Origin: Rhizobiales bacterium Ga0077524
Lineage (GTDB): Bacteria; Pseudomonadota; Alphaproteobacteria; Rhizobiales; Hyphomicrobiaceae
Reading direction: 5' to 3'
NCBI GenBank assembly: GCA_001464755.1
Contig: LNDR01000379.1
Coordinates: forward strand, 1 to 32,923
Length of the DNA stretch: 32,923 nucleotides
In this document: in pieces, positions 1 through 32,923 of the stretch
Position numbering within the stretch: position 1 is the first letter of the stretch
How the letters are laid out: every line of letters starts with the position of its first letter
Translations under genes and position numbers: made by a program
The notes under the pieces: generated by a model
What the model saw: the letters and a program-made list of their open reading frames with translations, nothing else
The model's database searches: none
Told to the model about the DNA's origin: nothing

Positions 1-44
1 ACACGTCTGACCCGGATCCGAGTTTGCAAAATGTGTGTAGCTAT

Positions 45-69
45 GGAACTTGATCCTGATGTTTCCGTT
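45..69 (+). promoter_or_regulatory. EcfG-type promoter ahead of the broken PRC-barrel gene
   Basis: GGAAC at 45-49 and GTT at 67-69 (preceded by C) are separated by exactly 17 bases. This matches the alphaproteobacterial EcfG general stress sigma consensus. The coding start at 125 lies about 55 bases downstream. The same exact pattern recurs six more times in the next 7.4 kb, always ahead of a gene. Confidence 0.8.
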
Positions 70-124
70 TCTATCCCGAGCAGCGATAGCTGCTTGTCAG
101 ATTTCGAATGTCAGGAGAAACACC

Positions 125-504
125 ATGAAACGGTTTATCCCGTTCGCTGCGGCTCTCGCCCTCGCGGGCTCGGTTGCGCACGCACAGACACAGCCGCAAA
201 CCACCCCGGCCCCTTCGACGACCGCGCCCGCTGCGACGCCCACGACGCCGAGCACCGCAGCCGGTCAAGCGATGACACTGACCGACGAGCAGGCTTCTTC
301 GTGGGTCGATAAGGCTGTCTACAGCAGTGACGCGAAAAATGTCGGCGAAGTTGCCGCGATCCAGCGTGACACGTCGGGCAAGGTGACCGAGCTGCACGCC
401 GATATCGCAAGGTGCTCCCCAGCCAATTCAAGCTCGAGAACGATCGCATCGTGCTCGGCATGAATTCGGAGCAGGTCCGGGCGCTGCCGAAGATCGCGAA
501 GTAA
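125..504 (+). pseudogene. Exported PRC-barrel protein, frameshifted by an internal deletion
   Basis: The ATG at 125 opens a signal peptide of about 20 residues (MKRFIPFAAALALAGSVAHA), then a Thr/Pro/Ala-rich linker and the start of a PRC-barrel domain (VDKAVYSSDAKNVGEV). The frame reads as family-like up to HADI near 407, then loses sense and stops at 463. In another frame, from about 411 to the TAA at 502-504, a normal PRC-barrel end appears (KVLPSQFKLENDRIVLG, then EQVRALPKIAK). The Gly-rich loop that should join the halves (GGFLG-GE, seen intact in the protein at 588-956) is missing. The simplest reading is a deletion of roughly 30 bases, not a multiple of three. A sequencing or assembly error would look the same. 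Promoter and terminator are both intact, so the decay, if real, is recent. If translated as is, the product is 112 residues with a scrambled tail. Confidence 0.7.
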
Positions 505-531
505 CGGCCTTCCCAGACCAGGTTCACTGAT

Positions 532-570
532 AGGCGGCTTGGCGAGTGATCGCCAAGCCGCCTTTTTATT
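532..570 (+). terminator. Rho-independent terminator after the PRC-barrel pseudogene
   Basis: A perfect 14-bp stem (532-545 pairs with 550-563) with a 4-base GTGA loop is followed by TTTTATT. The T-run is only on the + side, so it serves the gene ending at 504. It also separates that gene from the convergent gene at 588-956. Confidence 0.93.
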
Positions 571-587
571 ATCGCGCCGTATTGTTA

Positions 588-956
588 TCAGACCGCGCCG
601 GCACCCCAGTAGTAGGGAACGCCATAGTGATCGTACGTGCGGCGCTCCCAATCGCGGTCGCCCCAGGCGGACTCGCTGAAAGCCGGGGCCCCCTGCAGCT
701 GCGCCTCGGTGATGCCGGTGCGATAGCCGCCGAGCGAGGTGTCGTACTTGAGGGCATTCCAAGGTACGGGATGGTGGCTCTCTCCCATGCCGAGGAAGCC
801 GCCGAAGCTCATGACGGCGTAAGCGACTTGACCCGATTGCTTGTCGATCATGACGTGGTCGACGGTTCCGATATCGTCGCCGTTGGGCGAATAGACGGTC
901 GTGCCTTGAACGCGCTCGCTCGAGATGAGGCTCTGGTGCGTGTCGGTGGTTTGCAT
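588..956 (-). CDS. PRC-barrel domain protein
   Basis: A 122-residue protein with no signal peptide. Residues about 10-75 form a PRC-barrel, the beta-barrel fold also found in RimM and photosynthetic reaction centre H subunits. Visible marks are GTTVYSPNGDDIGTVDHVM, VAYAVMSFGGFLGMGE and PVPWNALKYD. The tail is rich in Tyr, Trp and Asp (RDWERRTYDHYGVPYYWGAG). Free-standing PRC-barrel proteins are common in Hyphomicrobiales and are often stress-induced; their molecular role is poorly known. The ATG at 956 has a clear GGGAG site about 8 bases upstream and sits 33 bases below an exact EcfG promoter (989-1013). It is therefore probably part of the general stress regulon. It is convergent with the related broken gene at 125-504. 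Confidence 0.9.
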   Translation of the reverse strand: MQTTDTHQSLISSERVQGTTVYSPNGDDIGTVDHVMIDKQSGQVAYAVMSFGGFLGMGESHHPVPWNALKYDTSLGGYRTGITEAQLQGAPAFSESAWGDRDWERRTYDHYGVPYYWGAGAV

Positions 957-988
957 GTCGTGAACTCCCTTGAGGCTCCTGCAACGAG

Positions 989-1013
989 AACGCGGGACGG
1001 CAAGGGGTGTTCC
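989..1013 (-). promoter_or_regulatory. EcfG-type promoter for the PRC-barrel gene
   Basis: Read leftward, GGAAC (1013-1009) and GTT (991-989) are separated by 17 bases, with C before GTT. It lies just ahead of the gene starting at 956. The rest of the 957-1310 gap shows no second recognisable site and no small gene; no EcfG site faces the kinase at 1311. Confidence 0.82.
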
Positions 1014-1310
1014 TGGTTGATTGGGGCTGCCAAAAATGCCGACGCCGGTATGTCGTAGATTAAGGACCGCCGTTTAAGCGGGTGGTACGAGCCCTCGAGC
1101 CATCCGGGAAAGTCGGCCCGGTGCAAAATCTGAAAACGGCGAGCTGAGCGGCAAGCGGGGTGGGTGGATTGGCACCTCTGCCCTCCGGCGCTAGATTGAC
1201 CGCGATCCGAAGTTCCGGCGAAGGGCGTTCCCGTGGGTTGGGCATCGAATTGCGCTGATCTCGCCGTAGCGGCCATCGGTGGCGGAGCATCATGGCGGGG
1301 CGAGCGTCTC

Positions 1311-3062
1311 ATGCGGTTGCTGGAGGCTGGAACGGGAGCGCGGCGTTTGCGGCCGTTTACGCCGACCGTCGTGGTTCTCGCCATCTCGCTCACGCTTGCC
1401 TCGTATTTCGCGTGGATGACGCGAGCGGAGGTTCTGGCCAGGGCAGAGAACTCATTCAAGCTGGAGGTGCGATCGGCGCGGGAGGCCATCGTCGACGTGA
1501 TGCGAACCTACGAGCAATCGCTGCGCGCGGGGGCGGGGCTCGCCGAAGCAGCGGGACCGCTAACGCGCCGTGACTGGTCCATCTTCGTGCGTTCGCTGGC
1601 GTTGCCCGAGCATTCTCCGGGAAGTCAGGGGCTGGGTTATGTCCGCGCTGTCAAAGCCGACCAGATCGAAGCGCTCGTCGCCGCGCAGAAGGCGGAAGGC
1701 CTCAGTGGCTTCAACTTCAGACCCCCCGGCCAGCGCTCATTCTATACTGCGATCGTCCATCTGGAGCCGCTCGACTGGCGGAACGAACGGGCGCTCGGCT
1801 TCGACATGTACTCGGAGCCGATCCGGCGCGCTGCCATGGAGCGCGCGCGCGATACGGGCGAGCCGGCGCTCTCCGGTCGTGTGACCCTTATGCAGGAAAC
1901 CGTCGACGATCCGCAGCCGGGAGCACTGCTCTATATGCCGTACTACTCCGGTGGCGGCCGGCCAGGCACGACGGAGGCTCGGCGCGCGCAGATCGGGGGC
2001 TGGGTTTACGGCGTTTTTCGGATGCGAGACTTTTTCAACCAGGCGCTCCGGCGGCACGCGCCGGGTGCGCTCGGCCGCCTGCGGCTCGAGATATTCGACG
2101 GAGATGGTCTCGATTCCGGGGCCTTGATGTATGACAGCCTTCCACCGGGTTCGTCACATCCCGTCCCGGCAATTCAGTCGCCGCATTCAGCATTCGTCGA
2201 GACTTATGCGGTGACCGTGGGCGGGACGCGCTGGACGTTGCGCGCGAGCTCGCTCCCGCGAGTCGATGGGCTTGTCGAGTGGTGGCGTCCTTGGTCGGTT
2301 TTCGGCTTGGGCCTCTTGTGCAGTTGCCTGCTGGCTGCGATTTCGGCCGTTCTCGACTATTCGCGACACCGCTACGCTCTGGCGGAGCGTCAACTCCAGG
2401 GCGAGGTTGTCGAGAGGAAGCGTGCGCAGGAGGCGGCGCAGCTTGCCAACCAGGAGCTTATTCATCGCGTCAAGAATACACTGGCCGTTGTGACGGCTAT
2501 CGCGTCGCAGACGGGTCGACACGCAAGCAGCATCGAGGACTTCAACCGCGCCTTCCGATCGCGACTGGCCGGGCTTGCGCGGGTGCAGGATCTCCTCAGT
2601 CCGAACGTCGCCCATGCGTCTGACCTGGAGGTGTTCTCGCAGGGGCTGCTTTCCCCGTACATCGGCTCCAGGCCGGACGCGCTCTCGACCAGGGGGCCGC
2701 CGGTCATGGTTGGGCACAATGATGCGACATTGCTGAGCCTCCTGCTCAACGAGCTTGCCACCAACGCAACCAAGTACGGTGCGTGGTCGGTGCCGACTGG
2801 ACGGGTCGAGCTCGAATGGCGGCTTTCGGATCGGGATGGCCAGCGCCAAATGATTCTCGTCTGGCAGGAGCGCGACGGGCCCCCTGTCGTTCAACCTCAC
2901 ACTCAAGGCTTTGGTTCGAGAGTCATGCGTGTCGCCGTCGAGCGGGGCCTGCGCGGCAGTCTGTCGACCGACTACGACGTTGGCGGTATCCGCTATACGA
3001 TCACTGTGCCGCGGGGCTCGGCCGGCGCCGCAGCCATCGAGTCGGCCAGCGAGCCGGCGTAG
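1311..3062 (+). CDS. Membrane CHASE-domain HWE-family sensor histidine kinase
   Basis: A 583-residue sensor kinase. Order: short cytoplasmic N-terminus; membrane helix at about 18-36; periplasmic CHASE-type sensor at about 40-310 (QGLGYVRAV, ALGFDMYSEP, RVTLMQET); second helix at about 327-348; coiled linker; HWE/HisKA_2 dimerisation region with phospho-acceptor His385 (IHRVKNTLA); and an ATPase domain with WQE (518-520) and a glycine box (GFGSRVM). CHASE domains bind small extracellular ligands in other kinases. The N-box reads NELATNA with Asn480, where HWE kinases normally have His. I chose the ATG at 1311 because it leaves a short Arg-containing N-terminus before the first helix; an in-frame GTG at 1233 would add 26 residues. 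Neither start has a strong ribosome site. Its 3' end overlaps the convergent gene by 70 bases. It may feed PhyR, as HWE kinases often do, but that is inference. Confidence 0.9.
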   Translation: MRLLEAGTGARRLRPFTPTVVVLAISLTLASYFAWMTRAEVLARAENSFKLEVRSAREAIVDVMRTYEQSLRAGAGLAEAAGPLTRRDWSIFVRSLALPEHSPGSQGLGYVRAVKADQIEALVAAQKAEGLSGFNFRPPGQRSFYTAIVHLEPLDWRNERALGFDMYSEPIRRAAMERARDTGEPALSGRVTLMQETVDDPQPGALLYMPYYSGGGRPGTTEARRAQIGGWVYGVFRMRDFFNQALRRHAPGALGRLRLEIFDGDGLDSGALMYDSLPPGSSHPVPAIQSPHSAFVETYAVTVGGTRWTLRASSLPRVDGLVEWWRPWSVFGLGLLCSCLLAAISAVLDYSRHRYALAERQLQGEVVERKRAQEAAQLANQELIHRVKNTLAVVTAIASQTGRHASSIEDFNRAFRSRLAGLARVQDLLSPNVAHASDLEVFSQGLLSPYIGSRPDALSTRGPPVMVGHNDATLLSLLLNELATNATKYGAWSVPTGRVELEWRLSDRDGQRQMILVWQERDGPPVVQPHTQGFGSRVMRVAVERGLRGSLSTDYDVGGIRYTITVPRGSAGAAAIESASEPA

Positions 3063-4867
3063 TCGACGCTTCGTGTGCTTGTATGAGTGGCGGGGTTTGC
3101 CGTCTCGATATCAAGGTTGGCCAGCAACTCGGCGACCGTCGACAATTGTTTGGCCGTGTCTGCGGCCTCCGATCGAGGCGAATTGGTCGACTCTGTGCTT
3201 GGCGGGGGTGCGAGCACGAGAATTCGCGCATTGGGATGATAACGCCCCGCACGCGCCGCGATGAACTGCAGCTGACGCCTCGGAATTCCACCGACGCTGA
3301 CGATGACGATCGCGGACGGGGGCGCCTCTCCATCGCGCTGCGTCAGAGATGCAAGCGCGGTCAAACCCGTAGCGTGACTGCTGGCGGCAGCAGTACGCGC
3401 GCATCGGGCTGTGATGAGATGGGCGATATAAACGGCGAGGGTAATGTCGATCTCGCCGCGCACCGGCACGACCTGGATGCTGATCTCGTCGCTGCCTTTC
3501 AGCTTTGGGGCGGTGAGGCTGGGAACCAGCTCGACGGCCTCCTCGAGAGCCTTACGGATCGTCGCCGCTTGCGTATGCGACAAGCGGCCGTTGCGCGCAT
3601 CGTTCGACGCGAGCGTCAGGGCAGGAAGCACCAGGCCGTCGGTGATCTGCACGGGGCTCGAGGCGTCGCTCGCCGCCTCGATCTGGTCGGCGGCCGACAA
3701 GGCGTCGTTTGACAGTAGACGATGATAAAGTTCTTGGGTTGGCTCGAGCGCCGGCTCGTCGCCGAGGAGAATGCTGACGAAGGCCAACCCGGGAACGTAG
3801 CGGCCGAGCACGACGACCGCCATTGTCAAGGGCGCGGCAAGCAGCAGGCCGACTGTCCCCCACACCAGTGTCCAGAAGCTCGCCGCAGCGATCATTGCGA
3901 ACGGGGATAGCCCAACGCGCCGCCCCAACAAGAGCGGCTCTATGAGATTGCCCATGACCAACTCGGATACGAGAAAGAAGACGGCGGTGAAGATGGCCAG
4001 GCCCCAGCCGGGATCGACGCCCGCTGCCAGGAGGATGGGTGGAATGGCCGCGATATACGAGCCGATGAAGGGAACAAAACGCATAAGCCCGGAAACAACC
4101 GCCCAGAGCAGCGCTCCTGGAACGCCGACAGCCCACAGCACCAGTCCGACGATGACGCCGTAGCCCGCACTCATCCCCGCCTGCGCAAGGAAGAGCCGCG
4201 ACAGCCGCTTTCCGGCGTCGCTCATCGCGCTAGTGGTCTCGGTCAGATGCTCGGTGCCGAAAACGCGCACGATGCGATCGCGCATGTCCTGATGCTGTAG
4301 CAGCAGGAAAAGAGTGAATAGCAGGAGAAGTGCGAGTTTCGTCACCGGCTCGGAAAATCCGGCGATGCGGGCGAGATTAGCCGACGGCGAGTTGTCGACG
4401 GCTTTAACGGCGATCGGCTCACCCGGTTTATCCGTTGTTTGGTCGGAGCGCCCTGTCGATCGCCCAAGTTCGCGACCGAGAGCCTCCGTGAGGCGGTCGA
4501 CTGAATCAGCGGCGCGCTTCAGCGCCCCGTCGTCGCGGCCCAGGATCGCCACCGTGCGAACCTTGGCGGTCAGATTCTCGCGATAGTCGCTGATCCGGGC
4601 GGTGATCGAGAGCAACTCGATGCTCAGCATCATCGTCGCGGCAACCAGCATGGAGAGCAGAATCCCAAGCACGCCCGCAACCGAGAATGCTTGCGGCAGG
4701 CCGCGCGCGGAGAGCCAGCGAACGATAGGCGCCAGCATGAACGACACGATTATCGCGCCCGCGAGCGGGATGAGAATGGCTTGGCCGAGAACCAGAGCTG
4801 CAACGACGAGCGCGCCGACAGTCAGAGCCGCGGACAACTGACGAATTGAATCGGACGTGAGTGTCAT
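2993..4867 (-). CDS. AI-2E family transporter-like membrane protein with long C-terminal soluble extension
   Basis: A 624-residue protein. The first ~370 residues are a PerM/YdiK/TqsA-type (AI-2E exporter superfamily) membrane domain. It has an N-terminal helix pair, a long amphipathic segment with a charged variable loop at about 100-160, and the conserved core GVPGALLWAVVSGLMRFVPF, then IGSYIAAIPPILLA and GNLIEPLLLGRRVGLSP. Family members export small molecules or act as ion antiporters; the substrate here is unknown. The last ~250 residues are soluble, look like an alpha/beta fold (AIVIVSVGG, ARILVLAPP) and end in a low-complexity tail. ATG 4867 is preferred over the in-frame ATG at 4894 because GGGGAG lies 10 bases upstream. 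An exact EcfG promoter sits at 4910-4934. The 3' end overlaps the kinase gene 1311-3062 antisense by 70 bases. Confidence 0.88.
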   Translation of the reverse strand: MTLTSDSIRQLSAALTVGALVVAALVLGQAILIPLAGAIIVSFMLAPIVRWLSARGLPQAFSVAGVLGILLSMLVAATMMLSIELLSITARISDYRENLTAKVRTVAILGRDDGALKRAADSVDRLTEALGRELGRSTGRSDQTTDKPGEPIAVKAVDNSPSANLARIAGFSEPVTKLALLLLFTLFLLLQHQDMRDRIVRVFGTEHLTETTSAMSDAGKRLSRLFLAQAGMSAGYGVIVGLVLWAVGVPGALLWAVVSGLMRFVPFIGSYIAAIPPILLAAGVDPGWGLAIFTAVFFLVSELVMGNLIEPLLLGRRVGLSPFAMIAAASFWTLVWGTVGLLLAAPLTMAVVVLGRYVPGLAFVSILLGDEPALEPTQELYHRLLSNDALSAADQIEAASDASSPVQITDGLVLPALTLASNDARNGRLSHTQAATIRKALEEAVELVPSLTAPKLKGSDEISIQVVPVRGEIDITLAVYIAHLITARCARTAAASSHATGLTALASLTQRDGEAPPSAIVIVSVGGIPRRQLQFIAARAGRYHPNARILVLAPPPSTESTNSPRSEAADTAKQLSTVAELLANLDIETANPATHTSTRSVDYAGSLADSMAAAPAEPRGTVIV

Positions 4868-4909
4868 GAGCGCAATTCTCCCCAATCGCGGCATCGGCCG
4901 CAGCCGAGA

Positions 4910-4934
4910 AACGCGAGATCGTTTGCACCGTTCC
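4910..4934 (-). promoter_or_regulatory. EcfG-type promoter for the AI-2E family gene
   Basis: Leftward GGAAC (4934-4930), a 17-base spacer, then GTT (4912-4910) preceded by C. It lies 43 bases ahead of ATG 4867 and is back to back with the rightward promoter at 4965-4989. Confidence 0.85.
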
Positions 4935-4964
4935 TCGTCTATCCAGGTCTTTTTTCGCGTCTGC

Positions 4965-4989
4965 GGAACAAATAGACAGCCGCAGTGTT
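4965..4989 (+). promoter_or_regulatory. EcfG-type promoter for the DUF1328 gene
   Basis: GGAAC (4965-4969), a 17-base spacer and GTT (4987-4989). The base before GTT is T rather than the usual C, the only one of the seven sites that differs there. The start codon at 5038 is 49 bases downstream. Confidence 0.8.
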
Positions 4990-5037
4990 CAGCTCATCAG
5001 TTCAATTGACGGGCAAAATGCGATCAAGGAGAGTTCA

Positions 5038-5211
5038 ATGGGCAATCTTCTTCACTATGCAATCGTCTTTCTGGTTGTTGCACTTGTTGCAGCGTTTCTC
5101 GGGTTCGGTGGTGTTGCGGGCACTGCAATGGAAGGCGCGAGGATTCTCTTCTGGGTTGCCATCGTGCTGTTCGTTGTTTCCGTGGTCGTCGGTTTCATTC
5201 GACGCGCCTAG
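5038..5211 (+). CDS. Small DUF1328 / YtjA-family membrane protein (57 aa)
   Basis: A 57-residue protein with two membrane helices (about 5-26 and 36-54) joined by a Gly/Ala-rich turn, GFGGVAGTAMEGA, which is the signature of the DUF1328 family. It ends in GFIRRA, placing positive charge at the C-terminus. Family members are tiny inner-membrane proteins, often stress-induced and often found beside CsbD or DUF883 genes; no biochemical role is known. ATG 5038 has AGGAG about 8 bases upstream. The gene stands alone as a monocistronic unit: exact EcfG promoter at 4965-4989 and terminator at 5254-5290. Confidence 0.93.
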   Translation: MGNLLHYAIVFLVVALVAAFLGFGGVAGTAMEGARILFWVAIVLFVVSVVVGFIRRA

Positions 5212-5253
5212 TGTTCAGAAGCCGAACGAGGCCGCGGCGTTGATTGAATGCAT

Positions 5254-5290
5254 AACGGTCGGGAGCGGTGCTCGCTCTCGGCCGTTTTTA
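5254..5290 (+). terminator. Rho-independent terminator after the DUF1328 gene
   Basis: A hairpin of about 14 bp begins AACGG at 5254 and closes with CCGTT at 5282-5286. It contains two G-U pairs and is followed by TTTTTATATTT, so it has the right T-run for + strand termination. Confidence 0.85.
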
Positions 5291-5329
5291 TATTTCGGCT
5301 GAGCGGTTCGATTAGCGCGTTTGGTCGAA

Positions 5330-5354
5330 GGAACGGAAACCGGTCGGCGACGTT
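5330..5354 (+). promoter_or_regulatory. EcfG-type promoter for the DUF883 / membrane protein pair
   Basis: GGAAC (5330-5334), a 17-base spacer and GTT (5352-5354) preceded by C. The first gene of the pair starts at 5408, 53 bases downstream. Confidence 0.85.
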
Positions 5355-5407
5355 GTTGCAGCATCGGCGCCTGTGCGCCGCATTCATCGAGAGAGTGGAG
5401 ATCGAGC

Positions 5408-5725
5408 ATGGCATCGACGACCGGGAGCTACGTAAATCAGTCGCGTGACATAGAGGATCGCGCGCGCAAGGTCGGAGGTCAGATCAGCGACACGGCCTCT
5501 GACCTTGCGTCCAAGGCAAGCGAGCAGATCGAGGGCGCCATGCACAGCGCGGAGCACACGGCCCGCCAAGTGGCCGAGCAGGGTCGCGAGGCTGGCGAGC
5601 GCGTGCAGGAGGTCGCCGGGAACTTCAAGTCGGCGGTCGACAAGTCGGTGCGTGACCAACCCATGGCGACGCTCGCGGTCGCCGCCGCGCTCGGGTTCGT
5701 CATCGGCGCGCTCTGGAAGTCTTAA
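5408..5725 (+). CDS. DUF883 (ElaB/YqjD-like) C-tail-anchored protein
   Basis: A 105-residue protein. Residues 10-80 are a long charged amphipathic helix with heptad-like spacing (DTASDLASKASEQIEGAM, REAGERVQEVAG). The C-terminus is one membrane helix ending GFVIGALWKS, matching the DUF883 pattern (GFVIG-LW). E. coli relatives YqjD and ElaB are stationary-phase inner-membrane proteins linked to ribosome binding; whether that applies here is not known. ATG 5408 follows GGAG at 6-9 bases. Upstream in-frame codons are rejected because they would place the start inside the EcfG promoter at 5330-5354. It is the first gene of a pair with 5763-6263 and carries an exact EcfG promoter, consistent with stress induction. 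Confidence 0.92.
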   Translation: MASTTGSYVNQSRDIEDRARKVGGQISDTASDLASKASEQIEGAMHSAEHTARQVAEQGREAGERVQEVAGNFKSAVDKSVRDQPMATLAVAAALGFVIGALWKS

Positions 5726-5762
5726 TCGGCGCTGGGCGCGAGTGATCAGGAGGGGCACTGCC

Positions 5763-6263
5763 ATGCTGCAATCGTTGTTCAGGCGCGCTGAAGCGACGGT
5801 CGACAATGCGATCGCCGTGACCCTGGCGCGGGCGCTCGTGGCGATCCCCTTCCTGGTCGCTGCCGGTTTCGCGACCGCCGGGCTCGCAACGTATCTTTAC
5901 AGAGAGTTTGGCAACGGGACGGGGAATTTGGTGATGGCGGGGATGTTCCTCGTCGTTGGTGTGATCACAGCGGGTGTGGTGGCCGCCAGAGCCAACGCGC
6001 CAACCGCTTCGTCCCAGTCGACGCCGCCTGAGGCCGGGGAGCGGGAGGCCGGAGCCGAGAACGAGTCCGCACCGCTGCTCGACCCAATGGATCGCGAGGT
6101 TATGGCTGCGGCGCTGGCTGCCGTCGGTCCGATGGCCATCCCATTCGTTCTGCGAGCACTGACACGCAATCTACCACTGGTTGCGGCCATCGCGGCAGCG
6201 GGCTTCGTCCTCAGCCGCCAGGGTGGCGGCGAGCCGGAGAGCCCGATGCAGGCAGCGGAATGA
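5763..6263 (+). CDS. Small inner-membrane protein of unknown function
   Basis: A 166-residue protein that I do not assign to a named family. Predicted helices lie at about 25-47 (ALVAIPFLVAAGFATAGLA) and 57-78 (MAGMFLVVGVITAGVVAARA), with hydrophobic segments near 115-135 and 141-156. A Pro/Glu/Ser-rich linker (about 82-110) separates the halves. It is preceded by a strong AGGAGG site and starts 37 bases after the DUF883 gene, so the two are almost surely co-transcribed from the EcfG promoter at 5330-5354. Such pairs resemble phage-holin-like (YqjE) partners of DUF883 proteins in other bacteria. The topology is similar, but a direct relation is only a guess. Confidence 0.85.
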   Translation: MLQSLFRRAEATVDNAIAVTLARALVAIPFLVAAGFATAGLATYLYREFGNGTGNLVMAGMFLVVGVITAGVVAARANAPTASSQSTPPEAGEREAGAENESAPLLDPMDREVMAAALAAVGPMAIPFVLRALTRNLPLVAAIAAAGFVLSRQGGGEPESPMQAAE

Positions 6264-6323
6264 CCACCCCTGGCCGTTCATTAACGGTAGCGCCACTCGG
6301 CTCCATTGAATCGGAGTTGGAAC

Positions 6324-6348
6324 GGAACCTCTGGTCAGTTTGCGCGTT
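6324..6348 (+). promoter_or_regulatory. EcfG-type promoter for nepR-ecfG (autoregulation)
   Basis: GGAAC (6324-6328), a 17-base spacer and GTT (6346-6348) preceded by C. A second GGAAC at 6319-6323 immediately upstream has no GTT at the right distance. The site implies that EcfG activates its own operon. Confidence 0.88.
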
Positions 6349-6407
6349 GGGACGCAAACTCGTAGAGCGTGTTGCCGTTTGTGAAACAGATTTGGGGAAT
6401 GACGGTG

Positions 6408-6674
6408 ATGAACGACGGCGCGCGCGCAGGACTAGCGGTGAACGATCCAACGGGGCGGCATGAGCTTATGCACCACAAGGACGACAATGGGCCCGGAGCT
6501 GATGGGCAAGCACCAGTACCGCCGAAGGACGATCACGTCGTCCTGCCGGTTGAGGCGCAAGGACGCATCGGCCAGCATCTTCGGCGCGTCTACGCCGAGA
6601 TTTTAGCCGAGCCACTGCCGGACAAATTCTCAAAGCTCTTGAATGAGCTTGCCAAATCGGAGCGCTCGGAATGA
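6408..6674 (+). CDS. nepR: NepR-family anti-sigma factor
   Basis: An 88-residue protein with a disordered, charged N-terminal half. The C-terminal half carries the NepR two-helix core: RIGQHLRRVYAEILAEPLP then DKFSKLLNELAKSE, matching the family pattern LR-vY-e-l-EP-PD-f--LL--L. NepR binds and holds EcfG in unstressed cells and is released when phosphorylated PhyR takes its place. ATG 6408 is chosen because GGGGA lies 9 bases upstream; ATG 6399 would abut that site, and an internal ATG at 6471 would still retain the core. The stop overlaps the ecfG start by four bases (ATGA), giving translational coupling of anti-sigma and sigma. An exact EcfG promoter lies at 6324-6348. Confidence 0.95.
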   Translation: MNDGARAGLAVNDPTGRHELMHHKDDNGPGADGQAPVPPKDDHVVLPVEAQGRIGQHLRRVYAEILAEPLPDKFSKLLNELAKSERSE

Positions 6675-7228
6675 GCAGTGCAACCGATTCCTCCAACCTG
6701 CCGAAGGAGTTGGCGCAGCTCGTGCCCAATTTGCGCGCGTTCGCCAGATCCCTGTGCGGGAACGCCGATCAGGCAGATGATCTGGTTCAAGAGACCTTGG
6801 TCAAGGCGTGGCGCAGTCGGGCGTCCTTTGCCCCCGGCTCCAACCTCAAGGCGTGGTTGTTCACAATTCTGCGCAATACGTTCCTCTCGGAGAGACGTAA
6901 GCGGAAGTTCGAGGTCCACGATACGGACGGAAAGCTCGCCATGCAGCTCAGCGTCAAGGGCAACCAGTCCGGGCATATGGATCTTCTGGATTTCTCAAAG
7001 GCGTTCGCGACATTGCCGGAGGAGCAGCGCGAAGCTCTCATTCTGGTTGGGGCCGAAGGGTTCGCCTACGAGGATGCGGCTCTGATGTGTGGTTGTGCGG
7101 TCGGTACGATCAAAAGCCGAGTCAATCGCGCAAGGGTCAAGCTCGCGGAGTTGCTCGGCGTGACGGACGCCGGCGAATTGTTGTCGGACAACGCAAGCGA
7201 AAGCCCGGTTAGGCTTCACGCGCCGTGA
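6671..7228 (+). CDS. ecfG: EcfG-family ECF sigma factor (general stress response)
   Basis: A 185-residue ECF sigma factor. Sigma region 2 is at about 15-78 (LRAFARSLCGNADQADDLVQ, ETLVKAWR, NLKAWLFTILRNTFLSERRK). Region 4 is at about 113-165 (LPEEQREALILVGAEGFAYE, CAVGTIKSRVNRARVKLAEL). Sequence and context identify EcfG (sigma-EcfG, also called RpoE4 or SigT), the general stress sigma of Alphaproteobacteria. It recruits RNA polymerase to GGAAC-N17-GTT promoters, of which seven are present in the first 7.4 kb of the window. It follows nepR with a 4-base overlap and precedes phyR, the classic partner-switch locus. No terminator is evident after 7228. Confidence 0.97.
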   Translation: MSSATDSSNLPKELAQLVPNLRAFARSLCGNADQADDLVQETLVKAWRSRASFAPGSNLKAWLFTILRNTFLSERRKRKFEVHDTDGKLAMQLSVKGNQSGHMDLLDFSKAFATLPEEQREALILVGAEGFAYEDAALMCGCAVGTIKSRVNRARVKLAELLGVTDAGELLSDNASESPVRLHAP

Positions 7229-7394
7229 CACCCGACGAAGTTGTAGCTCGCGGTGCCAGCAGCGAGCATCTTCGGCGACGTCCTTCCGGAATGACTTAAC
7301 TCACGAAATTCAAAGGAGTTTCCCAAGACGTTCTCGGAGGCATGGAAAGACAGTTGGTACCTATAAGCTCTTGCAGAAAAATTTTGGCATTGTG

Positions 7395-7419
7395 GGAACC
7401 ATCGGTTGATCCGTGCGTT
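7395..7419 (+). promoter_or_regulatory. EcfG-type promoter for phyR
   Basis: GGAAC (7395-7399), a 17-base spacer and GTT (7417-7419) preceded by C, ending 41 bases before the phyR start. PhyR would therefore be under the control of the sigma factor it frees, a positive loop. Confidence 0.87.
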
Positions 7420-7460
7420 GTCGTTTCTAGCCATCAGCGGCACGTGGGGAGTTGCACTGC

Positions 7461-8276
7461 ATGAGTATTTCGATTGCGGACGTCGTAGCGCCGCAGCTTC
7501 CATCCTTGCGCCTGTTCGCGCGAGCATTGACGGGCTCACAGGAGCGGGGCGACGCATACGTCGTCGCGACCCTCGAGGCGTTGGTTGCCGACAAGGGGTT
7601 GCTACGCCGTGACGTGGCCCCGAAAGCGGCGACGTATCGTGCTTTCCTAAAGGTATGGGAAGCGATGCCGATGAACGGCGTGACAGAACCCACCGAGAGC
7701 GGCGCGAGCGCAGTGGCTGACCGCCGTATCGAGACACTGACACCCAGACCACGTCAGGCATTCCTTCTGACGGCGCTTGAGGAATTCGGACCGGCGGATA
7801 TCGCGTCGATCCTGGATATCGGTGAAAGTGATGTCCGGGCCCTGGTCGACGAGGCGGGTCGCGAGATCGCCAATCAGATCGCGGCGCGGGTGCTGATTAT
7901 CGAGGACGAGCCGTTGATCGCCCTCGATCTCGAATCAATCGTGACCGAGATCGGCCACGAGGTGGTCGGCATATCGGCGACGCGCAGCGAAGCGGTGGCG
8001 GCGGCCCGGAAGTCGCGACCGGGGCTCGTGCTCGCCGACGTGCAGCTAGCCGATGGGAGTTCGGGTATTGACGCGGTGAACGATATTCTCGGCGAGATCG
8101 ACGTACCGGTCATCTTCATCACCGCTTATCCCGAGCGTCTGCTCACGGGAGAGCGAGCCGAGCCGACCTTTCTCATCACTAAGCCGTTCCGGTCAGAGAT
8201 GGTCAAGGCAGTCATGAGCCAGGCTCTGTTCTTCGATATTCGCGCGGGCCGGCCACGTGGTGATGCTGCCGCGTAG
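7461..8276 (+). CDS. phyR: PhyR-type response regulator (anti-anti-sigma factor)
   Basis: A 271-residue protein. Residues 1-140 form the sigma-like domain (region-2-like LPSLRLFARALTGSQERGDA; region-4-like TPRPRQAFLLTALEEFGPAD). Residues 143-257 form a receiver with the acidic pair in IIEDEP, phospho-acceptor Asp193 (LADVQL), Thr221 (IFITAYPE) and Lys241 (TKPF), so all catalytic residues are intact. Once phosphorylated, PhyR opens its sigma-like domain, binds NepR and frees EcfG. ATG 7461 has GGGGAG about 11 bases upstream. The expression signal is the EcfG promoter at 7395-7419. The HWE kinase 128 bases downstream is the likely phosphodonor. Confidence 0.97.
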   Translation: MSISIADVVAPQLPSLRLFARALTGSQERGDAYVVATLEALVADKGLLRRDVAPKAATYRAFLKVWEAMPMNGVTEPTESGASAVADRRIETLTPRPRQAFLLTALEEFGPADIASILDIGESDVRALVDEAGREIANQIAARVLIIEDEPLIALDLESIVTEIGHEVVGISATRSEAVAAARKSRPGLVLADVQLADGSSGIDAVNDILGEIDVPVIFITAYPERLLTGERAEPTFLITKPFRSEMVKAVMSQALFFDIRAGRPRGDAAA

Positions 8277-8404
8277 CGGCAACTCGTATCATCGCTAAGT
8301 TGGTCTTCAAGGCCGACATCAATGCATGAATCGATGGACGGTCCCCGAGCCTTCCCCGGAAGTGGCGTAGCGTGCTTGCGTAACAGCGACAAGTCGAACC
8401 CTTG

Positions 8405-10582
8405 ATGGAGAAGAATGCGCCAAACGCGGTGTTCGAAAACGCCGACGACGGCTCGTCGATAGAGTCACTGCTTGGTGGCGCTATGTTGGCGTCGAGCATT
8501 GATTGCGTGAAGCTCGTCGGTGTTGACGGTCTGGTCGAGTTTGTGAGTGACCGAGGGCGATTGTTGCTCGAGCTGGAGGCGGAGACCAGCCTCGTTGGGC
8601 AGCGTTGGACGAGCCTTTGGCCCGACGAGACGCGACCCATCGTCGAGGAGGCCCTGACCAGATCTCTCCGCGGCGAGGTCGTCCGCTTCACCGGGCTGTG
8701 TCCGACCGCCAGGGGCATACCTAAGTGGTGGGATGTCGCCGTCAGCCCGGTGCGAGACACGACTGATGCGATCCGCCACCTGCTCTGCGTTTCGCGCGAC
8801 GTCACCCAGCAGAAGGCGATCGAGCACTCGTTGCAGGCGAGCGAGCAGCGTTTCCGGGCCCTTGCCGACAATATGGCGCAGCTCGCCTGGATGGCCGACG
8901 CCCACGGCGACGTCTTCTGGTTCAACAAGCGGTGGACGGAGTACACGGGCACGACGTTGGCCGACATGAGCGGCAGAGGCTGGCACAAGGTGCACCATCC
9001 GGATTTCGTCGAGGGCGTCGTGGCACGCGTGAATGAGGCGTTCAAGGATCGCTCGATGTGGGAGGAGGTACTGCCGCTGCGAAGCCTGGACGGCAACTAC
9101 CGATGGTTCCTCTCGCGGGCCGTACCAGTGACCGACGAGTCGGGCCGCGCCGTGCTGTGGTGCGCAACCCACACCGACATCACGGAGCAACGCATTCTCG
9201 GACAGCGCTTGCGCCAGCTTGCGCGCGTCATCGAACTCTCGCACGAAGCCATGCTGGTGTGGGACATCGAGGACGGCATCATCCTGTGGAACAAGGGTTG
9301 CGAAGAGCTTTACGGATATCGCCGCAGCGAGGCTCTCGGTGCGGCGCCCCAGGAGTTGTTGGGCGTTATCCCCTCCGATGGTGCCGAGAGCCTGCGGCAG
9401 CGGCTGCTCCGCGACGGAGAGTGGAGTGGCGAGATCATGCACCGGGCCAAGAACGGCTCGGAGATTTGGGTGGACAGCCGGCTGGAGTTGATCCGCGCCG
9501 GCGGCCGCAATCTGGTACTCGAGACCAATCGCGACATCACCGAGCGGCGAACTGCAGACGCGATTCGCGACTTGCTGGTCGCTGAACTCAATCATCGGGT
9601 GAAGAATACGCTCGCCATCGTGCAATCATTGGCCTCCCAGACGGCGCGAACGCAACCCGACATGCCGGCCTTCGTTGCCAGCTTCATCGGGCGCCTCCAG
9701 TCTCTGGCGGCCGCTCAGGCAATCCTCTCCGATGCCCATTGGTCGGGCGCGCGTCTGCGCGATCTCGTGGCTTCGCAACTCGCGATCACCATCGGGCCGA
9801 GCGATGTCACGACGCTGACGGGCGAGGATGTGTTCTTGCCGCCGCAGACGGCGCTCCAGCTGACTCTGATCCTCCACGAGTTGGCAACCAATGCTAAACG
9901 CTATGGTGCGCTGTCGTCGGACCAGGGGCGGGTCGCGATCGCGTGGCACCTGGAGTCTGGGGCGCCGCGCCGCGTCGTGCTCGACTGGAAGGAAAGTGGT
10001 GGCCCGTCAGTCGATGCTCCGAGGGATCGCGGGTTTGGTCGGCAATTGATCGAGCGAACCGGGCGGCTGCCGTATCTCCAGTCGAAGCTCGAGTTTCCAC
10101 CTGAGGGCGTCCGGTGTCGTGTTTGGGCGGAGTTGCCGGAAGCAGATCAGACGGGCCCCGGGTACTTCGACCCAGGAGGAGGTTCGGCGGAGGCCGTTGG
10201 CCGCGCACCGTTTCCCCCACCGAGGAGTCGGCGCGTTTGGCGGCGGATTCTTGTCGTGGAGGATGATCCGGTCGATGCCCTGCGTATCGAGGCGGTGCTC
10301 GCGGATGCCGGGTATCTGGTGTTCGGGTCGGCGCGATCGGCGGAGGAAGTGGAGCACGCGCTGCGGGAACTCGCCTTCGATGCGGCGGTGATCGATAGTG
10401 AGGCGGTGGCCATTGATGCCGAAAAGATTCTGGACGAACTCGAGGCACGTCAGCTGCCCGTCATCGCGATTGGTGGGGAGCGAGAGTCGCAGGCCGCGCG
10501 GCAGGATCGAGTCAGGATATCGCGCCCTCTGAACCTCTCTGAACTTCTCGACGGGCTGGCCCGACTGCTGGCGCGACGGTGA
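8405..10582 (+). CDS. Soluble PAS-PAS-PAS HWE histidine kinase with degenerate C-terminal receiver (PhyK-like)
   Basis: A 725-residue protein with no membrane helix. Three PAS/PAC units: about 25-140, 148-262 (FRALADNMAQLAWMADAHGD) and 272-382 (IELSHEAMLVWDIEDGIILW). The HWE kinase core follows: phospho-acceptor His397 (NHRVKNTLAIVQSLASQ), N-box HELATNA with the family His491, and W528-K-E530. A Pro/Gly linker leads to a receiver at about 612-723. That receiver keeps the acidic patch (VEDD) and an Asp at the acceptor position (664), but the conserved Thr is Gly (IAIGG) and the conserved Lys is Arg707 (ISRPLN). It may therefore act as a phosphate sink or modulator rather than a normal switch. 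Its place beside phyR suggests it phosphorylates PhyR. No exact EcfG promoter is found in the 128-base gap; no strong ribosome site precedes ATG 8405 or the TTG before it. Confidence 0.92.
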   Translation: MEKNAPNAVFENADDGSSIESLLGGAMLASSIDCVKLVGVDGLVEFVSDRGRLLLELEAETSLVGQRWTSLWPDETRPIVEEALTRSLRGEVVRFTGLCPTARGIPKWWDVAVSPVRDTTDAIRHLLCVSRDVTQQKAIEHSLQASEQRFRALADNMAQLAWMADAHGDVFWFNKRWTEYTGTTLADMSGRGWHKVHHPDFVEGVVARVNEAFKDRSMWEEVLPLRSLDGNYRWFLSRAVPVTDESGRAVLWCATHTDITEQRILGQRLRQLARVIELSHEAMLVWDIEDGIILWNKGCEELYGYRRSEALGAAPQELLGVIPSDGAESLRQRLLRDGEWSGEIMHRAKNGSEIWVDSRLELIRAGGRNLVLETNRDITERRTADAIRDLLVAELNHRVKNTLAIVQSLASQTARTQPDMPAFVASFIGRLQSLAAAQAILSDAHWSGARLRDLVASQLAITIGPSDVTTLTGEDVFLPPQTALQLTLILHELATNAKRYGALSSDQGRVAIAWHLESGAPRRVVLDWKESGGPSVDAPRDRGFGRQLIERTGRLPYLQSKLEFPPEGVRCRVWAELPEADQTGPGYFDPGGGSAEAVGRAPFPPPRSRRVWRRILVVEDDPVDALRIEAVLADAGYLVFGSARSAEEVEHALRELAFDAAVIDSEAVAIDAEKILDELEARQLPVIAIGGERESQAARQDRVRISRPLNLSELLDGLARLLARR

Positions 10583-10604
10583 ACACGCCGAAGATGGTCG
10601 GGTT

Positions 10605-11942
10605 TCAACGCTCGTCAGCTTCGGCGGCCGCCATGGCCGACAACTCGAGAGCGTCCGCCCGGTTCATCGCAGCACGCACTCGTCCATGCCGCTGATGGAT
10701 GACGGCGAGATCCGCCTCCGAGGCGATTGATCGATCGGCGTCGGCGCGGACGAGATCGGCATGCCGCGTCAATGTACGCCAGCGGCTGGGATTGCTCTCG
10801 GTGCTCGCGACCTCGGCCAACACTTCAAGAAGACGGATGGCAACGGGGGGATTGGCAGCGCCGTTCTGCCGGATGGCGTGCAGCATGGCATCGGCGAGGC
10901 CGTCGTAATCGACGGACGATGCGACGATGACGGGCCGGCCGTCACGCTCTGTGACGCCTGTCGAGAGATGCAACGGAGCGATTTTGCACAAGGCAGCGCC
11001 GAGATGGTCGAGAACGGCGATGGCGGTGAAGGGATCATTGATGCCCGGCGATAAGGCCCTGAGCGCGACCTCGACGAGCTGACGCACCGCCAGCTCGAGG
11101 TCGGCGGACGTGGTTCGCTGCTGTCCGATCGCCGTTGCATCGCGTATCGCGTCCTCGATGCCATCGACCGGAGGAAGAGCCAAGGCTATCCGAGCACCCG
11201 GAAATACGAAGTCTCCAGGTCTCTTGAGGAGCCTGATAGTGGTACCGTTCTCGGCAGCCCAATCGGCCAATGCCGCGTCGTCGAATTGGACGAGGTATCC
11301 GTGCCGGTCGTCGCAGACGGGTTTTGCAGCCCGCCACAGCGCCTCGGGTGGTGGCGTCGGTTGCGCCGTATGGTGCGCCAGTCGCCGAATGGTCCGCTGC
11401 AGCTCCTCGCTGACCAGCGAGATAACCGTGTCGACGCTGATCCGCCCGGCCATGTGATCGACGAACCAGACCAGCGCCGCAACGCAGACCATAGCGAGAC
11501 CAATTGCGGCTGAGACGGCCAGATGTGGGATGAAGCCGCCCTCGTCCTCGGATCGGACGCTGCGCAGGACGAGCAGAGCGTAGACGAACGTGGCGAGGAA
11601 TATGCCAAGGGTGATCTGATTGCCGCGGTCACGCGTGAAGTTGCGAAGCAGTCGCGGCCCCATCTGGCCGGCAGCGAGAGTGAGAGCGGCAATCGTGATC
11701 GAGAAGACCGTGCCCGCGACGGTGATGGTCGAGGAGGCGATCGCCCCAAGCAGAGAACGGGCGCCCGTGGCGCCTCCCCCATAGATCCAAGTCACATTTC
11801 CCGACGCGTTCGCGACGATGTCCATGCGGTCGAGCTCGACCAGCACCAATGCGAGGATCGCGCCCGCTACCACCAGGGCTCCGGGCACGAGCCAGAATGT
11901 GTCTGCAAGGTCGTCCAGCAACTTGCGCAGGCCTGCTGTCAC
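10605..11942 (-). CDS. DUF2254 family membrane protein
   Basis: A 445-residue protein. Four hydrophobic segments fill the first ~170 residues (WLVPGALVVAGAILALVLVE; ASSTITVAGTVFSITIAALT; TLGIFLATFVYALLVLRSV; HLAVSAAIGLAMVCVAALVW). A soluble C-terminal part of about 270 residues includes the family-typical ALRALSPGINDPFTAIAVLD. The layout and motif match DUF2254, an uncharacterised family common in Proteobacteria. I chose the GTG at 11942 because it puts the first helix near the N-terminus and follows AAGGCGAG about 10 bases upstream. The reading frame stays open further upstream, but only antisense to the aminotransferase gene. It converges with the kinase gene, 22 bases apart. No EcfG promoter lies in front, so it may not belong to the stress regulon. 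Confidence 0.88.
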   Translation of the reverse strand: MTAGLRKLLDDLADTFWLVPGALVVAGAILALVLVELDRMDIVANASGNVTWIYGGGATGARSLLGAIASSTITVAGTVFSITIAALTLAAGQMGPRLLRNFTRDRGNQITLGIFLATFVYALLVLRSVRSEDEGGFIPHLAVSAAIGLAMVCVAALVWFVDHMAGRISVDTVISLVSEELQRTIRRLAHHTAQPTPPPEALWRAAKPVCDDRHGYLVQFDDAALADWAAENGTTIRLLKRPGDFVFPGARIALALPPVDGIEDAIRDATAIGQQRTTSADLELAVRQLVEVALRALSPGINDPFTAIAVLDHLGAALCKIAPLHLSTGVTERDGRPVIVASSVDYDGLADAMLHAIRQNGAANPPVAIRLLEVLAEVASTESNPSRWRTLTRHADLVRADADRSIASEADLAVIHQRHGRVRAAMNRADALELSAMAAAEADER

Positions 11943-12116
11943 GGCAGATAGCTCGCCTTTCTTTGAAGGTGCTACGCATAAGTCAGCAGTCGGTCTTTCG
12001 GTTCCGTACTGTCGGCATGGTCCCAGGCGCCATCGCCCTACATCTGTCAGTTGACGCTCGGTGCCAGGGGTGCTCACCTCAGGCAGCGAAATGAACGGCC
12101 GCCGGAGCGCCCACCC

Positions 12117-13490
12117 ATGACCGTGATTGCGAACAGCCTGCATGCGCTGGACGTGCAGAGCCTCATTCATCCCCAGTCGAACCTGCGGCAGCACCAGGAG
12201 CAGGGGCCGAGCATCATTACGCGCGGCAAGGGGATTTTCGTCTACGACGACGATGGTCGGGAGTACCTCGAGGCAGCGGCTGGCCTGTGGTGCGCCTCCT
12301 TGGGCTTCGGCGTCGAGCGGCTGGCGAAGGTCGCCTACGACCAGATGTGCAAGGTTGGCTACTATCATATCTATCGCAGCGCTTCGAACGAGAGCGCCAT
12401 CGAGCTCGCAGCCAAGCTGCTCGAGATGTCGCCGGTGCCGATGTCGAAGGTCTTCTTCCAGTGCTCCGGCTCGGAGGCCAACGACACCGCGGTGAAGCTG
12501 GTCTGGTATTTCTGGCATGCGCACGGCAAGCCCTGGAAGCGCAAGATCATCGGGCGCAAGATGGGTTATCACGGCTCGACGTGCGCCTCGGCGAGTATCT
12601 CGGGTAAGCCCGACATGCACCAGGAATCGGGGCTGCCGTTCGATGCGTTCCGGCATACCGAGTTTCCGAATTACTACCGCAACCAGCTACCCGGCGAGAC
12701 CGAGGAGCAATTCTCGACGCGCATGGCGGCGGCTCTGGAGAAGCTGATCCTCGAGGAGGGACCGGAGACGGTCGCGGCGTTCTGGGCCGAGCCCGTCATG
12801 GGAGCGGGCGGTGCCGTTCTTCCTCCGGCCGGCTACTTCGAGAAAATCCAGGCGGTGCTCAAGAAGTACGACATCCTCTTTGTTGCGGACGAGGTGATTT
12901 GCGGCTTCGGGCGGACGGGTAAGATGTGGGGGAGCCAGACCTTCAATCTGAAGCCCGACATGATCTCGTGCGCGAAGGCGCTATCGGCCGGAGTACAGCC
13001 GATCTCGGCGCTGCTGCTCAACGAGCGCGTCTTCCAGGCGTTGATGATCGAGACCGACAAGGTTGGACATCTGGCGCACGGCTACACGTATGCGGGCCAT
13101 CCAGTGACGACAGCGGTCGCACTCGAGACGATCAGGATTTACGAGGAGATGGACCTGATCGGCCATGTAGGACGCGTATCGGAGCCGTTCATGGGCGGGC
13201 TCACTGCGCTCGAGGCGCATCCGCTGATTGGCGAGTTCCGGGGCGTCGGGCTGATCGGTGCGCTCGAGGTGGTGAAGGACAAAGCGACCCGCGAGATGTA
13301 TCCGGGCTCTGCTGGCGTGATGGACATTCTCGCCAAGAACGCCAAGAAGCACGGGCTGATCCTGCGGCTCGTAGGCAACCGCATCGCATTCTCGCCGCCG
13401 CTGATCATCACCGAGGACGAGGTCGGCGAGATGATCAAGCGTCTGACGTCGGCCCTCGACGATACGTGGTCGGCTGTGCGGGCGAATTGA
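12117..13490 (+). CDS. Class III (omega) aminotransferase, PLP-dependent
   Basis: A 457-residue class III pyridoxal-phosphate aminotransferase. Motifs: substrate and phosphate contacts GLWCASLGFG, HIYRSASNES, CSGSEANDTA; YHGSTCASAS; cofactor Asp258 in VADEVICGFGRTG; and Schiff-base Lys287 in MISCAKALSAG. GHLAHGYTYAGHPV places it in the omega-amino acid or amine:pyruvate group. It moves an amino group from an amine or non-alpha amino acid to a keto acid; the donor cannot be told from the sequence. GGAG lies about 11 bases before ATG 12117. It is divergent from the DUF2254 gene and convergent with the deacetylase-like gene. Within the catabolic block it is the likely step that disposes of or salvages amine nitrogen. 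Confidence 0.93.
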   Translation: MTVIANSLHALDVQSLIHPQSNLRQHQEQGPSIITRGKGIFVYDDDGREYLEAAAGLWCASLGFGVERLAKVAYDQMCKVGYYHIYRSASNESAIELAAKLLEMSPVPMSKVFFQCSGSEANDTAVKLVWYFWHAHGKPWKRKIIGRKMGYHGSTCASASISGKPDMHQESGLPFDAFRHTEFPNYYRNQLPGETEEQFSTRMAAALEKLILEEGPETVAAFWAEPVMGAGGAVLPPAGYFEKIQAVLKKYDILFVADEVICGFGRTGKMWGSQTFNLKPDMISCAKALSAGVQPISALLLNERVFQALMIETDKVGHLAHGYTYAGHPVTTAVALETIRIYEEMDLIGHVGRVSEPFMGGLTALEAHPLIGEFRGVGLIGALEVVKDKATREMYPGSAGVMDILAKNAKKHGLILRLVGNRIAFSPPLIITEDEVGEMIKRLTSALDDTWSAVRAN

Positions 13491-13593
13491 GGGGGCCATA
13501 AAGGCCGTCTCGGTCTCTGCCCTCGATCTGGCTCTCTCCCCATTCAGGTGCAGAAACGGGGGGAGGGCACAAACCGGATGACTCGGTACCCGA

Positions 13594-14490
13594 TCAGCCT
13601 CCCGGTACGGTTCCGGCCGGGAGCGACTTGACATGCGATGCGATCGCACCTGGCTGCGTGAGCCAGATGCGGTCGCGGTGGCGCAGGATGTGCTGCATCG
13701 CACGGCGTAGCTGGCGGATGCGGAACGGCTGGCCAAGCAGGAATGTGTGCAGCACGAACGGGCACACGAGCGACTGGCCACGCTCCGACTGCTCGAGCAT
13801 CTCGTCGAATTGGTCGATCCACATATCCATCAGTTCGACGGCGGTGTGCTGGCGCATCACGAGCGTCGGGGAATCGTTGATTTCGATCGGGTAGGGCATG
13901 TTGAGGATGCGGCCATTCCTCGTTCGCATCCAGATTGGCTGGTCGTCGAGTGGCCAATCACACTGGTAGACGTATCCGGCCTCCTGCAGCAGATCGAGCG
14001 TCACGCGGCTCTGCGACAGCCAGGGGCTCATCCAGCCGACGGGTTGCTTGCCGGTGAATTTTCGGATGGTCTCGGTGGACTCTGCGATCAGACGGGCCTC
14101 GTCCTCCTCCCACATTTCCCCCTGGCGCTCGGCATTGGTGCGGCCATGGGCGACGAACTCGTCGCCGCGAGCCAGCATGCGCGCGCCGATGTCGGGGTGC
14201 TGGTCGAGGATCATCGAGTTGAGATTGTGGGCGAGCGGGCATTCGAGCTCGTCGAAGAGATCGAACATTCTCCAGATGCCGACGCGGTTGCCGTAGTCGC
14301 GCCAGGCGTAGTTGCGCTGCGACTGGGGCGCGGAGACGCCGGTGCTGTCGGAGCCGAGGCCACTTCCGAAAGCGAAATATTCGATGTTGTTGCAGAAATA
14401 GACGGCGAGGCGCTTCCCGCCCGGCCAAGTGTAGTCCGGCCGCTTGGTGATCGGGACGTAATCATAGCGGCTATGGGCGGGGAGTTTCAT
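13594..14490 (-). CDS. Polysaccharide deacetylase-fold hydrolase, PuuE-like
   Basis: A 298-residue NodB-fold protein. The motifs WRDYGNRVGIWRMFDLFDEL and EFVAHGRTNAERQGE, followed by WMSPWLSQS, fit the PuuE subgroup rather than chitin or peptidoglycan deacetylases. That subgroup includes the metal-independent allantoinase PuuE. The usual metal-binding Asp-Asp pair of deacetylases is not seen in the first strand (YFCNNIEYF), as in PuuE. It is therefore probably a cytoplasmic amide or ureide ring hydrolase, not a cell wall enzyme; there is no signal peptide. ATG 14490 is preferred over ATG 14499 because AGGA lies about 9 bases before the former and abuts the latter. It follows the SDR gene 36 bases downstream on the same strand, so the two form an operon. 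Confidence 0.87.
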   Translation of the reverse strand: MKLPAHSRYDYVPITKRPDYTWPGGKRLAVYFCNNIEYFAFGSGLGSDSTGVSAPQSQRNYAWRDYGNRVGIWRMFDLFDELECPLAHNLNSMILDQHPDIGARMLARGDEFVAHGRTNAERQGEMWEEDEARLIAESTETIRKFTGKQPVGWMSPWLSQSRVTLDLLQEAGYVYQCDWPLDDQPIWMRTRNGRILNMPYPIEINDSPTLVMRQHTAVELMDMWIDQFDEMLEQSERGQSLVCPFVLHTFLLGQPFRIRQLRRAMQHILRHRDRIWLTQPGAIASHVKSLPAGTVPGG

Positions 14491-14526
14491 CGATGCCATT
14501 CCTGTCAGAGACGTTTCGGGATGTCG

Positions 14527-15282
14527 TCAGGCCATGTAGAGGCCGCCGTTGGCGTGGACCACCTCGCCGGTCATGAAACGGGATCGGTCTGACGCCAGGA
14601 ATACGATGATATCGGCAATGTCGCCCGGCTGGGCCATGGCGCCGAGCGGCACGAGGCGGGACTGCTCGGCCATCTCGGTTTCGCTGAACTGGTATCGGGG
14701 TTGCGCCGTGTCGGTGATGCCTGGCGCAATGGCGTTGACGCGAATGCCATGCGGCGCGAGGGCAAGGGCCATCGAGCGGGTGAGGCCGATGATGCCAGCC
14801 TTGCTGGCCGAATAGTGGACACCGAGGACGTGGCCGCGCACGGACGACGAGGAGAGATTGATGATGCTGCCTTTGCGGCCGGCGGCGACCATGCGGCGCG
14901 CGACGGCTTGAGCGACGAGGAAGCTGCCTTTCAGATTGACGCTGTGGACGAGATCCCATTCGGCTTCCTCGAGCTCGAGAAAAGGCGATCGGGGAAAAAC
15001 GCCGGCGTTGTTGACGAGAATGTCGAGGCCGCCAAGGGCGTCGTCGGCCTCGGCGACGATGCGGCCGGCCTCGGCGCCCGTGGCGACGCTGCCTTGGACG
15101 ATCACGGCCTTGCGTCCGAGCGCGGTGACGTCGGCGGCGACAGCCTCGGCGGCAGCTCGATCGTCCAGCCAGTTGACGGCGACATCGGCGCCGCCTCGGG
15201 CCAACGCCAATGCGGTTGCCCGTCCTATGCCTTGCTGCGCGCCCGTGACCAAAGCGCGCCGCCCTTCGAGGTCCGATTGCAT
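14527..15282 (-). CDS. Short-chain dehydrogenase/reductase (SDR)
   Basis: A 251-residue classical SDR. Cofactor loop TGAQQGIGRA; NNAG (VNNAGVFPRSP); catalytic Ser in INLSSSSVRG and the Tyr-x-x-x-Lys pair in HYSASKAG; C-terminal FMTGEVVHANGGLYMA. The acidic residue expected for NAD preference is not obvious; the loop after beta-2 reads NWLDDRAAA, so the cofactor is left open. It oxidises an alcohol or reduces a ketone; the substrate is unknown. ATG 15282 has GGGAG 8 bases upstream; in-frame codons further up lie inside the intergenic region. It is first in a leftward pair with the PuuE-like hydrolase and is divergent from the amidohydrolase gene at 15368, with only 85 bases between. Confidence 0.93.
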   Translation of the reverse strand: MQSDLEGRRALVTGAQQGIGRATALALARGGADVAVNWLDDRAAAEAVAADVTALGRKAVIVQGSVATGAEAGRIVAEADDALGGLDILVNNAGVFPRSPFLELEEAEWDLVHSVNLKGSFLVAQAVARRMVAAGRKGSIINLSSSSVRGHVLGVHYSASKAGIIGLTRSMALALAPHGIRVNAIAPGITDTAQPRYQFSETEMAEQSRLVPLGAMAQPGDIADIIVFLASDRSRFMTGEVVHANGGLYMA

Positions 15283-15367
15283 CGTGCTAGCTCCCGAGGT
15301 CAATCTGTCGATGGAATGGTAACGCCCTCCGCGCAACCGTCCATTCTCAAATCAAGGAGCTTGCATC

Positions 15368-16660
15368 GTGTCTCCCTCCAGCGCCGAGATCCGTCGTGCC
15401 GTCCTTTCCCAGGAGGGTGACGTTGCTGCCCTGTTCGACGAGTTGCGTGCGGGCAGCCTCGATCCGGTCGGGCCGGGTGTGACGCGGGACACGTTCGGGG
15501 CGGGTGAGCAATTCGGCTATCGCGTGATTGAGAGGGTGGCACGCGGTCTCGGTCTCGAGCAGAAGTACGACCACGCGGCCAACCTTTTCATGACGCTGCC
15601 AGGGCGTGACCGTGGGCGCCCGCGCATCATGATGGGCTCGCATCTCGACTCGGTCGGGAATGGCGGCAATTTCGACGGGGCGGCGGGGGTTGTCGCGGGG
15701 CTCGTCGCGATGGGGGCGCTGAAGGCTCTGGGTATTCTGCCGGCCTGCGACGTGACGACAATGGCGATCCGGGCGGAGGAAAGCGTCTGGTTCGAGGTCT
15801 CGTACATCGGCTCGCGGTCGGCGTTCGGAGTGCTTCCGGACGGTGCGCTCGAGGCCAAGCGCACGGATACGGGCCGCCCGCTCGCAGAGCACATGGCGGA
15901 GTGCGGCGCCGACGTCGATGCGGTGCGCAGGCGGGTGGCCTCGCTTTCGGCGAGAGACATCGCAGCGTGGGTGGAGGTCCACATTGAGCAGGCCCCCCAG
16001 CTGATCGAGGCCGGCCTGTCGGTAGCCGTCGGCACGGGGGTGCCAGGCAACTTCCGCTATCCGGAGATCAACATTCACGGCGAGTGGGCGCACGTGGGAT
16101 TGCCGCGGCGCTTCCGTCACGATGCGGTGCTGGCAGCGAGTGATTTCGCGCTTGGCCTCGACGAGATCTGGAAGGCAGCGGACGCCGCAAAGCGGCCGAT
16201 GGCCTTCACGATCGGCCGCTTCTACTCGGATGCACGGGAGCATGCGCTGACGAAAGTGGCGGGGTTGATGACACTGAGCCTCGACGTCCGGGCCTACGAC
16301 AAAGCCCACCTGATCGACCTTGAAGCCCAGGTTCTGGCGCTCGCGCGCGACATCGAGAGGAACCGCGGCGTGCGCGTGGATCTCGGCAAGCGGGCGTCGG
16401 CGGACGTGGCGCCCTCCAATCCGCAGCTGATGCATGCGCTGACCGAGGCGGCAGGCGCCATCGGCATCCCAACCATGCCCCTCGCCAGCCCCGCGTCACA
16501 CGATACGGCGACATTCACGGTGGCCGGCGTGCCGTCGTGCATGCTGTTCGTGCGCAATGCGAACGGTAGCCACAATCCCCACGAGGCGATGGAAATCAGC
16601 GATTTTCTCGATACGGCGTCAGTGCTGACGCAGTGGCTCGTCGGTGCCGTGCACGAGTAA
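15368..16660 (+). CDS. M20-family Zn-dependent hydrolase (N-carbamoyl-amino acid hydrolase / allantoate amidohydrolase type)
   Basis: A 430-residue M20/M28-fold dinuclear zinc amidohydrolase of the hydantoinase/carbamoylase group. Metal and catalytic motifs in order: GSHLDSV (His92, Asp94), NFDGAAGV (Asp103), catalytic Glu137-Glu138 (RAEESVWF), HIEQAP (His205), and a C-terminal NGSHNPHEA histidine. The family removes carbamoyl or ureido groups to release ammonia and CO2. EESVWF replaces the usual EEG-RF and HIEQAP replaces HIEQGP, so the substrate pocket may differ. The start is GTG 15368 with AGGAG 8 bases upstream. Standing beside a PuuE-like ring opener and an aminotransferase, it would fit ureide or hydantoin-like breakdown. 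Confidence 0.9.
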   Translation: MSPSSAEIRRAVLSQEGDVAALFDELRAGSLDPVGPGVTRDTFGAGEQFGYRVIERVARGLGLEQKYDHAANLFMTLPGRDRGRPRIMMGSHLDSVGNGGNFDGAAGVVAGLVAMGALKALGILPACDVTTMAIRAEESVWFEVSYIGSRSAFGVLPDGALEAKRTDTGRPLAEHMAECGADVDAVRRRVASLSARDIAAWVEVHIEQAPQLIEAGLSVAVGTGVPGNFRYPEINIHGEWAHVGLPRRFRHDAVLAASDFALGLDEIWKAADAAKRPMAFTIGRFYSDAREHALTKVAGLMTLSLDVRAYDKAHLIDLEAQVLALARDIERNRGVRVDLGKRASADVAPSNPQLMHALTEAAGAIGIPTMPLASPASHDTATFTVAGVPSCMLFVRNANGSHNPHEAMEISDFLDTASVLTQWLVGAVHE

Positions 16661-16764
16661 CCGATGCGGCTCGCGACGGCCGTGGTGTTGTCATTTCGGC
16701 GCAATCGCGCGTCCGGCGTCGGGTCTCACAAGAGGCAAGGCTCGACCCGATCTCCGGGTTCACG

Positions 16765-18411
16765 TCACGCCAGCTCCGGCACGAGGATCGGGTCGAGGGC
16801 GGGCTTGCCGAGGACCATGTCGGCGCCCTTCTCGGCGATCATCATGGTTGCGGCATTGAGGTTGGCCGAGATCATGGCGGGCATGACCGAGGCGTCGATC
16901 ACACGCAGGCCCTCTATGCCGCGAACACGCAACTGATCGTCGACGACGGAGGTCGGGTCGTTGGCGGGGCCCATGCGGCAGGTGCCCATCAGGTGGTAGG
17001 TGCTCGAGCCCCATTGGCGGGCTGCGGCGAGCAACTCGTCATCGGACTGGACGTTGGCGCCTGGGTACTCCTCGCCGTCGAGATAGGGCTTCATCGGCGT
17101 CGTGTTGATCAGCCGGCGGGCGAACTTCATGGCGGCGACGGTGACGCGGCGGTCGGTCTCCTCGGCGAGATAGTTCGGCTGGATCGACGGCTTGTCGAAC
17201 GGGTCGGACGAGCGGGCACGCACATAGCCGCGACTGACCGGGCGGTGCTGCCAGGCCGCGACGGTGAGGCCCGGGAAATCGTCGAGCAAGCCGTGTCGGC
17301 CCTGCTTGTAGCTCGCCGGCGTGAACAGGAATTGCAGGTCGTTCGGGCGCGTCGCCTCGTCGGAGTGCCAGAAGCCGTAGACCATGGAGGGGCTGAGCGC
17401 GAGAATACTTTCACGGCCGGTGAAGTATTTGACGATCTCTCCCGCGAGGCGGAGGCCCTTCGAGCGCTCGTTCAAGGTCCCGATGCCCTTCACGCGCACG
17501 CCGAAACGGGGCGCGTAGTGATCGGCGAGGTTCTCGCCGACGCCGGCAAGCTCGTGGCGCACCTCGATACCAAGGGAGCGCAGCAGGGCACCGGGACCGA
17601 TGCCGGACACCTGCAGCAGTTGGGGCGAGTTTACCGAGCCGCCGGAGACGATCACCTCGCGACGGGCGTGGACCTCGGTGAGGGCGCCGCCCCGGCCGCC
17701 CTTGGCATAGGCGACGCCGACGGCGCGCTTGCCTTCGAGGATAAGCCGCGCGGCATGGGCGTTGGTTCGGATGGTCAGGTTGGGGCGTGAACGGGCGGGG
17801 TCGAGGAACGCGCGCGCGGTCGACATGCGGCGGCCCTTGTTGGCCGTGCGCTGCACGTAGGAGATGCCCTCCTGGCGCTCGCCGTTGTAGTCCCGGTTGC
17901 GGGGGATGCCGAGCTCGGCGGCACCTTTCAGGAAGGCTTCGCACAAGGGATGCGTCACGCCGAGATCGGTGACCGTGAGATTGCCCTGGCGGCCGCGGAA
18001 CGTATCGTCGGCATCACCGATACGCTGCTCGGTACGCCGGAAATAGGGGAGAACGTCGTTATAGCCCCAGCCGCGGTTTCCCTTCTGAGCCCAACCGTCG
18101 AAGTCCATGCGCTGGCCGCGATTGTAGATGTGACCGTTGATAGACGACGAGCCGCCGAGCGTCTTGCCGCGCGGCACCGCGATGACGCGGCCGTTGGTCC
18201 ACTCGCTGGTCTCGGCCTCGTAGAGCCAGTTCACGCTCTTCATTGTGAGCGTGTGGATAAAGCCGGCAGGAATGTGAATGAACGGGTGCCAATCCCTGGG
18301 GCCTGCCTCGAGCACGCAGACCGAATGGCGGCCATCCGCCGACAGCCTGTTCGCCAGAATGGACCCGGCCGAGCCTGCTCCCACGATTACATAGTCGAAC
18401 GTATCCGCCAT
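16765..18411 (-). CDS. GMC-family FAD oxidoreductase (choline dehydrogenase-like)
   Basis: A 548-residue glucose-methanol-choline oxidoreductase. N-terminal FAD-binding VIVGAGSAGSILANRLS; GMC signature 1 region RGKTLGGSSSINGHIYNRG; GMC signature 2 region SGGSVNSPQLLQVSGIGPG; C-terminal HLMGTCRMG and RVIDASVMPAMISANLNAAT with the active-site His/Asn region. It oxidises a primary or secondary alcohol using FAD. Length is normal for the family. ATG 18411 has GGAGGCG upstream at good spacing. It is divergent from the unknown gene at 18623; the 211 bases between hold a doubled operator-like sequence. Convergent with the amidohydrolase gene, 104 bases apart. Confidence 0.94.
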   Translation of the reverse strand: MADTFDYVIVGAGSAGSILANRLSADGRHSVCVLEAGPRDWHPFIHIPAGFIHTLTMKSVNWLYEAETSEWTNGRVIAVPRGKTLGGSSSINGHIYNRGQRMDFDGWAQKGNRGWGYNDVLPYFRRTEQRIGDADDTFRGRQGNLTVTDLGVTHPLCEAFLKGAAELGIPRNRDYNGERQEGISYVQRTANKGRRMSTARAFLDPARSRPNLTIRTNAHAARLILEGKRAVGVAYAKGGRGGALTEVHARREVIVSGGSVNSPQLLQVSGIGPGALLRSLGIEVRHELAGVGENLADHYAPRFGVRVKGIGTLNERSKGLRLAGEIVKYFTGRESILALSPSMVYGFWHSDEATRPNDLQFLFTPASYKQGRHGLLDDFPGLTVAAWQHRPVSRGYVRARSSDPFDKPSIQPNYLAEETDRRVTVAAMKFARRLINTTPMKPYLDGEEYPGANVQSDDELLAAARQWGSSTYHLMGTCRMGPANDPTSVVDDQLRVRGIEGLRVIDASVMPAMISANLNAATMMIAEKGADMVLGKPALDPILVPELA

Positions 18412-18468
18412 CGTCGCCTCCCTGGCCTATCCCGCATCTTTGGGCGAATACTGGCGCGGCGGAGGCAA

Positions 18469-18501
18469 GAGGACAATCCTCGTTGGGGTGGACAATCCTC
18501 G
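18469..18501. repeat. Doubled 12-bp operator-like sequence between divergent genes
   Basis: GGACAATCCTCG occurs at 18471-18482 and again at 18490-18501, 19 bases apart (about two helical turns). The first copy is part of the inverted repeat GAGGACAATCCTC (18469-18481). It sits in the 211-base divergent gap between the GMC oxidoreductase (leftward) and the unknown protein (rightward), a likely place for a shared regulator. No regulator gene is visible in the window. Confidence 0.6.
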
Positions 18502-18622
18502 AGAGTGCGACAGGCGTTTGACTTCGCCCGAGGGTGTGCCACGCTTGGTGCGCGTTCGCAGGCAACGATGCAGTCGAGATCGTGCCCGGGATACCCCACT
18601 CGCGCGGCCGAGGAGTATTTAC

Positions 18623-20233
18623 ATGCCCCAGACAGAAGCCTCCGCTCAGAACATCCCCACAGATGCCCGCCGGCTCTACGACAAGCTCGAAGAGCGCATC
18701 CTCGATCGCGATCAGGTTGGCGCCAGCCAAGCCTACTACGGCCTCGTCAAGGCCGGCCGGCCGCTGCCGGAGTTGGTCAACGAAGGGGTTCGCATCCACG
18801 CGCCACTCACTCACGTCCCCTATCACGAGCGCATCGACAAAGGCTTCGTGAACTTCGTCAACAACGACCACTGCCTGCTTTCCGCACGCGCGACGACGCA
18901 TCTGGCCAAGTTGATGCCGAAGGAACTCGCCGGGCTGCCGATGGCGCAGACGGTCTGGTACATCCCGACCGGGCTCGATATCTGGAACCAGAAGATCAAC
19001 AAGGCGCCAGGGCACTATTCGCGCGGCATGGAGCCGATCAAGGGTGCGCCGGTGAAGCCCGTCGTGCACTGGCCGGACCAGACCGCCGAGCACATCGAGG
19101 GCTCGCTCGACGAGAAGCTCGACCAGTGGCTGGATCTTGTGCACCGCGGGCACGTGCTCGATGCCTATCGCGTGTTCCTCGGCATCATGGAGGAGCCGGG
19201 GAGCCGCAAGGAGGCGCTGGCGCAACTGTGCTTTGCGGGTCTGATCGACCTGCAGGATCGGGTCTATCTCAATCGGTCCTACACCACGGGGCACAAGTCG
19301 TTCCGGGCGCGGGCGACAGTGGAACTCGGCAATTTCGTCGGCTGGGACAACGCCCATCACGTCCTCTACGCAGGTGCGCTCGACATCGGCATTGGGCCGC
19401 GCTGGTACTCGACCTACGAGATGGCCTGCAACTGCATCACGCACTACATCGAGAAGCAGAAGATGTCTGCAATTCCCTATGGCGGGGCGACGGCGAAGGA
19501 GGCCGAAATTCTGCGCCAGACGACGCCGTTGTCGAAGGACGAGGCCGAGGCCTTCCTCGACGTGGTGCTCCATGGGCAAGAGCCGGGCTTCCAGGAGGCG
19601 CTCAGTCGATTGTTGCTGGCGGGTAAGGGGCCGCGGCAGATCCTCGACGTGCTCCAGGTCGGGGGCGCGCAGGTGCTGCTCGAGACGCAGGACACGCTGA
19701 ATTTCTCGATTCCCCAGCATTGCTATGAGTATCTCAATACGCTTGGCTGGTTTTACGATACGTTCGAGCATCCGCAGCGCTTGAAGCTGCTCTATGTTGC
19801 GACGGCATATCTCAACCGGAATGCGTGGCACAATCGGCAGGTCGGTGATGGGCGAGAGGCACGGGCCGATCTGCCATCCGGCGCCAACGCGAAAAGCACG
19901 AGCCAGATGCTCGAGCAGGTCGCCGCAGCGACAATAGCGCTCGACGGGCCGCAGGCGATTGCGTGGGCGCGCGCCTATCTGGCGTCCGGTGGTGACGGTG
20001 GTGCGCTCGCGCAGCAGTTGGCCATCGCGGCGACGCGCATCGGTAACGATCCCCACAATCAGGAGCTCGGGCAGCTTCTCGTCGAAGATTACGTCAAGAA
20101 CCGCAGCTTCGACCGTAACCGGCTGCTGCTCGCCTGCGTCCAACACACGGCGGTGCACCGCAAGTACGGCGACTACCTCGAGGCGAGCCGACGCTATGGC
20201 GATGCCATGGGGATCGGCGGGCTGGCAGCGTGA
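18623..20233 (+). CDS. Conserved-looking all-helical protein of unrecognised family
   Basis: A 536-residue soluble protein that I cannot assign to a family. Predicted to be almost entirely helical, without signal peptide or membrane segment. The N-terminal half is rich in His, Asn and aromatic residues: THVPYHERIDKGFVNFVNND, GLDIWNQKINKAPGHYSRGM, ELGNFVGWDNAHHVLYAGAL, YSTYEMACNCITHYIEK. The C-terminal half looks like helical repeats (SRLLLAGKGPRQILDVLQVG, NFSIPQHCYEYLNTLGWFYD, FEHPQRLKLLYVATAYLNRN). Several His/Cys clusters could bind a metal or cofactor, but no known motif is met. The questin-oxidase-like families share a similar helical, His-rich style; this is only an impression. ATG 18623 has AGGAG 8 bases upstream. 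It is followed 36 bases later by an SDR on the same strand and is divergent from a GMC oxidoreductase, so it probably works in the same catabolic route. Confidence 0.85.
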   Translation: MPQTEASAQNIPTDARRLYDKLEERILDRDQVGASQAYYGLVKAGRPLPELVNEGVRIHAPLTHVPYHERIDKGFVNFVNNDHCLLSARATTHLAKLMPKELAGLPMAQTVWYIPTGLDIWNQKINKAPGHYSRGMEPIKGAPVKPVVHWPDQTAEHIEGSLDEKLDQWLDLVHRGHVLDAYRVFLGIMEEPGSRKEALAQLCFAGLIDLQDRVYLNRSYTTGHKSFRARATVELGNFVGWDNAHHVLYAGALDIGIGPRWYSTYEMACNCITHYIEKQKMSAIPYGGATAKEAEILRQTTPLSKDEAEAFLDVVLHGQEPGFQEALSRLLLAGKGPRQILDVLQVGGAQVLLETQDTLNFSIPQHCYEYLNTLGWFYDTFEHPQRLKLLYVATAYLNRNAWHNRQVGDGREARADLPSGANAKSTSQMLEQVAAATIALDGPQAIAWARAYLASGGDGGALAQQLAIAATRIGNDPHNQELGQLLVEDYVKNRSFDRNRLLLACVQHTAVHRKYGDYLEASRRYGDAMGIGGLAA

Positions 20234-20269
20234 GGAGAAGTCGCCTCAGCTTGAAGCAGGAGTGAGGGC

Positions 20270-21049
20270 ATGCTGCTCAAGGACAAGATCGCGATTGTGA
20301 CTGGGGCCGGGCAGGGCATCGGCTCCGCGACGGCGATGGCGTTGGCAGAGGCCGGCGCCACGGTCGTCACAGCCGACATCGACGGCAAGCTTGCCGAAGC
20401 GGCCGCGCAGGCGATCCAGGCGCATCAGCGCAAGGCCCTCCCACTGACCGTGGACGTCGGCGACGTCGAGAGCATCCAGAGTATGGTCGACCGGACCCTG
20501 GCGGCGCATGGGCGGATCGACATCCTCGTCAACAATGCCGGTGTCACGCGACGCGCCGACATTATGGACATCACCGAGGCCGACTGGGATCGCATCCATC
20601 GCGTCAACGCGAAGGGCGTGTTTTTCTGCCTGCAGGCGGTGGCGCGGGTGATGATCAAGCAGCGTGGCGGGCGGATCATCAATATCGCCTCGATCGCGGG
20701 CAAGGGCTACGCGGGCACGTCGAATGCGGCCTACGCGGCGAGCAAGGGCGCCGTTATCAGCCTGACCAAGACTGCGGCCCAGCAGCTGGGCAAGTACGAC
20801 ATCAACGTCAACTCTGTCTGCCCGGGCGTAACCCGGACGGCGCTAGGCGAAGCCAATTTGCGCGTCCGAGCCCAGGAGGAGGGGCTCAGCATCGAGGCGA
20901 TGGATGCCAAGCGGCTCGAGGCGATCCCCATCCGTCGAGCCAACGATCCGGCTGATATCGCGGCAATGGTGGTGTTTCTGGCGTCTCCAGGCGCGCGCAA
21001 CATCACTGGCCAGTCCTACAACGTGGACGGCGGCATCGTCCCGGATTGA
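20270..21049 (+). CDS. Short-chain dehydrogenase/reductase (SDR)
   Basis: A 259-residue classical SDR. TGAGQGIGS cofactor loop; an Asp after beta-2 (VVTADIDGK) that favours NAD(H); NNAG (VNNAGVTRRADIM); Ser in INIASIAGKG; Tyr-x-x-x-Lys in AAYAASKGA; C-terminal ITGQSYNVDGG. It would interconvert an alcohol and a ketone, plausibly the product of the neighbouring oxidation steps. Start ATG 20270 follows AGGAG by about 9 bases. It lies 36 bases after the unknown 18623-20233 gene, so both form one rightward operon. It converges with the exported protein gene at 21077. Confidence 0.94.
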   Translation: MLLKDKIAIVTGAGQGIGSATAMALAEAGATVVTADIDGKLAEAAAQAIQAHQRKALPLTVDVGDVESIQSMVDRTLAAHGRIDILVNNAGVTRRADIMDITEADWDRIHRVNAKGVFFCLQAVARVMIKQRGGRIINIASIAGKGYAGTSNAAYAASKGAVISLTKTAAQQLGKYDINVNSVCPGVTRTALGEANLRVRAQEEGLSIEAMDAKRLEAIPIRRANDPADIAAMVVFLASPGARNITGQSYNVDGGIVPD

Positions 21050-21076
21050 GCGGCGGATGGTCGAGGAGGGCCGTCA

Positions 21077-21745
21077 TCACCGTTTGCGCGAGACGCAGTC
21101 CTTGCCGTCCCAGCGCAGACGCTTGCCGCAGCCGGGCATCGGCTCGGCCCAGCCGGTCTCCGCGGGTAGCGTGGCGGCATCGGCTCGGCGCGGCGTCTGT
21201 TCAGGCAGTAGGATGCTTCGCTCCGAGGCGGTGTCGCGGGCCTGCCAGTCAGTGCCGGCAAGGATGACGGCAGCTTCCAGCATCAGGCCGTCGCGCAGGG
21301 GGGCAGACCAGCCGTGACCGGCTTCGTAGAAGCGGTAGAAGCGCGTAACGAAGCGAACGCTCACAACGTTGCCTTCGCCGCGATTGATCAGGCAGAAGGG
21401 CGCTTGCGCTTGGACCAAGCCGTCGCGCGGCCCGGAATCGGGCGTGGGCGGCGTCAGATCGAACGGATTGCGCTTTTCGCCCGGCATCGTGTAGGCGGCG
21501 AAGTGGCCCCGGTCGTTGGCGAGCCAGAGCTGCTCGAATAAAGTCTGCGCGCTTTGGATCGCCGTCGAGAACTCGACAGTGACGGCGGTGCAGGGCTCCC
21601 AGCTCGATTTCTCCCCAAGGGCTGCGGCTGGCCCCACCGAAAGCCCGCGCTCCTGGCCGCCGGCGACATGGAGCGAGATGGTCAAGGCCAGCCCAAGCAG
21701 CACTACCGCGCAGGCGCCGTCGCGTCGTCTCGCCAAAATCCACAC
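21077..21745 (-). CDS. Putative exported protein of unknown function
   Basis: A 222-residue protein with no family that I recognise. The N-terminus (WILARRRDGACAVVLLGLAL, then TISLHVAGG) looks like a signal peptide with an Arg-rich n-region. The mature part has four cysteines spread out (SWEPCTAV, APFCLINRG, PGCGKRLRW, KDCVSRK), which could form disulfides in the periplasm. GTG 21745 is preferred over an in-frame TTG at 21781 because it puts the charged residues right at the start and has GGCGGTG upstream; neither site is strong. It is the last gene of a leftward set with SnoaL-like, CMD-like and enoyl-CoA hydratase genes, starting about 96 bases after the SnoaL-like stop. Real gene status is likely but not certain. 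Confidence 0.65.
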   Translation of the reverse strand: MWILARRRDGACAVVLLGLALTISLHVAGGQERGLSVGPAAALGEKSSWEPCTAVTVEFSTAIQSAQTLFEQLWLANDRGHFAAYTMPGEKRNPFDLTPPTPDSGPRDGLVQAQAPFCLINRGEGNVVSVRFVTRFYRFYEAGHGWSAPLRDGLMLEAAVILAGTDWQARDTASERSILLPEQTPRRADAATLPAETGWAEPMPGCGKRLRWDGKDCVSRKR

Positions 21746-21841
21746 TCCGCCATCACCGCCGCGACCTGACGCGCCAGTCAATCGCGACCGCGATGGTGAT
21801 GGTCAACGGAGACTTGTCGGCATGGCAAACGGCGCCTTGCC

Positions 21842-22393
21842 TCAGGACAGCCCTGCCTCCGCGCGGAGGCGGAAAATGGGGTCCGACTTGTCGCGCCGAT
21901 GCGTTGCCCAGTCCGGCTTGATCGGTGGCACTTCACCGAGCGACAGCCGCGTCGTCTCGAAGATCACGATGCGATGTGCGATGCGCCAGACTCCCGCCCG
22001 TCGCTCGACCCGGTCGGCATAGCGGCCGTAATGGGAAAGTTGAACAGGACCGTTGCTCCCGGCAGCGCCGTATTGGCGCTGGGCCTCGGGACCAAGCGTG
22101 TGGGCGGTAAAGAAGTACGTTTCCACTATGGCGACGTCCGGACCGGCGAACTCGATTAGGCATTCGCCGAGGAAATGCATCACCTGGGTGGCGCCGCCCG
22201 TGCGCGACCTGGCGAACTCGATGAAGCCGTCGAGGCCGCCCTTGTAGTCGCCGTGATCGTCGTAAGCGTCGTCGTGGTAGGTGGCGCGCACGCCATCCCA
22301 ATCGGCACGATCGACGCCGCGAGCGTAGCGGCTCATCAGGTCCCGGATCTCATCCTTGTCGATCAGGCGTTGAAGGGCAACAGCGTCGGCCAT
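21842..22393 (-). CDS. SnoaL-like / NTF2-fold protein
   Basis: A 183-residue NTF2-like protein of the SnoaL_4 type. The N-terminal helix pattern LIDKDEIRDLMSRYARGVDR and DWDGVRATYHDDAYDDHGDY is typical. So are a central GGATQVMHFLGECLIEF and the C-terminal strand pair GRYADRVERRAGVWRIAHRI. The family includes polyketide cyclases, ketosteroid isomerase-like enzymes, dehydratases and ring-hydroxylating dioxygenase small-subunit relatives. Here a catalytic role (isomerase, cyclase or hydratase) in the adjacent catabolic set is likely; the exact reaction cannot be read. AGGAGAG sits 4 bases ahead of ATG 22393. It is third in the leftward operon after the enoyl-CoA hydratase and CMD-like genes. 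Confidence 0.9.
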   Translation of the reverse strand: MADAVALQRLIDKDEIRDLMSRYARGVDRADWDGVRATYHDDAYDDHGDYKGGLDGFIEFARSRTGGATQVMHFLGECLIEFAGPDVAIVETYFFTAHTLGPEAQRQYGAAGSNGPVQLSHYGRYADRVERRAGVWRIAHRIVIFETTRLSLGEVPPIKPDWATHRRDKSDPIFRLRAEAGLS

Positions 22394-22482
22394 AGGGCTC
22401 TCCTGTCGATCGGGGGCACGGGTTTGTCAGGCAACATGCAGGGAGGCTGCGAGATCCACGGCCTCCCTGCCCTGCCGGTGGC

Positions 22483-23049
22483 TCAGCGCGGGAACGGCTC
22501 GAGGCCGGGCTTCGCGCCTTCGGGTAGAGCGGTGCGGGCGACGTTCAGCACCATGGCGATCAGTGTGTAGTAGCCGTTGACCGCGGTGAGATCGACGACG
22601 CCTTTCTCGCCGAAGAGTGCGAGTGCGCGGGCGTAGGTGGCATCGCAGACGCACTTGTTCTGGTGCAACTCCGTGGCGAAGTCGTAGACGCACTCCTCGT
22701 CGATCGACATCTCGCGCGGGCGGCGGCCATCGGCGATGGCATCCGCGATTTCCGCGCGCAGGCCTCCCTTCTCGGCGAGCTGACGATGCGCATGCCACTC
22801 GTAGCTCTGGCCCCATTGGCGCGCCGTGATGCAGATCGCCAGCTCGTTCAGGCGCGGCGGCAGCGTGCTCTTGAAGCGGAGGTAGTCGCCCATGCCCTTC
22901 GCGCGGAGCATCACCTCTGGGCTTCGCAACATGGCGGCAAAGGGGCCGCGCACTGGATAGCCGCGGCCTTCTGCGAATGTAGTGGCGGCGGCCTTCTGCT
23001 CGTCCGTCATCTTGTCGTCCGGAATGACCGGCATGCGCTCACGGGACAT
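22483..23049 (-). CDS. Carboxymuconolactone decarboxylase family protein
   Basis: A 188-residue helical protein of the CMD/AhpD superfamily. The core LPPRLNELAICITARQWGQS followed by YEWHAHRQLAEKGG is the family hallmark. The redox CxxC of AhpD is absent, so it is closer to the decarboxylase or lyase side than to peroxidase partners. Such proteins in catabolic operons act on lactones or cyclic keto acids. ATG 23049 has AGAGGGAG about 10 bases upstream. It lies between the enoyl-CoA hydratase (58 bases upstream) and the SnoaL-like gene (89 bases downstream), all leftward. Confidence 0.92.
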   Translation of the reverse strand: MSRERMPVIPDDKMTDEQKAAATTFAEGRGYPVRGPFAAMLRSPEVMLRAKGMGDYLRFKSTLPPRLNELAICITARQWGQSYEWHAHRQLAEKGGLRAEIADAIADGRRPREMSIDEECVYDFATELHQNKCVCDATYARALALFGEKGVVDLTAVNGYYTLIAMVLNVARTALPEGAKPGLEPFPR

Positions 23050-23107
23050 TGTGGTGGGCTCCCTCTTGGGTCGTCAGGATGGCATCAAGCTGAAGCCAGA
23101 CACCGGC

Positions 23108-23866
23108 TCATCGGTACTCAGGCTTGCGCTTTTCGAGGAAGGCCGCAACGCCTTCCTTGAAGTCCGGGCTGGCGCGGACACGGTCGCCGAGGACCTGGTC
23201 GAGGGGCTCTCGGGACTGTGCATGCTCGGCGATCGTGCTCGAGATCTGGGTTTTCACGGCCTGCACGGCGGCCGGGCTGTTGGCGGCGATGGCCCGGGCC
23301 TTGGCCAGCGCCCAGTCGAGCAGCTCGGAGGCCGGGACGACGTCGTTGACGAGGCCGAGGCGGGCGGCGGTGGCAGCGTCGACGAGGCGGCCGGTCAGGA
23401 TCAGGTCCATGGCGTGGACGTAGCCGATCTGCTGGACGAGCTTCACGGTTGCGCCGCCGAACGGATAGATGGCAAAGCGCACCTCAGGCAGGCCGAAGCG
23501 GGCGTGAGGGGCGGCCGCGCGGATGTCGGTCGCAAGCAGCAGCTCGACGCCGCCGCCGGCACAGTCCCCATTGACGGCCGCGATGATCGGCTTCGGAAAA
23601 ACGCTGGTCTTGAGCAGCGACCGGTTGACGATCGCCGCCGTCTCGGCGCTTGCGGTGAGATCGCCGCCGATGTCCGCGCCCGCGCAGAAGCCCTTGTCAC
23701 CGGCGCCGGTGATGACGATGGCGCGGCAGCCGGGATCAGTGGCGAGACGGTCCCAGAGGTCGGCGAGTTCAGCCAGCATGGCGCGGGGCATGGCGTTGCG
23801 CTTGGCCTGATTGTCGAGGGTGATCAGGACGACGTGAGGCTCGGCCTCTTGAACGAGAAGTGGCAT
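23108..23866 (-). CDS. Enoyl-CoA hydratase/isomerase (crotonase family)
   Basis: A 252-residue crotonase. CoA/oxyanion loop GFCAGADIGGD; second oxyanion and catalytic region CAGGGVELLLATDIR with Glu108; FGLPEVRFA with Glu128. Both glutamates of true enoyl-CoA hydratases are in place, so hydration of a 2-enoyl-CoA is likely. ATG 23866 is preceded by GAGAG at about 9 bases. It leads a four-gene leftward operon and is divergent from an acyl-CoA ligase gene (24055). The two probably share one control region of 188 bases and work in one route: activation to a CoA ester, then hydration. Confidence 0.95.
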   Translation of the reverse strand: MPLLVQEAEPHVVLITLDNQAKRNAMPRAMLAELADLWDRLATDPGCRAIVITGAGDKGFCAGADIGGDLTASAETAAIVNRSLLKTSVFPKPIIAAVNGDCAGGGVELLLATDIRAAAPHARFGLPEVRFAIYPFGGATVKLVQQIGYVHAMDLILTGRLVDAATAARLGLVNDVVPASELLDWALAKARAIAANSPAAVQAVKTQISSTIAEHAQSREPLDQVLGDRVRASPDFKEGVAAFLEKRKPEYR

Positions 23867-24054
23867 GGGGGAAGCTCTCTCGACAGGCGGCAGCGCGGCC
23901 GATGGTGGGGAGGGTAGACAGGGGGCGGTGGCAATCGGTATCTACTCGGCCTCACGTTAGCCGCGGAGCCGGTGGCGGGACAGCCTGCTTGTGTGTCCGG
24001 CTTGTCGCCCCGCAGTGTGCGCCGCACCGAAAGCGAAGAGCTGGACCGCCAGAC

Positions 24055-25632
24055 ATGCAAGCGCCTTTCAGCCGAACTTTCTTCGATCTTTTGGCGGAGC
24101 AGGCAGGCCGCACGCCCGGTTCGCCGGCGGTGATCGCCAAGGCAGGCACGGTGTCGTTCGCCGAGTTGCACGGGGCCTCGTCACGGGTTGCCGGGGCGTT
24201 GCGGGCGCGTGGCATCCGGCGTGGCGATGCGGTCGGCATTCTGATCTACAACCGGGTCGAATGGCTGGAGATCTTTTTCGGCGCGGCGGCGCTCGGAGCG
24301 ACGATCGTGCCACTCAGCACCTGGTCCAAGGGACCGGAGCTGGATTTTCTGCTCGGCGACAGCGGCATCAAGTGCCTGTTCCTGATCGAGCGGCTGGGAG
24401 CCCAGGCGTTCGCCGACGATATCGCGGCATTGAAGGCGTCGGGGCGGCATCCCGGTCTCGAGCGGCTCGTCCTGGTGGATGGCGCACCGCGCGACGGGTT
24501 CGAGAGCTACGAAAGCTATCGCAATGGCCCGCCAATTAATGTCTTGCCCCCCGGCGAGGGCGCGAGCGCGGGCGATACAGTCGTGGTTCTCTACACATCG
24601 GGCTCGAGCAACCGCCCGAAAGCCGTGCCGCTGCAACATTTCGCGGCGATTGAAAATGGCTTCAACATCGGCGAGCGACAGGGGCTCGAGCCAGGAGATC
24701 GAGTGCTGGTATCGATCCCGCTGTTCTGGTCGTACGGGGCGGTCAATGCGCTGCCGGCGACGCTGACGCGCGGCGCGACGTTGGTGCTGCAGAGCCGCTT
24801 CGAACCGGGCGAAGCGCTCGATCTGATCGAGCGGCACGCCTGCACGGCGCTCTACACGCTGCCGGCGATGACCAATGCGCTGGTGGCGCATCCGGCGTTC
24901 GCGCGGGAGCGGACGCGGTCGCTGCGGACGGGCGTGACCATCGGCGCACCGCAGGATGTGCTGAAGGCGGCCGAGGTGCTTGGCGCGTCCCGCATCTGCA
25001 ACATCTACGGATCGACAGAAAGCTACGGCAACTGCTGCGTGACACCGAGCACGTGGTCTCTCGAGGAGCGGGCACATTGCCAGGGACCGCCGCTGCCGGG
25101 CGTGGCGCTGCGCATCCGCGATGCCGACCGTGGCGAGTTGCTCGGCGTGGGCGAGACCGGCGCGGTCGAGGTGAAGGGCTACCTGATGCCCGGCTATCGA
25201 GGTGACAGCGCAAAGCACAACGCCGAGGTCATGACCGAGGACGGTTGGTTCCGGACGGGCGATCTGGGGCATCTCGATGCGCTAGGGCGCTTCCACTTCG
25301 CAGGCCGGTCGTCGGAGATGATCAAGCGGTCGGGCATCAACGTGTCGCCGGCCGAGGTGGAGGAAGCGCTCCAGCAGCACCCGGCCGTAGGCTTAGCCGG
25401 CGTCACGGGGTTGGCCGACGCTCACAAGGGCGAGGCGATCGTTGCGTTCGTCGTGGCCAAGCCCGGCACGACGGTGGACGCCACGGAGCTTGTCGCCCAT
25501 TGCCGGGAGCGGCTATCCGGCTACAAAGTGCCAGACGTGGTGCACTTGGCGGTCGCGTTGCCGTTGACGCCAACGGGAAAGCTGATGCGGCGCGAGCTGA
25601 AGGCGCTGGCCGAGGGGGCGCGCGGGTCGTAA
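24055..25632 (+). CDS. AMP-dependent acyl-CoA synthetase/ligase
   Basis: A 525-residue ANL-superfamily enzyme. P-loop-like motif VVLYTSGSSNRPKAV (the usual TSGTTG-PKG is altered to TSGSSNRPKA); A5 motif NIYGSTESYG; hinge WFRTGDLGHLD; SEMIKRSGINVSPAEVEEAL; and catalytic Lys in LTPTGKLMRREL. It adenylates a carboxylic acid and transfers it to CoA. The acid is unknown; the enzyme is neither clearly a long-chain nor a benzoate type. ATG 24055 is chosen because the homology begins just after it (FSRTFFDLLAEQAGRTP); there is no strong ribosome site. Divergent from the enoyl-CoA hydratase operon; followed 82 bases later by the quinone-oxidoreductase-like gene. Confidence 0.93.
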   Translation: MQAPFSRTFFDLLAEQAGRTPGSPAVIAKAGTVSFAELHGASSRVAGALRARGIRRGDAVGILIYNRVEWLEIFFGAAALGATIVPLSTWSKGPELDFLLGDSGIKCLFLIERLGAQAFADDIAALKASGRHPGLERLVLVDGAPRDGFESYESYRNGPPINVLPPGEGASAGDTVVVLYTSGSSNRPKAVPLQHFAAIENGFNIGERQGLEPGDRVLVSIPLFWSYGAVNALPATLTRGATLVLQSRFEPGEALDLIERHACTALYTLPAMTNALVAHPAFARERTRSLRTGVTIGAPQDVLKAAEVLGASRICNIYGSTESYGNCCVTPSTWSLEERAHCQGPPLPGVALRIRDADRGELLGVGETGAVEVKGYLMPGYRGDSAKHNAEVMTEDGWFRTGDLGHLDALGRFHFAGRSSEMIKRSGINVSPAEVEEALQQHPAVGLAGVTGLADAHKGEAIVAFVVAKPGTTVDATELVAHCRERLSGYKVPDVVHLAVALPLTPTGKLMRRELKALAEGARGS

Positions 25633-25714
25633 GCCGTGCTCAATTCGACGCGGGTATGTCGGTTGTGTCTCAACAAATTGCCTTGAACGGCCTCGAAAAG
25701 GAATGGAGCCCGCT

Positions 25715-26695
25715 ATGCGTGCCTTGCGCTGCCACACACTCGGTGATCTCGGCTCGCTCCGCGTCGACGAGGTCGAGAGCCCGCCCATGGCTGCGGGGCA
25801 GGTTCGCATCGGGGTGAAGGCGGCAGGCGTCAACTTCCCCGACATCCTGATGTGCGAGGGCAAGTATCAGGTGAAGCCGCCGATGCCCTTCATCCCAGGC
25901 CTCGAAGTGGCGGGCGTGGTGATGGAAGTAGGCGACGGGGTGGCCCATGTGAAGCCCGGTGACCGGGTGCTGGCGTTCGCGCGGCTGGCGGGCGGCTTCG
26001 CCAGCGAGATCGTGCTGCCGGGCGGCATCGTGACGCCGATTCCCGACAAGATGGATTTCGAGACGGCGGCGGCGTTCCCCGTAGCCTACGGTACGGCGCA
26101 ATTCGCACTCGACTATCGGGGGCATCTCAAGGCCGGCGAGACGTTGGTGGTGCTGGGCGCCACGGGTGGGGTAGGGCTGGCCGCTATCGAATGTGGAAAG
26201 CTGCTCGGCGCGCGCGTGATCGCCGCGGCCGGTGGCGCCGAAAAGCTGGCGCTGGCCAAGCAGTACGGCGCGGACGAGGTCGTCGACTATCGGGCCGAGA
26301 ATTTGCGCGACAGATTGCGCGACTTGACTGGGGGGAACGGCGTCGACGTGGTTTTCGATCCCGTTGGCGGGCCCTACTTCGACGCGTGCGTCAGGGCGAT
26401 CGGCTGGGAAGGACGCATGCTGGTGGTGGGTTTTGCCTCGGGTGAGGTGCCGAAGCCGGCAGCCAATCTCATCCTGGTCAAGAATTTCTCGGTGATCGGC
26501 GTCGTGTTCGGCGAGCACAGCCATCGCTATCCCGACCAGTCACGCGCGATGCTGACCCGACTGCTCGCGGCGTGGGAGGAGGGCAAGCTTCGCCCGCGAA
26601 TCCACAAGACATTCCCACTGGCCCAAGCCAGCGAAGCGTTCGCCGAGATCACGGCGCGGCGGGTTCAGGGCAAGATGGTGCTGACTCTTGAGTGA
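25715..26695 (+). CDS. NADPH:quinone oxidoreductase-like medium-chain dehydrogenase
   Basis: A 326-residue zinc-free medium-chain dehydrogenase/reductase of the quinone oxidoreductase group. Marks: GVKAAGVNFPDILMCEGKY, PFIPGLEVAGVV, nucleotide-binding LGATGGVGLAAIECGKLLGA, and GADEVVDYR. The zinc-binding Cys and His of alcohol dehydrogenases are missing. It reduces an alpha,beta-unsaturated ketone, quinone or enoyl-CoA with NADPH. ATG 25715 is preferred over the in-frame ATG at 25703: GGAG lies 6 bases before the former, while AAGGA abuts the latter. It forms a rightward pair with the acyl-CoA ligase and is the last gene of the catabolic block. Confidence 0.93.
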   Translation: MRALRCHTLGDLGSLRVDEVESPPMAAGQVRIGVKAAGVNFPDILMCEGKYQVKPPMPFIPGLEVAGVVMEVGDGVAHVKPGDRVLAFARLAGGFASEIVLPGGIVTPIPDKMDFETAAAFPVAYGTAQFALDYRGHLKAGETLVVLGATGGVGLAAIECGKLLGARVIAAAGGAEKLALAKQYGADEVVDYRAENLRDRLRDLTGGNGVDVVFDPVGGPYFDACVRAIGWEGRMLVVGFASGEVPKPAANLILVKNFSVIGVVFGEHSHRYPDQSRAMLTRLLAAWEEGKLRPRIHKTFPLAQASEAFAEITARRVQGKMVLTLE

Positions 26696-26785
26696 CGCGC
26701 CCGGCGATCCCGCGCAGCCTCACCGCGCACGGCGGCCGGCTCCCCGCAGGGGAGTGGCCGTGCGCAACGAAAGGACTTTAAAACG

Positions 26786-26819
26786 AAAAAGCCCGCGGCC
26801 GGGGGACAGGCCGCGGGCT
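26786..26819 (-). terminator. Leftward rho-independent terminator with no obvious gene
   Basis: A perfect 11-bp stem (26790-26800 pairs with 26809-26819) with an 8-base loop. Read leftward it is followed by a run of T (complement of the A-run 26786-26790). Read rightward no T-run follows, so it does not belong to the gene ending at 26695. The nearest leftward gene stops at 27341, over 500 bases away. Confidence 0.8.
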
Positions 26820-26872
26820 AAAAGCGTGACGCCACTATGGGGGGATAGGTGGGACGGCGCCACGTTTCGGAC
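26786..26872 (-). ncRNA. Candidate small RNA ending at the orphan terminator
   Basis: Leftward, TTGCAC (26906-26901), a 17-base spacer and TTTTAT (26883-26878) could be a vegetative promoter. A transcript from about 26872 to the terminator would be near 85 bases. It contains a C-rich, probably unpaired stretch (CCCACCTATCCCCCCAT) complementary to purine-rich ribosome-binding sequences, a common design of trans-acting small RNAs. The promoter match is only partial and no known family was recognised, so this is a hypothesis. Confidence 0.3.
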
Positions 26873-26926
26873 ACCCACATAAAAGCCCATCTGTGGCATT
26901 TGTGCAAGGGGTCTCCATAAAAATAG

Positions 26927-26968
26927 TTGATGAATCACAAATAAACCACTTTGATCTTGACGAATCAT
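26927..26968. repeat. 12-bp direct repeat pair 30 bases apart
   Basis: TTGATGAATCAC (26927-26938) and TTGACGAATCAT (26957-26968) match at 10 of 12 positions and are offset by 30 bases, about three helical turns. They lie in the AT-rich island. They look like a pair of protein-binding sites, but the controlled gene is unclear. Confidence 0.45.
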
Positions 26969-27030
26969 AATTAACGCTTGCCTAGCAGGCTCTCTCCGTC
27001 ATCTCGATGGTGCAACATAAGCTGTTGATT

Positions 27031-27042
27031 TAGATATATCTA
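27031..27042. repeat. Perfect 12-bp AT palindrome
   Basis: TAGATATATCTA is a perfect palindrome within the AT-rich island. It is too short and AT-rich to be a terminator; it could be an operator half of a dimeric regulator, or chance in AT-rich DNA. Confidence 0.4.
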
Positions 27043-27340
27043 TTCTATGTGTCGCCAATCAGCGGAGCCTTCATGAGGCCGGTGGAGGGCAGGGCGCGGT
27101 GCAATCCCGCGTAGCGCCCGCAGACGCCGGTCGACCAAAACCAATAGATGGCGAAGGCCGTCCGGCGAGATGGCCGTCAACCTGTCGAGGGTTCGTGGGC
27201 GGCCGGTTCTCATACGCGGCCGCTTCGCCAGTAGCGCCGCCGCCGCCGCCCAACCAGGTCCGACCAGCTGAGGAAGGTCTTCGGTCCGGGCATTTTGCCG
27301 GGCGTGATAGTCCCCCCGAGGCGGCGCGAGGCGCACTACG

Positions 27341-27580
27341 TCAGCTTGCAGCCTTGGCCGGAGGAGAGATGCCGGACTGGCCGTTGCTGCGCTTGAAGCT
27401 GAGCGTCAGGTTGCCGTCGGTCAGCTCAGAGCATTCGACATGCGCGACGAACGGGTCGGACGCCTCGATGGCGGCGGCCTCGGTGCAGGCGGCCGCGGAC
27501 TCGAAGGGCTTAACGTGGACCCCGTTGTCGCCATTCGGAAGAGCAAGCAGCGTGATCATGACAATGATGATGGAATCCAT
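27341..27580 (-). CDS. Small exported protein of unknown function
   Basis: A 79-residue product. The N-terminus MDSIIIVMITLLALPNGDNG is a short hydrophobic segment that could be a signal or anchor. The rest has two cysteines (AAACTEAAAI, HVECSELTDG) and ends in a Lys/Ser-rich tail. The spacing of the two cysteines and the motif VKPFESAAACTEA resemble the small secreted proteins of Hyphomicrobiales that are usually annotated as hypothetical. ATG 27580 follows GGAG by 9 bases; a longer in-frame reading up to 27763 has no ribosome site and a non-natural Arg-rich lead. It stands alone, leftward, between the broken hydrolase gene and the AT-rich gap. No family assignment. Confidence 0.65.
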   Translation of the reverse strand: MDSIIIVMITLLALPNGDNGVHVKPFESAAACTEAAAIEASDPFVAHVECSELTDGNLTLSFKRSNGQSGISPPAKAAS

Positions 27581-27836
27581 GGCGCGGTTCTCCGGCGCAT
27601 GAGTGGCGTTGAGGAGTGGCATGACCGCTCCCGCTGCACGCAGAACTCGATGGAAAGCCCCCGCTTCCCGCCATGCCGTACGACGAGGCCATCGGCGTCT
27701 CGCTCGTCCGATCCGGCTGCTTTCGACTCGACGCAACTGATGGAGGACAATCAGCCTTAACAAAATGGCAATATTTCGAGCGGGTTAGGCTCGATCCGAG
27801 TCTATGCGCAGGTGGCAGGCGTCGAGCGATTGCAAT

Positions 27837-28897
27837 CTATCGCTCTGGAGTGAGCCCAGGCTCCTCCGAGGGCAGCAGGTGGGCGAAGAGTGCCTCGACC
27901 ATCTCGTCGGTGACGTCCTCGAGACGGGGCGGTTGCCACTTCGGGGCTTTGTCTTTGTCGACCAGCAGGGCGCGGACGCCCTCGGGGAACTCGCCGGCCT
28001 CGAACAGGTGCGTGCAAAGGCGGAACTCCACGTCCAGTGCCGCCTCGAGCGAGCCGAGGGCAGGGGCGCGGCGCATGGCCGCCAGTGATGCCTTGAGGGC
28101 CAGCGGGGACTTCTGGAGGAGATCGGCGCGCGTTTTCATGGCCCAATCGGTGGTCGTCGTCTGCAACTCCGAGAGAATGGCCTCGATGGTGGGCTTGCCG
28201 AAGCAGCGATCGATCTCGGACTTCAGCGACATCAGCGGGGAGGCGGGGACGGGTGCGCCATCGGCCGCCTCGTCGATGATGTCGGCGACAGGTTCGCCGT
28301 TCGTGTCGGTCAGGGCGGCGACAAGGGCCGTGCGCTGCTGGTGGGGGATGTGCACATCGGCGAAACCCGCCTGGATGGCGTCCGAGCCGTTCATACGTGC
28401 GCCTGTGAGCCCGAGGTAGAGCCGAGCAGCCACGTACCACCGACGTCAGGAATGAGACCGATGCCGGTCTCGGGCATGGCCAGCATCGAGCGGTCGGTGA
28501 CGACGCGGCCCCCGCCCTGCGCGTGAGCCGAGAGGCCGATGCCGCCGCCCATGACGATGCCGTCCATGATCGCGACGAATGGCTTCGGATAGCGGTGGAT
28601 GAGGGCGTTGAGGCGGTATTCCTCGCGCCAGAATGTGCGGGCGAGGCCGGAGCCCCGAGTACGGCTTTCGTAGAGCGAGAGGACGTCGCCGCCGGCGCAG
28701 AGCGCACGGTCGCCGGTGCCGTCTAGGATGACGAGTGCGACCGCCGGATCGTCCCTCCAGGCAAGCAGGGCAGCCCAGATGTCGCGGACCATGCGGAGGG
28801 TCAGGGCATTGAGAGCCTTCGGCCGGTTGAGCGTGAGGCGGCCGGCGCGGCCTTCGATGCGGATCAAGACCTCGGGCTCGGGCGTCGGCTGAGTCAT
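27837..28897 (-). pseudogene. 3-hydroxyisobutyryl-CoA hydrolase-like gene, split by a frameshift
   Basis: The two parts of one crotonase-family protein lie in different frames. The N-terminal part (28897 to 28391) runs from an ordinary start through GDRALCAGGDVLSLYE, GGGIGLSAHAQGG and MPETGIGLIPDVGGTWLLG, then derails (STSGSQAHV) and stops. The C-terminal part resumes at about 28430 (AARLYLGLTGARMNGSDAIQ) and runs to the stop at 27837 (DKAPKWQPPRLEDVTDEMVE). About five residues that normally join WLL to ARLYLGLTG are missing at the junction, so a short deletion that is not a multiple of three is likely. GCTCGG at the junction could mark recombination between short repeats. The intact enzyme acts in valine breakdown, releasing 3-hydroxyisobutyrate from its CoA ester. 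A sequencing error cannot be excluded. Confidence 0.8.
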
Positions 28898-29006
28898 GGG
28901 AATGGGGCTCTACTGATTGGCGTTTCGCTGGCCAGTTTAAGCAGCCATGCGCTTGCGCCAAGAGCTTATCGCTCAGTTTGGCCGAGCGTGAGGAGCTTGG
29001 AACGAT

Positions 29007-29032
29007 AAGGGGCGGCCCGGCGGCCGCCCCTT
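29007..29032 (-). terminator. Hairpin at the end of the cytochrome oxidase operon
   Basis: An 11-bp perfect stem (29007-29017 with 29022-29032) with a CGGC loop, 27 bases after the ctaE stop. The T-run on the leftward side is weak (TATCGTT), so it may be an imperfect terminator or a 3' stabiliser. Confidence 0.5.
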
Positions 29033-29058
29033 GCAGGTTGGTGTGAGTATCGAATAGC

Positions 29059-30000
29059 TCAGTGCGTGCCAGCGGGGTTGGCGCCGGCGCCCACGACGTA
29101 GATGGCGATGAAGAGGAACAGCCACACCACGTCGACGAAGTGCCAGTACCAGGCCGCGGCTTCGAAGCCGAAATGCTGCTTGGGCGTGAAGTGCCCCTTG
29201 AGCGCCCGGAACAGGCAGACCGCAAGGAAGATGGTACCGATAATGACGTGGGCACCATGGAACCCGGTCGCCATGAAGAAAGTCGCGCCGTAGATGTGGC
29301 CCGAGAAGTTGAAAGCGGCGTGACCGTACTCGTAGGCCTGCAGCAGAGTAAAGACGAAGCCGAGGACCACGGTCGCGAGCAAGCCCTGAATGAGCCCCTT
29401 GCGATTGTTCTCGAGAAGCGCGTGATGCGCCCAAGTGACCGTCGTGCCCGACAGCAGTAGGATCAGGGTGTTGATGAGCGGCAATCCCCAAGGATTGAAC
29501 GTCGCGGTGAAGTTGTCGCTCGGCTTCGGCGGCCAAGCACCCCCGGTCAAGGTGTTGCGCTGGACGAGGCCGATGAGATCCCGTCCTTCGACCACGGAGC
29601 CGTCTGGCTGGGTGATCGGCAGCGGGTGCACTCCGGCTGGGAAGAGGGAGACGTCGAAATAGGCCCAGAACCAGGCGACGAAGAACATCACCTCGGAGGC
29701 GATGAACATGATCATGCCGTAGCGCAGATGCAGACGCACGACAGGAGTATGGTCGCCGCGATGGGCTTCCTTGATCACGTCGCGCCACCAGCCGAACATG
29801 GTGTAGAGCACGCCGAGGGTTCCGATGGCGAACACCCACGGGCCGCGCATGCCGAGCAGCGTTGCCGTCGGGCTGCCGTGCGTTTTCATCCAAACGATGG
29901 CACCTATGGCCATCACGAAAGCAAACAGCGAGCCGAGCACGGGCCAGGGGCTCGGGTCGACGAGATGGTAGTCGTGGTGCTTGGCGTGGGTGTCGGCCAT
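29059..30000 (-). CDS. ctaE: Cytochrome c oxidase subunit III
   Basis: A 313-residue seven-helix membrane protein. Typical marks: [92 protein letters not shown] and [19 protein letters not shown]. It is a core subunit of the aa3-type terminal oxidase and stabilises the catalytic core. ATG 30000 has AGGAG about 7 bases upstream; an in-frame ATG at 30024 would put that ribosome site inside the gene. It is the last gene of the leftward operon, 127 bases after ctaG. In many relatives a DUF983 gene and SURF1 follow; here a hairpin and an unrelated broken gene do. Confidence 0.97.
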
Positions 30001-30127
30001 CGCGGTTCTCCTCGTGCCCCTCATCCTCTGGCGGCTGGCGGTGGCTGTACCGGCCGGCCGTTGATCACTTCAAACGGCGCTTCGGCAGAGCCGGGCGGGC
30101 GTCCCGACCCGTCGCCGCCGATGCGAG

Positions 30128-30757
30128 CTATCCCGGCGGCGTCATCCCGACGGAGTCCTTGGCCTCGCCCGAGCCCCCACTCGGGGCTGGCGCGCGCACC
30201 TCGGCACTGGTCTTCGGCTTTGCCACCGGATGGAACGTGTACGATAGCGCTATGGTGCGAACGAGCGCACCGTCGGGATCCTTCACGATGGCTGGATCGA
30301 CAAAGAAGCTGACGGGCATCTCCACGGACTCGCCGGGCTCGAGCCGCTGCTCGGTGAAGCAGAAGCACTCGACCTTGTTGAAGAAGGCGCCGGCCTGCTC
30401 GGGCGTGACGTTGAAGGTGGCGGTGCCGACCAGCGGAACGGACGAACGGTTGGTCGCGCGGTAGAAGGCCAGCGAGTTTTCGCCGATGCGCACCTCGGTC
30501 GTGGTGAGGACCGGCGCGAATTCCCATTCGAGGCCTGGAGCGATGTTAGAATCGAACCGGATTATGATTGTCCGGTCGAGCACTTCGTTGGACGGCGCGA
30601 TGGCGCGCTGCGTCGTGCCCGCAAATCCGGTGATCTGACAGAACAAACGATAAAGCGGCACAGAGGCGTATGCGAGGCCGACCATGCCGATCGCGATGCT
30701 TGCGCAGATGATCGCGACCTTCGCATCCGATCTGGCGCGCTGGGCGGTGCTCGTCAT
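30128..30757 (-). CDS. ctaG: Cytochrome c oxidase assembly protein CtaG (Cox11)
   Basis: A 209-residue protein with one N-terminal membrane helix (VAIICASIAIGMVGLAYASV), then a periplasmic immunoglobulin-like domain. PLYRLFCQITGFAGTTQ and the copper-binding CFCF in KVECFCFTEQRLEPGE are Cox11 hallmarks; so is the VSFFVDPAIVKDPD end. It delivers copper to the CuB centre of subunit I. The tail after about 190 is Pro/Ser-rich and variable. The start overlaps the coxF stop by four bases (ATGA), showing coupling. Confidence 0.97.
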   Translation of the reverse strand: MTSTAQRARSDAKVAIICASIAIGMVGLAYASVPLYRLFCQITGFAGTTQRAIAPSNEVLDRTIIIRFDSNIAPGLEWEFAPVLTTTEVRIGENSLAFYRATNRSSVPLVGTATFNVTPEQAGAFFNKVECFCFTEQRLEPGESVEMPVSFFVDPAIVKDPDGALVRTIALSYTFHPVAKPKTSAEVRAPAPSGGSGEAKDSVGMTPPG

Positions 30758-30960
30758 TTTGGAGCCTGCTTGGTTGAATCCTGCGTCACTGGGGGGCGTG
30801 ACGTGAACCCGCCGTCCTTCTTGAGTGCGTTCGGCCCGAGACGGACGATGGTCGCAACGTAGAACAGCACGACGAGCGCTGCGAGCGCGAGCCCTATGGC
30901 AAGCGAGCGCATGCGCTGCCGCCGCCTTTGCTCGTCGTTCCCGGAGGTCGCCACCATCAT
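30754..30960 (-). CDS. coxF: CoxF-like small membrane protein of the oxidase cluster
   Basis: A 68-residue protein with a single helix (SLAIGLALAALVVLFYVATIVRLG) preceded by an Arg-rich stretch (RRRQRMRS). The pattern LVVLFYVATIV-LG and position between ctaB and ctaG identify CoxF, a small protein of alphaproteobacterial oxidase operons whose precise role is unclear. The start is either of two adjacent ATG codons (30960 or 30957) after AAAGGG. Tightly packed with ctaB upstream (12 bases) and ctaG (overlap). Confidence 0.88.
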   Translation of the reverse strand: MMVATSGNDEQRRRQRMRSLAIGLALAALVVLFYVATIVRLGPNALKKDGGFTSRPPVTQDSTKQAPK

Positions 30961-30972
30961 CCCTTTCGCGCC

Positions 30973-31902
30973 TCAGCCGGCCAAGTGTCGGATCGAATGC
31001 TCGGCGAGCAGCACGGCGAACAGCAGAAAAAGATACAGGATCGAGAAGCCGAACAACCGCTTGGCTGCCTTGTCGCCGGCAGCGCCCTCGGTCTTGCGCC
31101 AGACGTCGATGGCAAACCCCATGAAAGCTATGCCGAGCCCGACGGAGACGATCGCGTAGGCAGTGCCGCCGAGCCCGGTGATGGCCGGGGTGCAGGCCAG
31201 TGGCACAAGCAGCGCGCTGTACAAGAGGATCTGGCGACGGGTCTCGCTCGGCCCGGAGACCACCGGTAGCATCGGCACGCCTGCTGCCTCGTAATCGCTC
31301 GCGCGGTAGAGCGCTAACGCCCAGAAGTGCGGCGGCGTCCAGACGAAGATGATAAGGAACAGGATAGTGCTATCGAGGCTGATGCTGCCGGTCACAGCCG
31401 CCCAGCCGATCATCGGCGGGAAGGCGCCGGCAGCGCCCCCAATGACGATGTTCTGTGGGGTACGCCGCTTCAGCCACATCGTATAGATGATCACGTAGAA
31501 GGCGATGGTGAACGCCAGCAGGCCGGCCGCGAGCCAACTCACGGTGATGCCCAGGGTAAGCACGGACAGAACCGAGAGTATGAGACCGAACGCCAGAGCC
31601 TCTTCGGCGGTGACGCGGCCTTGCGGCACAGGCCGCGAGCGCGTGCGCTGCATCACGGCGTCGATATCGGCATCCCACCACATATTGAGCGCGCCGGATG
31701 CCCCGGCTCCGACGGCAATGGCGAGGAGGGCGATCAGGCCGAGTGCGGGGTGAATGGTGCCTGGAGCGGCCACCATCCCGGTGAGCGCGGTGAAGACGGC
31801 GAGCGACATTACGCGCGGCTTCAGTAGGGCTACGTAGTCCTCGACGTCGCCCCCGAGCGTCGGGTTGCGTGTCTCGTCGGATGTTAGCCCGATCTCGGCC
31901 AT
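30973..31902 (-). CDS. ctaB: Protoheme IX farnesyltransferase (heme O synthase)
   Basis: A 309-residue UbiA-family prenyltransferase with about eight or nine membrane helices. First Asp-rich motif [19 protein letters not shown]; second region [15 protein letters not shown]; core [20 protein letters not shown] and [15 protein letters not shown]. It adds a farnesyl group to heme b, giving heme o, the first step towards heme a for this oxidase. The N-terminus ([18 protein letters not shown]) is family-normal. It lies 93 bases after ctaD. Confidence 0.97.
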
Positions 31903-31995
31903 GGCTGACAGGAAACCTCTGGTCTCAGGTTCGGTGACGGGTAGCGCAGGCCACCCGTCTCGGCTGGTTTTCTGCGGGGCCAGCGCCCCGGCAGA

Positions 31996-32922
<927 letters not shown>

Positions 32923-32923
32923 C

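Follow-up and report, generated by a model that had tools for sequence, protein, structure and literature searches.

The open reading frame at positions 18,623 to 20,233 of the window (the whole stretch of 32,923 nucleotides that was analysed) raises the question of what a helical protein encoded in a block of catabolic genes may do. An earlier note had preferred to a structural role that of a new cofactor- or metal-dependent enzyme, possibly of oxygenase type, a view that proves largely right in the light of the match of its predicted structure to a dioxygenase fold and of the invariant histidines at the metal-site motifs of that fold. The reading developed here, to which we give a probability of roughly two in three, is that the protein cleaves a C-C bond in an electron-rich (hydroquinone-like) substrate, acting with O2 as a mononuclear non-heme Fe(II) dioxygenase of the questin-oxidase/BTG13 fold. 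The case for a dioxygenase arises from the structural ranking, from an exact register in three templates and from the pattern of conservation.

A coding gene of patchy distribution

The gene, referred to as the core gene, is described as follows.

18623..20233, plus strand: predicted 4-His/1-Glu non-heme iron dioxygenase of 536 residues with a questin-oxidase-like fold, subfamily A (open reading frame, ribosome-binding site, relatives, alignment, AlphaFold2 model, VIA-align)

Its ATG start, its stop and its length of 536 residues are exactly as first proposed. A Shine-Dalgarno-like AGGAG is located 7 nt 5' of the ATG, and of the codons that differ from those of a 94%-identical orthologue (locus L001), 152 are changed synonymously and 30 non-synonymously, 170 of the 206 base changes being at third positions. 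Given this AGGAG and the synonymous and third-position bias, 18623-20233 is a real coding gene under purifying selection.

Relatives of the core protein were detected at at least 204 loci in a collection of genomes from 84,980 species, 80 of which were kept for analysis. The kept relatives come mainly from Alphaproteobacteria (Reyranella, Vineibacter, Acetobacteraceae/Rhodopila, Rhodospirillales and a few Hyphomicrobiales), Gammaproteobacteria and Binatota being rare sources. The spread is patchy, since the gene is present in 3 of the 60 nearest relatives, all from the same genus, and in 2 of 299 genomes sampled across the phylum; a tblastn search of plasmids with the core protein gave no match. 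In terms of composition, the protein had been described as His-rich with His/Cys clusters: its histidine content of 3.9% is indeed the highest among the compared proteins of the block (1.2-3.8%), but its cysteine content is an ordinary 1.1%.

Sequence searches and predicted fold

The single core protein gave no usable match against Pfam, NCBIfam and PDB sequence models, and a 52-sequence profile of its family gave no match against Pfam, NCBIfam and PDB. As regards PF14027 (Questin_oxidase/DUF4243), this profile matches neither the core protein at E<=10, nor any of 52 family members (the core protein and 51 homologues) at E<=1, nor anything in the source genome. Profile-profile comparison with 11 bacterial PF14027 members gave a score of 20.5 when subfamilies A, B and C (see below) were combined, which is inside the range of 60 column shuffles (mean 16.3, max 24.6), and a score of 24.8 for subfamilies B and C, just over the 60 shuffles (max 22.1); the best local alignments fall in both cases on the DxHxx(K) motif. 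An hhalign comparison of the 52-sequence alignment with a 3-sequence PF14027 alignment was discarded, its result being meaningless. As these scores are not, or only marginally, above those of shuffled profiles, homology to PF14027 is not claimed on statistics alone. By sequence, the core protein is not filed as a PF14027 member, the profile being unmatched and the lysine of its motif absent.

The AlphaFold2 model, built from the 52-sequence alignment (pLDDT 86.1, pTM 0.90), is mostly helical, as anticipated from the letters. Foldseek searches against the PDB and viral models returned only noise, with E-values that are not significant, and the dioxygenase family surfaced only when VIA-align re-ranked Foldseek's own candidates. 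The top four rows of that ranking, whose Z-scores of 13-16 are, according to the tool's note, close to the reach of chance for helical proteins, form a single family of questin-oxidase-like ring-cleaving dioxygenases: BTG13 (7y3x; Z 15.6, rmsd 4.2, 338 aligned residues), 8yxs, titled a non-heme iron dioxygenase in the PDB (Z 15.5, 342 aligned), and the hydroquinone dioxygenase PaD (8z4q and 8z4r; Z 14.2 and 13.7, 342 aligned). The next row, unrelated, has a Z of 7.8 over about 100 residues, and the questin-oxidase-like dioxygenases are the sole family that matches the model over most of its length (about 340 residues). For the greater part of the chain, a mostly helical, BTG13/PaD-like fold is thus predicted. 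The earlier note had named a clear match with a characterised family as one result that would refute its view; such a match is found at the level of the fold and not at that of the sequence.

A second model, made as an independent check, restricted to residues 78-486 and built with 70 homologues (pLDDT 86.6), aligns with the dioxygenase templates with Z-scores of 13.3, 12.6 and 11.7. At its C-terminal end, residue 486 of the core protein corresponds to residue 382 of BTG13, 394 of 8yxs and 402 of PaD. These offsets place E481 on K377 of BTG13, K389 of 8yxs and K397 of PaD, each of them the lysine of a DDxHxxK motif. The N-terminal end of the fragment model is of low confidence and is uninformative for H83.

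The putative metal site

BTG13 binds its iron through four histidines and a carboxylated lysine (Kcx377). The bacterial PF14027 proteins L087, L090 and L091 were gathered and aligned; with E-values of 1e-13 to 1e-7, their profile retrieves PaD, 8yxs and BTG13 from the PDB and thereby anchors the motifs in BTG13 numbering. The BTG13 motifs are those of H55 (HNHTAH), H158 (GAYHPLI), H296 (FMHMVT), and H374 with K377 (DDGHLAK), and the core protein displays in the same order NNDH83, TGH224K, PQH366CYEY and NDPH478NQE481. The codons concerned are the following.

18869..18871, plus strand: H83 in NNDH, first predicted metal ligand, counterpart of the BTG13 H55 motif (52/52 in subfamily A, 9/9 in B/C)
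19292..19294, plus strand: H224 in TGHK, second predicted metal ligand, counterpart of the BTG13 H158 motif (52/52 in A, 9/9 in B/C)
19718..19720, plus strand: H366 in PQHCYEY, third predicted metal ligand, counterpart of the BTG13 H296 motif (52/52 in A, 9/9 in B/C)
20054..20056, plus strand: H478 in DPHNQE, fourth predicted metal ligand, counterpart of BTG13 H374 (invariant; structural register 486 to 382)
20063..20065, plus strand: E481, at the position of BTG13 K377 (Glu in 71/71 subfamily A sequences; register to K377, K397 and K389)

The counterparts of the four BTG13-type histidines, assigned by the structural register at the H478/E481 end and by motif order for H83, H224 and H366, are invariant in the 52 plus 9 sequences. 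The position of the carboxylated lysine is occupied by glutamate in all 71 subfamily A sequences. The invariant polar residues include H68, D82, H83, W121, Q123, H224, K225, R228, R230, H366, D476 and H478.

Searching the genomes that carry subfamily A uncovered two sister subfamilies, both unnamed and lacking a Pfam match: subfamily B (L124-L130), with the motif DDPHNQK, and subfamily C, with the motif NDPHVMR, to which L131, L132 and two fragments from the source genome belong. Both resemble the core protein in their full-length homology (E 1e-76 to 1e-118) and in five shared histidines, but they are only about 30% identical to it and are devoid of H59, H64, H383 and C84, subfamily B also lacking H131. 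Position 481 is thus Glu in A, Lys in B and Arg in C. The only histidines identical across the three subfamilies are H68, H83, H224, H366 and H478; as H59, H64, H131 and H383 are not common to all, the shared set comes down to the four BTG13-type histidines and H68. H59, H64, H131 and H383 were accordingly rejected as core ligands, each being absent in B and/or C. In the source genome, the subfamily C member is split over two contig ends (C160:15-332, L082, and C114:4775-5470, L083), its N-terminal piece adjoining a gene for an ABC transporter ATPase.

The His/Cys clusters that the earlier note had listed contain part of this putative site: H83 and H366 do not vary in any subfamily and H245 is nearly invariant (48/52 in A, 9/9 in B/C), but most of the clusters are unconserved, and the key positions H224, H478 and E481 lie outside the clusters. 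H93, H246, C271 and H274 show no conservation, while C84, C269 and C367 are conserved solely or mainly within subfamily A. A metal site made of the Cys clusters was discarded, C84, C367, C269 and C271 being unconserved outside that subfamily. Poor conservation of these positions, which had been put forward as an argument against an enzyme, applies to about half of them, the cysteines above all, and spares the core histidines.

Comparison with known enzymes

BTG13 from Cercospora sp. (PDB 7y3w/7y3x/7y3y) shares with the core protein its fold over 338 residues and the DDxHxx(K) register. It differs by a sequence identity of about 9%, by Lys377 where the core protein has Glu481 and by a chain about 90 residues shorter, the core protein having moreover a bacterial catabolic setting and no match to PF14027. 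PaD (PDB 8z4q/8z4r/8z4s) is likewise similar in fold (Z 14.2 over 342 residues) and in motif positions, K397 being aligned to E481, but has kept the lysine. The bacterial PF14027 proteins have the same motif order and spacing (NH ... H ... H ... DxHxxK), whereas they are only about 340-350 residues long and their fifth position is Lys, or Ser in Rhizobium, and not Glu.

Among these PF14027 proteins, five from Rhizobium plasmids (L133-L137) are annotated as questin oxidase family and have Ser in place of the carboxylatable lysine (DEHDIS/DEHDHS); the L133 gene is flanked by genes for a nucleoside deaminase and an amidohydrolase. On a Streptomyces mirabilis plasmid (L139), a long frame combines what by eye is a HAD phosphatase-like N-terminus with a subsequent questin-oxidase domain, a layout resembling that of MinC (HAD + DUF4243) in minimycin biosynthesis (PMC8724604).

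Genomic setting

Two neighbours of the core gene are the following.

20270..21049, plus strand: SDR dehydrogenase, same transcription unit, possible redox partner (Pfam adh_short_C2; gap of 36 nt)
16765..18411, minus strand: GMC oxidoreductase, choline-dehydrogenase-like, divergent neighbour (Pfam GMC; NCBIfam below cut-off)

The SDR gene begins 36 nt past the stop of the core gene and has its own AGGAG. The surrounding block comprises, in its first part, genes for a class III aminotransferase, an allantoinase-like deacetylase, an SDR, a hydantoinase/carbamoylase-type amidase and the GMC enzyme, up to the core gene, and then the SDR, SnoaL, CMD, an enoyl-CoA hydratase, an acyl-CoA ligase and a quinone-oxidoreductase-like protein. 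This whole block is syntenic in L001 and not around the 81%-identical orthologue. The operon with an SDR and the divergent GMC oxidase, pointed out from the sequence at the outset, are hence correctly described for the window and are kept in L001, but this layout is not kept in the 81%-identical relative (L002/L143); a conserved SDR + GMC operon was accordingly rejected, that layout being confined to the window and L001.

A downstream gene on the same strand is found at 58 of the 80 kept loci. In the 52 operon-like loci, for which the tallies are approximate as genes were called mechanically as longest ORFs, the downstream partners are led by TauD dioxygenases (9) and VOC proteins (8), followed by SDR, racemase and P450 (3 each), with luciferase-like oxygenases also among the downstream neighbours; upstream, enoyl-CoA hydratases (11/52) are the commonest, ahead of NHL proteins (8/52). 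As regards a possible pairing of the GedF/GedK type with an NAD(P)H reductase that makes the hydroquinone, an SDR follows the core gene in the window and L001, but is directly downstream in only 3 of the 52 operon-like loci. Since the partners elsewhere are other catabolic enzymes and transporters, a role in the breakdown of small organic compounds may be proposed, and the neighbourhood points to small-molecule catabolism rather than to one fixed pathway.

Beside the core gene, window positions 12117-18411 encode a PuuE-like allantoinase deacetylase, a hydantoinase/allantoate-amidohydrolase-like M20 enzyme, a class III aminotransferase and an SDR, which suggest the breakdown of an N-heterocycle or a ureide-like compound.

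Proposed reaction and competing explanations

From the fold and the conserved residues, we infer the metal, the reaction and the substrate as follows. One Fe(II) would be bound by H83, H224, H366, H478 and E481, and a reduced substrate, hydroquinone- or enol-like, would meet O2 at this iron. O2 may then add to a ring or olefinic carbon, the cleavage of the C-C bond leading either to ring opening or to the loss of a fragment. E481 would provide the carboxylate that carbamoyl-lysine gives in BTG13, so that CO2 would not be needed. The SDR from the same transcript may make or process the substrate, as an anthraquinone reductase does for fungal GedK: in fungi, GedF reduces questin to the hydroquinone, which GedK then ring-cleaves with O2, both oxygens being kept (PMC9890505). 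That the core protein works like a questin-oxidase-type dioxygenase is held with moderate confidence. The family, which is conserved and absent from curated libraries, most likely represents a variation on a known fold and mechanism rather than a new kind of enzyme.

Among the competing explanations, an unlikely one that nevertheless deserves weighing keeps the fold and the metal site but dispenses with C-C cleavage, the protein being a metal-dependent hydrolase, isomerase or monooxygenase with Glu481 as general base. Glu, Lys and Arg all occur at the fifth position, as does Ser in the Rhizobium PF14027 proteins, and the chemistry may therefore differ by subfamily. In the same line, genes of hydantoinase/allantoate-amidohydrolase-like, allantoinase-like, racemase and M81 type occur among the neighbours, and in the minimycin pathway the DUF4243 domain of MinC acts on a heterocycle derived from glutamine (PMC8724604). 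Nevertheless, the nearest solved structures are named dioxygenases in the PDB, and several of the downstream partners use O2.

There is a small chance that the core protein has instead degenerated and, deprived of the fifth ligand, has a 4-His iron site or no iron at all. The lysine that is carboxylated in BTG13 is indeed missing, and GedK was still described as cofactor-free in a 2022 review (PMC9890505); yet the glutamate stands at exactly the position of that lysine in 71 of 71 sequences, and such invariance makes a loss of function look unlikely. Least probable of all is a helical-repeat scaffold or regulator, TPR-like or clamp-loader-collar-like and devoid of enzymatic activity, for although about 100 residues match the MgsA C-terminal domain (Z 7.8 at full length, 12.4 for the fragment) and Pfam MgsA_C is weakly matched by 6 of the 52 members (best E 0.0021; none for the core protein), these matches span only between one fifth and one quarter of the chain, the many invariant polar residues form an active-site rather than a repeat pattern, and the neighbours are catabolic enzymes.

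Coming back to the dioxygenase reading, its fold assignment concerns a protein with relatives at at least 204 bacterial loci, mostly from Alphaproteobacteria, that are recognised by no curated family. A broader proposal, which is tentative and which we hold at somewhat below even odds, is that of a family of bacterial non-heme iron oxygenases, absent from Pfam and NCBIfam, in which the four histidines are fixed while the fifth ligand is swapped (carbamoyl-Lys, Glu, Arg or Ser), the Glu branch acting on a new, non-anthraquinone class of catabolic substrates. If true, nature would offer a series showing how the fifth ligand tunes O2 chemistry, and the Lys/Glu/Arg/Ser exchange would allow the unusual carboxylated lysine to be tested with natural variants. 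As enzymes of this fold cut aromatic and quinone rings, a relevance to carbon turnover in soil and freshwater and to biocatalysis is possible.

Other features of the window

Downstream of the SDR gene, the minus strand carries at 21077-21781 a frame of 234 residues that has no Pfam match and is 66% identical in L001, compared to 88-98% for its neighbours; it is either fast-evolving or mis-called. Further upstream, positions 6671-10582 encode, as judged by eye, a small sigma factor, at 7452-8276 a response regulator resembling PhyR and at 8402-10582 a histidine kinase of PAS/HWE type, a set that looks like a general stress response module.
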